From the NCBI GenBank assembly GCA_024694365.1, contig JAILJX010000093.1:1-64000 (forward strand): a DNA stretch of 64,000 nt. Reading direction: 5' to 3'. The stretch is from Kiritimatiellia bacterium. Its GTDB lineage: Bacteria > Verrucomicrobiota > Kiritimatiellia > RFP12 > UBA1067. Under the pieces are notes generated by a model, which searched no databases, was not told the origin of the DNA, and saw nothing but the letters and a program-made list of their open reading frames with translations. The translations under genes and the position numbers were made by a program. Below, one piece after another: positions 1-64,000 of this stretch. The number at the start of each line of letters is the position of its first letter. Position 1 is the stretch's first letter.

Positions 1-156
1 CAAAACAGCGTCTCCTGATTATGGTTGAAAAGTGCGAAGCCGTGGAGCGGTAGCGAGAACATCAACCGTCGGAGTTTTTCCAAAACCGCGCAGAGGGTCG
101 CAAAGGTTCGGCAGCCCAAAGTAAAATTGGGGAACCTCCAAGGCGTGAATTTTCCT

Positions 157-1572
157 TTATCGGTCAACTTTGCCCAGCCACGGATCGTCAAGCGGTTCTG
201 CGGGCGCTTGAGGGGCAGGCCTGTCCAGCGGATCGCATGAGGCAATATATTTCCGGAGAAGGAATGTAAGATAATATGGGAGTGCCAAAACATTGTTAGC
301 CCAGCCGATGTTGCCGCTATGCAGTTTAATGCCCCACCGTATGTCTTTGTACGCTTCACTGCTGATGAGCGTCTTCAAGCTTTGGGCCCGGCCGTCCGAT
401 GCCTTTACCTCGACGGGTATGAGATCGGTGTCGTTTCTGACGAAGAAGTCTTCTTCCAGCGTTGAATCGACCCGCTTGTAGAATACAAGTTGATACTCGA
501 GTTTCCGGAGGGCTTCTGCGACTATGTTCTCGTACAGTCCTCCCTTGTATATTCCAAGGTCTGCTCTCGCGCGGAGATTCATCTGCGCTTCATCGTCAAG
601 CATTGAAACCAGAAGCCCTGAGTCCGCCATGTAGAGCTTGAACTTCGATTCGTCGTAGTGCCCTTTTATCGGCAGGGACGGATGCGTCATCGAATGGCAG
701 ACGTTAACTACGCCGGCGTCTTCAAGCCATTCAATGCACCCGCGATAATCTGCGAAGCGGGCGCCCTTGGCGACTTTCGTTATCTGGAATTTTTTGTTTT
801 CCTGCGCAAGGCGGGGCGCAATATGGTCAAAGACGTTCAAAATCCGGGTTTGATCTACGCCCGTGGCATACTTGCGCACATCATCGCGATAGTCATGCAG
901 TATTTTCCTCTGCAAGGCAAGTGAATTCTCAAACGATCCCTTCTCGATGAATTCACCGACCACCCGCGGCATTCCGCCTATGACGCAAAAGTCCAAGAAT
1001 CTCGAAGACAGCACTTGATGCTCCAACTCGCTGAACGGCCGCTTATCCGCCATATGCGAAAAGATGTCGTCAAAAAAAGCATCGTCATAGCCGCGCGCGC
1101 GCATGAATTCTTCGAAATCGAATGAGCGCAGGGTATAGTCTTCCTGAAATCCGACAGCAATGCTTCTGATGTGTTTACAGTGGATTCCAAGAAGCGATCC
1201 GCTGGCAATCACGTCAAACCGCCCATCCTGCTTGAAGAACTTGAATGTCGTTGCGATGTCGGGAAACTCCTGTATCTCGTCAAAAAAGATGAGCGTCTTC
1301 CCCGTGATGAATCGGCATGAAGGATCGATAAGCGATATCGCCTTGACGACTTCGCTAGCGCCATAGCCATTCTGTATGATGCCTTTGAATTCGGGTCTTT
1401 CGACGAAATTGATTTCGATGAAGCTCTCGTATGAACGCCTGGCAAAGTTTCGGATAGCCTCGGTCTTGCCGACCTGGCGCGCCCCTTTTACAATCAAGGG
1501 GAAATGCGAATCCCTCGCCCTCCATGCGGGCAGGAAGTCGTCAATTTTCCGCTTTAGATATGTTGTTTCCAT
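157..1572 (-). CDS. AAA_14/DUF4143 family ATPase
   Basis: This 471-residue protein belongs to the AAA_14 plus DUF4143 ATPases, a prokaryotic family of unknown physiological role that often occurs as isolated, mobile single genes. The Walker A loop GARQVGKT is at residues 30-37 and the Walker B strand LIFFDE at 94-99; the DUF4143 region fills the C-terminal half. ATG 1572 lies 29 bases behind an extended -10 element and has AGAAAGG ahead of it. The gene stands alone, back to back with a LamG gene, and is visibly less GC-rich than genes further right, which suggests separate acquisition. The last 20 or so residues are rich in proline and aspartate and are not part of the usual fold. Beyond ATP binding I assign no function. 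Confidence 0.85.
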   Translation of the reverse strand: METTYLKRKIDDFLPAWRARDSHFPLIVKGARQVGKTEAIRNFARRSYESFIEINFVERPEFKGIIQNGYGASEVVKAISLIDPSCRFITGKTLIFFDEIQEFPDIATTFKFFKQDGRFDVIASGSLLGIHCKHIRSIAVGFQEDYTLRSFDFEEFMRARGYDDAFFDDIFSHMADKRPFSELEHQVLSSRFLDFCVIGGMPRVVGEFIEKGSFENSLALQRKILHDYRDDVRKYATGVDQTRILNVFDHIAPRLAQENKKFQITKVAKGARFADYRGCIEWLEDAGVVNVCHSMTHPSLPIKGHYDESKFKLYMADSGLLVSMLDDEAQMNLRARADLGIYKGGLYENIVAEALRKLEYQLVFYKRVDSTLEEDFFVRNDTDLIPVEVKASDGRAQSLKTLISSEAYKDIRWGIKLHSGNIGWANNVLALPYYLTFLLRKYIASCDPLDRPAPQAPAEPLDDPWLGKVDR

Positions 1573-1601
1573 AAATGGCCTTTCTAGCGCCGAACACGGA
1601 G

Positions 1602-1610
1602 ATTATATCA
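1602..1610 (-). promoter_or_regulatory. extended -10 (TGATATAAT) for the AAA ATPase gene
   Basis: The reverse complement reads TGATATAAT. It ends 29 bases before the ATG at 1572, leaving a leader of about 22 bases with an AGAAAGG tract. No -35 box is evident. Confidence 0.6.
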
Positions 1611-1634
1611 TATTTACGAATAGCTGCGCAAGGC

Positions 1635-1689
1635 TGACCACAAAAAAATGAGCCATCTTTGGGCCTCTGACCACAAAAAAATGAGCCAT
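1635..1689. repeat. Two tandem copies of a 22-bp repeat, period 33 bp
   Basis: A 22-bp unit beginning TGACCACAAAAAAATG occurs perfectly at 1635-1656 and 1668-1689, separated by 11 bases. It lies in the 246-base gap between the divergent ATPase and LamG genes, upstream of both promoters. It could be a pair of protein-binding sites or the remnant of an inserted element; I recognise neither. Confidence 0.7.
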
Positions 1690-1802
1690 TCGGCTCCTTG
1701 CGCCACCTCGCGCCGCCAGCGAACACGCTTTCTGGCGATGCATTTTTCCATCGCTACCGTAAAATATGCAGAGGCAAAACCTGCATAGCGGGGGCAGAAA
1801 TA

Positions 1803-1811
1803 TGATATAAT
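1803..1811 (+). promoter_or_regulatory. extended -10 (TGATATAAT) for the first LamG gene
   Basis: TGATATAAT ends 7 bases before ATG 1819, so the predicted transcription start is at the start codon (leaderless). The 20 bases around it closely match the promoter of the inverted paralog at 4790-4798. Confidence 0.75.
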
Positions 1812-1818
1812 ATCCACT

Positions 1819-2868
1819 ATGAAAATCATAAACATCCTTTCCTTAGCCACGATTGCGTTTGCGCTCGAGGCGTCGGCAGTGACTACCGCCACCCTTTCGC
1901 TCAAGGATGGCTCTACGCTTAAGGCCGAACTCAAAACCGAAAAGATCGCCTGCTCGACTATCTTCGCGAAGGCTCTCGGTTTGGAGCCTACGATAGTGAA
2001 GTCGATTTCATTCTCTGGCAAGGAAGACGAGGCCAAGATAGAGCTCACGAATGGCGATAAGCTCACGGCCTCGATAGAGAACCCTTCCTTCAAAGTCTCT
2101 TCCATGCTTGGAGAGCTTGATATTCCGAAGGCGACTATCCGCTCGATGACCCTCACCACCCGCGAAGGCGTAGCGCCTGGCGCTGGGGATGGGCTCGTAT
2201 TCCACTGCACCTTTGATGACGAAGCGGCCGTCACTTCGCCAGCCGTCGGCCATGCTGGGAAGCTTGAGCTCGGCACCATTGCTCAGGGAAGAGGCAAAGA
2301 AGGCAATGGCGCCCTTCTCGTTCAGCCCAGAGTCGAGGGAGCTCATTTCGAATTCCCGGCCGGCACTTTCGGCAAAGAGGGCACGATTGAATTCTGGGCC
2401 AAGTTCGAAAGCGGCAAAACGGAGTTCTCGACAGGCGGAGACCCAAGGTTTTTGGTGTTGGCAACTTCCGATGGGCGGGAATTCGGAGGATTTGAGTTCG
2501 CTTCCAATGATGGAGCGGGTAATTCAGGCCTTTGCGCAACGTATGCAGGACTTCACTGCTTCTCAAAGACGGGTTATTCGTACATGATGGCCTATTCGGA
2601 CGTCTTCAAAGGCGAAAATTTTAATGGTTGGCACGAATATGCTATGGTATGGACGGCGCAAAGACTCTCAGCATACATCGACGGGAAGCGCGTGTCCATC
2701 AGAGAGGGTACTATTGACCTTCCGACAATTGAGCGCCTCTCCCAGATGTCCGTATTCCTCGATGTCCCCCTCAATCGCACCTGGGGCAAGTCATTCAACA
2801 ACAAGTCGGCCTTCTTGATGGACGAGCTTAAAGTATACAGCTACGCCAGGGAACCCGTCGAACTTTGA
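1819..2868 (+). CDS. Secreted LamG-domain protein (paralog 1)
   Basis: This 349-residue protein has a signal peptide (about residues 1-20, ending at ALEASA) followed by two short beta-type motifs, LKDGSTLKAEL and LTNGDKLTASI. A C-terminal LamG/concanavalin-like lectin fold starts near residue 120 (GLVFHCTFDDEA) and ends with FLMDELKVYSYAR, a typical last strand of LamG domains. LamG domains bind carbohydrate or protein ligands outside the cell, but no ligand can be named. It is paralogous to the genes at 3739-4782 and 9062-9394. Its mRNA is predicted to be leaderless. The stop overlaps the next start as TGATG, coupling it to the glycosyltransferase. Confidence 0.85.
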   Translation: MKIINILSLATIAFALEASAVTTATLSLKDGSTLKAELKTEKIACSTIFAKALGLEPTIVKSISFSGKEDEAKIELTNGDKLTASIENPSFKVSSMLGELDIPKATIRSMTLTTREGVAPGAGDGLVFHCTFDDEAAVTSPAVGHAGKLELGTIAQGRGKEGNGALLVQPRVEGAHFEFPAGTFGKEGTIEFWAKFESGKTEFSTGGDPRFLVLATSDGREFGGFEFASNDGAGNSGLCATYAGLHCFSKTGYSYMMAYSDVFKGENFNGWHEYAMVWTAQRLSAYIDGKRVSIREGTIDLPTIERLSQMSVFLDVPLNRTWGKSFNNKSAFLMDELKVYSYAREPVEL

Positions 2869-3749
2869 TGCTTGATCCGAATAGCCTGTCCCTTTGCAAG
2901 GAGCTGTCCGTCGTCATCGTGACGTGGAATGGCGACAGCCTTCTCAAGGAATGTCTAGAGTCCATCGGACGGGTCTACGGCTCCTCGCTCGAAATCATAG
3001 TGGTCGACAATGCCGATTCACAGGCCACCCGAGAGCTCGTATCTTCATTAGAGTCTGTGCGATATGTCCCTTCTCCCGGAAATCCAGGTTTCGCAGGGGG
3101 CAACAATATCGGCGTAAAGGCAACGACTCGGCCTTATATTCTTCTTCTCAATAACGACACCGTAATACACGGAGACTCTTTCTCTAGCCTTGTCGCCTTT
3201 CTCAAGAACCACGCCAGAGCAGGCATAGTGCAGGGGACGATGAACATCCCGTCTCTCGGCAACGGACTTGACGATTGCGGCGTCATGATGACGCCGTTCG
3301 GCATTCAGCGTCATTTGCACCGAGGCGAGAAAACCGCTACGGCCAAGCTTTCGCCGCAAAAGGTGTTTGCCGCAAAAGGCGCCATGATGATGATCAAACG
3401 CGAGGCTCTGGATGAGCTCGGTTTCCTCTTTTACGATCATTTCTGGTCGTACTACGAGGAGACCGACTTTTGCCACAGGGCGAGGAATGCCGGCTGGGAG
3501 ACATGGTTCGTCCCCACCATCCCGATCGACCATCTCTGCGGCGCCACTTCTTCCAAGTTCGACAACAGTAAGGTCTGGCGGCGCTACTTCAGGAACATTC
3601 TGTTCTCATTCTGGAAGAATTTTGGGTTCTTCGGGCGTGTTTTCACGCTGCCTTCATTCGCCTGCGCAGCGTTCATCAGATCCCCATCCGCATTGTGCGG
3701 GGCTATTTCCGACTTGATCAGCAACCGCCCTGCCGACTTCAAAGGCTGA
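2868..3749 (+). CDS. Family 2 glycosyltransferase
   Basis: This 293-residue GT2 enzyme (GT-A fold) resembles the WbbL/rhamnosyltransferase group, which transfers sugars from nucleotide donors during cell-surface polysaccharide or glycoprotein assembly. Visible motifs are VVIVTWNG (residues 15-22), VVDNADS (45-51), GFAGGNNIG (74-82) and the metal-binding NND (95-97). I chose ATG 2868 because it overlaps the LamG stop as TGATG; an in-frame TTG at 2865 is less likely. It ends 11 bases inside the convergent LamG gene. Lying between two inverted LamG paralogs, it may modify surface material related to them, but the acceptor is unknown. Confidence 0.85.
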   Translation: MLDPNSLSLCKELSVVIVTWNGDSLLKECLESIGRVYGSSLEIIVVDNADSQATRELVSSLESVRYVPSPGNPGFAGGNNIGVKATTRPYILLLNNDTVIHGDSFSSLVAFLKNHARAGIVQGTMNIPSLGNGLDDCGVMMTPFGIQRHLHRGEKTATAKLSPQKVFAAKGAMMMIKREALDELGFLFYDHFWSYYEETDFCHRARNAGWETWFVPTIPIDHLCGATSSKFDNSKVWRRYFRNILFSFWKNFGFFGRVFTLPSFACAAFIRSPSALCGAISDLISNRPADFKG

Positions 3750-4782
3750 AGTCAGTCTTGGCCCAGTTCCAGATTTTAAGCTCATCCAAAACGAACGGCG
3801 TATTGGGCTCGGTATTCGAGAGAATGTCGTTCGCGTTGGGAAGCCCCATCTCGAAGGAAGCGGCTTTCAGCTTTTCTCCGTTAAGGACATCACCTTCATA
3901 CTTTATCAAATCGATTGGTTTCCCGTCGATAAATGCGGTCATCTTGCTTTTTGTCCACGAAAAGGCATAGTGGTGCCAGGCATTTATATCCTTTCCGACT
4001 ATCGTCTCATATCCAAACCGACCGCCCAGCCTTCCGTCGTAGATATAGCTATAGCCAAGGCATCTCACGCAAAATCCACCACGCCCCGCTCCATTGTTGG
4101 AAGAATACTCGACCGTGAAACATCCCGCAGGCGATCGTATGAAGATCATTCGAGGATCACAGTCGCGGAAATAGGGCTTTGTCGTTTCAAGTCTTGCCCA
4201 GAACTCTATGCAGCCCTCCTCTCCAAATGTGCCCTGAGGCAAAGTGAAGTATCCTGCGCTTCCGCCTTTAGGCACATAAACGGCGCCCCCTACTTTGCCC
4301 TCAACGAATTTTCCAGTCGCCAGCTTTCCCCCCGGCCCTGCGGCAGGCGAAGTTATCGACGCTTCGTCGTCGAAGGTGCAATGGAAGACGAGGCCATTAT
4401 CCGCGAAAAGGAGCTCTTTGGCGGGCGAGAGAGCGATTTTCCTTATCTTCTCCTTCGGGATGTCGAGCTCGCCGAGCATTGAGGATACCTTGAAGGAAGG
4501 ATTGTCGATAGAGGCGGTTAGAGTGTCGCCGTTGACGAGCTCTACCTTCGCCTCGCCTTCCTTGCCGGTGAAGGCGATAGTTTTTACGATTGCCGCGTCC
4601 AGCCCTAGCGCCTTCGCAAAGACTGTCGAGCATGCGATCTTCTCGGTTTTGAGTTCAGCCTTCAGAGTCGAGCCGTCCTTGAGCGAGAGCGTGACGCCAG
4701 TTGCTGCCGCCGCCTCAAGCGCAAGCGCGATCGTGGCAAAGGACGCGATCGTGGCAAAGGAAAGGATGTGTGCGATTTTCAT
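3739..4782 (-). CDS. Secreted LamG-domain protein (paralog 2)
   Basis: This 347-residue protein is a close paralog of the LamG gene at 1819-2868. It has a signal peptide within the first 27 residues (containing a short ATIASFATIA repeat), two beta motifs (LKDGSTLKAEL and LVNGDTLTASI), then a LamG domain from GLVFHCTFDDEA to FVLDELKIWNWAK. Homology extends into the promoter, so the duplication carried its regulatory DNA with it. The start at 4782 is 7 bases from a TGATATAAT box, which predicts a leaderless transcript. Its 3' end overlaps the convergent glycosyltransferase by 11 bases. The ligand is unknown. Confidence 0.85.
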   Translation of the reverse strand: MKIAHILSFATIASFATIALALEAAAATGVTLSLKDGSTLKAELKTEKIACSTVFAKALGLDAAIVKTIAFTGKEGEAKVELVNGDTLTASIDNPSFKVSSMLGELDIPKEKIRKIALSPAKELLFADNGLVFHCTFDDEASITSPAAGPGGKLATGKFVEGKVGGAVYVPKGGSAGYFTLPQGTFGEEGCIEFWARLETTKPYFRDCDPRMIFIRSPAGCFTVEYSSNNGAGRGGFCVRCLGYSYIYDGRLGGRFGYETIVGKDINAWHHYAFSWTKSKMTAFIDGKPIDLIKYEGDVLNGEKLKAASFEMGLPNANDILSNTEPNTPFVLDELKIWNWAKTDFSL

Positions 4783-4789
4783 ATTGGGT

Positions 4790-4798
4790 ATTATATCA
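4790..4798 (-). promoter_or_regulatory. extended -10 (TGATATAAT) for the second LamG gene
   Basis: The box ends 7 bases before ATG 4782. The segment GAAATATGATATAATA is shared with the promoter at 1803-1811, so it was duplicated together with the gene. Confidence 0.75.
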
Positions 4799-4810
4799 TA
4801 TTTCCGCCTG

Positions 4811-6280
4811 CTAAAAGCGGAGAATCAGGCTTTCATCATCGGAGAAGGCGTTCGAATCCTCGAGCCTCCGCCGCAGGGCGCCGAAATCGTCCGCCTTCAT
4901 AAGCCGGCTGAAATCCCAAAGTCTGCCCATCGCCTCCACAAGCACCGACGCTTCTCCTTCGCGGGAGAGCTTTCGCAGGGCTCCGATGTAATCGGGCCGG
5001 AATACGGTCGGGACGATTATCTTTGCGCGGCCCGCAGCTACGAGTTCCGCGTTCATCATTATGCGGGATATGCGTCCGTTCCCGTCGGCGAAGGGATGCA
5101 CTTCGCTCGTGACAAAAAGCGAAAAAACAGCCCTGGCGAATGGATGCCGCAAGCAGCGCGACATGTCGAAAGCCCTTTTCAAAGTCCCTCTGACGCGCTC
5201 GGGAGCGACAAAATGCGTCTCGCCGGCCCTGTTCTCCCTCGTCTTGAACATGCCGGGCCTGCTCGACGGGCGACCCGACATGACAACCCTGTGGCGCCCG
5301 CGCAGAATATCGAGAAACTCTTCGCCCGTCTTCGCCTGCCGCGACATTTCAAGGCGATTTGAGGCTATCGCGTAAGTTCCGAGGATATCGTGGCTGTCGG
5401 CATCGCGCTGAGGAATCGCAACGCCGGTCTCCACAATGCGACGCGCCTCGTCAAGCTCAAATTCCGTTCCCTCGATACAATTCGAGAAATAGCTTTCGAA
5501 AAAAGCGAACGTCGAGAAAGCCCTGTCCGTGACGTTGACTTCCGCCCAATCGGGGAAATCCATCCTCGCAAGCCTCTCTATAAGCCGGCCGAATATATCT
5601 ATCCTAGGGCTGTCGAACGGCTCTCCCGCAGCCCGGGCCAGCGCGACAGGGGAATTGAGGACATCGACCGGGCGCGTCGACTGCAGCGCCCCCGCAATGC
5701 GGTCAAGCCGCGAAAACTCTGCGCCGTGTCCGGTCGCGAGGGCGACGGCGCGCGCTTCATCGCGCAACTTGTTGAGCGCGGCTTCTCCACCCGCGGCCAA
5801 CACGGCTTCAAGCCGTTCTTCAACGGCCTCGATTCCGGCACTCTTCCGGACGCCACCCTGAGTCCGGTCCGGCTCCAGATTCTCCAAAAGCGCCCGCGCA
5901 TGCGAAGATACGCCGAGCCCTTCCATGAACGGGTAATCGGAGTCTAGCGATGCGGGCGTCGCCAGAAAGTGGATGACCACACCGGGCAGAGCGACCTTCT
6001 TCGTATACTTATAGGCGAGAAAGACATGTCCGTCATGCGGCGCATATTCCAGCGCAGTGCGGTGGCACAGCCTGGCCCCCGGCCAAAGGCGGCCGACAAT
6101 CGTCCAAAGATTGCGCCGGACGATGTTTTCTGGAGAATCGGTAAGATTCGTGGTATAAACGCGACTAGCCAGCTTTACGACCCGACCTTGCTGCTTTAGG
6201 CTGGACAGCAATTTAGCGATGTCGGGCCTTGTCGACCCGATTATTACTTCGTTAAGAATCTGTAGTTTTTTTTCTAACAT
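4811..6280 (-). CDS. Fic-domain protein with an N-terminal winged-helix-like region
   Basis: This 489-residue protein carries the Fic signature HPFADGNGR at residues 395-403. Fic enzymes usually transfer AMP, or sometimes another phosphate-containing group, to target hydroxyls. An inhibitory motif of the form S/TxxxE(G/N) is visible as S266-NCI-E270-G271, ahead of the Fic core, so this looks like a self-inhibited class II Fic protein. Residues 1-100 resemble the AbiEi/COG5340-type winged-helix region found in type IV antitoxins; this is a weaker call. ATG 6280 has AAGAAGG upstream and a 29-base gap to a TGGTATAAT box. It lies downstream of a nucleotidyltransferase gene, suggesting a defence or toxin-like module. 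Confidence 0.85.
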   Translation of the reverse strand: MLEKKLQILNEVIIGSTRPDIAKLLSSLKQQGRVVKLASRVYTTNLTDSPENIVRRNLWTIVGRLWPGARLCHRTALEYAPHDGHVFLAYKYTKKVALPGVVIHFLATPASLDSDYPFMEGLGVSSHARALLENLEPDRTQGGVRKSAGIEAVEERLEAVLAAGGEAALNKLRDEARAVALATGHGAEFSRLDRIAGALQSTRPVDVLNSPVALARAAGEPFDSPRIDIFGRLIERLARMDFPDWAEVNVTDRAFSTFAFFESYFSNCIEGTEFELDEARRIVETGVAIPQRDADSHDILGTYAIASNRLEMSRQAKTGEEFLDILRGRHRVVMSGRPSSRPGMFKTRENRAGETHFVAPERVRGTLKRAFDMSRCLRHPFARAVFSLFVTSEVHPFADGNGRISRIMMNAELVAAGRAKIIVPTVFRPDYIGALRKLSREGEASVLVEAMGRLWDFSRLMKADDFGALRRRLEDSNAFSDDESLILRF

Positions 6281-6288
6281 CAGCCTTC

Positions 6289-6374
6289 TTTCGGCAATAT
6301 TTTTCCAACATTATACCATATTTCGGGTATAACTTTCCATCATGAACTGATTTTCGGCAATATTTTTCCAACAT
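6289..6374. repeat. 23-bp perfect direct repeat around the Fic gene start
   Basis: The same 23 bases, beginning TTTCGGCAATATTTTTCC, occur at 6289-6311 and 6352-6374, 63 bases apart. On the minus strand each copy begins ATGTTGGAAAAA, close to the real Fic start (ATGTTAGAAAAA). The -10 box at 6310-6318 directly abuts the first copy. The repeats may be binding sites for the N-terminal winged-helix region, or traces of a local duplication of the gene start. Confidence 0.75.
6310..6318 (-). promoter_or_regulatory. extended -10 (TGGTATAAT) for the Fic gene
   Basis: TGGTATAAT ends 29 bases before ATG 6280. The leader contains AAGAAGG, a good ribosome-binding site. The box lies between the two 23-bp repeats and overlaps the end of the first. 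Confidence 0.6.
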
Positions 6375-6562
6375 CAGGCTGGAGATATGCCGAATTTCGG
6401 CGAGCGTTCGCCGGCGAAAGCCTTCCTCAGCCTAGCCTCGGCGCTGCCGAAACCGGTCTTCCGCCGCGAAGGCGCATCAAGGCCGAGAGCCCTGAGCCTC
6501 GCGCGCTTCGCTTCGCGCGAAGCCTTCCATTCTTCCCAGCCTATGACTATCTGCCTAGCCAC
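6374..6562 (-). CDS. Small basic protein coupled to a nucleotidyltransferase
   Basis: I propose a 62-residue product starting at GTG 6562, which overlaps the upstream gene's TAG stop by 8 bases (GTGGCTAG). The protein is strongly basic (WKASREAKRARLRALG) and has no recognisable domain. It lies between the nucleotidyltransferase and the Fic gene on the same strand, so it may be a third partner of that module. Its stop falls exactly at the distal 23-bp repeat. It could instead be a decayed tail or a non-coding stretch. Confidence 0.4.
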   Translation of the reverse strand: MARQIVIGWEEWKASREAKRARLRALGLDAPSRRKTGFGSAEARLRKAFAGERSPKFGISPA

Positions 6563-7136
6563 GTGAAATCTCCTCTTTGAGAGCCCTGAGCTCCGGCAGA
6601 ATCTTGAAGCCGGGGAGCGCCGCGAGCCGCTCCGCCTCACCCCAGTCGAAGTCCGAATCGGCGAGCGCCGCCGCCATCATCTGCCTCGCGGACGCGATGC
6701 ATTCCTTGTCCTGGGCGGCATACAGAACGCGCTCGACGAGTGCGTGTTCCGGCGGAAGGATGCGGACGTCGCCATATGGGGTGGAGAGGACCCTCTCGGC
6801 GAGGACAGTCTCGGATTCGAGAATGCCGAGAATATCGACATAGAGCCCGCAAATGATCCAATTCCGGCCGAGGCCCTTCCCTCCCAGCGACTCGGCGATT
6901 TCCTGCATGAGGCGCTGCGGTATGGCGCGGAGCGACTTTCGGCAGAAATCGATGTCGCCGCTCATGTAACCGCCCTCGGTATAGAATTCGACTGCGCTGC
7001 CGCCGACGACAACAAGCGGGAAACCGCGCTCCTGAAAGAGCGTGGTCACGAGTCCCGAGAGCTTCAAGGCGCGCTCCAGGAGATCGCCGGTCGCTTCGAT
7101 GTCGCGCCTGGCCTCATTTAGCCGAATTGCATCCAT
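6555..7136 (-). CDS. Nucleotidyltransferase-fold protein (AbiEii/DUF6036-like)
   Basis: This 193-residue protein shows the minimal nucleotidyltransferase signature: GGS at residues 45-47 followed by SGDIDF, with the metal-binding aspartates at 61 and 63. Such proteins are often the toxin half of type IV or MNT/HEPN-like toxin-antitoxin pairs, or are accessory nucleotidyltransferases. ATG 7136 is 9 bases from a TGGTAAAAT box, so the leader is at most two or three bases. It is followed by a small overlapping gene and then the Fic gene. The target is unknown, and assignment to AbiEii proper would need a profile search. Confidence 0.65.
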   Translation of the reverse strand: MDAIRLNEARRDIEATGDLLERALKLSGLVTTLFQERGFPLVVVGGSAVEFYTEGGYMSGDIDFCRKSLRAIPQRLMQEIAESLGGKGLGRNWIICGLYVDILGILESETVLAERVLSTPYGDVRILPPEHALVERVLYAAQDKECIASARQMMAAALADSDFDWGEAERLAALPGFKILPELRALKEEISRG

Positions 7137-7145
7137 ACGGTCGAT

Positions 7146-7154
7146 ATTTTACCA
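7146..7154 (-). promoter_or_regulatory. extended -10 (TGGTAAAAT) for the nucleotidyltransferase gene
   Basis: A one-mismatch version of the common box. Its hexamer ends 9 bases from ATG 7136. Confidence 0.5.
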
Positions 7155-7239
7155 CAAAAGGCGAAACCCCGTCAACAATCCATCATCCCCCAGGAATATC
7201 CCCAGTTTTTGACCCCTGAAATGAGTCGGATGCCTGATT

Positions 7240-7395
7240 TTATTGGGCGAGATTGTTCCATCTTACCCCATCAACAGATAGGCCTGTTGCATTGGCAAGT
7301 TCCGCCAATGTGACATCTGGCATAGAACGCATCACGTCCAATATTTTGTCACTGTTTTTCTTGGTAGTTTTCTTGGTAGTTTTCCGACCCTTCAT
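7240..7395 (-). CDS. Short helix-turn-helix protein coupled to the transposase (possibly truncated)
   Basis: This 51-residue product has a lysine-rich start (KGRKTTKKTTKK) followed by a winged-helix start, ILDVMRSMPDVTLAELANATGLSVDGVRW. It stops just after the recognition helix, where related domains continue with a two-strand wing. ATG 7395 overlaps the transposase stop as TGATG, so it is translationally coupled. It may bind DNA for the transposase, or be the cut-down remnant of a longer domain. The 100 bases downstream do not obviously restore the wing. Confidence 0.5.
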   Translation of the reverse strand: MKGRKTTKKTTKKNSDKILDVMRSMPDVTLAELANATGLSVDGVRWNNLAQ

Positions 7396-8681
7396 CAAAA
7401 AGCCGCGCTGGTTTGAATGACGTGCGGTCCGTCGGCCATCCAATAGAGAGCGAGCCCTTCGCAGGCTGTCGCGATTTCTATTATCTCCGCGTTCAGGTCG
7501 AGGCAGGCGGCGCGGCCAAACTCGGTTTCGTCGTTTCCGCGCGCTATTTCAAGATAGCGGTTTTCCGCAAAAGGCTCTATGTAGCCACTCTCCGGCTTGA
7601 AGCGGCGGTTCGGCAGGGAGGAAGGCAGTATCCGTATGAAACGCGCGTCGCGTCTTCGCAAAAGCATATCTTTCACGGCCCTCTCGCCCTTTGAAATGAA
7701 GCCGCTTATGATCACGTAGCCTTTGTCGACCGCGCGCTCCATTCTTCTGACGACCTTCGCAATCGCCTCGGGAGAATCTACCTTGCGGGAAACACGAAGC
7801 GAAACGAGCCTCTCGCCAGGCGAAAGAAGCCCGACATCGCCGACACCCTTCCAGTAATCGCCTATGGCCAGCCTCGGAGAGGAGAGAGGCTCGACAACCC
7901 TAAGGCCGCCTTGAGCGCCATACATAAGCTGCCATTTCAGGGGATTGTAGGCGATGTATCGCTCGGTCGAGTCTATCATCTCGCGCGAGACAAGAAGATA
8001 GTCATGATAGCCCTGCTGCCAAAGGCGGGTTTGGCAGGGTTGGCCAAACACAGTTTGGCCATCAGGGCTAGACGAGGCGCTAGACGAGGCGCTAGACGGA
8101 GCGCTAGACGAGGCGCTAGACGGAGCGCAGAACAAAGCGCTAGACGGAGCGCAGAACGAAGCGCTAGACGGGGCGCAGAACGGGGCGCAGAACGAGGCGC
8201 TAGACGGAGCGCAGAACGAGGCGCGGGGCGGAGCGCAGAACGAGGCGCTAGACGGAGCGCAGAACGGGGCGCGGGGCGAGGCGCTGGAGGGGGCTCGGGG
8301 CGGGGCGGAGCCAGCCTGGAAGGCAGAACTGCGTTCTGCCATATCCCGCTTCAGCAACGCCGTAGTATGGTTCTTGAAACGCCTTATCGCGAAGCCAAGA
8401 AGCTTAAGCGGATCTTCCAGCCCCGGAGCGAGCGAGCAGTTGAAATGAATATGATCGGGCATGACCACGCGCCCGAAAAGCCCAAGCCCGCGATTAAGCC
8501 TCGGCATGGCTTCAAGCGCCCCGGCGACCATCTCGCCAAAAGGCGAAAGCCTCATCCTGCCGCCGGCTATTTCGCCGAAAAGCCGCCTTCTCGGCTCGGT
8601 CGCTACAGTGATGAAAAGCGAAGCGCCTTTCGAATAATCCCAGCCGGAGAACCGGCGATAGCGCAGGATCGGCGCGGCCAT
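7395..8681 (-). CDS. REP-associated (Y1/HuH) transposase with repeat insert and extra C-terminal domain
   Basis: This 428-residue protein starts as a REP-associated tyrosine transposase (RAYT, IS200-like Y1 fold). The HuH metal site is MPDHIHF at residues 74-80, and the region carrying the expected catalytic tyrosine is RYIAYNPLKW. Such enzymes nick and join single-stranded DNA at hairpins. Two things are unusual. A low-complexity block of four-residue units (such as SSAS and FCAP) from about residue 127 to 205 interrupts the domain. After the Y1 fold there are about 170 further residues (from GERLVSLRVSRK) that look like a Rossmann/SLOG- or DprA-like domain, a tentative reading. It lies 4 bases behind the DUF486 gene. 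Confidence 0.75.
   Translation of the reverse strand: MAAPILRYRRFSGWDYSKGASLFITVATEPRRRLFGEIAGGRMRLSPFGEMVAGALEAMPRLNRGLGLFGRVVMPDHIHFNCSLAPGLEDPLKLLGFAIRRFKNHTTALLKRDMAERSSAFQAGSAPPRAPSSASPRAPFCAPSSASFCAPPRASFCAPSSASFCAPFCAPSSASFCAPSSALFCAPSSASSSAPSSASSSASSSPDGQTVFGQPCQTRLWQQGYHDYLLVSREMIDSTERYIAYNPLKWQLMYGAQGGLRVVEPLSSPRLAIGDYWKGVGDVGLLSPGERLVSLRVSRKVDSPEAIAKVVRRMERAVDKGYVIISGFISKGERAVKDMLLRRRDARFIRILPSSLPNRRFKPESGYIEPFAENRYLEIARGNDETEFGRAACLDLNAEIIEIATACEGLALYWMADGPHVIQTSAAF
8041..8061. repeat. Perfect 9-bp inverted repeat with 3-base loop
   Basis: TGGCCAAAC-ACA-GTTTGGCCA forms a short hairpin inside the transposase gene, next to the 12-bp repeat tract. REP-associated transposases recognise hairpins of this general kind, so it could be a target-like site; it could also be chance in coding DNA. 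Confidence 0.6.
8067..8312. repeat. 12-bp tandem repeat tract inside the transposase gene
   Basis: About twenty degenerate copies of 12-bp units such as GCGCTAGACGGA and GCGCAGAACGAG run head to tail. Because the unit is a multiple of three, copy-number changes keep the reading frame and vary only the length of a linker in the protein. Confidence 0.85.
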
Positions 8682-8685
8682 TGCG

Positions 8686-9045
8686 CTAAAGATTCGCCCT
8701 GTTGACGAAGTAGACGGCGGCGACCATGCAAAGAAGTGCCCAGAGGTAATCCCAGCGCCATTTCTCGCCCATGAAGAGAATCATGAACGGAACGAAGACG
8801 CAGACCGTCACGACTTCCTGTATTATCTTGAGCTGCGCGACATTCAGCCCCGCGTTGGCGCCAATCCTGTTGGCGGGAACGGCTATCATATACTCGACGA
8901 GCGCTATCGCCCAACTGACGAGTATTATCGCTATGAGAGGCCAGGCCGAGGCGCCCGGCTTCTGCAGGCGCAGGTGCCAGTACCATGCAAACGTCATGAA
9001 AAGATTGCTCGCGACAAGCATCGCGACAGTTATGGCAACGCCCAT
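8686..9045 (-). CDS. DMT-type small membrane protein (DUF486)
   Basis: This 119-residue protein has four hydrophobic segments and matches the DUF486/DMT-superfamily small membrane proteins, whose transported substrate is not established. The first helix is VAITVAMLVASNLFMTFAWYW-like and the last ends at AALCMVAAVYF-like residues before a basic tail. It lies 16 bases after the shortened LamG gene and 4 bases before the transposase, so all three could share the transcript starting at 9394. I see no promoter of its own. Confidence 0.75.
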   Translation of the reverse strand: MGVAITVAMLVASNLFMTFAWYWHLRLQKPGASAWPLIAIILVSWAIALVEYMIAVPANRIGANAGLNVAQLKIIQEVVTVCVFVPFMILFMGEKWRWDYLWALLCMVAAVYFVNRANL

Positions 9046-9061
9046 TTCGGCCTCCCGTCAG

Positions 9062-9394
9062 TTAAAGTTCAACGACTGCCCTCGGGTAATTGTAGATTTT
9101 GAACTCGTCTATGGAGAACGCCCTCTTCGCATATCCCGGCATCTCGTCTTCGCGACTGGGGATGTGGAGCTCCACCTTCGCCTCGCCATCCTTGCCCGTG
9201 AAGGATATGTTCTTTACGATGGCAGGATCCAGGCCCAGGGCCTTGGCGAAGACAGTCGAGCAGGCGATGCGCCCTGTCTTGAGCTCCGCCTTAAGCGTGG
9301 AGCCGTCCTTAAGCGACAGCGAGGCTGCAGTCACGGCGAAAGCTTCCGCCGCGCAGACAGCGAGGGCCACGGAAAACAGATGTCTCATTTTCAT
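9062..9394 (-). pseudogene. Internally deleted LamG paralog (paralog 3)
   Basis: This 110-residue frame begins like the two LamG proteins: a signal peptide, then SLSLKDGSTLKAELKTGRIACSTVFAKALG. After KVEL it jumps to HIPSREDEM, and it ends with FSIDEFKIYNYPR, the last strand of the LamG fold. The second beta motif and almost all of the lectin domain are missing, yet the frame is intact. The junction falls at a GAGCTC that occurs twice in the full-length paralog, as expected for deletion between short repeats. The start at 9394 was chosen because it is 7 bases from a TGGTATAAT box. It may still be made as a small secreted protein. Confidence 0.75.
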
Positions 9395-9401
9395 AAGACA
9401 T

Positions 9402-9410
9402 ATTATACCA
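9402..9410 (-). promoter_or_regulatory. extended -10 (TGGTATAAT) for the deleted LamG gene
   Basis: The box ends 7 bases before ATG 9394 (leaderless geometry). It could also drive the DUF486 and transposase genes behind it. Confidence 0.7.
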
Positions 9411-9455
9411 AAAATACACGCGCCCAGGATGGCGGCGCAATGCATCGACGACTCG

Positions 9456-11819
9456 TCAGAGCTTGACTTCGACCGCCTCGCCGGTGTACTCCACGGTACG
9501 GATCGCAGATTCATCGTCGGCGGCGAGAATCCGGAAGACGCGCTTTCCGATCATGCCGGGATAGAAGCCTTTCCTCGCGCCTATGGTGAGAGTGCGGCCG
9601 GAGTCGTCCCAGGAGAAGGGAATGACGGAATATTCGCCCCTCTCGCATGCATAGGTCTCGAAATCGTCTTCATAGAGCTCGAATTCTCCGTCCGCACCAG
9701 GCGCGACAGCGATTATGAGATCGTCCCATGCCTTCTCGCCGTTGTATTGCACTTTGGGTCCGATAGGCATTATCCCGCCCGCCTTGATGAAGCACGGCTG
9801 GCTGTTCAGATCGACCTCGATCTTGACCGTCTCGCCGCCCGCGTACTTCACGCTGGCGCCATGCTTGGGGACGTACCACCAGTCCGCACCCTTGGGGAGA
9901 TATGCTTCGTGGACCTTCTTCCCGGAATAGACCACTCCGGCCCCGGCGCCCTTGGAGAGCCCGGACTCCCCGTCCCCCGCATTGTTCCATCCCTCCATCT
10001 CTCCGACGGGCTTGTTGTCCTCGCTCGTGTACATGGCCTTCAGGACAGGCGCGACGAGAAGCGAACGGCCGAGCATGAATTCGCCGGAGACCTTGAGAGC
10101 CTTCGCGTCGTCCGGGAAGTCTGCAGCGAGCGGGCGCATGAAGCTTTCGCGCTTCATGGACACGGCTGCCGCCGTCGAATAGATGTAGGGCATGAGCAGA
10201 TACCTGAACTTCACCGCCTCGACGAGCGCGTCGTAGACAGGCTCGCCCGCCTTGCCGTAGAGATATATCTCGCGCGGGACGTCCGTTCCGTGCGAGCGCA
10301 TCATCGGGAGGAACGTTCCGAGCTGCATCCACCTTACGTAAAGCTCGCGCCAGTTCTCGTTGTCCACCCCTCCGCCCCGGTTGTAGCGTCCGGCGAAGAA
10401 TCCGCCCAGGTCGCAGTTGAAATTCGGGTTGCCGGTCATGGTGTAGTTGAGTCCGCCCGGAATCTGGCGGCGCAGGACATCCCAGTTGGAGGCGACGTCT
10501 CCGGACCACACGCTGGCCGCGTAGCGCTGCTCGCCGAGTCCCGCGCCGCGCGTGAGGATGAACACCCTTCCGTCTCCGTTCTTCCTCATGTTCTCGTAGA
10601 CGGCCTCGGTCGCCGAGACCGGGTAGGCGCTTCTTACGGCGCGCCAGGTGCAGCCGAGCGACGTCATGCATTCGAAATCGCCCTCTTTGTAGATGTGGTC
10701 GGGGTCGGTGGAGTCCATCCACCAGGCGTCTATGCCCAAGTCGACGAGGCGCTTGAGGTTTCTGCAGTATATTTCGCGCGCGACGGGGGAGTAGTTGTCG
10801 TAGAGCCTCGCGCCGCTGGGATAGTCCTTGCGGGGCGGCCAGATGTGTCCGATCCCCGACTGGGGCCAAGTCTCGAACGGGAAGAGGAGCCCCTTCTCGG
10901 CAAGTTCGCGGTAGGGCTTGGTCTGCGGACCGAACGACTGCCATATCGAGATCATAATCTTCGCGCCCATGGCGTGGACCTCGTCGACCATTCTCTTAGG
11001 ATCGCGGAAGTCTTCATTCATGAACTCCATTCCATTCCACAGATAGTTGTTGCCCCAGTACTGCCAATCCTGGACGATGCCGTCGAGAGGGATGCCCAGC
11101 TCGCGGTACTTCCTCACGACGCCGACCGTCTCCTTCTGCGTTTTGTAGCGTTCCTTCGACTGCCAGAAGCCGTAAACCCACCTCGGCATCATGGGAACGT
11201 CGCCCGTGAGCATGCGGATCTCGGCGATGCAGCCGTCGATCGAGCCAGCGTTGATGAAGTAGTAGTCGACGGCGTCGCCTATTTCGCTTTCGAAGGAGAA
11301 GCCCCGGTCGTCGGAGCCGAATTTCACGGGGGATGTGTTGTCCCAGAGAATCGCCCATCCGCGAGGGCTTACGACGGCGGCGAGTCCATCGCCCACATTG
11401 CCGGGCATGAGGCGCCCCTTCCAATGGCGGATGTCCAGTTCACGCGTCTGGTTGTCGCCGAGTCCGTAAAGAACCTCGTCTTTGGCGAGATGCCATCCCT
11501 GTGCGGCGCCGAGGTCCTTTACGCCATTGTAGTCGCGCTTCATGAAGGTGGCGGGGAATTCCGAGAGGATAGTCCTGCCGTCCGCCGAAAAGACAAGCGC
11601 GCCGTCCTTTTCCGAAACGTCGAAGGCGCAGGAGGGCTTGAGCCCGAGGGGCTCCGCGACCACGGTCCTGAACGGATGGGTCGGCTCGGTCGCCTTTGCG
11701 TCCGGATGCATCTTCACGATGCGCACGGTTCGCGGGGAGTACCACGACTCCTTCACTGCGGAAGTTGCTGACGCTGCGGCAAGGCAGATTGCGACGGCGA
11801 GTGCTTTGGTTGTTTTCAT
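9456..11819 (-). CDS. Secreted glycoside hydrolase family 31
   Basis: This 787-residue protein has a signal peptide (about residues 1-21) and a GH31 alpha-glycosidase/alpha-xylosidase architecture: an N-terminal beta-sandwich, the (beta/alpha)8 barrel from about residue 210, and C-terminal beta domains. The nucleophile is Asp369 in DAWWMDSTDPD, and the likely acid/base is Asp441 in WSGDV. Many relatives have WMDATEP at the nucleophile; here the usual Glu is an Asp (STDP). It should act on alpha-linked glucosides or xylosides in the periplasm or outside the cell. ATG 11819 is 6 bases from TGATATAAT, so the mRNA is predicted to be leaderless. No sugar transporter lies beside it. Confidence 0.9.
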   Translation of the reverse strand: MKTTKALAVAICLAAASATSAVKESWYSPRTVRIVKMHPDAKATEPTHPFRTVVAEPLGLKPSCAFDVSEKDGALVFSADGRTILSEFPATFMKRDYNGVKDLGAAQGWHLAKDEVLYGLGDNQTRELDIRHWKGRLMPGNVGDGLAAVVSPRGWAILWDNTSPVKFGSDDRGFSFESEIGDAVDYYFINAGSIDGCIAEIRMLTGDVPMMPRWVYGFWQSKERYKTQKETVGVVRKYRELGIPLDGIVQDWQYWGNNYLWNGMEFMNEDFRDPKRMVDEVHAMGAKIMISIWQSFGPQTKPYRELAEKGLLFPFETWPQSGIGHIWPPRKDYPSGARLYDNYSPVAREIYCRNLKRLVDLGIDAWWMDSTDPDHIYKEGDFECMTSLGCTWRAVRSAYPVSATEAVYENMRKNGDGRVFILTRGAGLGEQRYAASVWSGDVASNWDVLRRQIPGGLNYTMTGNPNFNCDLGGFFAGRYNRGGGVDNENWRELYVRWMQLGTFLPMMRSHGTDVPREIYLYGKAGEPVYDALVEAVKFRYLLMPYIYSTAAAVSMKRESFMRPLAADFPDDAKALKVSGEFMLGRSLLVAPVLKAMYTSEDNKPVGEMEGWNNAGDGESGLSKGAGAGVVYSGKKVHEAYLPKGADWWYVPKHGASVKYAGGETVKIEVDLNSQPCFIKAGGIMPIGPKVQYNGEKAWDDLIIAVAPGADGEFELYEDDFETYACERGEYSVIPFSWDDSGRTLTIGARKGFYPGMIGKRVFRILAADDESAIRTVEYTGEAVEVKL

Positions 11820-11825
11820 GGCCCT

Positions 11826-11834
11826 ATTATATCA
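11826..11834 (-). promoter_or_regulatory. extended -10 (TGATATAAT) for the GH31 gene
   Basis: The hexamer ends 6 bases before ATG 11819, consistent with a leaderless transcript. Confidence 0.75.
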
Positions 11835-11876
11835 AAGAGGCCATGGGCGCACAACCCACCCATACGGGTATGCCTG

Positions 11877-12434
11877 TCAGAGGCGGCGCCAGACGCAAAG
11901 ACGCGTTGTCCCGTAGACGCGATCGCGCAGGATGTCCCAGCCGGGGGTATCCTCGGCCTTCTGTACGGACGTCATCTCGGCGATGAAGAGTCCGCCCGGG
12001 CGTATGACGTTGCGGTCGGCGAGAGTCTTCAGGACGCTCGCATACCCCTTCTCCTCGCCCAGGGCGTAGGGAGGGTCGGCAAAGCCGATGGTGAAGCCTT
12101 CCCCGGAATACGTCGCGATCCAGCGGTAGACGTCGGCCGCGATCACGGTCGCGGGAGGGCGCGACGAGGGATAGACGAGCTTCAGGTTCTCCTCGAGGAC
12201 GGACAGATGGCGGCGGCTTTGCTCGACGAAAACGGCCGAGGCGGCGCCGCGCGAAAGAGCCTCGAGGCCCACCGCGCCCGAGCCCGCGAAAAGGTCGAGA
12301 AACGAAGAGGCGGCGATTTCGGGCGCGAGGATGTTGAAGAGCGCCTCGCGCACACGGTCCTGGGTAGGACGGATCGCATCCGATTTCGGAACCTTCAGAT
12401 TGCGTCCCCTGAACTCTCCGCCGGTGATTCTCAT
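11877..12434 (-). CDS. rsmD: 16S rRNA (guanine-966-N2)-methyltransferase RsmD
   Basis: This 185-residue protein matches RsmD, which methylates N2 of G966 of 16S rRNA using S-adenosylmethionine. It begins with the family hallmark MRITGGEFRGRNL and has RPTQDRVREALFNIL, the SAM-binding FLDLFAGSGAVGLEALSRG and the catalytic DPPY motif. ATG 12434 overlaps the queD stop as ATGA, so the two genes are translationally coupled. It is the last gene of a three-gene run (thioesterase, queD, rsmD). Confidence 0.95.
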   Translation of the reverse strand: MRITGGEFRGRNLKVPKSDAIRPTQDRVREALFNILAPEIAASSFLDLFAGSGAVGLEALSRGAASAVFVEQSRRHLSVLEENLKLVYPSSRPPATVIAADVYRWIATYSGEGFTIGFADPPYALGEEKGYASVLKTLADRNVIRPGGLFIAEMTSVQKAEDTPGWDILRDRVYGTTRLCVWRRL

Positions 12435-12841
12435 CTGTATTCGGCGCAGCTGTCGGCGGTTTCCCAGACTTTGACGGAAGCGAGGCCCGGGATGCGGGGC
12501 TTGAGGTCGCCGTAGAACATTTTCGCGAGGTTCTCGGCGGTGGAGCGAAACGGTATGGCGACCGTTCTCATTCCGTGCTTTTTTACGACAGCGGCTATTT
12601 CGCTTTCGCCTTCCGAGGCGGTGTTGTATATGAAAGCGTGGTCGAAGCGGTCGCATATCACTTCGGTGGCGATGGACTTGAGGTCCTTGAAATCCATCAC
12701 CATGTCGCCCGTGTCGCCGGCCTGCTGCGCGACGGAGACGTCTACGCGGTAGGTGTGGCCGTGGAGGTTCTTGCACAGTCCGCAATGGTTGGTGAGGATG
12801 TGCGCAGCGTCGAAGCGGACGGTCTTCGTCACGGTTATCAT
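12431..12841 (-). CDS. queD: 6-carboxytetrahydropterin synthase QueD-like
   Basis: This 136-residue protein belongs to the 6-pyruvoyl-tetrahydropterin synthase/QueD family, which makes 6-carboxytetrahydropterin from dihydroneopterin triphosphate for queuosine. The zinc-binding histidines are in DAAHIL and in CKNLHGHTY, and the active-site cysteine is in the same segment; MVMDFKDLK is another family signature. Its substrate is the product of folE, present at 59420-60004. It overlaps the thioesterase upstream and rsmD downstream by ATGA. Confidence 0.9.
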   Translation of the reverse strand: MITVTKTVRFDAAHILTNHCGLCKNLHGHTYRVDVSVAQQAGDTGDMVMDFKDLKSIATEVICDRFDHAFIYNTASEGESEIAAVVKKHGMRTVAIPFRSTAENLAKMFYGDLKPRIPGLASVKVWETADSCAEYR

Positions 12842-13245
12842 GCGTCCTCCGTCATGATCTTCACGAAGTTCCCGGGAGGCGGGCAGGGACGAAAATCCTT
12901 GAGCGATATGAACGCGTGCCGAGTGAAGCCGGTGGCCAGGACCTTCTCCTCGCCTTTGCGCCTTATCTCGCACGCTATCTCGAGGCGGACGCCTTTCTGG
13001 GACTGGACCCATGCGGATATCTCGAGGAGGTCGTCGTATTTCGCGCTTCCGCGGTAGTTCACTTCGGCGTGGGTGACGGGCAGCCCGAAGCCCTCGGCTT
13101 CGCATGCGGCGTACGTGTAGCCGCTTGCCCGCATGAGCTCGTTGCGCGCGCGCTCGAAAAGGACGAGGTAGTTGGCGTAGTACACCACGCCCATCATGTC
13201 GGTGTCGGCGTAGGGAACGCGGTACTCTATCGTTATCTTCTTCAT
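12838..13245 (-). CDS. Acyl-CoA thioesterase, YbgC/4-hydroxybenzoyl-CoA thioesterase family
   Basis: This 135-residue hot-dog-fold protein has the family signature RVPYADTDMMGVVYYANYL, whose Asp is the catalytic residue in 4HBT-type thioesterases. Enzymes of this group hydrolyse short acyl-CoA or acyl-ACP thioesters. It heads a coupled run with queD and rsmD. ATG 13245 lies 11 bases from a TGCTATAAT box that is divergent to the promoter of the U32 gene. The physiological substrate cannot be read from the sequence. Confidence 0.85.
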   Translation of the reverse strand: MKKITIEYRVPYADTDMMGVVYYANYLVLFERARNELMRASGYTYAACEAEGFGLPVTHAEVNYRGSAKYDDLLEISAWVQSQKGVRLEIACEIRRKGEEKVLATGFTRHAFISLKDFRPCPPPGNFVKIMTEDA

Positions 13246-13256
13246 GGCTGGGACAA

Positions 13257-13265
13257 ATTATAGCA
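13257..13265 (-). promoter_or_regulatory. extended -10 (TGCTATAAT) for thioesterase-queD-rsmD
   Basis: The hexamer ends 11 bases before ATG 13245. It sits 40 bases from the divergent box at 13306-13314, so the two promoters may influence each other. Confidence 0.65.
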
Positions 13266-13305
13266 GATTTGGCGCATCCGCGCCATAGCGCGACGGGAGG
13301 GCTTG

Positions 13306-13314
13306 TGATATAAT
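13306..13314 (+). promoter_or_regulatory. extended -10 (TGATATAAT) for the U32 peptidase gene
   Basis: The hexamer ends 7 bases before ATG 13322, giving leaderless geometry. Confidence 0.75.
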
Positions 13315-13321
13315 ACCCGAT

Positions 13322-14563
13322 ATGCAAAGACCAGAGATACTCGCGCCTGCGGGCGACTTCACCTGCCTTCAGGCGGCGATCGACGCCGGCGCCGATGCCG
13401 TCTACTTCGGACTCGGCACCTTCAACATGAGGGCGAGAAGCGGGGTCAATTTCAGGCTGGAGGACCTCCCCGAGATCGCCTCGCGATGCGGACGGACAAA
13501 GCGCTACCTCGCCCTGAACGCCATAATGTTCGAAGGCGAGGCGGAGGAGATCGAAAAGACGATCGTCGCGGCCAAGCCTTATGTCGACGCGTTCATCGTT
13601 TCGGATTGGGGAGTCATATCGCTCTGCAAAAAGCACGGCGCCGTCTTCCACGTCTCGACGCAGATGTCGACATCAAACTCGCTCGCGGTGGAGTTCCTGG
13701 CCTCGCAGGGGGCCTCCAGAGTCGTCCTTGCGCGCGAATGCACGCTCGCCGAGGTGAAACGGATAATCGACGCGACGGGAATCGAGATAGAGTGCTTCGT
13801 CCACGGCGCGCAGTGCGTCGCGGAATCGGGAAGGTGCCTCATGAGCCACGACGCGTTCGGGAAAAGCGCCTGCCGCGGAGAATGCCGCCAGCCTTGCAGG
13901 CGCAGATTCAAGGTTCAGGCCGTGGACCTGTACGAAGACGCCGAAGGCAACCCCGTCCACGAGTCGGACACCGCCTTCATAGTAGAGCCCCATACCGTGC
14001 TTTCCGCGAAAGACCTGTGCTCCATAGGCTTCGTCGACAAGCTCATGGAGGCGGGGATAGCGAGCTTCAAGATAGAGGGCAGGGCAAGAAACGCGAACTA
14101 CGTGAAAACGTGCGTCGAAGCTTACTCCAGGGCGGTCGATGCGGTAATGGAGGGGACTTACTCCCCCGCGCTGGCCGCGGAGCTGGAGAAGAGCCTCAAG
14201 ACCGTCTTTCACCGCGAGTTCTCCACGGGGCTTTTCTACGGCAGGCCCGGGAAGGACCAGATGACGGACTCCGAAGACTCTCTCGCGACGACGGTGAAGC
14301 GCCACGCGGGAATCGTCGTCGACTATTTCCTGAAAGCGGGGATCGCACAGGTGAAGATACAGGACCACCCGATACGCCCGGGGGACAGGCTGCAGATACA
14401 CGGACCCACGACCGGAGTCGCGGAGCTCGTATGCGGAGAGCTTCACCGCGACGAGGAAAGGCCCGAAGTCGCGGAAAAGGGAACGTGGGTCACGCTGAAG
14501 GCGCCCCGCTGCCGCGTGGGCGACAAAGTCTTCTTCATCGAGGCTCGGCCGGACGCTTCCTGA
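13322..14563 (+). CDS. U32 family protein (TrhP/YegQ-like)
   Basis: This 413-residue protein belongs to the peptidase U32 family. The best-studied members hydroxylate RNA: TrhP makes 5-hydroxyuridine in tRNA and RlhA makes 5-hydroxycytidine in 23S rRNA. It shows PEILAPAGDF at the N-terminus and the cysteine-rich signature FVHGAQCVAESGRCL...CRGECRQPC from about residue 160. The length is nearer to TrhP (about 450 residues) than to RlhA (about 650). The transcript is predicted to be leaderless. It is one of few plus-strand genes, and its 3' end overlaps the convergent yitT-type gene by 29 bases. Confidence 0.85.
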   Translation: MQRPEILAPAGDFTCLQAAIDAGADAVYFGLGTFNMRARSGVNFRLEDLPEIASRCGRTKRYLALNAIMFEGEAEEIEKTIVAAKPYVDAFIVSDWGVISLCKKHGAVFHVSTQMSTSNSLAVEFLASQGASRVVLARECTLAEVKRIIDATGIEIECFVHGAQCVAESGRCLMSHDAFGKSACRGECRQPCRRRFKVQAVDLYEDAEGNPVHESDTAFIVEPHTVLSAKDLCSIGFVDKLMEAGIASFKIEGRARNANYVKTCVEAYSRAVDAVMEGTYSPALAAELEKSLKTVFHREFSTGLFYGRPGKDQMTDSEDSLATTVKRHAGIVVDYFLKAGIAQVKIQDHPIRPGDRLQIHGPTTGVAELVCGELHRDEERPEVAEKGTWVTLKAPRCRVGDKVFFIEARPDAS

Positions 14564-15467
14564 GCAGCGCGTCGAATCCGTCGCCGTACACGCCGATGAC
14601 GCGGCTCTGGCTCACGAAAGCCTCGGGATCGGCACGGCGGATCACGGCGAATATGATGGCGCTTTCGCGCATGCGGGCAAGCATGCATATCACCTTGATG
14701 TCCTGTCCGGTGTAGTGGCCGTGTCCATCGAGAAGCGTCATGGTATGGCCGGTCACGCGGGCTATCTCCTTGGCTACGCGCTCGTGCTTGCGCGAGAAGA
14801 TCATGAACTGCACGCTTCGCCGGGAGAGGTTCATCACGTGGTTGATGACGGCGCATTCTACGGCCATGGCGCAGAGTCCGAAAGCGACGAACTCGATGCG
14901 CTCGGCCCTGGCGCCCATCCCGGGCATGAACAGGGAGCTGCCGACGATCAGGAAGTCTATCACCATCAGAAACGAGCCCACGGATACGCCGAAATACTTG
15001 TTTGCGATCGCAGCGAGGATGTCGGTTCCGCCGCTGGAGCCGCTGGTGTTGAACATCGTCGCTATCGCGGCCCCGCAGACGCTGCATCCTATGAGAAGGG
15101 CCATGAAACGCTCCTGCTTGCCGAGGATGTGCACAAGCTCGCCGGAGGGTCCGGTCATCAGGGCCTGGCCGATCCACAGAAAGAACGTAAGCGCCGCGGT
15201 GGCATACATGGTCTTGGCGAGAAACCTGAGGCCCAGGAACTTGAGCGCCGCGAGATAGAGAAGCGCGTTCACGGCCAGATACGAAACCGCGACATTGATC
15301 TTAAGGGAGTAGAAGAGGATGTTCGAAAGGCCCGTCACGCCGCCGGTGACAATCCCGTAGGGAAGGATGAAGACGGACCACGCCGCCGCGTATGCAAGGC
15401 ACGAGATCGTTATTATGAGGATGTCAAGGGCGTCCTTGACCCACGGATTCATCTTGCCGAATGCCAT
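14535..15467 (-). CDS. YitT family membrane protein (DUF161/DUF2179)
   Basis: This 310-residue protein has five or six membrane helices followed by a soluble C-terminal DUF2179 domain (from about residue 225). This is the YitT family layout, whose function is not firmly known. The GIVTGGVTGLSNIL and GSSGGTDILAAI motifs are typical. It begins 16 bases downstream of the alr stop and is probably transcribed with hslO and alr. Its 3' end overlaps the U32 gene by 29 bases. Confidence 0.85.
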   Translation of the reverse strand: MAFGKMNPWVKDALDILIITISCLAYAAAWSVFILPYGIVTGGVTGLSNILFYSLKINVAVSYLAVNALLYLAALKFLGLRFLAKTMYATAALTFFLWIGQALMTGPSGELVHILGKQERFMALLIGCSVCGAAIATMFNTSGSSGGTDILAAIANKYFGVSVGSFLMVIDFLIVGSSLFMPGMGARAERIEFVAFGLCAMAVECAVINHVMNLSRRSVQFMIFSRKHERVAKEIARVTGHTMTLLDGHGHYTGQDIKVICMLARMRESAIIFAVIRRADPEAFVSQSRVIGVYGDGFDALLRKRPAEPR

Positions 15468-15483
15468 CGTCTTCCCCCTTCCT

Positions 15484-16638
15484 TCACCGTTCTGCGCTTC
15501 CGATGAATTTGCGCTCGACGCGGGTGCCGAGCGAGCAGATTATGTCGTATGCGTGAGTGCCCTTCAGGGCGGCCCAGTCGTCCGGAGTTATGGAATCGCC
15601 GCCGCACCTGCCGAAGCACACCACCTCGTCGCCCGCCTTCACGCCGGGGACTCCTGATACGTCGACCGTGGTGTAGTCCATGGATATCCTGCCGACGATC
15701 TTGCACCGGCGTCCGCCGATGAAGACGAAACCGCGGTTCGTGAGGGCGAGGGGGAGTCCGTCGGCATAGCCGGCGGATATGGTGGCTATTTTCGCAGGCT
15801 CGGCGAGGCACCAGGTTCTGCCGTAGCCGAGAGTCGTGCCGGCAGGGAGGTCCCTGACCTGCGCGACGCGAGTCTTGAGAGTCAAGACAGGCTCCACCTT
15901 CAGCGCGCGGCGTCCGTTGGGGTCGAAGCTGCCGTGCAGGTTGATGCCCGTGCGCACCATCGTGAACGGAGCTTTCGCCGTTTCGGGGAAATTGTTTATC
16001 GCGTCGGACGCCGCCATGTGGATTTTCCTGAAGCGCATCCCCTCCGCAACAGCGGCAGCGACTGTCGACTTGAAAAGTTTTATCTGGCGCGGGGTGAACG
16101 GATCCTTGGGCTCGTATGCCATCGGACAGTGGGAAAATACGCCTTCGCAGTCCAGCCCCGGCAATGCGCGGGCCTCGCGCATCACGGCGAGCGCGTCGCG
16201 GGCGAGAATGCCGAGGCGTCCCATGCCGGTGTCGAGCTTGAAGTGGACCCTGGCCGTCTTCTTCGCCTTCACCGCCGCAGCCGATATGAGCCGGGCCTCC
16301 GCAGCCCCTGTCACGGGCAGGATCACGCCGGCCTTCACCATGGGGAGGATTTCGTCCGGGAGGATGGAGGAGAGTATCTGGACGTCGGCCTTGAGCTTCG
16401 CGCGCCTGAGGACATCGAGAAGCTCGATGGCTTCGCGAGGCTCGGCCACGCCGAACTGGCCGCAGCCCGCCTCGGCGAGAGTCCTGGCGAAAGGCCCGAC
16501 GCCGAGTCCGTAAGCGTTGGCCTTCAGGACGCACAGAACGTCCATGGGCTTGACATGGGCGGCTATGCGCCCGTAGTTTCTTGCAAGCGCCGAGAGGTCG
16601 ATCTCGACGGAGACGCGGGGTTTCGGGGAATCTTTCAT
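15484..16638 (-). CDS. alr: Alanine racemase
   Basis: This 384-residue pyridoxal-phosphate enzyme interconverts L- and D-alanine for peptidoglycan. The cofactor lysine is Lys39 in VLKANAYGLG, and the second catalytic base region is the GYADG motif; VGRISMDYTTVDV is another family signature. I chose ATG 16638 because it overlaps the hslO stop as ATGA; two further in-frame ATGs (16656 and 16668) lie inside hslO. The final residues VERKFIG are typical of alanine racemases. Confidence 0.95.
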   Translation of the reverse strand: MKDSPKPRVSVEIDLSALARNYGRIAAHVKPMDVLCVLKANAYGLGVGPFARTLAEAGCGQFGVAEPREAIELLDVLRRAKLKADVQILSSILPDEILPMVKAGVILPVTGAAEARLISAAAVKAKKTARVHFKLDTGMGRLGILARDALAVMREARALPGLDCEGVFSHCPMAYEPKDPFTPRQIKLFKSTVAAAVAEGMRFRKIHMAASDAINNFPETAKAPFTMVRTGINLHGSFDPNGRRALKVEPVLTLKTRVAQVRDLPAGTTLGYGRTWCLAEPAKIATISAGYADGLPLALTNRGFVFIGGRRCKIVGRISMDYTTVDVSGVPGVKAGDEVVCFGRCGGDSITPDDWAALKGTHAYDIICSLGTRVERKFIGSAER

Positions 16639-17426
16639 TTCGTTTTCACGGTCCATGTTTTTCCGCACATGTGGCAGGTTATGTCGACCGACGGAGGAAG
16701 GGAAGATCTTTCGTCTTCGCTCAGCGCGGCAAGCATCGCGGCGGCGCGGTCGGGCGAGCAGCGGCAGGCGAAAGAGAGGGGGTCGGTCTTCTTGAGCCTC
16801 GCGCCGGCGAGGCCGAGCTTCTTGAGAAAAGTGGAAGGCGCGACCGAAAGGTTGGGCTTTTTCTCCGGATCCATGAGATCGGCGAGAGATGCATCGCTGT
16901 CGGGCAGGGCCTCGACCATGACGCCGCGCGCCGAGAGAACCTTGACGTCGTCTGTCACGGCGGCGTCGGTCACGATCACGGCCTTCCGCTGAAGGGAGCC
17001 TGCGAGATAGCCGTCGATCGAATTCGATATGCCGCGGGAGATTATGCGGCCGGGAACAGATCTCGTCACCTGAAGCTGCATCCGGCCGATGGCCTTCTTG
17101 GGGTCGGGGGCGCCCATGCCGTCAAGTCCGTCGAGAATCTTCTTTTCCGCATATCCCCTGAGCGTGCCGGCGGCAGTGCACTCCGCAGTGATGCCGCCGA
17201 TGGGTCCGTCGCACTTGATCTGTATGATGACCGTCTCGTCCTTTTCCTCCATTTCGCTTCCGAGAAGAGCGGCGGCTGCGAGGGCCTTGGAGAGGAAATG
17301 CGCGCTGACGGGTCCGGAGAGATGTCCGTTGGCGAGATCCTGCGCCGCCTGCGTGACGTCGGCGAAGGTCACCGAGACCTTTTTGCCTTCATCGTACCAT
17401 ATCTGCCGTTCGTTTGCGAAAGCCAT
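16635..17426 (-). CDS. hslO: Hsp33 redox-regulated chaperonin
   Basis: This 263-residue protein matches Hsp33, a holdase chaperone switched on by oxidation. The C-terminal zinc-binding cysteines are present as CRC and, about 35 residues later, CHMC; in the family these form disulfides on oxidative stress. The N-terminal part has the conserved GGITAECTAAGTLRGY region. It lies 15 bases behind the small outer-membrane protein gene and overlaps alr by ATGA. Confidence 0.9.
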   Translation of the reverse strand: MAFANERQIWYDEGKKVSVTFADVTQAAQDLANGHLSGPVSAHFLSKALAAAALLGSEMEEKDETVIIQIKCDGPIGGITAECTAAGTLRGYAEKKILDGLDGMGAPDPKKAIGRMQLQVTRSVPGRIISRGISNSIDGYLAGSLQRKAVIVTDAAVTDDVKVLSARGVMVEALPDSDASLADLMDPEKKPNLSVAPSTFLKKLGLAGARLKKTDPLSFACRCSPDRAAAMLAALSEDERSSLPPSVDITCHMCGKTWTVKTK

Positions 17427-17441
17427 GCGAAAATTCCCCTT

Positions 17442-17939
17442 TCAGAAAGCGTACTGTATGCCGACGCCGAGACCGTAGACCATTCCGGGGTCGCCATCGA
17501 GGCCCAATGTCGCCGTGGCGTCGAAGCGCAGCGACCAAAGTTCGCCGAGATGCCAAAACGCGCCGCACCCGAGAGACGGCCCGACATCGCCGTCTATCCA
17601 CCCGTCGGCTCCGAAAGTGAAGAACGGATCGAACCTCTCGAATCCCCACCAGTGCCACAGGCAGCGCACCCCGAGACCGGCGTCGTGTTCGAGCCACGCC
17701 GCCGAGGCCTCCACGGCGAGGAAATCGTCGGCATACCATCCGATGCGGGCCGCGGCCCCGGCCAAGCTGCGCATGTTCCCTCCGCCCTGGGGGATTGCGG
17801 CCTGCGCGCCGGCGCCAACGTACCAGCGTTCGTAGCCGTATTCTATGTAGGAGAAGTCGACATCCTCCCCATCGGAGGATTCCGCGGCGCATACGCTTGC
17901 GGAGATTGCCGCAAAGAGAGCGAAAAACGTCTTTTTCAT
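17442..17939 (-). CDS. Small outer-membrane beta-barrel protein, hypothetical
   Basis: This 165-residue protein has a signal peptide (MKKTFFALFAAISASVCAA) and a mature part of alternating hydrophobic, aromatic and glycine-rich strands. It ends in an aromatic residue (GVGIQYAF), as expected for an eight-stranded outer-membrane barrel inserted by BamA. I recognise no specific family. It overlaps the ybeY stop by ATGA and is followed by hslO, so it is expressed with two housekeeping genes. Confidence 0.65.
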   Translation of the reverse strand: MKKTFFALFAAISASVCAAESSDGEDVDFSYIEYGYERWYVGAGAQAAIPQGGGNMRSLAGAAARIGWYADDFLAVEASAAWLEHDAGLGVRCLWHWWGFERFDPFFTFGADGWIDGDVGPSLGCGAFWHLGELWSLRFDATATLGLDGDPGMVYGLGVGIQYAF

Positions 17940-18409
17940 GCAAAGTCCCCTTCTTTCAGCCAGGCGAGCTCCCGCCTGCGCATGCGGTCGTAATCGGCAG
18001 GATCGGAGTCGTCCGCACCGCTAAGATGGTCCATTCCGTGCGCGACATAGAGCAGAAGCTCCTTGGCCGCAGACCAGCCTCTGCGTTTCGGGGCGGATCT
18101 CACAGCCATGTCGACATTGACGTAAAGCTCTCCGTAAACCCCTTCAGGCTCCGGAGGGATCGCCTCGTACCGCTGGGTCGTGACATCGGTCGGGCCCTCG
18201 GCGCCGTTGATGGCGGAATGGGTTTCGGCAGAGAATGCGTCATCCTGGAGAATCACTGCAACCTCGCGGAACGGGATGCGCACCCTAGCGGAGGATCTGG
18301 CAGCGAAGAACTTCGCGGCCTTCTTGAGCCGCGCCTTCGCCAATCCCGCAGGACGAGGCGACGTGCCGTCGATCTCTATGCGGCAGTTGAATTCCATTTT
18401 TCCAGCCAT
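17936..18409 (-). CDS. ybeY: Endoribonuclease YbeY
   Basis: This 157-residue protein matches YbeY, a zinc-dependent RNase needed for 16S rRNA 3'-end maturation and ribosome quality control. The metal motif reads AHGMDHLSGADD: the first two histidines fit HxxxH, but the usual third histidine is Asp. Asp at this place is known in other phyla such as Bacteroidetes, so activity is likely. The start may be ATG 18409 or the internal ATG 18395 (MEFNCRIEI). The promoter at 18427-18435 is formed by the stop codon of the HAD gene. Confidence 0.85.
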   Translation of the reverse strand: MAGKMEFNCRIEIDGTSPRPAGLAKARLKKAAKFFAARSSARVRIPFREVAVILQDDAFSAETHSAINGAEGPTDVTTQRYEAIPPEPEGVYGELYVNVDMAVRSAPKRRGWSAAKELLLYVAHGMDHLSGADDSDPADYDRMRRRELAWLKEGDFA

Positions 18410-18426
18410 TTTCTCGGTAGGGTTAT

Positions 18427-18435
18427 ATTATACCA
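18427..18435 (-). promoter_or_regulatory. extended -10 (TGGTATAAT) built on the HAD stop codon
   Basis: The last codons of the HAD gene, TTG-GTA-TAA, plus the next T, form TGGTATAAT. The hexamer ends 17 bases before ATG 18409 of ybeY. Confidence 0.7.
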
Positions 18436-19093
18436 AACATTTCGGCCCTGCGTCCGCGCCTGCGCCGGATTCCATCGCAAAAGCGACGCACTCCACAAGC
18501 GAGCCGAAGGTTGGGGCGGCGCGGGAGAGACGCTCGGCAGAGTGTCCGCCACCCGAGAAAAGCACGCTTTTCACCCCAAGATCTCGGGCGACCTCGGCAT
18601 CGTGGAGAGAATCGCCTATCATGGTCACTGTTGCGGGATCGGGGCTTCCGAGGCTTTCGAGCAGCGAGCGCGCCCGCGCCAGCTTGGACCCCCCGTCGAG
18701 GTTGTCGGTTCCGTAGACGAAATCCATGTAGCGGTCCACGCCGAAACGCCGGGTCGCCTCGTCCAGCATATCCTGCCTGAGCGCGGACAAGACAGCCTGG
18801 CGGGCGCCTGCTGCCTTCGCGGTCTCCAAGGCGGTGATCGCGCCGGCGTTGAGGGCGAACGGTCGCGAGTTGTAGGTGTCGTGGTATTCGCGTGCGAGGG
18901 CGTCCCAATCCTCGTCGTCAAGCCTCACTCCGATCTTCTCGTAGAACGAACGCACCGGGAAAGCGAATTCGCGGCGGTAGAAATCCATGCTTATGGGCTT
19001 GGCTCCGCGGCGGCGGAGCATTTCGTTCAGAGCGTCCACGCAGGCGGACGTGTCGTCCAGAAGAGTTCCGTTCCAATCCCAGAGAATCGTCAT
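18428..19093 (-). CDS. HAD-superfamily phosphatase
   Basis: This 221-residue protein has the haloacid dehalogenase fold of subfamily IA phosphatases. The nucleophile is in WDWNGTLLDD (usual DxDGTLxD, here with Asn in place of the second Asp-adjacent residue), and motif IV is MIGDSLHDAEVA. A helical cap lies between. It resembles phosphoglycolate-type phosphatases, but the substrate is unclear. ATG 19093 overlaps the ymdB stop as ATGA. Its last residues, CLV, are dictated by the -10 box for ybeY that overlaps the stop. Confidence 0.85.
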   Translation of the reverse strand: MTILWDWNGTLLDDTSACVDALNEMLRRRGAKPISMDFYRREFAFPVRSFYEKIGVRLDDEDWDALAREYHDTYNSRPFALNAGAITALETAKAAGARQAVLSALRQDMLDEATRRFGVDRYMDFVYGTDNLDGGSKLARARSLLESLGSPDPATVTMIGDSLHDAEVARDLGVKSVLFSGGGHSAERLSRAAPTFGSLVECVAFAMESGAGADAGPKCLV

Positions 19094-19872
19094 CCGATGC
19101 TCTCGCGTATGCGCAGCGGCTCTATCGCCGACGCCTTCTTCGTCGCCGGGTCGAAAGTGACGACAGCGCCCTCGAGGACGCAAGGTCCGTCGGCCACGTC
19201 GAAACGTGAAGGCATTCCCGTGAGAAAGCGACGGGTCACAGGCTCCAGGCTGCGGCCGATCGAGCTTACGTAAGGGCCCGTCATCCCGAGGTCGGTCAGG
19301 TAGGCGGTGCCTTTGGGGAGGACGAGTGCATCCGACGTCTGCACATGCGTATGGGTCCCCACGAGAGCGGTGACGCGTCCGTCGAGATAATATCCCATCG
19401 TAATCTTCTCGCTCGTCGCCTCGGCATGGAAATCGACGAAGACAGGGACGTTTTTGGGGATTTCGGCGAGGATGCGGTCCATCGTCGCAAACGGGCAATC
19501 GACCGGATTCATGAAGACGCGGCCCTGTATGTTCACGACCGCGAACGAAAAGAGAGGCGCCGTCACGAGCCGCCAACCCTTCCCCGGGCAGGCGGAGGGG
19601 TAGTTGGCGGGCCTTGCGAGCCTGTCAACAGAGTCGATCTGGCCGGCGAATTCCTTCTGCCCCCACGTATGGTCGCCGAGCGTAATCGCATCAGCCCCGG
19701 ACTCGAGAAACTCCTTCGCGAGCGCCGCCGTTATTCCCGAGCCTGCAGCGCAGTTTTCGGCGTTCACTATGACGGCCGCGATATCCATCTCCTTTCTGAG
19801 CCGCGGAATCTCGCGCTTGAAAATGTGCCGTCCAGGCGAGCCGACGACATCGCCTATCATCAGGATTTTCAC
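19090..19872 (-). CDS. ymdB: YmdB-type metallophosphoesterase (TIGR00282)
   Basis: This 260-residue protein matches the TIGR00282/YmdB family, di-metal phosphodiesterases acting on 2',3'-cyclic nucleotides. The metal-binding motifs are visible in order: GDVVGSPGR, NAENCAAGSGIT, LGDHTWGQKE, VDFHAEATSEK and VGTHTHVQTSD. I chose GTG 19872, which overlaps the preceding stop as GTGA and gives the usual start (M/V)KILMIGDVVG. It is followed by the HAD gene with an ATGA overlap. Confidence 0.9.
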   Translation of the reverse strand: MKILMIGDVVGSPGRHIFKREIPRLRKEMDIAAVIVNAENCAAGSGITAALAKEFLESGADAITLGDHTWGQKEFAGQIDSVDRLARPANYPSACPGKGWRLVTAPLFSFAVVNIQGRVFMNPVDCPFATMDRILAEIPKNVPVFVDFHAEATSEKITMGYYLDGRVTALVGTHTHVQTSDALVLPKGTAYLTDLGMTGPYVSSIGRSLEPVTRRFLTGMPSRFDVADGPCVLEGAVVTFDPATKKASAIEPLRIRESIG

Positions 19873-20885
19873 CGTTTCGCTCCAGTTTTGATCGCTTTCC
19901 CAGAAGACTCCAGCCACTTCACGGCATTCGCGTCTCCGCGTGCGGCACGGGCGCGCATCATCCATACGGCCGCTTCCGCGGAATCGGGCTCGATGCCCGG
20001 GGCGCCGTCGCGATAGACGCCGGCGAGGACATCCATGGCCTCCAGGCGACCCTTTCGCGCAAGGCAGTCGAGAATCTCCGCCGCACGCGCGCCGTCCGGC
20101 TTGGTGCCTTCGCCGCGCAGAATCGCAAGCGCGTAGTTCAGCTGACCCCACTCGTTCCCCGCGGAGGCGCTTCTTCTGAAACAGCGCAAAGCCTCCTCGA
20201 GGTCTTTCTCAACGACTATGCCCTCGCGGTAGAAGCGGCCCTCGTTGTTCACGGCTTCTGCATGCCCCTGTTCGGCGGCGGTCCGGAATGCCTCCAGCGC
20301 CTTTTCCTCGTCCTTGCGGCAACCGTAGCCGTTCATGTAGCAAAGCCCGAGATTGTTGAACGCATTCGCGTCGTCGCTCTTGCTCGCCTTGGAAAAAAGG
20401 GAGAACGCCGTTTCGAGATCCTTGCGGTCTGCCTCGGGATCCCCGGGATGGGCGAGGACGCGCGAGACGAGAGCCGTGCCTCTTGCGTTCATGGCCTGGA
20501 CGTTCCCGCCTGCGACAGCGCGGTCGAGCTTTTCGATATCGCCAGTCTCAAGATACAGGAGATACCATGCGAGCGGATTGTTTTTTTTCTCGGCGAGATA
20601 CACCATCCTCTCGCGCGTCTTCTCAAGCCACTCTATCCGCTCGGCCTCGGATATGCGAGCATCCTCGGGGACGGACGGGTCGTCAGCCAGAATCGCGGCT
20701 ATGTAACGCTGGAGCAGCCGGCCTTTTCTCGCGTCGTCGGCAACGCGCTTGACCGCACGGGCGTAGCGGACGGGACTGCCGCCGGTTCGCAGGTTCAGCA
20801 CGTCGAGGACCGGCTCTTCACCATCGGCGCCAAATGCGGACGCTGCAAAGAGCGTTGCGCAGAGAATCGCCGCGACGGATTTCAC
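19869..20885 (-). CDS. Secreted Sel1-repeat (TPR-like) protein A
   Basis: This 338-residue protein has a signal peptide (about 1-19) and, after an alpha-helical N-terminal part, four or more Sel1-like repeats (for example AFNNLGLCYMNGYGCRKD and GQLNYALAILRGEG). Sel1 repeats form helical scaffolds for protein-protein contacts; in bacteria they are usually periplasmic. It overlaps the second Sel1 gene upstream (ATGA) and ymdB downstream (GTGA). Its partner protein is unknown. Confidence 0.85.
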   Translation of the reverse strand: MKSVAAILCATLFAASAFGADGEEPVLDVLNLRTGGSPVRYARAVKRVADDARKGRLLQRYIAAILADDPSVPEDARISEAERIEWLEKTRERMVYLAEKKNNPLAWYLLYLETGDIEKLDRAVAGGNVQAMNARGTALVSRVLAHPGDPEADRKDLETAFSLFSKASKSDDANAFNNLGLCYMNGYGCRKDEEKALEAFRTAAEQGHAEAVNNEGRFYREGIVVEKDLEEALRCFRRSASAGNEWGQLNYALAILRGEGTKPDGARAAEILDCLARKGRLEAMDVLAGVYRDGAPGIEPDSAEAAVWMMRARAARGDANAVKWLESSGKAIKTGAKR

Positions 20886-22300
20886 CGCCCGCCTCCATAC
20901 ACGGCGGCAAGAGTATCGAACCTGTGGGCGTCATGGCGGTTAAGCCAGATCGCGGCGCAGCGGTCTCCGTCCAGGGCCCGCTCGCGCGTTCGCCACCAGA
21001 GGGCAGCCTCGTGGTCCGGCGCGATCCCGCCGGTTCCCAGGTCGAAGCATTCCGCCATGCGGTCCATGGCGGGCCCATGGCCGAAATCCATCGCCGCGCG
21101 ATGATACAGCAGCACGGCCTTGCGTCCGTCGGCCGCAACGCCTGTGCCGTCGCGGTAGCAGTCGCCGAGAAGGGTCATCGACGGCGGATGCTTCAGGCGC
21201 AGCGCGCAATGGTAGAGATAGAGGAATGCCGTGCGCCTGTTCTGCTCGCGTATCGCATCATTCGCGGCTTTGATGGCGTCGCGGTCGGGTCCGGCGAGCT
21301 TCCCCTCGTCCACAAGCTCTTCGCCTATGCCGTCCAGAAGAGCCTTGGCATACTCGTACATGCCGCGCACGTTCCTGAATTCGGCAGCCTGACGCATCAG
21401 GGACATCGCTTTCCTGTCGTCCTTCAGCTCCCCTTCTCCGCGGAGAATCGCAAAAGCGTAGTTGAGGCATCCGCCGGCGCATCCGCTTTTGGCGCTTTCG
21501 CGGAAGAGGGCCACGGCCGCATCAACGTCCCGGTCGAGGGCGATTCCGTCGCGATAGCACTCGCCGAGGAGATTCTGCGCCTGGGGCTGGCCGGACCTCG
21601 CGGCATGACGCAAGGGGCCCAGAGCCGCCGCAGGATCCTTCGCGCAGCCGATTCCGTTGACGAGGCAATAGGCGTAGTTGTAGCTCCCGTTCGGGTCGGA
21701 GCTGTCCGCTGCGCGGCGGAAGAGGCCGAACGCCTTGGCGTATGAGGCTTCCGCCTGCCTTGTCATGTTCCTCGCGCGGCCGGGATTCTTGAGAGACGCC
21801 TCCGACGCCTCCCTGAGAAGGGAATCCCCGCGGTTGAGGCAGCATATGCCAAGCTCCACGAGAGCCTGCTCGTCGTTGCCCTTCGCGGCGCGCTCAAGCC
21901 AGTTCAGGCGGGTCTGCTCGTTTGTGGAGCACAAGGAGAAGATGTACTGCGCGCCCGAGTTGTCCTTGCGTTCCGCAGATTTGCCGAGAATGGAAAGGTT
22001 CTCGGCTCCGCCATAAACGGCAAGAACCTTGTCGGTAAGTCCAAGAGACTTCTTCTCCTCCGCGGAAAAACCGCGGGCCAGTGCCGATATCGCAAGCTGG
22101 TGGAGCTTCTTGCCCGCGGCTGCCTCGGCGGCGACCCTGCGGACGGCGTTGGTGAACTGGGAACGGTTCTCGCCGAGGCGGGACTTCAGCATCACAAGGA
22201 ACACGCTGTCGCCCCTTGCGCTGTGTACCGCGGTATCTGCCGCCGGAACCGTGAAGACCGAAGAGATTGCTATGGCTGCGGCGATGAAACAACGTTTCAT
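20882..22300 (-). CDS. Secreted Sel1-repeat (TPR-like) protein B
   Basis: This 472-residue protein has a signal peptide (about 1-20) and the same plan as its downstream neighbour, with six or so Sel1 repeats (for example SYNYAYCLVNGIGCAKD, AQNLLGECYRDGIALDRD and SMTLLGDCYRDGTGVAAD). Both paralogs share an N-terminal region with a VRRVAAEAAAGK-like helix, so they arose by tandem duplication. It overlaps the methyltransferase upstream by ATGA. It could serve as a periplasmic assembly platform. Confidence 0.85.
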   Translation of the reverse strand: MKRCFIAAAIAISSVFTVPAADTAVHSARGDSVFLVMLKSRLGENRSQFTNAVRRVAAEAAAGKKLHQLAISALARGFSAEEKKSLGLTDKVLAVYGGAENLSILGKSAERKDNSGAQYIFSLCSTNEQTRLNWLERAAKGNDEQALVELGICCLNRGDSLLREASEASLKNPGRARNMTRQAEASYAKAFGLFRRAADSSDPNGSYNYAYCLVNGIGCAKDPAAALGPLRHAARSGQPQAQNLLGECYRDGIALDRDVDAAVALFRESAKSGCAGGCLNYAFAILRGEGELKDDRKAMSLMRQAAEFRNVRGMYEYAKALLDGIGEELVDEGKLAGPDRDAIKAANDAIREQNRRTAFLYLYHCALRLKHPPSMTLLGDCYRDGTGVAADGRKAVLLYHRAAMDFGHGPAMDRMAECFDLGTGGIAPDHEAALWWRTRERALDGDRCAAIWLNRHDAHRFDTLAAVYGGGR

Positions 22301-22788
22301 GTTCTGCTCCTGAATGGCATGAGGGCGAGAGCTCCGTCACGCACGAGCCCGCGGTGCTCGCGCCAGTTCTTTTTGCGCGCGCACACTGTCAGCGTGCGGC
22401 CACGGCGGCCGAAGACCCACCATGGCGGACGCTTCAGCTCGACGATATCGTATCCCTCGCGGACGATTTTGTATATATCGGGCGCCGAAAACCCGTCGCC
22501 GTCCTGTCCGGACTTCTCCTGAACGGTGAAAAAGAGGCATCCTTCAGGACGAAGCACGCGGTGAGCCTCGCGGACGGAATCGCGCGAGACCGCAGAGCCG
22601 TCCATCACCACCACTTCGAACTGCCTGTCCTCGAAGGGAAACTCGGGCGTAAGCGGCACCTGCATCCAGACCCCTCCCCTCAGCGCGCGGAGAATGTCGT
22701 AATCGGGGTCGGCAATGCCGACCGCGAGCCCTGTCCTGACGCGCTGGTAGCGATGGGTTAGAGATGCAAACACCGATTCTAGAGACAT
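22297..22788 (-). CDS. Methyltransferase-like protein, incomplete SAM domain
   Basis: This 163-residue protein resembles the C-terminal half of class I SAM-dependent methyltransferases: VVVMDGSAVSRDSVREAHRVLRPEGCLFFTV corresponds to the strand-4/helix region that follows the SAM pocket. The glycine-rich motif I is weak (VGIADPDYDILRALRGG). It begins 10 bases inside the hisS 3' end and overlaps the Sel1 gene by ATGA. It could be a degenerate methyltransferase or a short family with an unusual N-terminus. Confidence 0.6.
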   Translation of the reverse strand: MSLESVFASLTHRYQRVRTGLAVGIADPDYDILRALRGGVWMQVPLTPEFPFEDRQFEVVVMDGSAVSRDSVREAHRVLRPEGCLFFTVQEKSGQDGDGFSAPDIYKIVREGYDIVELKRPPWWVFGRRGRTLTVCARKKNWREHRGLVRDGALALMPFRSRT

Positions 22789-24008
22789 ATCCCGGTCTCC
22801 GTGCGTTCGGCCATGTCCTTGATTCTCGCGACGCCGGCCGCGACATCGTCCGGACCCAGAAACACCGCCTTGGCGGCAGACGACGCTCCGGCGTGGGAGA
22901 AGAACTTCTTCGGCTTTTGGGCATGGAGCGAAAGATCCACCCTGTTGCCCTCCGAACGGAGCCTCGCCGCAAGACGCACTGCCGCGTCGCGCTGCTCGGG
23001 GAACATGAAGCCGACCGCTATTCCGTCCTTGCGCGCGGCCGCATCGCCGCCGAGACGCGATTTGAGGAGTTCGGTGACGACCACGTCGCCGAAACCGAGC
23101 CCCACTGCCGTTGCGGGCTCCGCGCCGATCGTCGTAAGCAGGTTGTCGTAGCGTCCGCCGCCGAATATCGCGCGGAATTCCCCGGCGGTGTCGAAGCATT
23201 CGAAGACGATTCCGGTATAGTAGCTGAGACCCCTTATCACGCCTATGTCGAAGACGAGGGCGTCGGCGAAGCCGGCCACGCCCGCAAGGCGGAAAAGCTC
23301 CGAAAGCTCGGGGCTCGCTTCATGCGATTTCGTCTCCATTATGCGGAATGTCGCCTCGACATCGGCGTCGGAGAGGCCTCCATCCTTGAGCATGGCCGCG
23401 ATTTCGGCGTCGGGCATCTTTCCGCGCTTGTCGAGGGCGAGGAACACTTGCGCATGCTTCGCCGCGTCGATGCCGCTTTTGGCGAGAAGTTCGCCGAGGA
23501 ACTTGCGGGAGCTCACATGCACCTTGAAGTCTGCAGTGGTGAGGCCCATCCGCCTCAAAGCATCGACCGCGGCACCGAGAACCTCGACTTCGGCCAGGAC
23601 CGACTCTTCGCCTATTATGTCCACATTCCACTGATAGTGCTCGCGCTTGCGCCCCTTCGTCATGCGCTCGTAGCGGAAGCACTGGGCGATCGCCGTCCAT
23701 TTGAGGGGGAACGACAGCTCCTTCTGGCGCTGCGCGACGAGCCGCGCAAGCGTCGGAGTCATTTCCGCGCGCAGGGCGAGATGGCGGTCGGACTTGTCCA
23801 GGAAGTGGTATATCTGCTCGCCGACCTCTTCGCCGGCCTTGCGCGCGAGAAGCTCGTAGCTCTCGACGACGCACGCATCGTACTGCTCGAAACCTGCGGC
23901 CTCCCCGGCGGCGCGGAAAGCGTCGAAAACCCTGTTGCGCCACACCATGTCCTCGGGATAGAAATCCCGCATCCCGCGAGGCGCCTCGAATGATATCTTG
24001 TCTGCCAT
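22779..24008 (-). CDS. hisS: Histidyl-tRNA synthetase
   Basis: This 409-residue class II aminoacyl-tRNA synthetase charges tRNA-His. The class II motif 2 is QCFRYERMTKGRKREHYQWN, and histidine-specific elements include GLSYYTGIVFE and GGGRYDNL. The C-terminal anticodon-binding domain covers about residues 310-400. ATG 24008 is 9 bases from TGATATAAT, so the leader is at most a few bases. Its end overlaps the methyltransferase-like gene. Confidence 0.95.
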   Translation of the reverse strand: MADKISFEAPRGMRDFYPEDMVWRNRVFDAFRAAGEAAGFEQYDACVVESYELLARKAGEEVGEQIYHFLDKSDRHLALRAEMTPTLARLVAQRQKELSFPLKWTAIAQCFRYERMTKGRKREHYQWNVDIIGEESVLAEVEVLGAAVDALRRMGLTTADFKVHVSSRKFLGELLAKSGIDAAKHAQVFLALDKRGKMPDAEIAAMLKDGGLSDADVEATFRIMETKSHEASPELSELFRLAGVAGFADALVFDIGVIRGLSYYTGIVFECFDTAGEFRAIFGGGRYDNLLTTIGAEPATAVGLGFGDVVVTELLKSRLGGDAAARKDGIAVGFMFPEQRDAAVRLAARLRSEGNRVDLSLHAQKPKKFFSHAGASSAAKAVFLGPDDVAAGVARIKDMAERTETGICL

Positions 24009-24017
24009 GATTGTGAT

Positions 24018-24026
24018 ATTATATCA
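24018..24026 (-). promoter_or_regulatory. extended -10 (TGATATAAT) for hisS
   Basis: The hexamer ends 9 bases before ATG 24008. It lies in the 26-base gap after the ruvB stop, so the hisS run has its own promoter. Confidence 0.7.
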
Positions 24027-24034
24027 TATTCGGT

Positions 24035-25027
24035 TCATTTTGACAGTCCCAGGCGCGAATACGCCAGTGGCGTGGCGACGCGGCCCTTGGGCGTGCGCTC
24101 GAGATACCCTTCCATTATGAGGAAAGGCTCGTAGGCCTCCTCCACGGTGTCCGCCTCCTCCCCGACGGACACGGCAATCGTCGAAAGCCCCACGGGACCG
24201 CCGCCGAATTTGACGCATATCGTCTCTAGTATGCGGCGGTCCATGTCGTCGAGGCCGTTGGGGTCGATTTCAAGAAGCCCGAGCGATTCGGCGGCGACGG
24301 GGCCGGAAATGAAGTTCCCGGCCCTCACCTGGGCATAGTCTCTGACGCGCCTGAGAAGATTGTTGGCTATGCGCGGAGTGCCGCGGCTTCGCCTTGCTAT
24401 CTCCATCGCGCCGTCCCCATCGATGTCGACGCCGAGTTTTTCGGCGCTGCGGCGGACTATTTCGGCGAGCATCGCGGGCTCGTAGTAGTCGAGGCGGTTC
24501 ACGAGGCCGAACCGCGCCCGCAAAGGGGCCGCGATGAGACCTATCCTCGTCGTCGCACCGACGAGCGTGAAGCGCGGAAGATCTAGCCGCACGCTTCTTG
24601 CGTTCGGCCCCTGGTCGATAAGTATGTCGATGGCGTAGTCCTCCATGGCGCTGTAGAGGTATTCCTCGACAGTCTTCGCCATGCGGTGGATCTCGTCTAT
24701 GAAAACGATGTCGCCGGGCTCGAGCGACGTGAGAAGCCCAGCCAGATCGCCGGGCTTTGTTATGACGGGACCCGACGTCGTTTTGACGTTGACCCCCATC
24801 GCCTCTCCCAGAATGTACGAAAGGGTCGTCTTTCCGAGACCGGGAGGCCCGGAGAAAAGCACATGGTCCAGCGGCTCGCCTCGCGCCTTCGCAGCCTCCA
24901 CTGCGAGAAGCAGGCGGTCGCGAACCTTCGGCTGGCCGACGAATCCGTCGAAATCGACGGGACGCAGCCTGTTGTCGAATGCGCTGTTGCGGCGGTTCAG
25001 TTCGTCGCTCTGCCGCGCCGCGCTCAC
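24035..25027 (-). CDS. ruvB: Holliday junction branch-migration helicase RuvB
   Basis: This 330-residue AAA+ motor drives branch migration of Holliday junctions with RuvA. Walker A is GPPGLGKTT at residues 60-68, Walker B is [10 protein letters not shown], and the sensor/arginine-finger segment is [11 protein letters not shown]; the C-terminal winged helix ends with [16 protein letters not shown] 25027 is preferred because it overlaps the argC stop as GTGA. No ruvA or ruvC is adjacent, which is unusual for ruvB. Confidence 0.95.
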
Positions 25028-25983
25028 GCCGTCACCAGGCCTTCCGTCTCGTGGCTGCCGATGGCAATGTTCATATTCTGTATCGCGGCGCCGGAGGCGC
25101 CCTTGCCGAGATTGTCGAAGCGCGCGACGAGCACGAGCCTGTCGGCGCAACCATGCACAGAAACCTCGAGATCGTCCCTGCCCGAAAGCGCGGCGGAGGA
25201 AAGGAATCCGTTTTCGGAAGGATCGTCCGCAAACTTGACCAGTCCGCCGCGATAAGCCTCGCGGTATGCGGAGCTCACGGCATCCAAAGCGGAGACTCCG
25301 GCGGAAAGGGAGAGCTGTTCCGCAAAAAGCGGAACCGTAACCTCCATGCCGCTCAGGTGGGGGACGACAACCGGAGAGAAGACGGGGGCCTTCTCAAGGC
25401 CGCATATCTTCACCATCTCCGGAAGATGCTTGTGCGTCTGGCCAAGGGCATACTGGCGGCCCCCGGCGAGCAGTGCGCGCGGCGTGGCCCCTTCCGAGGC
25501 GCCGGCCGCTTCATAGTCTGCGATCATCTTCTTTCCGCCGCCGGAATACCCGGTCAGGGAAAACGCGGAAAGCGAGGCGGCGGCCGGAAGCATCCCCGCC
25601 CGCACGAGCGGTTCTACGAGAGCGATGAACCCCGTCGCATGGCAGCCGGGATTCGCGATGCGCTTCGCGGCGGCAATGCGTTCGCGGCGGCCCGCCAGCT
25701 CGGGAAAACCGTATTCCCACCCCTCGGACGTACGGTGGGCCGTGGAGGTGTCGATGACAACGGTCGCAGGATTCTCGACAAAAGCCGCAGCCTCGACAGC
25801 CGCGGCGTCCGGCAGGCAAAGAAACGCAACATCCGCCGAATTGAGCGCGTCTCGCCTTGCGGACGGATCCTTGCGCAGCGATTCAGGCAGCGACGCAATC
25901 TCGAGATCCGCGCGGCATGCGAGCCGCTCGCGAATCCTGAGGCCGGTCGTCCCTGCGGACCCGTCGATGAAAACCTTAGTCAT
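25024..25983 (-). CDS. argC: N-acetyl-gamma-glutamyl-phosphate reductase (short type)
   Basis: This 319-residue NADP-dependent enzyme reduces N-acetylglutamyl-phosphate to the semialdehyde in arginine synthesis. The nucleotide loop is GSAGTTG (residues 8-14) and the catalytic cysteine is Cys114 in NPGCHATG. Its length fits the shorter type 2 ArgC. It overlaps the Wzc-like kinase upstream by 8 bases and ruvB downstream by GTGA, so it is transcribed as part of the polysaccharide operon. No other arginine gene is in the window. Confidence 0.9.
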
Positions 25984-28450
25984 CGTCCGTCAGCTCTTCC
26001 GTGTCAACGGCTGGAGAAGGCGCAGGCTCTGACTTTGCGGACGGATCCGCCGGGTTCGCAGAGGCGTTCGCATCTTCCGCGGGATTGTCGCCGTCGCCCT
26101 TCTTGCCGCGCTTGTGAGGTCCATACCCGTAGCCGTAGCCGTATCCATACCCGTAGCCATACCCGTAGCTGCCGTGGTGGCGGCCTGGGGAGAATGCGGA
26201 AGCATTTGAAACCTCGACGTCGTTTACGACCACGCCAAGGATGTTCGCTCCGGCCTCGGCAAGGGAGCGCGAGCAGTATTGGATCGGCTTGAAATGGGTG
26301 CGGTCCGGGCAGCACATTATGAGAACGCCGTCGACAAGAGTCGCCAGGGACACCACGTCGCCGACGACACCGTAAGGCGGCGAGTCGATTATCACGCGGT
26401 CGTAGTGTGCTCTCGCCCACGCAAAGAAGTCGCTGACCACGCTGGAGCCGAAGATGGTCGCGGGAGAGACGCCATCGGGCGGAAGCGATCCTATCATGTC
26501 CAGATTTTCGACCGATGTCTTGTTGACGAGCGCACCGAAGTCGGGGATCTCCGAAGAGGCCTGCTGGAGGGTATGGGAGAAACTGCGGCCCTTGTCCAGT
26601 TCGACGCCCCAGATTCGGGCCAGTCGCGGACGGCGAAGGTCGAAGTCGACGTGCAGAACCCGCTTGCCTGCCTGGGCATAGGAGATCGCGATCGAAGACG
26701 ACGTAATGGTCTTGCCTTCGCCAGGCTGGGTGGAAATCACGAGCAGGCAGTGCGACATGGCCTCGTATCGCGGCGAATCAAGAAGGTTTCTCAGTCCGGC
26801 GACAGCCTCGGAGAATTGCGAATACTTGTCCTCCACCGTGAACTTCGCGACGTGTTCGCGGCGTTTGCGGCGGACGTGGGGGAGTACAGCCAGCACCTTC
26901 AGGGCAAGGCGCCCCTCGATATCCGCAAGGTTGACGACAGTATCTTCGAGATTGTCGAGAACAAGGACGAACAGAACGCCGAGCGCAAGCGACAACGCCA
27001 CGCCAATGCCGAAAATCATGTAAGGATTCGGCAGAACGGGCCTGTTTGGCCTCACGACCTCGCGTCCGGGACGGATGGTCTCATTGTCCTTCATCGCCTC
27101 TTCGCGGAGCTTCATCTCAGACTTGTACAGCTCTTCGTAGAGAGAGTCCTGGATTGTGCGCTCGCCCTCCAGCTTGCCCAGGCCCGATTCCGCGAGCACG
27201 ATGTGCTGTTCCGTGCCCTGCAGTTCGTTCTGCATCTCCTCGCGGCTCTTGCAAAGCGAATCGAGCTGCTTTCTGGCGGTTTTGAGATTGGTCGAGCCCG
27301 TGTCAAGCGCGCGCTTGATGGCTGAAAGGAAGCGTTGTTTCGCGGCATCGGCAGCGCCGGACGCGCCGATCACAAGATCGTGCTCGTCGGTGTATATGCG
27401 GCGGAGTCCCTCAAGCTCGAGGGCCGCCTTCTGCATTGCGTTGAATTCGGTCAGGATCTCCTGCGCCCGCGGGGCGCCGGAATCGAGAACGCCGAAGCGC
27501 TCCGGATTCGCCTGCACCTCGTTGAGGCCCTTTGCCCACTCCTCGAGCTCCGTCACGCGGCGCTCAAGCTCGAGAATGCTGGCTGTGGTCGTCGCGATGG
27601 ACTGCTTGAGCGTGTCGCGGCGGGAGTGGAGAACGTCAACCTTGTTGGTGATGCGGAATTCGGAGAGCTCCTCGCTGATGCGGGTGCGCTCGCGCTGCTT
27701 CTGCAGAACCTGCTCGTGCACCTCGCGCACCTTGTCCTCGACGCGGCGCTTGTTCTCCTCTTCGGCCTGTTCGCTGATGGCCGCGACATAGGCCTCGGCC
27801 AGATCTTTCGCGAGATCGGGATCTTTCGAGCGCACCGATATGGTGATGAGGCGCGAGTTGCGCTGAAGCTCCATCTGGGATTCGGCCAGGATGCCGAAAA
27901 GCTCGTCGTCGGACGGAGCGTTCCCGCCGGTCGTCTTGAGCTGATTCTTGTCCTTGTACTTCTTGACGATCTTCTTGAGAATCTCGGCGGAGCGCCATGA
28001 AGAAAGGCGCGTATTGAAGATTTCGGCATAGTTGTTGCCGAAGTCGGGCATCGCCTCATCGACCGACGACGCTATGCCGGGCCTCGACGCCCTGCGCGTA
28101 TCCATGATGAATTCGCTCGTCGCCTCGTAAATCTGCGGCGAAATGCTGTATATGGCGAACGAAACGATAAGCCCTATCAGGAGAAAGACGAAAATCGAAA
28201 GCCACCGCTGCGAAATGACCCTGAGCATGCGCCCGATCGTGACCTTTCCGACGATCGAACCGGAGTCCTCCTGCGGCCCGTTCCCGCCGTAGTTGCCGTA
28301 ACTCCCGTAGCTGCCGTATGCGCCGTACTGCCCGTACGCACGCGAGGCTCCGTAATACATCGGAGACTTCCCGCCGTAAGCGGGCTGATTTCCGCCATAG
28401 TACATGGGAGTCGACTTCGAGCTTCCGTAGTAAAGAGGTTTGTCAGCCAT
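25976..28450 (-). CDS. Wzc-like polysaccharide co-polymerase and BY-type tyrosine kinase
   Basis: This 824-residue inner-membrane protein combines a Wzz chain-length domain (two membrane helices, near residues 80-100 and 475-500, flanking a long periplasmic coiled coil) with a cytoplasmic bacterial tyrosine kinase. The kinase motifs are Walker A QPGEGKT, Walker A' VLHVDFDLRRPRL and Walker B VIIDSPP. Such proteins control polymerisation and export of capsule or exopolysaccharide by autophosphorylating a tyrosine tail. Here tyrosine tracts occur at both ends: repeated YYG/YGxYG in residues 7-57 and a run of YG dipeptides about 50 residues before the end. I chose ATG 28450 (MADKPLYYG), preceded by AAAGAGACAGAG. 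Confidence 0.9.
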   Translation of the reverse strand: MADKPLYYGSSKSTPMYYGGNQPAYGGKSPMYYGASRAYGQYGAYGSYGSYGNYGGNGPQEDSGSIVGKVTIGRMLRVISQRWLSIFVFLLIGLIVSFAIYSISPQIYEATSEFIMDTRRASRPGIASSVDEAMPDFGNNYAEIFNTRLSSWRSAEILKKIVKKYKDKNQLKTTGGNAPSDDELFGILAESQMELQRNSRLITISVRSKDPDLAKDLAEAYVAAISEQAEEENKRRVEDKVREVHEQVLQKQRERTRISEELSEFRITNKVDVLHSRRDTLKQSIATTTASILELERRVTELEEWAKGLNEVQANPERFGVLDSGAPRAQEILTEFNAMQKAALELEGLRRIYTDEHDLVIGASGAADAAKQRFLSAIKRALDTGSTNLKTARKQLDSLCKSREEMQNELQGTEQHIVLAESGLGKLEGERTIQDSLYEELYKSEMKLREEAMKDNETIRPGREVVRPNRPVLPNPYMIFGIGVALSLALGVLFVLVLDNLEDTVVNLADIEGRLALKVLAVLPHVRRKRREHVAKFTVEDKYSQFSEAVAGLRNLLDSPRYEAMSHCLLVISTQPGEGKTITSSSIAISYAQAGKRVLHVDFDLRRPRLARIWGVELDKGRSFSHTLQQASSEIPDFGALVNKTSVENLDMIGSLPPDGVSPATIFGSSVVSDFFAWARAHYDRVIIDSPPYGVVGDVVSLATLVDGVLIMCCPDRTHFKPIQYCSRSLAEAGANILGVVVNDVEVSNASAFSPGRHHGSYGYGYGYGYGYGYGYGPHKRGKKGDGDNPAEDANASANPADPSAKSEPAPSPAVDTEELTDDD
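26120..26168. repeat. 6-bp tandem repeat encoding a Tyr-Gly run
   Basis: Tandem hexamers of the form GTAGCC/ATACCC on plus encode repeated Tyr-Gly in the C-terminal tail of the Wzc-like kinase. Copy changes would keep the frame while altering the number of phosphorylatable tyrosines. Confidence 0.8.
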
Positions 28451-28499
28451 CTCTGTCTCTTTCTTCTCTTGGTTTGTCTTGGTCAGTCTTCGTCCGCCG

Positions 28500-29897
28500 T
28501 CACGCCGCGCCTTCGCCGGCAGGAGCACGCCGTTTCTCCGGGAAACTGCTCGCGGCCAGCGCGAAGAACGCAGGCGCAGCGATCAGTGTTTCGGCCCTGA
28601 GAAGCGAACATGCAAAAAAAGCATCCATCGCGACAGCCACAGGCGCTGCGACGCCCAAGACCGCGAGAGGAAGGAAAACGTGCCGTCCGATGGCGCCTAT
28701 CATCCGGCGCACCAGAGTAAAAAGCATCAGCGCGAACGGAATCGCGACGGCAAGAAGACCGATGATCCCGCGCTCGGCCAAAAGCTGCCACCATCCATTG
28801 AGCGGGCATCCGGGCACTCCGCCTGCGATGGAGCGTCCGGAAACCGCGACGGCGTCCGGGAATGCGCCTATGCCGGTTCCAAGCCACATCGACGAGCGCC
28901 AGCACGCAAGCGAGGCGGACGACAGTTCGGCGCGGCGCGCCATGAATTCGGGCGGAAGGACATTCGCCGGGAACGAGGATATCTCCGCAAAGACCGCAGT
29001 GTGGGACCGTACGATCTCTGGGTCGCAGAAGAAGGAAAACACGGTAAGCGGAATGATCAGCGCTATCGCAACAGTCACGAAGCATTTCAAAACATCGACA
29101 GGCGCCCGCGTGAACCTAAGGTAGGCGAGGCACCCGACAAACGCGACAGCGCCGAGACTGAGATAGGCGAAGCGCTCGAAAGGTGTCGAAAAAAGGTAGA
29201 GAGCGGTGCCGGTCGCACCGATGGCGAACGAAAAGAGAAGCAGCGCCTTGTTCCACTTGCACTCGAAAAGGCCGGCGGTCGCCACTATCGAAGCAAGGAA
29301 AAACAATCCGTATGCGTTGCCGCACCACGATGCTTCGCCGCCGGAAGCCATCGCCAGAACTCCGGCGTTGCCGCAGCGCAATGCCGAAATGTGCACTATG
29401 GCCGAAATCCCGGCCATGACGCCTGCTGAAGCCGCAAATGATATGCGTGCGGCCTTGCCGAGGGCCAGACGGCACCCCTCGACGGCAATCGCCGCCGCGA
29501 CGACCGCGGCGAACTGAAGCCGTCCCGTGCCGGCCGCGTGCGCAGGCCAGAGGGAACATGCCTGGCCGGAGAGGACATTGCGTTTGAGAGACTCGTCCCA
29601 GACGCAGGCAACGTCTCCGTTAAGGGCTCTCAGCCCGGTGAAGACGCAAAGGAGGAGAAAGAACCAGAAGAGAGGATCGCGCACAATCGCCTTGCGGACC
29701 CTCACCCTCGCCTGATGGAGCATTTCATCCGACTTCCTTGACGGTTCCATGAGAAACCATACGAAAGCCGGGAGCGAAAGCCAAAGCAGAACCGATGCGA
29801 TATCGGATTCCTGGCAGAAAGGGAATAGGAAGAGCGGCGTCACCGCCAACAGGGCAAGGTGCGCCGCCAATCCGTATTTAGAGATGAACGTCTGCAC
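28500..29897 (-). CDS. Wzy/O-antigen-ligase-like polytopic membrane protein
   Basis: This 465-residue protein has about eleven membrane helices with one larger periplasmic loop (roughly residues 275-345). This is the general plan of Wzy polymerases and O-antigen ligases (Wzy_C family), which join polysaccharide units at the outer face of the inner membrane. The loop holds SMWLGTGIGAFPDAV, which resembles the GxGxG(N)F/Y segment seen in that family. It lies between the BBP2 barrel (1-base gap) and the Wzc-like kinase. Its sugar substrate is unknown. Confidence 0.7.
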   Translation of the reverse strand: MQTFISKYGLAAHLALLAVTPLFLFPFCQESDIASVLLWLSLPAFVWFLMEPSRKSDEMLHQARVRVRKAIVRDPLFWFFLLLCVFTGLRALNGDVACVWDESLKRNVLSGQACSLWPAHAAGTGRLQFAAVVAAAIAVEGCRLALGKAARISFAASAGVMAGISAIVHISALRCGNAGVLAMASGGEASWCGNAYGLFFLASIVATAGLFECKWNKALLLFSFAIGATGTALYLFSTPFERFAYLSLGAVAFVGCLAYLRFTRAPVDVLKCFVTVAIALIIPLTVFSFFCDPEIVRSHTAVFAEISSFPANVLPPEFMARRAELSSASLACWRSSMWLGTGIGAFPDAVAVSGRSIAGGVPGCPLNGWWQLLAERGIIGLLAVAIPFALMLFTLVRRMIGAIGRHVFLPLAVLGVAAPVAVAMDAFFACSLLRAETLIAAPAFFALAASSFPEKRRAPAGEGAA

Positions 29898-29898
29898 T

Positions 29899-31164
29899 TC
29901 AGTACGTCAAACGCACACCGACAGTTCCGCGGAAACGGTCGTAATCGTAAGTGTGGCCGATTCCATGGCCGTTGGAGGTCTCCTCGGTCTGATACTCGAG
30001 GTTGCCGTAAACGGAAGCGATGCGGTTGATCTTGTAGCTCAGGCCGATGCGGGCGGTGATGATGTCCTCATCATAGGCGTCGGCGGAATATTCGGTGTAC
30101 TCGTGGGTTTCCCTGCGATAGGAGAGGTCGACCGTCGCATTGATTGTGTTGCGGACGAGTCCCTTCGCGGCGCCGATGCTGGCGGTGTAGACCTTGATGG
30201 CGGAGCCGTAAGAGCGCTCCGACGGCTGATAGTAGCTGGAGCCGAGAGCCATAATATTGAGGGTGTTGGCGTCATCGAGCTGCCACTTGGCATTGGCGCG
30301 ATATGTCCAACCGTCGAGATCCTTGGCGCCGTCGCCATACTCGAAACGGCTCCATCCGGCGAGCACGCGGTATTCGATGCGCTCGGTCATATGGCTGCCG
30401 ATACCGCCCATGACGGAGAAGCCCTTCGAATCGCTGCTGACGTCATGTCCGCGCCTGCTGGCTTCGCCATAGGAGCTGCTGCCGTGGTTGTTGTCCTGCC
30501 AGTACCACTGGTAGTCGGCGGCGAGGATGATGTCGGACCACTTCGAAGCCGTATAGCCGATTTCACCGCCGATGGACAGGCGCTTCCACCCGTACATCGT
30601 CGCGTACTTGTCGACATCGTTGTCGTAGTCAAGCAAGTAGTAGTTGGCCGTCGCCGCCGCATGGAAGTAGCGGTTTATGCGACGCTCGATGGCGCCTTCG
30701 GCCTGAAACTGCTTGCGGTCGCGGCCGATGCCGCGGCCGTCATGGTTGCTCGCATCGTCATCCTGCGCAATCTGCTGGAAATTCTCGCTGAACATCACTC
30801 GCCAGCCGGGCTCGTCGGCCGCCGCGCTGGCCCAGGTGAATTTCATGCGCTCGCCGTAGCTGGAGGAATTGAGCTGGGACGTATAGCGGTTGTAGGCATG
30901 GTACTTGTAGAACACCATACCGTCCAACTTCCAGTTCTCTCCTTTGTAAGTCGCATTGATGCCCGGATTTACGGACCACTGCGAACCAGACTTGGAGTGC
31001 TTCGACTGGTCGATGTTCGAGTCGTAGGTGTAGGACAGCGCAACGTACGGGCTGAGCGTAAGGCGCTCGTTGAGCATCTTGATGCCGGCGGGCTCGTCCA
31101 TGATGCCTGCCTGCGCAGCGACGGCCGCCACTGCGACCGCGGAAGCGAGATAGCTTTTCTTCAT
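29899..31164 (-). CDS. Outer-membrane beta-barrel protein (BBP2-like)
   Basis: This 421-residue protein has a signal peptide (about 1-20) followed by many amphipathic strands alternating with aspartate- and glycine-rich turns; it ends in an aromatic residue (GVRLTY). The start of the barrel, LSPYVALSYTYDSNI, is typical of the putative beta-barrel porin 2 family, members of which sit in exopolysaccharide export loci. It is likely to provide or line the outer-membrane exit for the polymer made by neighbouring genes. Confidence 0.75.
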   Translation of the reverse strand: MKKSYLASAVAVAAVAAQAGIMDEPAGIKMLNERLTLSPYVALSYTYDSNIDQSKHSKSGSQWSVNPGINATYKGENWKLDGMVFYKYHAYNRYTSQLNSSSYGERMKFTWASAAADEPGWRVMFSENFQQIAQDDDASNHDGRGIGRDRKQFQAEGAIERRINRYFHAAATANYYLLDYDNDVDKYATMYGWKRLSIGGEIGYTASKWSDIILAADYQWYWQDNNHGSSSYGEASRRGHDVSSDSKGFSVMGGIGSHMTERIEYRVLAGWSRFEYGDGAKDLDGWTYRANAKWQLDDANTLNIMALGSSYYQPSERSYGSAIKVYTASIGAAKGLVRNTINATVDLSYRRETHEYTEYSADAYDEDIITARIGLSYKINRIASVYGNLEYQTEETSNGHGIGHTYDYDRFRGTVGVRLTY

Positions 31165-31191
31165 GATATTCTCCTTTTGTCGAACGTTGTG

Positions 31192-32106
31192 TTAGAAGCT
31201 CTGGCCGGGATAAACCTCGGGCTCGTCATACGACTCGCCGCGCTTTGCGCCATTGTACCAGGGCTTTGACTGATCGGTCGTGCGGGGGATGCGGATTTCC
31301 ATGCCGAAATCGCCGCCCTGATCCGGAAGAGCGTACTGATCGGGATCAAGAACGGCATCGGTGTAGGCAGTGCCGGTTCCGGACAGGTCGGCCATCATAG
31401 AACCGGCAAGGACGGCAGGCGCCATAGGCAGAATCGTGAAAACGTCATCAGCCTTGGGAGAGGCTGTTTCGACGCCGAGAAGAGGCTTGTAGTCCTTCGT
31501 GCCGTCGACTTCGCCCATGGCGGCGGGGACCCACTCCATGGAAGCCTCGGAGGGATATCCGTCAAGGAGCGTCGAGCGCAGGTCGGCAGGGGTGCCGCCG
31601 GAGGCGTTGAGAAAGGCGAGAACGGCCGCGGTGTTGCGGCGATCGGAATCCGCCGCGGATGAGGTCCTGGCCTCGATGGCCTTCATGACACTCTCGGCCG
31701 CAGTTTTGACCTGGGCGTCATTGGCGGTGCCGCGGCTGAAAACGCCGGAAGCGAGTCTCTCGCTCATGAGCGGAAGAGACTGCAGCGGAACCGTCGCATA
31801 CACCTCGGCCGTAAGCGCCGCGACATTGGACTTCGGGCAACTTGAAAGGGCCGCCTCGGCGGCAGCGATGTAACGGGCCGTCTTCTCCTCCGCGCTGCCT
31901 TCCGAATTCGCAATCTCCTCGTTCACCATCGCGAGGAATTTCACCTGATCCTCTTCCGAGAGATCCTTGATGACCGCGCTCATCGTCTTCTGATTCGCAG
32001 CAGCCTCAGCCTTCTTTGCGCCAGCCTCCGCCAGCGTCATCGCATCGACCCCGGTAGCCGCCAGTCCAGCAAGCGCCGCGATCCCCATCATCAGGATTTT
32101 TTTCAT
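31192..32106 (-). CDS. Secreted alanine-rich protein of the polysaccharide operon, hypothetical
   Basis: This 304-residue protein has a signal peptide (about 1-22) and an alpha-helical, alanine-rich first half (residues 25-175); the second half contains a proline/aspartate-rich C-terminal region ending PEVYPGQSF. I recognise no family. It lies between the Wza-like lipoprotein and the BBP2 barrel in the same orientation, so a periplasmic assembly or chaperone role in polysaccharide export is plausible but inferred only from position. Confidence 0.65.
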   Translation of the reverse strand: MKKILMMGIAALAGLAATGVDAMTLAEAGAKKAEAAANQKTMSAVIKDLSEEDQVKFLAMVNEEIANSEGSAEEKTARYIAAAEAALSSCPKSNVAALTAEVYATVPLQSLPLMSERLASGVFSRGTANDAQVKTAAESVMKAIEARTSSAADSDRRNTAAVLAFLNASGGTPADLRSTLLDGYPSEASMEWVPAAMGEVDGTKDYKPLLGVETASPKADDVFTILPMAPAVLAGSMMADLSGTGTAYTDAVLDPDQYALPDQGGDFGMEIRIPRTTDQSKPWYNGAKRGESYDEPEVYPGQSF

Positions 32107-32153
32107 GTGTTTGTCCTTTCAGTAAGTCTTTCGTTGTTGAAGCGCATTTCACC

Positions 32154-32840
32154 TTACCAGTACGTCTCGTGCGCATACACGACATCGCCCGGTTTAAGCT
32201 CGAGATCCTTGTCGGAACGCCCGCCCTCGCCGATTTCAATGAGATCGACAAAGACCGTCTGCAGAGAACCGTCTCTCAAACGGCGCGTCACCCGGATTTT
32301 CCTCTTGTTGGCGAAAGTGCGAAGGCCTCCTGCAGCCTGAATCGCCTTGGTGACCGTCAGATCCATGGTCGGCGGCATGTTCACGGGACCCGGACTCGCG
32401 ACCTCGCCGAGAACTTTCACGGTTCCGTATGGACTTACACCCGTCTTTTGGTCGAAGGGGGCGAAATGCACCGTCACCTGCGGCTGCTTGATGAAGGACT
32501 TGTAGGCCTTTGTGAGCTTCTGCCTCAAGGCATCGAGCGTGATGCCGTTGCACTCCACCGGCTCGGTAAGAAGATACGGAAGGGTTATCTCACCCTTCTC
32601 GTCGACAAGTACGTCCATCACGGTGCTCTTCTGCGACGGCACCCCGATCTGCACCGTAAGCGCGACGCCCGGCTTCACGCGGGGCCCGTCGAAGAACATG
32701 GTTTCCGGTTCCGGGATGTCTATAGCAGCCCCGGAGGACTCTCCGATAATTTCTTTCCATGCCGACACAAGCGTCTGGCACCCGCACAGCGGGACGCACA
32801 GAAGCGACAGCAACGCCAATCTAGGAGACAATTTTCCCAT
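32154..32840 (-). CDS. Wza-like polysaccharide export lipoprotein
   Basis: This 228-residue protein has a lipoprotein signal peptide with lipobox PLCG-Cys21, then a polysaccharide-export (Poly_export) domain (LTVQIGVPSQ...ITLPYL) and one SLBB domain (VKVLGEVASPGPVNMPPTMDLTV). It ends with LKPGDVVYAHETYW, as in short Wza/GumB-type translocon proteins. It is the first gene of the polysaccharide operon. Its promoter at 32851-32859 uses the tsaE stop codon; the gap from hexamer to ATG is 10 bases. Confidence 0.9.
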   Translation of the reverse strand: MGKLSPRLALLSLLCVPLCGCQTLVSAWKEIIGESSGAAIDIPEPETMFFDGPRVKPGVALTVQIGVPSQKSTVMDVLVDEKGEITLPYLLTEPVECNGITLDALRQKLTKAYKSFIKQPQVTVHFAPFDQKTGVSPYGTVKVLGEVASPGPVNMPPTMDLTVTKAIQAAGGLRTFANKRKIRVTRRLRDGSLQTVFVDLIEIGEGGRSDKDLELKPGDVVYAHETYW

Positions 32841-32850
32841 ACACCCGCAA

Positions 32851-32859
32851 ATTATACTA
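32851..32859 (-). promoter_or_regulatory. -10 box (TAGTATAAT) built on the tsaE stop codon
   Basis: tsaE ends ATA-GTA-TAA followed by T, which reads TAGTATAAT. The hexamer ends 10 bases before ATG 32840 of the polysaccharide export gene. Confidence 0.7.
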
Positions 32860-33289
32860 TTTTCTCTGGTGCGTTGTCAATGGTGATGCGACGTTTTTCT
32901 TCCCCCGTATGGAGGAAAGAGATATGTATGGCCGAAAGAGGCACCAATTCCCCTGCTCGCTCCGGCCATTCAACAGCCAGAATCGCCCCCCTTTCGAGAT
33001 AGTCCTCCCATCCGATGGCAAGGACGTCATCTTCACTCTGCAGGCGGTAAAGATCCATATGCACAAGAAGCCTGCCGTTGCCCTCATGCTCCTGGACGAT
33101 GCAGAATGTCGGCGACGTAACCCTCCCATTCACCCCGAGGGATGACGCCAAAGCCTGCGTAAAGGTCGTCTTGCCGGCGCCCAGATCCCCTTCAAGGCAG
33201 ATGACGTCACCAGGCTTCAACGCACCGGCCAGCCGGCGCGCTATCGCCCACGTATCCTCGACAGAGCCCGAATCAAATGAGACCTTCAT
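32852..33289 (-). CDS. tsaE: tRNA threonylcarbamoyladenosine biosynthesis ATPase TsaE
   Basis: This 145-residue ATPase assists TsaB/TsaD in making N6-threonylcarbamoyladenosine at position 37 of ANN-decoding tRNAs. The P-loop is GDLGAGKT (residues 34-41), followed by TSPTF and the YRL motif in HMDLYRLQ; ILAVEWPER is also diagnostic. Its start lies 17 bases inside the dehydrogenase gene upstream. Its last codons double as the -10 box of the next gene, so its C-terminus ends in Ile-Val. Confidence 0.9.
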   Translation of the reverse strand: MKVSFDSGSVEDTWAIARRLAGALKPGDVICLEGDLGAGKTTFTQALASSLGVNGRVTSPTFCIVQEHEGNGRLLVHMDLYRLQSEDDVLAIGWEDYLERGAILAVEWPERAGELVPLSAIHISFLHTGEEKRRITIDNAPEKIV

Positions 33290-34208
33290 CTTTCAATTCC
33301 GTGAAACAGAGTTTTAGATAATCTCCGCTGAACGCAGATGAATGCGGAGTCATGACGAGATTCTCGGGCAAATCGTCGGGCGACAGCCCTAGAATGGACT
33401 CCCCTTCCGGCAAAAGCGATGCAACGGAAGAAAGCGGACCCGGCTCGCCCCGGAAGACGTCCAGATACGCTCCTGCGATCCTCCTTGAGCGCAAAGCCGA
33501 CAGGAGGGCCGGCTCGTCAACGGCGTTGCCTCGCCCGACATTGACGACCACTGCGCGCCGCGGAAGGGTTTTCAGAAGCCGTGCATCAAGAAAACCGTCG
33601 GTTCCGGTGTCGCCGGGAAGCGCCATTATGAACCAGTCGGCCTCGCGGGCTGCGGACGCGAGAAGCTCGATGTTGCCTCTGCCGAAGCCCGAGACCGACA
33701 CTCCCAAAGCTTCGAGTTTGGCGCCTATGGCGCGGCCGATGCGTCCGTATCCGGCGATGACGGCTCTCGTCCCCGCGACGCGATTGCACACGCCGCCGAT
33801 TTTCGCACGCGGCCACGAGGCGCGCCAAGCCGACTCCGTCCGAAGCTCCGGGCGGAAGAATCCGCGAGCCCACGCAAGCATGAATCCCGCAACCGTTTCC
33901 GATATGATCGCGCCGTGATAGCCGCCGAAATGGATCTGGACGCCCGCAGGGCCCTCCTGCGGCACGAGTTCGCGCCCGGCGCCGGGCGTGGCCAGAAGCT
34001 TGAGCGACGGAGCCGCGTCAAACCACTCCTTTTTGAAATTCCAGACTATCGCATGCGTCGCGCGGGGCAATTCGCGGAGAAACGAGCGAGCCGAGCGGAC
34101 GCTGACGACGTCAGCGCCGGGGACGATGGACGACAAAAACCTAAGCGCTTCCGCGTCGGCGCGGAAGCACTTCTCGGGCCAATCGAGCCAGACGAGAATC
34201 CTCTTCAC
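33273..34208 (-). CDS. D-2-hydroxyacid dehydrogenase family protein
   Basis: This 311-residue protein belongs to the NAD-dependent D-isomer 2-hydroxyacid dehydrogenases. The nucleotide loop is AGYGRIGRAIG, and the catalytic trio is recognisable: Arg in NVGRGNAVDEPALL, Glu in DVFRGEP and His in MTPHSSAFS. The substrate could be a glyoxylate-, phosphoglycerate- or lactate-type acid; sequence alone does not decide. I chose GTG 34208 because it overlaps the acyl-CoA synthetase stop as GTGA. Confidence 0.85.
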   Translation of the reverse strand: MKRILVWLDWPEKCFRADAEALRFLSSIVPGADVVSVRSARSFLRELPRATHAIVWNFKKEWFDAAPSLKLLATPGAGRELVPQEGPAGVQIHFGGYHGAIISETVAGFMLAWARGFFRPELRTESAWRASWPRAKIGGVCNRVAGTRAVIAGYGRIGRAIGAKLEALGVSVSGFGRGNIELLASAAREADWFIMALPGDTGTDGFLDARLLKTLPRRAVVVNVGRGNAVDEPALLSALRSRRIAGAYLDVFRGEPGPLSSVASLLPEGESILGLSPDDLPENLVMTPHSSAFSGDYLKLCFTELKDEGLI

Positions 34209-35869
34209 TCGTCCAGCTTCCCCTTGTAGGTGACGCGGCGGATTTTCCCGACGGAAGTGCGTTCGAGCGGATCTTTGTAAACGACGACCTTTCTTACGCG
34301 TTTGTAGTCGGCCAAATCCGCGCAACGCTTCTGGACCGCCTTGATGGTCGACTTCTCCATCTCTTCCCAGGGAGGAAGAGTCCCCCCGTTTTTCGCCTTG
34401 AACCACTCCTCGTCGGGATGGGCGATAGCCCCCACGCGTTCGCCGGGCACACCGCCCTCGGTATAGCCCACGACTATGATGTCGGCGACGCACGGCTCCT
34501 TGGCTATGCAGTTTTCGACCTCTTCCGGATAGATGTTCTTGCCCTCGCGGTTGACGATAAGCGCCTTTTTGCGCCCGCGTATGGAGATTATGCCGTCCTT
34601 GTCGATGGAGGCGAGATCGCCCGTCTTGAACCAGCCGTCTTCAGTGAAGGCTTCGGCCGTCGCAGCTTCATTGCGCCAATAGCCCTTCATGACTATCGAC
34701 CCTTTCACCTGCAGCTCCCCGACGCCGGAATCGTTCTTTTCGTCAAGTCTGACCTGTATCCCGGAAATCGGCTTGCCGATGGAGCCGACAGCGTCTATTT
34801 CGGGTCCGCAGACGCTGACGACAGGCGAACATTCCGTCAAGCCATAGCCTTCAAGGAAACGTATGTGCATGCGGTTGAAGCCCTTGAGCACGTGATGCGG
34901 GCACGGGGCGCCGCCTGTTATCATGAACCTGAGGCGGCCGCCGAGGCGTTTCTTCACCATATGCATCACGGGGCCCCTGAGCCCGATCGCAAACAGGAAT
35001 TTCGCCGCCTTGGATTCCGCAAGCGACTCTTCGATCTTCTCGTATATCTTCTCCGCCAGAAGCGGAACGGCCATCATGACGGAAGGCTGGAGAGTGCGGA
35101 TGTCCGCCACGACCGTCCTGAGAGACTGCATGAAGCACAGCGGCGCGCCGACGATCATCGACAGGACGAAATTCGCCGTGAACGAAAACGCATGGAAGAG
35201 CGGCAGCACCACGAAGAGGGAATCCTTCTCCGTTACTTTCGCCCCGAAACACTGCAGCGAACCGACTATGTCGTGCAGGAAATTGGAATGGGTGAGCATC
35301 GCGCCCTTGGGCTTGCCGGTCGTCCCGGACGTGTAGATTATCGATGCCACATCTCCGGGCTGGGCGATATTCTGGTCGTACCACTCTCCGCCGTCGCGGA
35401 TGCAGAGCGATTTGAATCCTACGACATCGGCCTGGCCTATCTTCTGCCCGTTGAAGATGACGCCGTCGACTATCACTATGCCGCGCAGCTTGGGAAGGCG
35501 CGGCGCGATTTCGAGAAACATCCTCAAGTGCGCCTTGTCCGTCGTGACGACGGTCACTTCCGCATTGTCAAGGATATAGAAGACCTCTTCGTTGTGAAGT
35601 TTCGGATCTATCGGAACGACGGCCACGCCGGCGCCGGCCTGGGCAAGGTACGAAACGACCCACTCGGGCCTGTTGGGGAGGATTATCGCTACATTCTCCT
35701 CCCTCGGCTTCAGGCCGAACCGGGTGCCGTAGCCCTCGGCGGTCTCGCGGACGTTGACGTGGAATCCATCCCACGTCTTCGCCTTCCACGTCTTGTCTTC
35801 GCACCAGCGCAAAGCAACATTGCGCGGTATGCGCATTGCACAGCTCTCAAGAAGTCCACGGATAGTCAT
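34205..35869 (-). CDS. Long-chain acyl-CoA synthetase (AMP-binding)
   Basis: This 554-residue adenylating enzyme activates fatty acids to acyl-CoA via acyl-AMP. The P-loop-like motif YTSGTTGKPKG, the GYGLTE motif and the hinge GWFKTGDLASID are all present. It resembles FadD-type long-chain enzymes. I chose ATG 35869 (MTIRGLLES), because a TATAAT-type box lies 9 bases upstream and any longer frame would read through that promoter. It is followed by the dehydrogenase and tsaE in a coupled run. Confidence 0.9.
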   Translation of the reverse strand: MTIRGLLESCAMRIPRNVALRWCEDKTWKAKTWDGFHVNVRETAEGYGTRFGLKPREENVAIILPNRPEWVVSYLAQAGAGVAVVPIDPKLHNEEVFYILDNAEVTVVTTDKAHLRMFLEIAPRLPKLRGIVIVDGVIFNGQKIGQADVVGFKSLCIRDGGEWYDQNIAQPGDVASIIYTSGTTGKPKGAMLTHSNFLHDIVGSLQCFGAKVTEKDSLFVVLPLFHAFSFTANFVLSMIVGAPLCFMQSLRTVVADIRTLQPSVMMAVPLLAEKIYEKIEESLAESKAAKFLFAIGLRGPVMHMVKKRLGGRLRFMITGGAPCPHHVLKGFNRMHIRFLEGYGLTECSPVVSVCGPEIDAVGSIGKPISGIQVRLDEKNDSGVGELQVKGSIVMKGYWRNEAATAEAFTEDGWFKTGDLASIDKDGIISIRGRKKALIVNREGKNIYPEEVENCIAKEPCVADIIVVGYTEGGVPGERVGAIAHPDEEWFKAKNGGTLPPWEEMEKSTIKAVQKRCADLADYKRVRKVVVYKDPLERTSVGKIRRVTYKGKLDE

Positions 35870-35878
35870 GATTGCATA

Positions 35879-35887
35879 ATTATACAC
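35879..35887 (-). promoter_or_regulatory. -10 box (GTGTATAAT) for the acyl-CoA synthetase run
   Basis: TATAAT preceded by GTG, with the TG shifted by one base from the strict extended form. The hexamer ends 9 bases before ATG 35869. Confidence 0.55.
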
Positions 35888-35985
35888 CAAATTGGGGTCG
35901 GATTGCAACCCCCGCAGGGATGGAAAGGCACACAATTAAATTCTTTTCACCCATTTTCGTCCAAAATGATCAAAACGCATCAAGA

Positions 35986-38460
35986 TCAACGCAGCGTGAC
36001 GGTCCAGTCGGGCCCGACTTTCTCGCCGGTCGCGGCATCGAGCCGCTCTATCGAGACGCGCCCCGCCCGGAAAGTAAGGAAAAGCACCTGGCGGGAGGCG
36101 TGGTCTCCTTTCGGTTTCGGGAGCCATGTCTCGATCTGGTAGAAGAGCGACGGTATCTGCACGGCTGTGAAGTCGCCGTGTTGCGCGCCGGGACGGAACG
36201 ACGTATCGTTCGCGGCGGAGATGTGGGCATGCCCGCAGACGGCGACCGTATCGGGGCGGTTGCTCAGGTACGGAATCGTCGCGCCGTCATCCCATCCTAT
36301 TTCGTCGCCGCGCCCAGGGCGCGCCAGGAGTCCGCGGTAGACGCGGTGCTGCGAGAAGACGTGGAGCCGCGCCGGCGAAGGCTGAGGGAGATTCTGCGGG
36401 AAGCGCTCCTTCATTCCATCGGGGATGAAATGGAGGAGCGTGAATTCACACCCCTTTATCGTGCGGCGTACTACGGGCTCGAAGTGCTCGCCGAAGGCGC
36501 GCTCCCATGCGACGTCAAGCCCCATCTGCGGAATGTAGTCTCCAAGGAGACCCTTCTCCACGACCTCGCGCCGGCGGACGCGCCAGTTCAGTTCCGTATC
36601 GTGATCGCCATAGTGGAAGAGCCGCGCCACGGGACGCCCATCGGAGCGGCGGTTGCACGGAAAGACCTCGTTCCAAGCCGCCGCGACCTCCTTCAGCTGC
36701 GAGAGCAGTCCAAACTCCGTGAGATCGCCCGCTGCAATCACGGCGTCCGCGCGCCTCTCGTCAAATAGCCTGAGGGCGCGCTTTAGGCTGGAGTTGTCGT
36801 TGTAGGGGGCGATATGGATATCGGCGATAAGACCGACCCGCAGGGCCTCGTTCATCGAGGCCTCGAGTGGCGCGAAGCACTCCCGACGGAAAAGTCCGAT
36901 CCGGCGCGCCTCGAGGGAACCCGGCGCGACCTTTCCGGCGGCTGCTGCGAGGAGAGCGTCCAGGCGAGTGAGGATTTCCGGGGTGTAGATGGAGCGCCGC
37001 AGTTCATCGCCGTCCGGCGCGTCGCAGACGCCCGGGCCGAGGGGCGTATCGACCGGCTTCGATACGACAGCCATCCAGCGCTCCTCGAGAAGACCGAAGA
37101 ACTCCGCCATCTCCGGCGCGGCGGGTCCGAACATGAGCCGATGGTGCTCGCCAAGGAGCGCTTCGGTATCGGCGCGCGGATTCCAGCAGACGCGGGAAAA
37201 AATCCAGTAGTTGAGATAATTGTAGAGCCAGCGGTCGGATTCGCTTTCGGCGAAGGCGCCCGTGACGAAAGGCGCGACGGCGGCGTAGTACCGGGCCCAT
37301 GCGCGCGGCGCGAACTGCGGGACGTCCTTCATCTCGAGCCGCCAGCAGGCCACCTTGTCGGGATAGTTCCAAAGCGAAACGGGACGGCCCAGCTTTTCGC
37401 GCCATGCACGGACTTCGCCGATCTCACGCTCTCCGATCTCCGTGCCGTCGGCCCAGGGCCCGCGACGCGCGACGAAGACGTCTATGTTGGACGGCAGATC
37501 GTTCGTCGGGAGCCCTGCGTAAGGAATGTATGACATCTGCGAGACGCGCGCGGCCGGGAACCTCTCTTGTATGCGCGAAGCGAGTTCTGCCGTGCGGCGC
37601 CACACGAGGTCGGTCGCATAGCGGGTGTCCGTGTCGGAGAAGGGAATGTTCTTCGCGCACCACTCGCAGTTGCAGTGGCGCAGCCAAGTAAATCCGTCTT
37701 TCGGCATCGCGTCGAATGTACCGCCGAGGTTCTCCGCGAGCACGTCGCATGCGTTCGTGAAGATCGCGTCCCAGGTCGCCGGCGAGAGGCAGTGCGTCTT
37801 CGCGCCGTGGCAGCAGGCGAGGTGCTCCGTCTCCATCCTCAGACGGTACCAGTTCAACCGCTTGAAGTCCGTCTCGGACCTCCCCTCCAGAAGCTCCTTC
37901 GCGACAGGCCCGTCCGCATAGCCGTAGCGGCGCACGGAGAACGCGGGGCGCACAAGGGCGAGCGAGGGCGCGACGTCGATGCGGTCCATGCGCGGAATGC
38001 AGGTGCCGAGTTCCCCCGGAAAGTACATCCTCACCCCGGCATGGCGCTCGAGGAATTCATAGACGCCGAAAAGAGTGCCGCGCGCGAAGCACGGCTGATA
38101 GGGCGCCTCGTCCGGCAGGAATGCCGCGGACGCCACATCGGCCACATCCTCGTCGCGGCCTGCGATGCGCAGGGCGTCGTCAGTCGCCTCGATGAGGAAG
38201 CCGTCTCGGCCGAGCGGCTCGAAACGCGCATCCTCTCCGCCAAGGACGATGGCAGCCCTCCCCGGAGTCTTTGCGGAGACGACGGCGAGCGGCGAACCGA
38301 AGACGCGAGAGAGGAAGAAGTTCAGCTCCTCCGCGGCAAGGCGCGTCGCGTATGGCGCATCGGAGCGAAGGACGATTTCGGACGACGCGTCGAGCGTCAC
38401 GCCGGAACACGTGGCGGCCGACGCAAACGCAAGGGCGAGGGAAAGGAGCGACTTTTTCAC
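35986..38460 (-). CDS. Secreted DUF4838 protein fused to a metallophosphoesterase
   Basis: This 824-residue protein has a signal peptide (about 1-20). Residues 30-530 match DUF4838, a large domain often found with alpha-glucuronidase-like N-terminal parts in polysaccharide-degrading bacteria. From about residue 555 a calcineurin-like metallophosphoesterase follows, with motifs ADIHIAP, AAGDLTEFG, YGDHDTE (in place of GNHD/E) and CGHAH. I know the two domains separately; their fusion points to an enzyme acting on phosphorylated or sulfated glycans, but that is inference. Its start overlaps the SUMF1-like gene by ATGA. Confidence 0.8.
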   Translation of the reverse strand: MKKSLLSLALAFASAATCSGVTLDASSEIVLRSDAPYATRLAAEELNFFLSRVFGSPLAVVSAKTPGRAAIVLGGEDARFEPLGRDGFLIEATDDALRIAGRDEDVADVASAAFLPDEAPYQPCFARGTLFGVYEFLERHAGVRMYFPGELGTCIPRMDRIDVAPSLALVRPAFSVRRYGYADGPVAKELLEGRSETDFKRLNWYRLRMETEHLACCHGAKTHCLSPATWDAIFTNACDVLAENLGGTFDAMPKDGFTWLRHCNCEWCAKNIPFSDTDTRYATDLVWRRTAELASRIQERFPAARVSQMSYIPYAGLPTNDLPSNIDVFVARRGPWADGTEIGEREIGEVRAWREKLGRPVSLWNYPDKVACWRLEMKDVPQFAPRAWARYYAAVAPFVTGAFAESESDRWLYNYLNYWIFSRVCWNPRADTEALLGEHHRLMFGPAAPEMAEFFGLLEERWMAVVSKPVDTPLGPGVCDAPDGDELRRSIYTPEILTRLDALLAAAAGKVAPGSLEARRIGLFRRECFAPLEASMNEALRVGLIADIHIAPYNDNSSLKRALRLFDERRADAVIAAGDLTEFGLLSQLKEVAAAWNEVFPCNRRSDGRPVARLFHYGDHDTELNWRVRRREVVEKGLLGDYIPQMGLDVAWERAFGEHFEPVVRRTIKGCEFTLLHFIPDGMKERFPQNLPQPSPARLHVFSQHRVYRGLLARPGRGDEIGWDDGATIPYLSNRPDTVAVCGHAHISAANDTSFRPGAQHGDFTAVQIPSLFYQIETWLPKPKGDHASRQVLFLTFRAGRVSIERLDAATGEKVGPDWTVTLR

Positions 38461-39719
38461 CGGGCGGACGGGAACGTGAGATCGCCGAGCGGACTCAAAT
38501 GGATGCAGAAGCGCGTCGCGTAGCTGTCATAGTGCGGATGGCGTGTCCAACGCGCCGCAAGAACCATGTTGTAAAGCCGCGCGCTCGCCCAATTTCCGGA
38601 CGAACCTTTTATGATGCGGTAGGCGCTCCATCCATTGGAATTCTGAACGCCAGTCGGATTTGTGCTGTCCGAAAGATTGCCGGCAGGAAGCGAACCGTTC
38701 GCAACAGTGGAGGAGACTGAGTCGAGCACCCACTCCTCGCCGCTGCCGACCACATCGTAGAGCCCCCAGGCGTTGGGAGCGTAGCCACCGACCGCCGGGA
38801 TGGAGGCTCCGGCGTCCGGAAACCATGCGCCCGCCTCGCTCACGAGATTGGAGAGGACCGCGTGCGAGTCGGCCATCGTTCCGCCGTTCGGGAAGAATCC
38901 CGTCGAACCCGCCCGCGCCGCGACTTCCCATTGCTCTTCCTCGCAGAGGTCCACGACGAGCCCGCCCGCCTTCGCGCGCAATTTGCCGACGATGGAGTCC
39001 GCGGCGACTCCATAGCCCGTGTTCGGCCAGTTCACGTCGCCCGGCGCGCCGCGAAGTTCGTAGTAGGTGGTCTTCTGCGGAATGCAGGACGAACTCCCGC
39101 CCCCCGCCGTCAGGCACGCGTGCTGGGCTTCCGTGTACTTGAAGATCGCGACGTAGAAGTCGTTCGTGAAGGTGACGTTGCGCTTCCCCCAGCGGTCGGA
39201 ATACGAGGACGGATCGCCGCCCGTTCCAATGTAGCCGAGTTCCTCACGCGAGATGCCGAGCGCATACGTGCCTTTCGGTATCCGCCTGAAGACCATCTTC
39301 GTGGACTTGTGGTCTGCGGCCCATCCTCCTTCGGGGACGCCGGCGAGGTAGTCAATCCCGCCGTTCACGAGGTCGACGACGAGGTAGCGCTGCGGATCGG
39401 GCGGCGCCGGCACGACGGAGATGCAGAACCCCGTAAGAACCCGGCCTGCGAATTCCGAGGACGACGGATCCCACGTGTAGCGGTTGGCGCCGGGCAGGCA
39501 CGACGGTATGGAGGCGAGCGGATACGGCTCGGTCCGACCATCCCACCTGGCCGTTATCTCGACGTCGCTCGCGTCGCCCGTGAGAATGAAATCCACGTCG
39601 ACCTTCTCGCTCCACGGCCAGCGCTGGTTCACCGTGACGCCGGATATGTCCGTATCGGCATGGACGGGAAAGGCAGCGGCAAGCGCAATCGTCAGAAGAG
39701 CCCTTTCAAGCAGTCTCAT
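38457..39719 (-). CDS. Secreted SUMF1/formylglycine-generating-enzyme-like protein
   Basis: This 420-residue protein has a signal peptide (about 1-21), an N-terminal beta-sandwich-like region (residues 25-130, beginning VTVNQRWPWSEKVDVDF) and a C-terminal SUMF1 (FGE/EgtB/PvdO) domain with RRIPKGTYALG, YTEAQHACL and RFCIHLSPLG. True formylglycine enzymes oxidise a cysteine of sulfatases, but this secreted type may only use the fold. ATG 39719 has AAAGGAGAAA directly upstream, the clearest ribosome-binding site in the window. The gene lies between the small IRIR-tailed protein and the DUF4838 fusion. Confidence 0.85.
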   Translation of the reverse strand: MRLLERALLTIALAAAFPVHADTDISGVTVNQRWPWSEKVDVDFILTGDASDVEITARWDGRTEPYPLASIPSCLPGANRYTWDPSSSEFAGRVLTGFCISVVPAPPDPQRYLVVDLVNGGIDYLAGVPEGGWAADHKSTKMVFRRIPKGTYALGISREELGYIGTGGDPSSYSDRWGKRNVTFTNDFYVAIFKYTEAQHACLTAGGGSSSCIPQKTTYYELRGAPGDVNWPNTGYGVAADSIVGKLRAKAGGLVVDLCEEEQWEVAARAGSTGFFPNGGTMADSHAVLSNLVSEAGAWFPDAGASIPAVGGYAPNAWGLYDVVGSGEEWVLDSVSSTVANGSLPAGNLSDSTNPTGVQNSNGWSAYRIIKGSSGNWASARLYNMVLAARWTRHPHYDSYATRFCIHLSPLGDLTFPSAR

Positions 39720-39733
39720 TTTCTCCTTTCTCC

Positions 39734-40225
39734 CTAGCGTATGCGGATTATCATGCCGATATCCCGTATCCACGCGATGAGACAGCCCGCGGCGTTTCCG
39801 TATACGCGCGGCTTCTTTACGCGCAGCCATTCGCGCGTCGCCTTGGTCCTCACGGTTATCGGCCCTCCACCCGCACCCGGAATGTAGGCGAGGGTCGCCT
39901 CCGCCTTCACTGAAGAGGCGGCGTTCTGGACAAGCGTCACGTCGACAACCGTCTCTTCATCCCCGGAGACAAGATTCTGCGGCGAGCTCCCGCGGGCCGC
40001 ATCTCCCGCGCGCTCGACCTTGACGCGCGCCACGGCATGCGAGACCCTGTTGGAAAACACGAGTTCAGCCGACGTGGCGCCGTCCTCCCAGCTCCACTCG
40101 AGAGGTGCGCTCCGGTCGTGCACGGTCTGCCAAAGGCGAAGATCCGCCTTCGAACGCACCGTCACCGCCAGAACCGGCATAGCAAGCAAAGCCATCAGCA
40201 GCAAAACATTTCCTGTCGTCCTCAT
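39734..40225 (-). CDS. Small secreted protein with IRIR C-terminus, hypothetical
   Basis: This 163-residue protein has a signal peptide (about 1-20) and a beta-rich body containing LEWSWEDGATSAELVFSNR. It ends in a hydrophobic-basic tail, IAWIRDIGMIIRIR. A similar tail ends the unrelated-looking secreted protein at 47546-48121. Small proteins of this kind appear to accompany SUMF1-type secreted proteins in this lineage, from memory rather than a search. ATG 40225 is 6 bases from TGCTAAAAT, so the operon transcript is predicted to be leaderless. Confidence 0.65.
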   Translation of the reverse strand: MRTTGNVLLLMALLAMPVLAVTVRSKADLRLWQTVHDRSAPLEWSWEDGATSAELVFSNRVSHAVARVKVERAGDAARGSSPQNLVSGDEETVVDVTLVQNAASSVKAEATLAYIPGAGGGPITVRTKATREWLRVKKPRVYGNAAGCLIAWIRDIGMIIRIR

Positions 40226-40231
40226 GGCGGA

Positions 40232-40240
40232 ATTTTAGCA
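40232..40240 (-). promoter_or_regulatory. extended -10 (TGCTAAAAT) for the secreted-protein operon
   Basis: The hexamer TAAAAT ends 6 bases before ATG 40225. The remaining 126 bases up to the epimerase stop show nothing I can identify. Confidence 0.55.
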
Positions 40241-40366
40241 AAAACCTCAATGGCTTTTCAAGCACATATTTGCCGTGCAGAATTCAGCCGCAAGCGCTCG
40301 GCTCCAGGACTTGCGTTCGCTTCCGGACATAGCGGAACATCTGGACGAAACACGGAAGCCGAAGCC

Positions 40367-41410
40367 TCAGAAGAACCACTTGGCGCAGGCCAACAGCCCC
40401 TGCTTCCACGGAACGCGGTGGGATACGCCGCTCTTGCCCTTGAAATCGGCAAGATGTTCGACATACCATTCGTAGTTCCTGACCAGGGCCTGCTTGTTGG
40501 AATAGCGCGGCCTGTAGTCAAGAAGTTTCTCGGCCTTCTCGATGGAGACGAACGAATCGGTGGACGCAGTCTCGTAAACCCACGGATAGAGAGGCGACAG
40601 ATGAAGCTTCTCCAGAATCCGGAGGATGAATATCAGCGGCTTCACTGGCATGCCGCGGATCTTCTTCCCGTGCCCTGCTCGATCGAGAACGGCCTGATAG
40701 TCCTCTTTCATCGTCGTGAAATCCTTCGCGCCGATGTTGAATTCCGTCGCAACGACATCTTTGGGATATGTCATCGCATTCCATATCGCGCCGTCCAGAT
40801 CGTCGACATCCATCAGCTGATAGCGGTTGGCGCCGGAGCCTATCATAGGGAATCCGTGACCCGTATAGGCCCAATCGTAGAATAGCGCAAAAACGCCGAG
40901 CCTCTCGGGGCCGACGAAACTCTTCGGACGTATTATGCTCACGCAATACCCATCCTTTATGGCCTCGCGGCAGATGTTTTCGGCCTCGATCTTGGCGTGG
41001 CCGTACGGGCCTACGCCGACAAGCGGATCGGTCTCGAAAATCGGATGCTTCTTCGGGACGCCATAGACGGCGGTCGAAGATATCTGGATCATGCGGTCGA
41101 GCCTGAATTTGCGCGCTGCGGCAAGTACGTTTCTGCATCCGTCGACCTCCGTCGTGCGGATGTCCTCCTCGCTGTAGAGCGGAAGAGCCGCGGCGCAGTG
41201 CACGACCACATCGCACCCCTCGGTGATTTTCTCGACGGCGAAGACGTCGCGGACGTCTCCTTTCGTGAATTTGAGCCAACTTTCGCCCTTTTCGGGATAG
41301 TCGAAATCGGCTATGTCCAAAACGCGAATCTCATCCACCCCCCGCGCTCGCAGGAAACGGATGAGATTTATGCCCAGAAAACCCGAGCCACCGGTTACGA
41401 GAACTTTCAT
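40367..41410 (-). CDS. NAD(P)-dependent epimerase/dehydratase
   Basis: This 347-residue extended short-chain dehydrogenase has the nucleotide-binding loop GGSGFLG (residues 7-13) and the catalytic pair in the YGHAK motif (Tyr-xxx-Lys) with an upstream SST. The family includes UDP-sugar 4-epimerases and sugar-nucleotide dehydratases, and also sterol dehydrogenase-like enzymes; the exact substrate is open. ATG 41410 overlaps the secG stop as ATGA. The last 40 residues form an unusual basic/aromatic tail. Confidence 0.85.
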   Translation of the reverse strand: MKVLVTGGSGFLGINLIRFLRARGVDEIRVLDIADFDYPEKGESWLKFTKGDVRDVFAVEKITEGCDVVVHCAAALPLYSEEDIRTTEVDGCRNVLAAARKFRLDRMIQISSTAVYGVPKKHPIFETDPLVGVGPYGHAKIEAENICREAIKDGYCVSIIRPKSFVGPERLGVFALFYDWAYTGHGFPMIGSGANRYQLMDVDDLDGAIWNAMTYPKDVVATEFNIGAKDFTTMKEDYQAVLDRAGHGKKIRGMPVKPLIFILRILEKLHLSPLYPWVYETASTDSFVSIEKAEKLLDYRPRYSNKQALVRNYEWYVEHLADFKGKSGVSHRVPWKQGLLACAKWFF

Positions 41411-41727
41411 TTCTGCGCCGGCTGGCCCTCGCTGCCCTGGTCGGCGCCGGATTGCTGCTGCTGTTGCGTCTGGCCGTCGCCTTCGTCGGTCACGGAACCG
41501 GTATTCACCGTCATCTTCGCGAGAATGAGAGTGTTTATGAGGAACAACGCACCGATCCAAGTCGTCGCCTTGATGAGGATGTTGCCGGCGTCGGCGCCGA
41601 GCGAAGCCTCGAGGGCACCCCCGCCGAACGCACCGCCCAGGCCGCCTTCTTTGGGCTTCTGCAGCATGACTACACCGGCCAGAAGCAGGCAGAGCAAGAC
41701 CTCGACTATGTAAAGAAGTATGATCAT
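41407..41727 (-). CDS. secG: Preprotein translocase subunit SecG
   Basis: This 106-residue membrane protein has two helices (residues 1-22 and 52-72) separated by the SecG loop LQKPKEGGLGGAFGGG; the remainder is a glutamine- and glycine-rich cytoplasmic or periplasmic tail. SecG stimulates SecYEG-mediated export. I chose ATG 41727 because the family begins with the first helix and because the -10 box lies upstream at 41758-41766. The fused SecDF partner lies at 50333-52909. Confidence 0.9.
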   Translation of the reverse strand: MIILLYIVEVLLCLLLAGVVMLQKPKEGGLGGAFGGGALEASLGADAGNILIKATTWIGALFLINTLILAKMTVNTGSVTDEGDGQTQQQQQSGADQGSEGQPAQK

Positions 41728-41757
41728 TTTTTCTCTCCGGAATTGATTCAGTGATAT

Positions 41758-41766
41758 ATTATACCA
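41758..41766 (-). promoter_or_regulatory. extended -10 (TGGTATAAT) built on the fumarase beta stop codon
   Basis: The beta-subunit gene ends GTG-GTA-TAA followed by T, which reads TGGTATAAT. The hexamer ends 30 bases before ATG 41727 of secG, leaving a short leader with CCGGAGAG. Confidence 0.7.
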
Positions 41767-42346
41767 CAGAACGGCCCCGCGTGGCAAGTGCGGAAAGGCG
41801 CCTTCTGGACTCTTCGGCAACTTCGGCGAAAAGGCTTCTCCCATGCGAATCCATCGCGACGATTCCACGGAAGTCTTCGACGTCGAAATGCCAGCAGGCT
41901 TCCGCGGCGCCGAACTCCTCCAGGAAATCCACTCCGCGAACCCGCTTCACGGCGCTCGCCGAAACCGCGGCGGCACCCCCGACAGCCTGGATATAGACGC
42001 ATCCGCAACGGCTCATCGCCTCTAGCGTCGCCCCGTCCATGCCGCCCTTGCCGATGATCAGCCTGACCCCGCTCGCTTCGATGAACGCCGGTTCGTAGGG
42101 ATTTTCGCGCACGCTCGTCGTCGGACCCGCCGCCTTCACGACCCATTCGCCGCCCTCGCGCACGACGACGGGGCCGCAATGGTAAAGCGCCCCGTCGCGG
42201 AAATCGACATTGACGGGACGTCCGTCGGCAAACCATTTGTGGAACTTGTCCCTGCCCGTGTGGAGAGGCCCCGTGACGGACACCGCATCTCCCGCTTTCA
42301 GCGCACGCACCTTTTCTTCCGTGAAAGGGTATTCGAGTTTTGTCAT
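41759..42346 (-). CDS. Class I fumarate hydratase, beta subunit/C-terminal domain
   Basis: This 195-residue protein matches the C-terminal domain of class I iron-sulfur fumarases and the beta subunit of two-subunit forms (also L-tartrate dehydratase beta). Motifs include GPLHTGRDKFHKW, AAGPTTSVRENPYE and IIGKGGM. With the alpha subunit it should interconvert fumarate and malate. ATG 42346 overlaps the alpha stop as ATGA. Its end, Val-Val, forms the secG -10 box. Confidence 0.9.
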   Translation of the reverse strand: MTKLEYPFTEEKVRALKAGDAVSVTGPLHTGRDKFHKWFADGRPVNVDFRDGALYHCGPVVVREGGEWVVKAAGPTTSVRENPYEPAFIEASGVRLIIGKGGMDGATLEAMSRCGCVYIQAVGGAAAVSASAVKRVRGVDFLEEFGAAEACWHFDVEDFRGIVAMDSHGRSLFAEVAEESRRRLSALATRGRSVV

Positions 42347-43173
42347 AGCGCAACAGTCCTTCTCCGGCAGGCCCAGCACATATATGCGACCGTGACAAAG
42401 AAGCTCGCCGGCACGCGCGGACGCGAAGCTATCTTCACGCCCAGGAGCGTCGTCCTGCCGCCAAGCCCCATCGGACCTATGCCAAGCGTGTTGGCCTCGC
42501 GCAGAACGGTCCGTTCAAGCTTGGCGACATCCCCTTGTCGCGGCGGCTCGTCCAGCGGACGCAAAAGCTGCTCCTTGGCGACTTCATAACCCGTTGCGCG
42601 GTCGCCGCCTATGCACACGCCGAGAATCCCCGGCGCGCAGCCGTAGCCCTGAATATTCACGACGGCATCCAGAAGGCACTTCCTCACGCCGGCGAGATCG
42701 CGTCCGGCGCCGATGGCCGCATCGGGAAGGGAATACTGGCGCGACATGTTTTCGGACCCTCCGCCCTTCATGAGAAGCGTGACCGTTTTCCCGGGAACAT
42801 CGGTATAGTGCACTACAGGCGCGCCGTCCGCGCAATTGTCGTCATGCGAGACGCCTGTCACGGAATCTATGCAATTCTTCCTCAGGTGCCCGCGCAGCGT
42901 GGCGAGCGCCGTCGCCTCCTTTATGACGGACGGCGTCACCCGGCCTCTCAGCCCCGACGAAACGTAGAATGCGAGCGTTCCAGTATCCTGGCAGAGAGGA
43001 GTGGACCTGCGCCTGGCAATCGCGCAATTGTCGAGAACCGTCTTGAGGACAACCGCAGCGGGAGACCCCTTCGCCTCGCGCCTGAGCGACCGGCGGAGAG
43101 CCGCCTCCACATCCTCCGGAAGAGAGGAACTCGTCTCCCTTATGAGGTCCGCTATCTTCCCTGCCGCAGTCAC
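42343..43173 (-). CDS. Class I fumarate hydratase, alpha subunit/N-terminal domain
   Basis: This 276-residue protein is the iron-sulfur half of a two-subunit class I hydratase. The likely 4Fe-4S ligands are the cysteines in LCQDTG, GYGCAPGILGVCIGG and near NCADGAP; SENMSRQYSLPDAAIG is also characteristic. Fumarase and L-tartrate dehydratase share this plan; no tartrate genes are near, so fumarase is more likely. It begins 12 bases after the rhaB stop, suggesting co-transcription with rhaB. Confidence 0.9.
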   Translation of the reverse strand: MTAAGKIADLIRETSSSLPEDVEAALRRSLRREAKGSPAAVVLKTVLDNCAIARRRSTPLCQDTGTLAFYVSSGLRGRVTPSVIKEATALATLRGHLRKNCIDSVTGVSHDDNCADGAPVVHYTDVPGKTVTLLMKGGGSENMSRQYSLPDAAIGAGRDLAGVRKCLLDAVVNIQGYGCAPGILGVCIGGDRATGYEVAKEQLLRPLDEPPRQGDVAKLERTVLREANTLGIGPMGLGGRTTLLGVKIASRPRVPASFFVTVAYMCWACRRRTVAL

Positions 43174-43185
43174 CGCGAGCCTCCG

Positions 43186-44607
43186 TCAGCGGACGATCGC
43201 CGCCCTTGCCCCGGCGAGATCGCGGAACTCCCCTCCGGCGATCATCTGCACTATAAGGTTGCCGATGGCCGTGCCTTCCACTGGTCCGGCGAAAACCTCA
43301 AGCCCCGTAGCCTCAGCCGTGAGGGCGTTCAGGTATCGGTCCTGGCTGCCGCCGCCCACTATGTTGATCGAAGTGTATGTCTTGCCGGTTATGGACGACA
43401 GATTCGCTATCGCAGCCGCGTAGCATTCGGCGAGAGACCTGTAGACGCACTGCATGAGTTCTCCGACCGTCTGCGGCGCCTTGCCGGCCTTTGCGGCAGC
43501 CGAGAGGACCTCTCCCGTCATGGATGCCGGATTCATGAAACGCTGTTCGTTCACGTCCACCGTGACGCGGAAGCCCTCCGCCGCCCTTGCGGCCGATTCT
43601 AGTTCGTCGAACGAATACTTCTTGCCCTTTTCGTAATCGGAGAGCGCCGCGAGAGCCGCAGCCGTAGCCTCGCCCGATTTGCCCTCCACGTAGGATACGC
43701 CATTGAGCTCCCTGCGGATGGATTGGATCATCCAAAGGCCCATGATGTTCTTGAGATACCTGTAGCGCCCCCATGCTCCGCCTTCATTGGTGAAGTTAGC
43801 CGCGCAGCTCTCCGGCGTCGTGATCGCCTTTTCGTTCTCGACGCCGAGAAGCGACCACGTTCCGCTCGAAAGATAGACGGCCTTGTCGTCGCGAGCCGGG
43901 ACAGCGAGATATGCGCTTGCCGTGTCATGCATCGCAGGCAGCACGACTTTCATTCCCCTGTATTCGCCGACGGTGGCGCCGGGCATCTCCAGCTTCCCGA
44001 AAATCCGCTTAGGGAATCCAAGCTTTTCGATGAGATCGAAATCCCAATCCTTCTTCGCCGCATCCAGAAGCGAAGTGGTCGACGAATCCGTGTACTCATG
44101 CACGATTTTCCCCGTAAGGCGGTAGTTCAGATACTCGGGGACCGTCAGGAAACTAGCGGCTCGCTCCAACTGCTCGGGATGCTCTTTCTTCAGCGCCCAA
44201 AGCTGATATATGGTGTTGAAAGAGGTTTTCTGTATTCCCGCGCGGGCATACAGGTCGGGAAAGGATATGACATCCTTTTCAATCTCCGCGTCGGCCCCGG
44301 CAGTCCGCGCATCGCGGTACGCGACGGCATCTGACACGGGCGCGCCGTCCGCGTCAAGGAGAATGAAATCCACCCCCCAGGTGTCGATGCCGATCGAATC
44401 GATCGTGCACTTCTCCGCCGCCGCATCGATTCCCGCCTTGACGGAAGCGACAAGCTTTTCGATATCCCAGCAGTCGTGGCCATCCTTGCGGATCTGTCCG
44501 TTGTCGAACCGGTAGACCTCCTCGAGAGTGATCTTTCCGTCCTTGACCCTTCCGATTATGTGACGGCCCGAACTGGCCCCGATGTCGATCGCAAGATAGT
44601 TTTTCAT
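43186..44607 (-). CDS. rhaB: Rhamnulokinase
   Basis: This 473-residue FGGY-family sugar kinase phosphorylates L-rhamnulose. The N-terminal phosphate loop is AIDIGASSGRHI, followed by DTWGVDF and MHDTASAYLAVP, and the C-terminal nucleotide site is NIVGGGSQDRYLN, all typical of RhaB. No rhaA, rhaD or rhamnose transporter is in the window. ATG 44607 is 6 bases from a -10 box made from the tcdA stop, so it is predicted to be leaderless. Confidence 0.9.
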   Translation of the reverse strand: MKNYLAIDIGASSGRHIIGRVKDGKITLEEVYRFDNGQIRKDGHDCWDIEKLVASVKAGIDAAAEKCTIDSIGIDTWGVDFILLDADGAPVSDAVAYRDARTAGADAEIEKDVISFPDLYARAGIQKTSFNTIYQLWALKKEHPEQLERAASFLTVPEYLNYRLTGKIVHEYTDSSTTSLLDAAKKDWDFDLIEKLGFPKRIFGKLEMPGATVGEYRGMKVVLPAMHDTASAYLAVPARDDKAVYLSSGTWSLLGVENEKAITTPESCAANFTNEGGAWGRYRYLKNIMGLWMIQSIRRELNGVSYVEGKSGEATAAALAALSDYEKGKKYSFDELESAARAAEGFRVTVDVNEQRFMNPASMTGEVLSAAAKAGKAPQTVGELMQCVYRSLAECYAAAIANLSSITGKTYTSINIVGGGSQDRYLNALTAEATGLEVFAGPVEGTAIGNLIVQMIAGGEFRDLAGARAAIVR

Positions 44608-44613
44608 GCGGGT

Positions 44614-44622
44614 ATTATACCA
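44614..44622 (-). promoter_or_regulatory. extended -10 (TGGTATAAT) built on the tcdA stop codon
   Basis: tcdA ends ATG-GTA-TAA followed by T, which reads TGGTATAAT. The hexamer ends 6 bases before ATG 44607 of rhaB, giving leaderless geometry. Confidence 0.75.
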
Positions 44623-45367
44623 TATTTTCCTTCAAGGTCGCATTGAGAATCACGCTCGCGAGGACGAGTCCGAACGAAGCCGTGACGGGCATCAGCGTGC
44701 CGTTGGCGCGTGGTTCGGCGGGATCCGGCCTGCCGAGATTGGGCCTGCGCTGTTCGGAACTCCAGACGGCCGTGAACTTCTTCGCGGGCCATTCGCCCGA
44801 CTTCCTGAAACGCTGTCTGAGAGCGCGGGCGAGTCCGTCGCCGGTCACCTTGCCGAAATCCGACGCAATTACGCGCGTTGGATCGGTCCGGGAAGCCGCA
44901 CCCATGGACGAGACGAGGCGCGGACGCTCCATTCTGGTCACCGCATTCACAAGATGGGCCTTGTCCGGAACAGAATCTATCGCGTCCACCACCCAGTCCA
45001 CGTCTTCGAGACGGAACGAATCGGCGGTCTCGGGCGTATAGCGCATGAAAAGCGGCGTTATCGCCGCCGAAGGATTGATGTCTCGCAACCGTCCGGCGAG
45101 CACGTCCACCTTGGGCTGGCCTATGCTTTTGGATGTCGCCACAAGCTGGCGGTTGATGTTCGAGGCGGCGACGCGGTCGCCGTCCACGAGAGTGATGCGC
45201 CCGACTCCGCTTCTCGCGAGCGCTTCCGCACACCACCCGCCCACTCCGCCTACTCCGACAACCGTCACCTTCAGCGCCGAATACGCAGCCGCCGCTTTTT
45301 CGCCAACGAGGAGGTTCAATCTCCCGAAGAACTCCCGTCCGCCGCTTCTGTCTGCACTTTCTTCCAT
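44615..45367 (-). CDS. tcdA: tRNA threonylcarbamoyladenosine dehydratase TcdA
   Basis: This 250-residue E1-like (ThiF/MoeB fold) enzyme uses ATP to cyclise t6A to ct6A in tRNA. The nucleotide loop is VGVGGVGGW, followed by NINRQLVA and VVDAIDS. The length and the C-terminal PVTASFGLVLAS segment fit TcdA. I chose ATG 45367 because a -10 box lies 9 bases upstream and a longer frame would read through it. Functionally it acts after TsaE and its partners. Confidence 0.9.
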   Translation of the reverse strand: MEESADRSGGREFFGRLNLLVGEKAAAAYSALKVTVVGVGGVGGWCAEALARSGVGRITLVDGDRVAASNINRQLVATSKSIGQPKVDVLAGRLRDINPSAAITPLFMRYTPETADSFRLEDVDWVVDAIDSVPDKAHLVNAVTRMERPRLVSSMGAASRTDPTRVIASDFGKVTGDGLARALRQRFRKSGEWPAKKFTAVWSSEQRRPNLGRPDPAEPRANGTLMPVTASFGLVLASVILNATLKENMV

Positions 45368-45376
45368 GATGGAAGT

Positions 45377-45385
45377 ATTATACCA
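45377..45385 (-). promoter_or_regulatory. extended -10 (TGGTATAAT) for tcdA
   Basis: The hexamer ends 9 bases before ATG 45367, so the leader is two or three bases. Confidence 0.7.
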
Positions 45386-45409
45386 CATCGCGGACGCCAA
45401 TGCGCGGCA

Positions 45410-46351
45410 TCAACCAAGAACGGCCATCGCAAGTGCGATCACAGGCGGCATGGTGATTATGCTCAAAAGCGTCGTCCCGCTGACGAGACCGACCGAAAGG
45501 TCTACATCTCCGCCGTACTTGGCGGCCAGCATGGATGTAAGCGCCGCGACAGGCGCTGATGCCGAGACCACGAGCGCCAGCATCATGGTCCTGTCCATGG
45601 CCAGCGGCGCGGCGCACAGCGCAAGAGCACCGGTCATCATGAGGGGATAGGCGAGCAACCGAAAGGCTGCTGCGAGCCATGCGTCCGCCGATGCGGCAAC
45701 CCTGCCCAGTTTCGCGCCTGCAAGGTGGTATCCGATGACTATCATGGCCAGAGGGGTGTTGAGCCCCGCGAGGAATCCGACCGGTCCGTGCAGAACCGGC
45801 GGCAGGGTGAAAGATGCGAAGAAAACGGGCAGTCCAAGCGCCAGCCCGACAGTTCCGGGATTCACAAGCATGGCCCGTCCCTTCAGCCCGCCAAGCGGAA
45901 TCTGCCGCATGGTGCAATATCCCCAGCTCCACATGACTACATTGAACACTCCGACATACACCACACCGTAGAACACTCCGGTTTCGCCCAGTATCGCCTG
46001 CTCGAGAGGTATGCCCATGAATCCGGCGTTGGAAAAGACGGATGCAACCCGCAGCACGCTGCTCTGCGGATCCGCTCCGCGTCTGAAAAGGACCGTCGAG
46101 AGGATTATCGCAGCCAGATGTCCGGCCAAGGCGAACGCCGCGACGAAGACAAGCCCGCGCAGCATGGAGGGCTCGTACGGCCGCTGAAAAACATGCAGCA
46201 CGAGAGCGGGCGTTACTATGACGACGAGAATATCCACCATGCCTTTCACCGCCTCGTCGCCGAAAAGCTTCGCCTTTCTGCATGCGAATCCCACCGCCAT
46301 CAGGACAAAGAGGCTGCCGACCTGTGTAGCCACGCTGAGAAGACTGCTCAT
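45410..46351 (-). CDS. AEC-family (auxin efflux carrier type) transporter
   Basis: This 313-residue protein has about ten membrane helices in the two-fold inverted arrangement of the AEC family, related to bile-acid/sodium symporters. NAGFMGIPL in the first half is the family signature. Bacterial members often carry malate or other organic acids. ATG 46351 overlaps the ATPase gene stop as ATGA, so a secondary carrier is coupled to a soluble ABC ATPase, an uncommon pairing. Confidence 0.85.
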   Translation of the reverse strand: MSSLLSVATQVGSLFVLMAVGFACRKAKLFGDEAVKGMVDILVVIVTPALVLHVFQRPYEPSMLRGLVFVAAFALAGHLAAIILSTVLFRRGADPQSSVLRVASVFSNAGFMGIPLEQAILGETGVFYGVVYVGVFNVVMWSWGYCTMRQIPLGGLKGRAMLVNPGTVGLALGLPVFFASFTLPPVLHGPVGFLAGLNTPLAMIVIGYHLAGAKLGRVAASADAWLAAAFRLLAYPLMMTGALALCAAPLAMDRTMMLALVVSASAPVAALTSMLAAKYGGDVDLSVGLVSGTTLLSIITMPPVIALAMAVLG

Positions 46352-47478
46352 TTCAGCTCCATGACCCTGTCGAATCCGCGCGGAGTTTCATCCCGCCGGT
46401 GGCTTATAAGAATGGCCGACGCCCCGGGCCTGGCGTCAAGATACCCCGAAATCCGCCCCGCCGCCTCTCTTGCGGCACGCGGCGTCATGTTCATGAAAGG
46501 TTCGTCTAGGAGCAGGAGATCGCATTTTCGCGAAAGCGCCCTGTCAAGAAGCTCATCGGCGGAAAGTCCGCTCGCCGCCTGAAGCTCCGGACTTGCAAGC
46601 GCAATTCGCCGCCTTGTCTTCGCAAGTTCCGCCCCCGCCTCGCGGCGCTGCCCGAACACCCTTACGTCCGCCGCGTAGGCGAGAGGGCTGTCCCCCGTCG
46701 CAAGGGCAAAGAGCGTCGTCTTGCCGGTGCCGTTGCCGCCGCGCAAAATCCATCTCTCGCCTCGCCGGACCGTCCAGCAGAAATTTCTGAAGAGGACTCG
46801 TCTGCCGAAAGAGATGTTGAGATTGTTTATCTCTAGCACGGCCGGCGGCGATGGAGCCAAGGCGAGCCGTCCGCCTCTCAGCACGAAGCGGCGCGTGACG
46901 CCTGCGGGAAGTTCGTCCTCGTGCCGCCATGCCCATATCACGGCCATGCCGCGGCGCGCAAGCGCCTCCACCGCTCCCTTGAGCTTTTCGCGCCACCCGG
47001 GATCCAAACCCGCCGACGGATCGTCCAGAATCAGGAGGTCCGGACGCCTCGCCGCCGCTCTTGCTATCAGAAACCGCCGCATCTCTCCGTTGGAGAGGGC
47101 GATCAGCGGACTCTCCTTCAGACCGTCCATCGCAAAAAGACGCATCAGCGCGCCCATTCTGATCTTGAATGAGGCTCTCGTCTCCGGACGCTTCGCGCCG
47201 ACCTCGAACGGATTCACCTCCCACACCGAATCATACGACAGCGCCTCGCGAACCGCAATCCCCCCGTCGGAGTAGTATCGTGCCTGAGGCCAGCCTGTAG
47301 CCTGCATTGTCGCCGCCTGCTGCGAGAAACTCGCCAGCGCGACTCTGCCGGCAAGAGCGTCGCGACCCGCGATGCCCGCGCACCAATCTCGCGCGGACGC
47401 CGCAGATGGCGTCCCGACTGCCCATATCTCACCTGGCGCGATCGCATGGGAGGAGTCTATCTCAATGTCTTCTTTCAT
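46348..47478 (-). CDS. ModF-like double ABC ATPase with one intact composite site
   Basis: This 376-residue protein has two ABC ATPase domains, as in ModF. In the first domain the Walker A has decayed (VGTPSAASAR, about residues 21-30), but the signature LSNGE (128-132) and Walker B LLILDD (148-153) remain. In the second, Walker A GGNGTGKT (247-254) and Walker B LLLLDE (321-326) are intact, while the signature is missing (ASGLSADEL). One ATP site can therefore form between the domains and the other cannot. I chose ATG 47478 (MKEDIEID), which is 12 bases from the -10 box; ATG 47490 would abut the box. The role is unknown. Confidence 0.8.
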   Translation of the reverse strand: MKEDIEIDSSHAIAPGEIWAVGTPSAASARDWCAGIAGRDALAGRVALASFSQQAATMQATGWPQARYYSDGGIAVREALSYDSVWEVNPFEVGAKRPETRASFKIRMGALMRLFAMDGLKESPLIALSNGEMRRFLIARAAARRPDLLILDDPSAGLDPGWREKLKGAVEALARRGMAVIWAWRHEDELPAGVTRRFVLRGGRLALAPSPPAVLEINNLNISFGRRVLFRNFCWTVRRGERWILRGGNGTGKTTLFALATGDSPLAYAADVRVFGQRREAGAELAKTRRRIALASPELQAASGLSADELLDRALSRKCDLLLLDEPFMNMTPRAAREAAGRISGYLDARPGASAILISHRRDETPRGFDRVMELK

Positions 47479-47490
47479 CGTCCGCCGCAT

Positions 47491-47499
47491 ATTATACCA
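47491..47499 (-). promoter_or_regulatory. extended -10 (TGGTATAAT) for the ABC ATPase/AEC run
   Basis: The hexamer ends 12 bases before ATG 47478. The box faces away from a plus-strand -10 at 47529-47537. Confidence 0.65.
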
Positions 47500-47528
47500 A
47501 TTTTCCGCTTGATTTCCCCGCACAGTTT

Positions 47529-47537
47529 TGGGATAAT
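47529..47537 (+). promoter_or_regulatory. extended -10 (TGGGATAAT) for the secreted IRIR protein gene
   Basis: A one-mismatch hexamer, GATAAT, preceded by TG. It ends 8 bases before ATG 47546, close to leaderless geometry. Confidence 0.55.
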
Positions 47538-47545
47538 TGCGGCAA

Positions 47546-48121
47546 ATGCGCGTTCGCAGAATACTCGCGGCTGTCGCTGCCTTCTCTTCAATTCTCCTCT
47601 TAGCGGCGGAGACTGATCGTTTCGTCCGCGCAACTGTGGAGCGGGAATACGATTTCGATGCCTTCTCCAATCCGGGGAAAAGCTGGAAAGACATCACGGA
47701 AAAAATCGGAGAAACGTATCCCGGGCTTACGGGGACTCATCTTCTTCTGCCGACCAACAGCACCGGAGAGATTCAGATTTCCAGCGGCAAGGAGCGAGGG
47801 ACGCTCGTGATGCCGGGATTCGACGATTTCTCGGAGCTCACACTGTCCATGACAGCCCGCAGGCATACCCTTCCCGACGAAGCAAAAACGGTCACCGTCG
47901 GGTGGATATCGCCATCAGGAGCCGAAACGAACGATTTCGCCTCGATAGAACTCGACACCATGATGACCGAATCTTCCGTTTCGCTCTCCGCGGTCCCGCC
48001 GGGTTCTTCCATAATACTCAACAACGGCGGCAAGAAGACGAAGCACCGTGTCATAGTCGACCGCCTCGCGTTCATCCGGCGCCACGTCCCGAAGCCGGGC
48101 CTGTTTATCCGAATACGATGA
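47546..48121 (+). CDS. Secreted protein with IRIR C-terminus, hypothetical
   Basis: This 191-residue protein has a signal peptide (about 1-21, MRVRRILAAVAAFSSILLLA) and a beta-rich body resembling a carbohydrate-binding or lectin-like sandwich (LTLSMTARRH, TNDFASIELD), but I recognise no family. It ends LAFIRRHVPKPGLFIRIR, sharing the A-aromatic-IR...G-hydrophobic-IRIR pattern with the protein at 39734-40225. I chose ATG 47546 over an in-frame TTG at 47537, which lies inside the -10 box. Its stop overlaps the next start as ATGA. Confidence 0.6.
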   Translation: MRVRRILAAVAAFSSILLLAAETDRFVRATVEREYDFDAFSNPGKSWKDITEKIGETYPGLTGTHLLLPTNSTGEIQISSGKERGTLVMPGFDDFSELTLSMTARRHTLPDEAKTVTVGWISPSGAETNDFASIELDTMMTESSVSLSAVPPGSSIILNNGGKKTKHRVIVDRLAFIRRHVPKPGLFIRIR

Positions 48122-49218
48122 AAACAGATTCAGTCAAAAACCGTCAAGTACAGCTCGCGATCGTCGGCGGCGGAGCCGCCGGCATGTTCGCAGCATCAGT
48201 CGCCGCCGACCTCCGCTTGGGGGCCGTCCTCATCGAACGCAAGGCGCGCCTCGGATCGAAAGTCCTCATGACCGCGAACGGACGCTGCAACTTCACGAAA
48301 GACATCTCGCCGGACCGCTTTCTCGCCGATGTCGGGCCATGCGCAAAGTTTGTCGCCAAGGCCATAAGAGAGTGCCCTCCGAGACGCATAGCGGACGGAT
48401 TCAAGTCCCTTCACGTCCCCGTCAGGCGCATGGCCGATGGACGGCTCTTCCCGGCCGACGGCAAGGCGACGACCATAGTGCATGCTTTCGGAGACCTCCT
48501 GCGGGACACGGAGACGCCGATCATCACAAACTGTCCCGTGACAGCAGTCGAGCAAACTCACGGCGGGTTCGCCATAGTCACAAAAAACTTCACTCTAGAG
48601 GCGAAAAACGTTCTTATAGCGACAGGAGGAGTCAGCTATCCCAAGCTCGGCTCCGTCGGCGACGGGCAGAAGTTCGCCAAGTCGCTCGGCCACTCAATCG
48701 TCCCGTACCGACCCGGGCTCATAGGGCTCGAAACAGCCGATCCGCGCATTGTCCGCCGCGCAGGGCGAAGATATGAAGACGGACGCGCCAAAGTCTGCGG
48801 ACCTGACGGCACCGTTCTCTTCGACTATCGCGGGGAGGTCGACTGCGAGCAGTTCGGGCTCTCGGGGGCGGCCGTCTACAACTCGCAGCGCTTCATAGAG
48901 CACGCGGGGCTCAAAGACTGGGAAATCGAAGTCTGGTTCGACCGGGAGAGGCTGAGATTCAGAAACCTGAAGCCAAGGCCCGTCAAGGAGGCGATTGTCA
49001 CGATAGGCGGTGTCGCGCTTGACGACGTAAATCCGGAAACTATGGAATCTAAAATAGTCCCCGGTCTTTACTTCGCAGGAGAGGTTCTTGACATCGACGG
49101 TCCAACCGGGGGCTACAATCTGACGCTCGCATTCGCAACCGCGCGGCTTGCCGTGGCGTCGGCCGCAGCGCGGTGGAGAATCACTTCGCGGCCTTCATCT
49201 GCAGCCAAGACTCGATGA
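48118..49218 (+). CDS. HI0933-family flavoprotein (NAD(P)/FAD-dependent oxidoreductase)
   Basis: This 366-residue protein matches the HI0933/YhiN family of flavoproteins. The FAD dinucleotide loop is AIVGGGAAGMFAA near the N-terminus, with ERKARLGSKVLMTANGRCNFT and the C-terminal GLYFAGEVLDIDGPTGGYNLTLAFATARLA, all diagnostic. The physiological reaction is not established. ATG 48118 overlaps the preceding stop. The 3' end overlaps convergent prfB by 38 bases. Confidence 0.9.
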   Translation: MKTDSVKNRQVQLAIVGGGAAGMFAASVAADLRLGAVLIERKARLGSKVLMTANGRCNFTKDISPDRFLADVGPCAKFVAKAIRECPPRRIADGFKSLHVPVRRMADGRLFPADGKATTIVHAFGDLLRDTETPIITNCPVTAVEQTHGGFAIVTKNFTLEAKNVLIATGGVSYPKLGSVGDGQKFAKSLGHSIVPYRPGLIGLETADPRIVRRAGRRYEDGRAKVCGPDGTVLFDYRGEVDCEQFGLSGAAVYNSQRFIEHAGLKDWEIEVWFDRERLRFRNLKPRPVKEAIVTIGGVALDDVNPETMESKIVPGLYFAGEVLDIDGPTGGYNLTLAFATARLAVASAAARWRITSRPSSAAKTR

Positions 49219-50320
49219 ACGGCTGGATATTGCCGTCCATGACGCCGTTGACGTCGCTCGTCTCGCACTCGGTTCTCAGATCCTTGACCATGGTGTAGGG
49301 GCAGAAGACATAGCTCCTGATCTGCGATCCCCAGCCGTTTTCGGACTTCGCGCCGTAGAAGCGGTCCATTTCCGCCTTCTTCTGGTCTTCGTAGTACTCG
49401 TAGAGCTGGGCGCGAAGCATGTTCATCGCCTTCTCTTTGTTCATGTGCTGAGAACGTTCTTTCTGGCAGGCGACGACGATTCCCGTCGGCAGGTGAGTAA
49501 GACGCACGGCCGAATCGGTCTTGTTGACGTGCTGCCCGCCGGCTCCGCCGGAACGGTAGGTGTCGATTCTCAGGTCTTCGTCCTTGATTTCGACGTCGAT
49601 ATCGTCGTTAATCTCGGCCACGGTCTCCATCGAAGCGAAAGACGTCTGGCGGCGCTTGTTCGCGTCGAACGGAGATATCCTGACGAGTCTGTGTATTCCG
49701 CGCTCGGCTTTCAGCATTCCAAACGCATAGGGACCCTCCACGCGAAAATACACATCCTTGTAGCCGGCTTCTTCACCCGGCTGCGTGTCGTACTCCTCGA
49801 CCTTCCAACCCTGGCTTTCGGCATAGCGCTGGTACATGCGATAAAGCATCGCGACCCAATCGCACGCCTCCGTGCCGCCCTGTCCGGCATGGAGTTTCAC
49901 GAAGACGTTGCACTGGTCGAACTTCCCGCCGAGAAGCGACTGAAGGCGGAGCTTCGCGAAGAATCCGTCAGCCTTCGAGCATTCGGACAAAGTGTCCTTC
50001 AATGCCGCCTGCTGTGCGTCACCATCCTCCATTTCGGCGAGTTCGAGCATCACGCCGGCATCCTCGACGGTCTTCAAAAGGGAGTCGTAAGGGACGACAT
50101 ACGCCCTTTCGGCGTTGGTCTGGGCTATGACTTCGCGGGCTTTGTTCTGGTTGTTCCAGAAATCAGCCCCTGCCTGCAGCGCCTCAAGACCGGCAAGCTT
50201 CTCGCGGCGTTCGCCGATACGGATGTAGTCCGCCATCTCGCCGACCTTTTTCTTCAGGTCGGCGATTCTCTGACGGACTTCCTCCGTTTCGAGAAGCTTT
50301 TCTTTTTCGGTCTCGCCCAT
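49181..50320 (-). CDS. prfB: Peptide chain release factor 2
   Basis: This 379-residue release factor terminates translation at UGA and UAA. The codon-reading tripeptide SPF is at residues 216-218 and the catalytic GGQ at 261-263, confirming RF2 rather than RF1. The frame is continuous from ATG 50320; I see no in-frame UGA or CUUUGA slip site in the first 50 codons, so the programmed frameshift that autoregulates many prfB genes is absent. It lies 12 bases after the secDF stop. Confidence 0.95.
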   Translation of the reverse strand: MGETEKEKLLETEEVRQRIADLKKKVGEMADYIRIGERREKLAGLEALQAGADFWNNQNKAREVIAQTNAERAYVVPYDSLLKTVEDAGVMLELAEMEDGDAQQAALKDTLSECSKADGFFAKLRLQSLLGGKFDQCNVFVKLHAGQGGTEACDWVAMLYRMYQRYAESQGWKVEEYDTQPGEEAGYKDVYFRVEGPYAFGMLKAERGIHRLVRISPFDANKRRQTSFASMETVAEINDDIDVEIKDEDLRIDTYRSGGAGGQHVNKTDSAVRLTHLPTGIVVACQKERSQHMNKEKAMNMLRAQLYEYYEDQKKAEMDRFYGAKSENGWGSQIRSYVFCPYTMVKDLRTECETSDVNGVMDGNIQPFIESWLQMKAAK

Positions 50321-50332
50321 GCACGCTGTCCG

Positions 50333-52909
50333 TTACTTCACGACTTTTGGAGCGTCTTCGTTCTCTTCCTCGTCATCGAGGTCGGGACGCTTGCCCTTGT
50401 AGCACCATGCCATGATTGGCGTCGCGATGAAGATGGACGAGTAGGTTCCGGCGACGACGCCGACGAGCATGGTAAGCGCGAAGTCGTAGATCGATCCTTC
50501 TCCGAAGATGAAGAGCGCGGCGACCGCAAAGAACGTCGTGACGGACGTTATCACCGTGCGGCTCAAGCAGGAATTGATCGCCGCATTGCAAAGGTCCTTG
50601 AACGGCATGCGCTTGTCATGCTTGAGAAGCTCGCGGATGCGGTCGAACACCACAACCGTATCGTTTATGGAGTAGCCCACGATCGTCAGGAGCGCAGTGA
50701 TCACGATAAGCGAAACCTGATGCCCGAGTATCGAGAACACGCCGAGCGCGATGAGCGCGTCGTGCGCGAGGGCGACGAGTCCGCCGAGGCCGAATCCGAA
50801 CCGGAAGCGGAAACCGATGTATATCAGAATCGCCACGAGCGAGAAGAGAACGGCCTGCGTGCCGGATTTCTTCAGCTCATCGCCGACGGCCGCACCGATG
50901 TATTCGCTGGACGTGCACGTCAAACCCTTGAACTCGGAGAGGGCGTTGCAGATTTCCGTCTGCACGTCATCGCCGTCGCGGCCGGTCTTGACGAGGAGCG
51001 TAGCCATCTTCTCGTCCTCCTTGCCTTCCGCAATCGCCTTCCCGTACTGAATCTGTATCGCGTTGTCGAACTTCTCGAGCCTGGCGCGAAGGTCCTCCAC
51101 CTTCGGCTTGCCGTCCTCGGGCACGCTGAATGTTATCGACGTGCCGCCCGTAAGATCGAGGGCGAGAACGGACTGGGGATTGGTCTTCACGCGATATGCG
51201 AAGATTCCGACAAGAACCGCAACGATCACGCCCGAGGCGATCAGCGTCGTCTTGCCGTACTTCATGAAGTCGATGTTGGGCGCCTTGAAGAACTGGCACA
51301 TCTTGAACGGCTTGGCTCCGGCGGGATTGGACGTGTGATCGATTATGAGACGCGTCACCACGAGCGCCGTGAACATCGAAATCACGACACCGCCCGTAAG
51401 CATGATGGCGAAGCCGCGGACGGGGCCGGTGCCGACAGAGTAAAGGATGCACCCGGTGATGATCGTCGTGAGATTGGAGTCGAGAATCGCCGTGAACGCA
51501 CGCGAATAGCCGTTCTCGACGGCCTTTCCGACCGTGGCCCCGCGGGAGAACTCCTCGCGGATGCGCTCGAAAATGAGAACGTTCGCGTCTACGGCCATGC
51601 CTAGCGTCAGCACTAGGCCCGCGATGCCGGGCATCGTCAGGACGGGCAGCTGGAAGTTGCCGCCGCCATCGGACGGATCGACGAAGACGCTGAGAAGATT
51701 CGCGACGATAAACAGCGCCGCGGGAAGAAGCGCGATGTCGAGGAAAAGGGCGACATCGGCGATGGCGCCGACATACCAGTAATAGAAGAGCATGAATATC
51801 GCAACAAGGGCGAAACCGATGAGCGCCGCCCACTTGCCGCGCGAAATCGCATCCTGGCCGACGGTCGGATCGATCGTCGACTCCGCCTCTATCTTGAGCG
51901 GGGCGGGAAGAGCGCCGGCATTGAGATCGGAAGCGAGCTGCTTGGCCTCTTCCATGGTGAAGCTGCCGGTTATCTGCCCACGGCTTGTGATCTTGCCCTG
52001 TATGACCGGGGAGGAGATCATCTCGCCGTCGAGTATTATGGCGAGCTGGCGGCCCTTGTTCGCGCCCGTAAGCTTGCCGAATTTCTCGGCACCCTCGTCG
52101 TTGAGCTCGAAATTGATCTGGAAGCCGATGCCCGAATCGGAAGGCGAAGCCGTGGCGCTTGCGAGATCCTTGCCCTCGAGCTCCGACATGCTCTGCACGA
52201 AACGCGGCTTGAACAGTTTCGAATCCTTGCCGTCGCGTTCAAGAACGAACCGCATGCGAACAGGCATGTTCACGCCTGCGTCGCGCACGGCGTTCAGGGC
52301 AAAGCGGGAGAGTCTGGTGGCGTAATTCGGCTTGCGGGACTCCGTCGACCAATCATCCGCGCGGCGGTATCCGGAGCCGCTCTTTTTGTATCCGGGAGGG
52401 GCCATGTCGCCAGGGATGGCTTCGATCATGGCCTTCTCGTTCTCGGGCACGAGGTGGAACTCGAGATACGCCATGCGCTCAAGGCGCTCGCGCGCGGCAT
52501 CGCGGTCTTCCGCCTTCGCGCCGGGTATCTGCACCAAAATCTGGTGCTTGCCTTTTATCGGCTGAATCTGCGGCTCGCTCGTTCCCATGGAGTCGATGCG
52601 GCGGCGGATGATCTCGACGATGCGCTCGTCGCTGCCATCGAGCGTTTCATCGATCTTCTTCTTCAGCCCGTCGGGATCTTTCTCGAGCTCGGCGTCCTTG
52701 GCGATAAGCGTATCCTTGAGCTGCTCCATGTCGACGCCGAGCGTAAAGCTCGAACCGCCCTTGAGGTCCAACCCGAGGCGAATCTTCGATTTGCTGTTGC
52801 CGTCCGCATCCTTCTCGGGATACACGAGATATGCAGACCCCACCGCCACCACGAGCAGCGTGAGCCATTTCCACAGATTGCTGCGGGAAACTTCTTTTTC
52901 CTTCGACAT
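50333..52909 (-). CDS. secDF: Fused SecD-SecF protein translocase accessory subunit
   Basis: This 858-residue inner-membrane protein fuses SecD and SecF, which use the proton or sodium gradient to pull exported proteins through SecYEG. It has twelve expected membrane helices and two periplasmic domains. SecD features include GLDLKGG and the region GRQLAIILDGEMISSP; the SecF part begins near residue 540 and has ALDLTGGTSITF and GYSINDTVVVFDRIRE. The leader carries GAGGAAAG ahead of ATG 52909, and the -10 box lies inside an inverted repeat. Part of the SecD region is duplicated at 63513-64000. Confidence 0.95.
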   Translation of the reverse strand: MSKEKEVSRSNLWKWLTLLVVAVGSAYLVYPEKDADGNSKSKIRLGLDLKGGSSFTLGVDMEQLKDTLIAKDAELEKDPDGLKKKIDETLDGSDERIVEIIRRRIDSMGTSEPQIQPIKGKHQILVQIPGAKAEDRDAARERLERMAYLEFHLVPENEKAMIEAIPGDMAPPGYKKSGSGYRRADDWSTESRKPNYATRLSRFALNAVRDAGVNMPVRMRFVLERDGKDSKLFKPRFVQSMSELEGKDLASATASPSDSGIGFQINFELNDEGAEKFGKLTGANKGRQLAIILDGEMISSPVIQGKITSRGQITGSFTMEEAKQLASDLNAGALPAPLKIEAESTIDPTVGQDAISRGKWAALIGFALVAIFMLFYYWYVGAIADVALFLDIALLPAALFIVANLLSVFVDPSDGGGNFQLPVLTMPGIAGLVLTLGMAVDANVLIFERIREEFSRGATVGKAVENGYSRAFTAILDSNLTTIITGCILYSVGTGPVRGFAIMLTGGVVISMFTALVVTRLIIDHTSNPAGAKPFKMCQFFKAPNIDFMKYGKTTLIASGVIVAVLVGIFAYRVKTNPQSVLALDLTGGTSITFSVPEDGKPKVEDLRARLEKFDNAIQIQYGKAIAEGKEDEKMATLLVKTGRDGDDVQTEICNALSEFKGLTCTSSEYIGAAVGDELKKSGTQAVLFSLVAILIYIGFRFRFGFGLGGLVALAHDALIALGVFSILGHQVSLIVITALLTIVGYSINDTVVVFDRIRELLKHDKRMPFKDLCNAAINSCLSRTVITSVTTFFAVAALFIFGEGSIYDFALTMLVGVVAGTYSSIFIATPIMAWCYKGKRPDLDDEEENEDAPKVVK

Positions 52910-52939
52910 GTCTTTTCTTTCCTCTTTTAAGGCACAATT

Positions 52940-52965
52940 GGGGGAATTATACCATAATTGCCCCC
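52940..52965. promoter_or_regulatory. Inverted repeat containing the secDF -10 box
   Basis: GGGGGAATTAT-ACC-ATAATTGCCCCC is a near-perfect hairpin with one bulged base. The extended -10 (TGGTATAAT on minus, 52946-52954) occupies its centre. It could be an operator, a bidirectional terminator after pgi, or both; no long U-tract follows. Confidence 0.65.
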
Positions 52966-52987
52966 GCTCCGTCTAGTGGGGTGCGTC

Positions 52988-54601
52988 TCACCTGCCCACG
53001 GCCGCGCGGTAGCGGGCTATGAGACGGTTCGTCGACGCATCGTGTTTCCCGGACGGCTTTTTCGCGGTAAGATCGCTCAGAACGCCTTTTGCGAGCACTT
53101 TCCCGAGCTGCACGCCCCACTGGTCGTAGCTGTACACGTTCCAAATCACGCCCTGCACGAACACCTTGTGTTCATAGAGCGCTATGAGCGCGCCGAGCGT
53201 CTCCGGGGTGAGTTCATCGCAGAGAAGCGTGTTTGTGGGCTTGTTTCCCTCAAAGGTCTTGAAGGGGACGAGCTTCTCGGGAACGCCCTCTTTGCGACAC
53301 TCGTCGGCCGTCTTGCCGAAAGCGAGGGCCTCGGTCTGGGCGAAGAGGTTGGCCATGAGCTTGTCGTGCAGGTCGCCGACGGGATTGTGCGTCCTCGAAC
53401 AACCGATGAAATCACACGGTATCAGGTGCGTGCCCTGGTGGATCAGCTGGTAGAACGAATGCTGGCCGTTTGTTCCCGGCTCGCCCCACTCTATGGGACC
53501 GGTCGTGTAGGGGACTGGATTGCCGTCCTTGTCCACACCCTTCCCGTTCGACTCCATGTCCATCTGCTGGAGATAGGCGGGGAAGCGCGAAAGATACTGG
53601 TCGTACGGCAGCACGCAATAGCTCTCGGCGCCGTATCCGTTGTGGTACAAAATGCCGAGCAGGGCAAGAATGACGGGCATGTTCCTCGCGAAGCGGGCCG
53701 TGCGGAAATGGCGATCCATCTTATAGTAGCCCTTGAGGAATTTCTTGTAGTTGTTGCGTCCGATCGCGATCATGAGCGAAAGCCCGATCGCCGAAGGAAG
53801 CGAATATCTGCCGCCGACCCAATCCCAGAAGCCGAACATGTTCTTGACGTCGATTCCGAACGCCGAGACCTCCTTTTCGGCGGTCGAAACGGCGACAAAG
53901 TGTTTCGCGACCGCCTTTTTGTCGCCAAGCTCCTTCACAAGCCATGCCTTGGCGGCTTCGGCGTTGGACATCGTCTCCTGCGTAGTGAACGTCTTGGATG
54001 CGACGATGAATAGCGTCTGGTCGGCCTTGACCTCGCGGAGAGTCTCCGCGAGGTGCGTCGAATCGACGTTGGACACGAAGAAGAACTTCATGTTGCGCTT
54101 GGAATACGGCGTAAGCGCGATGTTGGCCATGACGGGGCCGAGATCGCTGCCGCCGATGCCGATGTTGACCACATATTTGATGCGCTTGCCGGTGAAACCC
54201 TTCCACTGTCCGCGGCGGACCGTGTCGGAGAAGTCGCCCATCGCCTTGAGGACCTTTCTCACCCCCGGCATGACGTCCTTGCCGTCGACCTTGACCTTCG
54301 CCTTGGGGTCCATGTTCCTTAGCGCTGTGTGCAGCACCGCACGGCCCTCGGTCGCATTGATCTTCTTGCCGGTGAACATCTTTTCGATCTCATCCTTGAG
54401 CCCCGCCTTTTCGGCCAGCTTCAGGAGTGCCTTGAGCGTGGCGTCGTCTATGCGGTTCTTCGAGTAGTCGAGATACCATCCGGCCGCCTCGAGCGAATAG
54501 CGCTCTGCCCGGCCGGGGTCTTCGGCGAAAAGATCCTTGATGGTCTTTTCCTGGTTCCTGTCTATGAGTTCGTCAACCTTCTCCCATGCCTGAGCGTCCA
54601 T
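52988..54601 (-). CDS. pgi: Glucose-6-phosphate isomerase
   Basis: This 537-residue enzyme interconverts glucose 6-phosphate and fructose 6-phosphate. Family signatures are visible: [11 protein letters not shown] near residue 150, [12 protein letters not shown] in the middle, and [10 protein letters not shown] near the C-terminus; the catalytic Glu and His fall in the segments around [13 protein letters not shown]. The length is typical of the bacterial long form. It begins 21 bases after the gyrA stop, so the two are probably co-transcribed. Confidence 0.95.
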
Positions 54602-54622
54602 TGTCGTTTCCTTTCTGGGTTG

Positions 54623-57259
54623 TCAAATCTCCTGCGGCGGCTGCGCGTCTCCCGGGGCTGCGCCTTCGGCGCTTTCCGGCGCCGCTCCTTCGGCTGCATT
54701 TTCCGCGGCGGCGGGGACGGATTCCTCCTCTTCGCCTTCGCACACGCTTACCGACACGAGCGTCGCGCCCTCGGATAGGCGAACGAGCTTCACGCCCTGG
54801 GCCATGCGGCCCTGGACGCTGAACTGCGCCACGGCGGTGCGAACCATCTGCTGGTCGCTTGTTATGGAAATAACGTTCTCGTCGTCCGCCACGGCATGGG
54901 CCGCCACGACTTCACCGTTGCGGTCGGCGCCTTTTATGCCTATCATGCCCTGGCCGCCCCTGCCGTGCCTTGTGAAGTCCTTGAACTCGCAGCGCTTGCC
55001 GTAGCCGTTCGCTGTCGCTATGAAGAGAGTCTTCGCGTCGTCGACGACATCGAAGCTCACGACCCTGTCGCCTTCCAGAAGCCTTATGCCTCTCACCCCG
55101 GTCGCCGCCCGGCCCATGCGCCTGACATCGGTTGAGGCGAATCTCATCGCGCGTCCGTTCCTCGTCAGCATCAGGACGTCCTCTTCGGGCTTTACGAGCC
55201 TGACCTCGACAAGTTCGTCGCCGTCCTCGATGTTTATCGCCCTTATGCCGGATTTGTTCACGTTCTGGAAGTCCCCGAGGAGCGTCTTTTTAACCGTTCC
55301 CCTTCGCGTCGCGAAGAAGACGTCCACATCCCCTTCGAAGCTGCGTATCGGCAGAAGATTGAGAACCTGCTCCCCATCCTGGAGATTCAGCAGGTTGATG
55401 AGAGGCCGTCCGAAACTCGTGCGCGGCGCCTCGGGGATCTGGTAGGCGTCCTTCACGAAAAGCCGGCCCGTGTTCGTGAAGAACATCAGGCTGTCGTGGG
55501 TCTGGGCCACGAACACGAGACGGATGAAATCCTCCTCCTTGACCTGCGCACCCCTCACCCCGTGTCCGCCGCGGTTCTGCTCCTTGTATTCCGTGAGCGG
55601 GACGCGCTTTACGTATCCGCGGTTGGAGAGAGTTATGACGCACGGCGCGTCGGGGACGAGGTCCTTCATCGAAACCTCGTTCACGTCGTCGACAATCTCG
55701 GTCCTGCGCTTCGCGTCGTCCTTCGCGCAATAGCGCGCCTTGATGTCCGCAAGATCGCCTCTGACGATCTCGTACACCTTCTCCGGGTCGGCGAGAATCG
55801 CCTCGAACCCGGCGATCGCCGCGAGGAGTTTCGCAAGCTCGTCCGCAAGCTTGTCGCGCTCGAGCCCGACAAGCTGGTACAGCCGCATCTCAAGAATCGC
55901 GTTGACCTGCAGATCGGTGAAGCCGAACCTCTCCACAAGCCTCGTCTTCGCCTCTTCGCGCGTCTTCGACGAGCGGATGATGGAGACGACTTCGTCAAGG
56001 TTGTCGATCGCCAGAAGCAGCCCGTCGATGATGTGCTTCCTCGCCTGGGCCTTCTTGAGGTCGAACCGCGTCCTCCGCGTTATCACCTCGAAGCGGTGGT
56101 CGGTGTAGCACTTGCAGTAATCCTTGAGAGTGAGGATCTTCGGGCGCCCGCCGACGATCGCAAGAAGTATCGCGCCGAACGTCGTCTGAAGCTGGGTATG
56201 CTTGTAGAGGTGGTTGAGGACGATCTCTCCGACAGCATCGCGCTTGAGATCGACGACTATGCAGATTTCGTCCTCTTTCTTCTTTCTGGATCCGGAATCT
56301 TTCGCCTTAGCGTCTTTGGTGTGGCCGCCGGATATGTCGCGGATGTCGCTTATGCCCTCCACGACCTTGTCCTTCACAAGCTCCGCCATATGCTTGATCA
56401 TCTCGGCCTTGTTCACGCCGTAAGGAATCTCGCTTATGACGATCTTCTCGCGCCCGTTTTTGTCCCGGACGACCTCCGCCTTTCCGCGGACGGTGATTTG
56501 GCCGCGCCCGAGCCTGTACATCGCGTTTATGCCGTTGTGCCCGCAAATCTGCGCTCCGGTCGGGAAATCGGGGCCTTTGACGAACTGCATGAGCTCGTCG
56601 ATGGTGCACGTATCGCGGTGGGACACGTACCAGTCGATGCCGTCGCATAGCTCCGCCAGATTGTGCGGCGGAATGTTCGTCGCCATGCCGACGGCGATGC
56701 CGGACGAACCGTTGAGAAGAAGGTTCGGGAGCTTCGCCGGGAGAACCGTAGGCTCCTCCATGGTCTCGTCGTAGTTCGGGGCCATGTCGACGGTATCCTT
56801 CTCGAGGTCCCCGAGCAGCTCCTCCGTGACGCGCTGCATCCTGACTTCCGTATAACGCATCGCGGCGGCGCCGTCACCGTCTATCGAGCCGAAGTTGCCG
56901 TGGCCGTCGACCAGCGGGACCCTGAGCGAGAACGGCTGTGCGAGGCGGACTATCGCGTCGTAGACCGAGCTGTCGCCGTGCGGATGGTACTTGCCGATCA
57001 CTTCGCCCACCACGCGGGCGGACTTCACATGCTTCGTGTTCCACTCGTTGTGCAGCTCGTGCATCGCGAAGAGACAGCGCCTGTGCACCGGCTTGAGGCC
57101 ATCCCGCACGTCGGGGAGGGCCCGCCCGACAATTACGCTCATCGAATAGTCGATGTAATCGCGCGACATCGACTCTTCGATCGCTATGTCTTCAAGCATC
57201 GCCGCAGCAGCCGGAATTTCCTCAGATACTTTGCCGTTTTCTGTCGTCTCTTCGCTCAT
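54623..57259 (-). CDS. gyrA: DNA gyrase subunit A
   Basis: This 878-residue type IIA topoisomerase subunit breaks and rejoins DNA. The catalytic pair is Arg135-Tyr136 in AAAMRYTEVR; the quinolone-pocket region reads HPHGDSSVYDAI (residues 92-103) and keeps the Ser and Asp that give drug sensitivity in other species. The GyrA box appears as QNRGGHG. A lysine-rich insertion of about 19 residues (311-329, from GGHTKDAKAK) interrupts the segment after RDIS. The C-terminal 40 residues are acidic and alanine-rich. ATG 57259 is 8 bases from TGGTATAAT. Confidence 0.95.
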   Translation of the reverse strand: MSEETTENGKVSEEIPAAAAMLEDIAIEESMSRDYIDYSMSVIVGRALPDVRDGLKPVHRRCLFAMHELHNEWNTKHVKSARVVGEVIGKYHPHGDSSVYDAIVRLAQPFSLRVPLVDGHGNFGSIDGDGAAAMRYTEVRMQRVTEELLGDLEKDTVDMAPNYDETMEEPTVLPAKLPNLLLNGSSGIAVGMATNIPPHNLAELCDGIDWYVSHRDTCTIDELMQFVKGPDFPTGAQICGHNGINAMYRLGRGQITVRGKAEVVRDKNGREKIVISEIPYGVNKAEMIKHMAELVKDKVVEGISDIRDISGGHTKDAKAKDSGSRKKKEDEICIVVDLKRDAVGEIVLNHLYKHTQLQTTFGAILLAIVGGRPKILTLKDYCKCYTDHRFEVITRRTRFDLKKAQARKHIIDGLLLAIDNLDEVVSIIRSSKTREEAKTRLVERFGFTDLQVNAILEMRLYQLVGLERDKLADELAKLLAAIAGFEAILADPEKVYEIVRGDLADIKARYCAKDDAKRRTEIVDDVNEVSMKDLVPDAPCVITLSNRGYVKRVPLTEYKEQNRGGHGVRGAQVKEEDFIRLVFVAQTHDSLMFFTNTGRLFVKDAYQIPEAPRTSFGRPLINLLNLQDGEQVLNLLPIRSFEGDVDVFFATRRGTVKKTLLGDFQNVNKSGIRAINIEDGDELVEVRLVKPEEDVLMLTRNGRAMRFASTDVRRMGRAATGVRGIRLLEGDRVVSFDVVDDAKTLFIATANGYGKRCEFKDFTRHGRGGQGMIGIKGADRNGEVVAAHAVADDENVISITSDQQMVRTAVAQFSVQGRMAQGVKLVRLSEGATLVSVSVCEGEEEESVPAAAENAAEGAAPESAEGAAPGDAQPPQEI

Positions 57260-57267
57260 AGACGTAT

Positions 57268-57276
57268 ATTATACCA
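57268..57276 (-). promoter_or_regulatory. extended -10 (TGGTATAAT) for gyrA
   Basis: The hexamer ends 8 bases before ATG 57259, giving a leaderless or one-base leader. Confidence 0.75.
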
Positions 57277-57302
57277 TATTTCGCGCGCACGCGCACGCGT
57301 GA

Positions 57303-57338
57303 GAACGAAAAAGAAACGGCGCGCCTTCGGGCGCGCCG
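57303..57338 (-). terminator. Intrinsic terminator after eno
   Basis: A 9-bp GC stem (CGGCGCGCC / GGCGCGCCG, 57317-57338) with a four-base loop (TTCG on plus, CGAA on minus) is followed on the minus strand by TTTCTTTTT. It lies 29 bases after the eno stop and just ahead of the gyrA promoter. Confidence 0.8.
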
Positions 57339-57366
57339 CTCCTTTCAATCGCCTGCAGGCGAGAGT

Positions 57367-58650
<1,284 letters not shown>

Positions 58651-58724
58651 TTATTCCTTTTTCTTTTACCCCTTGCCGCTTATCTGGCAAAGTAGGTGTA
58701 GTCTAACATCTTCTGCCGCGAGAG

Positions 58725-59423
58725 TCAATGGGCAATTTCGGCGAAAATCTTTTTCAGTCCCTTTTTCGCGAGCTCGAGCATGGCCGAAAGATGCTCCGCC
58801 GTAAAGGGATTGTGCTCCGCGCATCCCTGCAATTCCACGAAGCGTCCGTCGTCAGTCATGATCACGTTCATGTCCACTTCGGCCGTCGAATCGTGCTCGT
58901 AGTCGAGATCGAGCGTCGGCACGCCGCCGCACACGCCGACAGACACCGCCGCGACCCTGTGCACGAGCGGACTCTCCGCCAGTTTTCCCTCCTTGACGAG
59001 CTTCTCCACCGCAATCTCCAGAGCCACCATACCGCCAGTTATCGACGCGCAGCGCGTCCCCCCGTCCGCCTGCAGCACATCGCAATCTATCGTGATCTGC
59101 CTCTCTCCCAGCTTGGACATGTCGACCGCCGCCCTCAGCGCGCGCCCTATGAGGCGCTGTATCTCGGAGGAGCGGGCGTCCATCTTCAGCTTCTTTATGT
59201 CGCGCTCCTTGCGTCCGCCGCCCGTCGACGACGGCAGCATCGAATACTCCGCCGTGACCCAACCCCTGCCCGTGTCCCTGAGGAACGGAGGCACCTTCTC
59301 CTCCACGCTCGCCGTGCACAGCACCCACGTATCCCCCCACTTTACGAGAACGCTTCCTGCGGCATGTTTCGTGAAGTCGCGGATTATCTCGATTCTTCTC
59401 AATTGGTTCGCTTTTTTCTTCAT
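58725..59423 (-). CDS. rph: Ribonuclease PH
   Basis: This 232-residue phosphorolytic exoribonuclease trims tRNA 3' ends. It has the N-terminal [24 protein letters not shown], the [12 protein letters not shown] loop, [18 protein letters not shown], and the phosphate-binding GRFVELQG-type end. ATG 59423 overlaps the folE stop as ATGA, so the two genes are coupled. Confidence 0.95.
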
Positions 59424-60004
59424 TTTATCAGAGAGAGGAATTCCCCTCTTACCTTTTCGTCGTTCCTGAAACTCCCCAAAACCGCGGACGTCGTCATTTC
59501 GCTGTTCTGCTTCTCGACACCGCGCATCATCATGCAGAGGTGCTTCGCGCGTATGACAACGCCAACGCCCTCTGCGTCGGCCTCGGCCATTACGGCGTTC
59601 GCTATTTCCTCCGTCATGCGCTCCTGTATCTGAAGCCTGCGCGCGAACATGTCCACGATCCTCGCAAGCTTCGACACGCCAAGCACCTTGCCCTTGGAGA
59701 TGTAGCCTATGGCACATCTGCCGTAGAAAGGCAGCAGGTGGTGCTCGCAGAGCGAGTACAGCTCTATGTCCCGCACTATCACCATGTGGTTGGTGCCGCT
59801 GGAGAACTTCGCCCCGTTTACGACCGCCTTCAGGTTCTGACGGTATCCTCGCGTGAGGAACGCAAGCGATCTCGCCACGCGGTCCGGGGTCTTCAGAAGG
59901 CCCTCGCGCGAAGGGTCCTCTCCCAGCTCTTTCAGAAGCTCCTTCACAAGCGCTGCGATTTTCTTCGCATCCGGCTCGCGGACATTCGTGCTTTTTTTCT
60001 TCAT
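59420..60004 (-). CDS. folE: GTP cyclohydrolase I
   Basis: This 194-residue enzyme converts GTP to 7,8-dihydroneopterin triphosphate, the precursor for folate and for QueD. The zinc ligands are in LCEHHLLPF and in [29 protein letters not shown] is the usual core. Its start is 6 bases from the -10 box formed at the nhaC stop, so it is predicted to be leaderless. It overlaps rph downstream. Confidence 0.95.
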
Positions 60005-60010
60005 GGCGAT

Positions 60011-60019
60011 ATTATATCA
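60011..60019 (-). promoter_or_regulatory. extended -10 (TGATATAAT) built on the antiporter stop codon
   Basis: The antiporter gene ends ATG-ATA-TAA followed by T, which reads TGATATAAT. The hexamer ends 6 bases before ATG 60004 of folE. Confidence 0.75.
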
Positions 60020-61328
60020 TATCTCTCCCGCTCTTCGCGCGGACACTTTCCGGAAGCGCAATGGCGACGGCGACAGCGACGGACAGTATGGCAGGATAGT
60101 ACATGCGCCCTATCAGAGAAAGTCCGCCGACCGGCGTTCCGGCCGTATGCGCCGCGCCGAGAGCCAGCAACATCTGCGCCCCGTACGGGATGACGCCCTG
60201 CACTATGCATGAGACGGTGTCGAGCAGCGCCGCCGTTCTTGCGGGCGACACGCCGCGCTTCACGGCGCATTCCTTTGCGACCGGCCCGGCGATTACGATT
60301 GCGACCGTGTTGTTCGCGGTGAACGCATTCACAGCCGCCGTCAGAAAAGAGATTCCCGCCTGGCAACTCCTTGGTCCGCGCATGACACGCCCCGCCGCAT
60401 TCACGAGCGCCGCGATGCCCCCGGCTTCGCGTATGACGGCGAAGAGTCCGCCGGCGAGCATGGCTACGATAAGAGTTTCGCTCATGCCGAGCATCCCGCG
60501 CCCGGCGCAGCCAACCGCCTCTATGCAGGTGAATTCCCCGAAGGCTACGCCAAGCGCGGCGGAAAGCACCGTACCCGCGAAAAGCAGAACCATCACATTG
60601 ACCCCCGCCAGCGCAAGGGCTAGTATAAGAACGTACGGTGTGAAGAGAACGGCCTCGCGCCATCCCGCAGCGACGGCGGCAGGCGCGTCAGGGGCGGACC
60701 TTCCGAGAAACGCGTAAAGCAGCAAAGTCGCCGCAGCGGCGGGGGCGGCGATCTTGATGTTCGCCAGGAACTTCCCGCGCATCGCGATCCCCTGCGTCCT
60801 GGTCGCGGCGACCGTGGTGTCGGAGATGAGGGAAAGATTGTCGCCGAACATCGCGCCGCCCACCACGGCGCCGACCGGCACGACGGCGTCAACCCCTGTC
60901 GCCGGAACGAATCCCAGCGCGATCGGCGTCAGCGCCGCGATTGTCCCGCAGCTCGTCCCCAGCGCAAGCGACACGATGCAGGAGACGAGGAACAGGCCGG
61001 CCAGCATAAGCTTCGCCGGCATGAGCGACTGCGCGATCGTGACTGCTGCGCCAACTCCGCCGGTCGCCTTCGCGACGGACGTGAACGCGCCCGCCAGAAT
61101 GAATATCAGCGCCATCGTCATTATGTCGGGATGCCCCATCCCCCGCGCGAACGTCTCGACCTTTCCGGAGAATCCGCCCTTGCGCACGATCAGAAACGCC
61201 GAGGCCGACGCCACCGCAAACGCCGCCGGCATGGGAACGCTGTAAAATCCGCCGGCCGCTGCCGAAAGTCCGACATAGAACACCGCGAACACGAGAAAAG
61301 GAAGCAGCGCCAGAGGATTGCTCTTCAT
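60012..61328 (-). CDS. NhaC-type Na+/H+ antiporter family protein
   Basis: This 438-residue polytopic protein has eleven or twelve helices and matches the NhaC antiporter family: [17 protein letters not shown] and [24 protein letters not shown] contain the conserved polar residues of the transport core, and [16 protein letters not shown] is the second conserved segment. Family members exchange Na+ for H+, or carry organic acids. It begins one base after the lactate permease stop, so the two membrane carriers are coupled. Its last codons make the folE -10 box. Confidence 0.85.
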
Positions 61329-61329
61329 T

Positions 61330-62616
61330 TCAGAAAACAAGTGCCGCGACGCCGGTGACTACAGATGCGAGCAGGAGAACTGCCGCGAACCATGGCAGCA
61401 TCTTGCGCACGACGGCCTTGGACCCGCCGGCGCCGAGCCCTGCCGCCGCGACTCCGATCGCAATCGACTGTGGACACACCATCTTGCCTATCCCCGCGCC
61501 CATGAGATTGGCGGCGGCGAGGAGAGACGGGGAGGTCCCGATGGCGGTCGCGGCATCGGCCTGGAGCTTTCCGAAAAGGACGCATGAATTCGTCCCGGAG
61601 CCCGTGAGAAACCCGCCGAGCGCGCCGACCGCCGTCGCGACGAAAGGATAGGCTTCGCCTGCAACGCGCACAAGGCAATCCGCCAAAAGCCTTATCGCCC
61701 CGGCCCTCTCCAGAACACGGGCGACGGCAAGGACGGTGATGATCGTGAGAAACGCCTTGCGGTAGCGGACGACCGTCTCCCAAAGCAGCTTCGCCATCCG
61801 TTTGGCTTTGAGCCCCTGCAGCAGCCCGCCGCAGAATCCCGCGGCGAGAACGAGGGCGCCAGTGGGAACGAAACGCTTGACGTCAGGCGGCAACAGCGCC
61901 GCCACGGCTAGAACGGCCACCACGAAGCCGAACGGAGCCCAAGCCATAAGCTGCTCGCGGAAATTCCCGCGCTCGCGTCCGCGAGTCGCCACGAACCCGA
62001 TCGTCACCATAACCGCTACGCCGCCGAGGATGTCGGGAAGCTCGCAACCGATGTATTTCGCCGCAAGAAGCCAAGGGGCGAGAAACACGGCATCGACGAC
62101 GAGAAGCCACCCCCACATGCCTTTCAGCCCTCTCCATCCGTCAAGAACGAGAAGGATCAGCACCGGCGACAGCGCCGTCACTGCAAGCTCGAGAAGAGCC
62201 GTTGTAACGAAAAGTCCCCTTGCCGCCTCCTCGAGTCCCGCGGCGTCGTATAGCGTAATAATCGGTACGCCAACCGATCCGAACGCAGTCGGCGTGGTGT
62301 TCGCGACAAGGCACATAAGAACGGCCTTCATCGGGTCGAAGCCTATCCCGACGAGGATCGCCGCGGGAATCGCCACGGCCGTGCCGAAGCCAGCCATCCC
62401 CTCCATGAACGTTCCCAGGCCCCAGACGATCAAAAGCGCGAGCACGCGCCTGTCGTCGGAGACCGCGGCAAGCCCTTTGCGTATCGTCGCCATCGCGCCC
62501 GACTCCACGGTCACCGCGTACGTGAAGAGCGCCGCGAGTATTATGAGGCAGATCGGATACAGCGCAAACCAGACCGCACCCCAGACCGTCGAAAGATATG
62601 AAACGAAAGTCTCCAT
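61330..62616 (-). CDS. L-lactate permease family protein (short)
   Basis: This 428-residue carrier matches the LctP/GlcA family of lactate and glycolate permeases, with motifs FMEGMAGFGTAVAIPAAILVGIGFDP and GFLTGSGTNSCVLFGKLQ. Typical members have about 550 residues, so this is a shorter form. It should move lactate or glycolate with protons. The ATG at 62616 is 52 bases from a -10 box, and I see no strong ribosome-binding site. Confidence 0.85.
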   Translation of the reverse strand: METFVSYLSTVWGAVWFALYPICLIILAALFTYAVTVESGAMATIRKGLAAVSDDRRVLALLIVWGLGTFMEGMAGFGTAVAIPAAILVGIGFDPMKAVLMCLVANTTPTAFGSVGVPIITLYDAAGLEEAARGLFVTTALLELAVTALSPVLILLVLDGWRGLKGMWGWLLVVDAVFLAPWLLAAKYIGCELPDILGGVAVMVTIGFVATRGRERGNFREQLMAWAPFGFVVAVLAVAALLPPDVKRFVPTGALVLAAGFCGGLLQGLKAKRMAKLLWETVVRYRKAFLTIITVLAVARVLERAGAIRLLADCLVRVAGEAYPFVATAVGALGGFLTGSGTNSCVLFGKLQADAATAIGTSPSLLAAANLMGAGIGKMVCPQSIAIGVAAAGLGAGGSKAVVRKMLPWFAAVLLLASVVTGVAALVF

Positions 62617-62668
62617 GGCGCGTATTCAAATATCCCCAAGGATGTTGAAAACATTTCTCATGAGCAAT

Positions 62669-62677
62669 ATTATACCA
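62669..62677 (-). promoter_or_regulatory. extended -10 (TGGTATAAT) for lctP-antiporter run
   Basis: The hexamer ends 52 bases before ATG 62616, so this transcript should have a leader of about 45 bases. Confidence 0.55.
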
Positions 62678-62730
62678 CAACCCGGCGATTCGCGCCTAGC
62701 GCAAACGCCCAGGATCGGGAAGCGGACGGC

Positions 62731-63363
62731 TCACTCGGTCGCGTTGATGATCTCGGCGATGGTCTTCACGACCTCTTTCGCCTCACTCTTGCCGACGCCG
62801 AGGTTCTGGGCGACTATAGAGATCAGATTGTTGCGGACCTTCCTGTTCAATTCATCTATCTGGGCGTCGGTCTTTTCCTTTTCCTCGAGAACCATCGCCC
62901 TGTCTTCGTCGGAGATGTCCGACTCGAGCATATCCTCCAGGGCATCGCGCTCGGCCAGGCGCTTCTGCAGACGTTCGTGCGAGCGCCTCTCCTGCCGGCC
63001 CATGCCGTTCACGTCGATGGAGCCCAGAAACCTCAGCTTCTCCAGCGAAGCCTCCAGCCTCGCTTCGCGCTCCTCCTCGCTTTCATGGACCCTTTCCCGC
63101 ACGGCAGGCACCTCCGCGACCTGCGGCTTTTCGGCCGGCGCCTCGATCTTGCGTGAGGGCTTTTCGTCTGCCGGGGCAGGGATTGTGGGAGGGTCCGATT
63201 TCGCGCCCTTCGCCGGCAGGTCGGCCGTCCGCAACGGACCGGCCGTCCCGGCAGACTTCGCTTCCGTGGCTTTTCCGGCGCCGAAGAACTCCATCGCGCC
63301 GAATGTCGCCGCGCATCCGAGAAGAAAGCCGACCGCAAGATTGATTGCAGATGATTTAGCCAT
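62731..63363 (-). CDS. Membrane-anchored coiled-coil protein, hypothetical
   Basis: This 210-residue protein has one N-terminal membrane segment (about residues 6-26, INLAVGFLLGCAATFGAMEF), a proline- and lysine-rich linker (30-90) and a charged helical C-terminal half (95-190) that is a probable coiled coil. It may lie in the periplasm, tethered to the inner membrane. I recognise no family. The -10 box is 18 bases upstream. It sits between the lactate permease operon and the partial secD copy. Confidence 0.6.
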   Translation of the reverse strand: MAKSSAINLAVGFLLGCAATFGAMEFFGAGKATEAKSAGTAGPLRTADLPAKGAKSDPPTIPAPADEKPSRKIEAPAEKPQVAEVPAVRERVHESEEEREARLEASLEKLRFLGSIDVNGMGRQERRSHERLQKRLAERDALEDMLESDISDEDRAMVLEEKEKTDAQIDELNRKVRNNLISIVAQNLGVGKSEAKEVVKTIAEIINATE

Positions 63364-63381
63364 ATTGCCTCACGATCGGCA

Positions 63382-63390
63382 ATTATACTA
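63382..63390 (-). promoter_or_regulatory. -10 box (TAGTATAAT) for the coiled-coil protein gene
   Basis: TATAAT ends 18 bases before ATG 63363. Confidence 0.5.
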
Positions 63391-63512
63391 CAAATCTCGT
63401 CGGCTCCGCAACGGCAAAGAGTCGTTCCCTCGCCGAGACATTGCAAAATTTACATCTTGTCGATCACCGGCATATGGGAATGACGAATTTATGCAGCGCA
63501 TTGCATTCCACG

Positions 63513-64000
63513 TCATGGCGCAGGTTTCACCGAATCTGGCGAGACGTCGTCCTCCGCCTCTATCATCAGAGGAATGGGCAGCGCGCCGGCGTTAAGGTCG
63601 GAAGCGAGCTGATTGGCCTCTTCCATGGTGAAGTTGCCGGTTATCTGCCCGCGGCTTGTGATTTTGCTCTGTATGACCGGGGAGGAAATCATCTCGCCGT
63701 CGAGTATTATGGCGAGCTGACGGCCCTTGTTCGCGCCCGTAAGCTTGCCGAATTTCTCGGCACCCTCGTCATTGAGCTCGAAACAGACCCGAAAGCCGTC
63801 GTAATATTCATCGGGCCGCACCACAGTGGCCCTGGACAATACGCTGCCATCAAGGCTGATTCTGCGCTTTATGAAACGTGGCCGGAACAACTTGCCGTCT
63901 CGATGATCGCGCTCAAGGATGAACCGTATGCGAACAGGCATGTTCACGCCTGCGTCGCGCACGGCGTTCAGGGCAAAGCGGGAGAGCCTGGCGGCGTAAT
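63513..64000 (-). CDS. Partial second copy of the SecD periplasmic domain (runs off the window)
   Basis: The frame is open to the right edge and ends at 63513, giving at least 162 residues. It aligns with SecDF from YAxRLSRFALNAV through GRQLAIILDGEMISSP to the PLxIEAE segment, then ends with a new tail, DDVSPDSVKPAP, before the second membrane helix. It therefore carries the SecD P1 domain without the transport channel. DNA identity to 51890-52330 is very high at both ends of the match but low in the middle (about 63790-63920). It may be a stand-alone periplasmic protein or a decaying duplicate; its 5' end lies outside the window. Confidence 0.8.
   Translation of the reverse strand, partial: YAARLSRFALNAVRDAGVNMPVRIRFILERDHRDGKLFRPRFIKRRISLDGSVLSRATVVRPDEYYDGFRVCFELNDEGAEKFGKLTGANKGRQLAIILDGEMISSPVIQSKITSRGQITGNFTMEEANQLASDLNAGALPIPLMIEAEDDVSPDSVKPAP

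Follow-up and report, generated by a model that had tools for sequence, protein, structure and literature searches.

This locus raises the question of what kind of protein is encoded by a REP-type transposase gene whose core is interrupted by repeats and followed by a long extra C-terminal region. The gene lies in the window, by which we mean the whole 64,000-nucleotide stretch, from a contig of a Kiritimatiellia gut bacterium, that was analysed. A sequence-only reading had described it as a Y1/HUH transposase split by four-residue repeats, with about 170 further residues that look SLOG/DprA-like, and had suggested that the combination would be a new architecture. Our favoured answer, in which we have about equal belief and doubt, is that the protein would be a domesticated chromosomal HUH hairpin nickase of the RAYT type with a built-in DprA-type domain that binds single-stranded DNA or a nucleotide. 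The anatomy behind this answer is well supported; from it we infer that the core recognises and nicks hairpins, that the tail binds single-stranded DNA or a nucleotide, and that the two activities are coupled.

The open reading frame is real and encodes a RAYT-type (TnpAREP) Y1/HUH transposase (Table 1). The HUH motif lies in MPDHIHF (residues 74-80) and the catalytic-type tyrosine in ERYIAYNP, and H77, H79, W221, Y242, N246 and P247 show no variation across 34 sequences. AlphaFold2, run on the 34-sequence alignment, models the core confidently (strands at residues 20-28, 66-73, 77-84 and 226-229, helix 91-123, tyrosine helix 233-254), and Foldseek matches the core of the full model to the ISDra2 and IS608 transposases and to E. 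coli TnpAREP (4er8). A Pfam search with the window protein alone returned no match. The NCBIfam model of REP-associated tyrosine transposases (NF047646, REP_Tyr_transpos) scored 43.2 bits (E 3.4e-11; best-scoring stretch residues 215-252), short of its curated cut-off of 80 bits, and it matched 34 of 34 relatives below E 0.01. Its match stops at residue 252, which places the tail, of the length originally claimed, outside the standard RAYT model. The split of the core by the repeat region is equally visible: pLDDT falls below 50 over residues 134-211 in the AlphaFold2 model, and the distance from HUH to Tyr, at 168 residues against a common insert-free length of 66, is the longest among 53 tail-bearing relatives.

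Table 1. Parts of the transposase gene, with positions in the window
Feature	Position	Strand	Basis
Whole gene: 428 aa, split Y1/HUH transposase core and C-terminal DprA-like domain	7395..8681	-	ATG start
N-terminal half of Y1 core, residues 1-123 (beta1-beta3 and helix alphaC)	8313..8681	-	AlphaFold2; Foldseek match to ISDra2, TnpAREP 4er8, IS608
HUH motif H77-I-H79	8445..8453	-	Invariant histidines
REP-like palindrome 1, GGCAGAAC-GCA-GTTCTGCC, read as MAERSSAF	8321..8341	-	
Linker insert, disordered, alphaC to beta4, bounded by both palindromes	8041..8341	-	pLDDT <50; HUH-Tyr distance
12-bp tandem array, ~18 copies, four-residue repeats (APSS/ASFC type)	8067..8285	-	Tandem Repeats Finder
REP-like palindrome 2, TGGCCAAAC-TGT-GTTTGGCCA, read as DGQTVFGQ, other frame than palindrome 1	8041..8061	-	
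C-terminal half of Y1 core: W221, beta4, helix alphaD with Tyr	7920..8024	-	AlphaFold2; invariance; NF047646 match 215-252
Presumed catalytic Y242 in Y-x-x-x-N-P	7956..7958	-	Invariant
DprA-type Rossmann (SLOG superfamily) domain, residues ~262-421	7419..7898	-	Profile search; profile-profile alignment; Foldseek; VIA-align; AlphaFold2

The repeat that fills the linker is genuine, with a period of 12 and Tandem Repeats Finder scores between 158 and 206 for periods from 12 to 48, but the linker is better read as in-frame REP-like palindromes around an expanded spacer than as a plain protein repeat. At each end of it stands a perfect palindrome with a 3-base loop, and the two fit TGGCNNAACNNNGTTNNGCCA (0 and 1 mismatches). 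At up to 2 mismatches this pattern occurs 3 times in the window against 0.12 expected by chance, and 10 times in the gene's own genome against 4 for a reversed control; both genomic copies at 0-1 mismatch lie inside the RAYT gene, with none outside it. The linker strand folds as single-stranded DNA much better than its shuffles (z -4.65). The 12-bp array is a single locus, with no match elsewhere in the genome at E <= 0.1, and is missing from the closest relatives. Its units resemble, by reading, the sequence beside the palindromes, which suggests that the array may have arisen by tandem slippage of the spacer between them. Over the array, on the opposite strand, runs an open frame of 264 aa (7911-8705, +) with many GARR/SARR repeats, which most likely exists because the array contains no stops.

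The same arrangement is seen well beyond this gene. Linkers of tail-bearing genes contain 29 hairpins (stem >=8) in 4.2 kb, compared with 39 in the 52.6 kb outside linkers, many of these near gene ends; this corresponds to 6.9 per kb in linkers versus 0.74 in the rest of the genes, and codon-shuffled linkers would be expected to hold 0.66 hairpins rather than 29. Across 40 related genomes we found 18 exact copies of the palindrome, most of them within a RAYT gene or a short way from one. Translation passes through the palindrome in two different frames (8 and 11 cases), so it is the DNA and not the peptide that is conserved, and for this reason we rejected the idea that the linker is a motif conserved at the protein level. 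Where palindromes are paired, their TTGA-type flanks often face each other, inverted, as in REPINs (by reading). Prevotellaceae members carry different palindromes, GTAG/CTAC-tagged in some of them, in linkers at the same position as in the window gene, and two members have them again a little downstream of the gene. The long linkers require 10 changes on the tree, and the HUH-to-Tyr distance ranges from 56 to 168 residues across the 53 tail-bearing genes.

None of this amounts to a high-copy REP family, a possibility that we rejected: unlike classical REPs, the window palindromes carry no GTAG tag, their genome does not contain them in many scattered copies, and palindromes are few in other genomes too. 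In this the gene is unlike the RAYT subclasses that have REPtrons, with their GTAG-tagged dispersed REPs, a feature not common to all subclasses.

The second unusual part of the protein, its tail, is well supported as a DprA-like domain with a DprA-type Rossmann fold, judging from alignments and predicted structures. It is predicted to be ordered rather than disordered: modelled alone by AlphaFold2 it reaches pLDDT 92.4 and pTM 0.89, and most of it exceeds pLDDT 90 in the full-length model. Since in a single-protein phmmer search of solved structures nothing but the low-complexity linker matched, by chance, a profile was needed to find DprA; with a profile of 31 tails, H. pylori DprA were the sole significant relatives (E ~6e-5; next 0.25). 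All 14 Foldseek matches below E 0.001 were ShosA or DprA (E 3e-6 to 7e-4), and VIA-align placed ShosA first (Z 13.8, rmsd 3.0, 149 aligned), followed by DprA (Z 10.1-12.0), YpsA (7.3) and LOG proteins (below 7). When profiles of the tail and of DprA from the same order were aligned, they stayed in register over 117 columns (E 9e-4), yet with a low reported probability of 23%; the alignment extends from G281/LL by way of SGFISKGE (on SGLALGID) as far as the conserved N397 (on RN of DprA). The suspected SLOG/DprA likeness thus held in all four of these comparisons. The Pfam DprA family (PF02481) did not match the window protein at gathering score and matched 2 of 34 relatives (best E 0.061).

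PsyrA and ShosA belong to toxin-antitoxin pairs and are DprA-like, and the rank of ShosA as the closest solved fold (Z 13.8) speaks for a rival explanation that we consider doubtful. Here, a ShosA/PsyrA-like or other SLOG ligand-binding tail would sense a nucleotide or a phage-related DNA structure and switch on the HUH nuclease, making the protein a regulated nuclease, possibly in defence, and not a mobiliser of REPs. The PADLOC PsyrA model does match 2 of 34 members (best E 1.2e-7), and the small number of palindromes gives no sign of mass REP mobilisation. Against it, the in-gene palindromes tie the gene to a REP-type substrate, and no phosphoribosyltransferase-like toxin gene, the feature of ShosTA and PsyrTA, adjoins the RAYT gene. 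The tail also differs from ShosA and PsyrA in its fusion to a transposase core. The neighbours of the gene are a DUF486 membrane-protein gene (8686-9045), which ends 4 bases before the start of the frame, and a gene for a nucleotidyltransferase-like protein. A conserved operon partner was also sought and rejected, as none of the 4 tested neighbours was seen beside relatives.

The surroundings hold some features of their own. The nucleotidyltransferase-like protein (6555-7136, -; weak DUF2204 match, E 0.037) adjoins a gene for a 489-aa protein (4811-6280, -) with a Fic domain at its C-terminus and an N-terminal part that resembles, by eye, an AbiEi-type winged helix; the two genes may form an AbiE-like pair built around a Fic protein. 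Between the two genes lies a 31-bp tandem repeat of 3.5 copies (6269-6376).

In the tail, G281, R299, S330, E333, R375, R390 and N397 are conserved, with G281, S330 and E333 invariant in 31 tails. In H. pylori DprA, Arg52, Lys137 and Arg143 are reported to be crucial for binding single-stranded DNA (PMC4489622). The first of these, at the GxR position, aligns with R299, which 28 of 31 tails keep and which stands in a VSR context, and the second with R390, kept in 26 of 29 tails. At the position of Arg143 stands the non-basic L396, so that the third DNA-binding residue is lost, and the SGxAxGID loop of DprA reads SGFISKGE, with S330 and E333 invariant instead. Because of the lost arginine and the replacement of GID by KGE, binding of single-stranded DNA by the tail is not assured.

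The two retained contact residues and the DprA fold also speak for a distinctly unlikely alternative, namely that the domain acts as a RecA mediator, loading RecA onto the strand that the transposase lays bare and so coupling REP nicking to homologous repair or REP gene conversion. DprA is known to load RecA in other systems (PMC12386762), but the genome of the window has a standalone DprA of its own.

The fusion itself stands as proposed, and it is no one-off: when the same fusion was sought in relatives, it proved to belong to a widespread lineage of at least 53 sampled genes with core and tail in Kiritimatiellota, Lentisphaerota, Akkermansia and Prevotellaceae (named genomes: Kiritimatiellae, Lentisphaerae/Victivallales, Akkermansia muciniphila and Prevotellaceae), recurring across rumen Kiritimatiellota and Prevotella relatives. 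In Flavobacteriales and others, the core occurs without the tail. The window's genome alone has five DprA-tailed RAYT genes (C111, C77, C55, C81 and C125); 36 of the 58 genomes searched (its own and those of relatives) match the protein, and 80 of 388 genomes in a phylum sample match the tail profile at 1e-5, the weaker ones of which may be true DprA. Placing the tail on a tree of 82 cores requires 4 changes, and a single clade is not rejected (p 0.099), so that a single origin of the fusion would be compatible with the tree. Searches of plasmids, phages and viral contigs, the plasmid and phage searches with a Prevotella member as query, found no relative, and a plasmid or phage element is therefore not supported.

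Several members of this wider set depart from the common plan. One of the DprA-tailed RAYTs of the window's genome (L159, G000 C81:600-3600) has a peptide repeat, APQEHDGxEGAQKI, between core and tail and not inside the core. Four others (L099, L119, L121 and L004, from Lentisphaerae, Kiritimatiellia, Verrucomicrobia and the window's genome) carry a second, divergent tail type (SGFLSPxE, WCNQY), which may be an independent fusion. An Oscillospiraceae gene (L123:2320-3213) joins, by eye, a RAYT core and a ribonuclease H-like domain in the same open frame.

For the pairs in which it could be estimated, dN/dS is about 0.1 (0.06-0.24) in core and in tail, with dS near saturation in many pairs, and these sequence comparisons indicate that both parts are under purifying selection. 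Such conservation already disfavours a very unlikely last alternative, in which the tail would be no more than a structural remnant, and the linker simple slippage or an assembly artefact unrelated to REP biology: the array is indeed limited to the window gene, and repeat number can be misjudged in metagenome assemblies, but the tail has a dN/dS of about 0.1 and invariant S330 and E333 in 31 sequences, and linker hairpins are tenfold enriched in many genera, with the same linker position in Prevotellaceae.

The closest known systems include the class 2 TnpA-Y1 proteins (RAYT/TnpAREP). Quentin et al. 2018 (PMC6006769) divide these proteins into three classes and 12 subclasses. With class 2 as described there, the window gene shares HUH, the tryptophan and Y-x-x-x-N-P, a chromosomal location, low copy and divergent paralogs, and it has REP-like hairpins in or beside the gene (two in its linker; enriched in relatives); it differs in its long DprA-like C-terminal domain and its alphaC-beta4 insert. 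Subclass 2.4 (Bertels group 4) likewise combines a variable insert with REPs inside the transposase gene. There, however, the insert lies between beta3 and alphaC, whereas ours follows alphaC (91-123) and precedes beta4 (226-229); the HUH motif is NH[IFV]H and not DHIH; and no C-terminal domain is described. The C-terminal tails reported there are HTH/Bac_DnaA_C in subclass 2.1 and a specific tail in 2.3, and a DprA-like tail is described neither in the text covered nor in the other papers found. Our literature search, which covered subscription literature only in part, found no published description of a DprA-RAYT fusion. In-frame REPs in REP-transposase genes were already known from subclass 2.4, in another loop and without the tail. 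In-frame REPs are also known from other genes (PMC3733652); like those insertions in Rickettsia and Opitutus, our palindromes are read through as protein, but they sit in the transposase's own gene, in one loop and in many genera. As for the tail, it shares with DprA/Smf (H. pylori 4ljr, S. pneumoniae 3uqz) the Rossmann fold in register, the GxR arginine, the second basic residue and the terminal N, and differs in its fusion to a nuclease, in having neither a SAM nor a DML1 domain, and in GID having become xGE and R143 being lost.

TnpAREP cuts single-stranded REP hairpins in vitro (PMC8266576). In a RAYT-type hairpin nickase with a DprA-type domain, the core would recognise the cognate hairpin, in this lineage TGGCCRAAC-NNN-GTTYGGCCA, in single-stranded DNA, nick beside it and rejoin the strands, while the DprA-like domain, directly after the tyrosine helix, would grip the adjacent single strand or, alternatively, bind a nucleotide ligand that gates the reaction. 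The in-gene palindromes would be copies of the protein's own substrate that entered the alphaC-beta4 loop in frame and are accommodated there as a disordered tether, and slippage of the spacer that separates them would have given rise to the 12-bp array seen in this species. Through the hairpins in the gene, the protein could also bind to its own gene or transcript. We regard as rather doubtful a further step, in which the DprA-type module would bind the exposed strand and hand it to RecA, so that REP nicking would be coupled to recombination, with the in-frame cognate REPs as a built-in regulatory target.

What RAYTs, as widespread domesticated transposases, do for the cell is an open question. 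A common version with a DprA-like domain offers a concrete lead on partners, be it single-stranded DNA, RecA or a nucleotide ligand, and one that can be followed with a single protein. Furthermore, in-frame palindromes inside the transposase gene, present in many genera, mean that the likely substrate of such a protein may be read from the sequence of its own gene.
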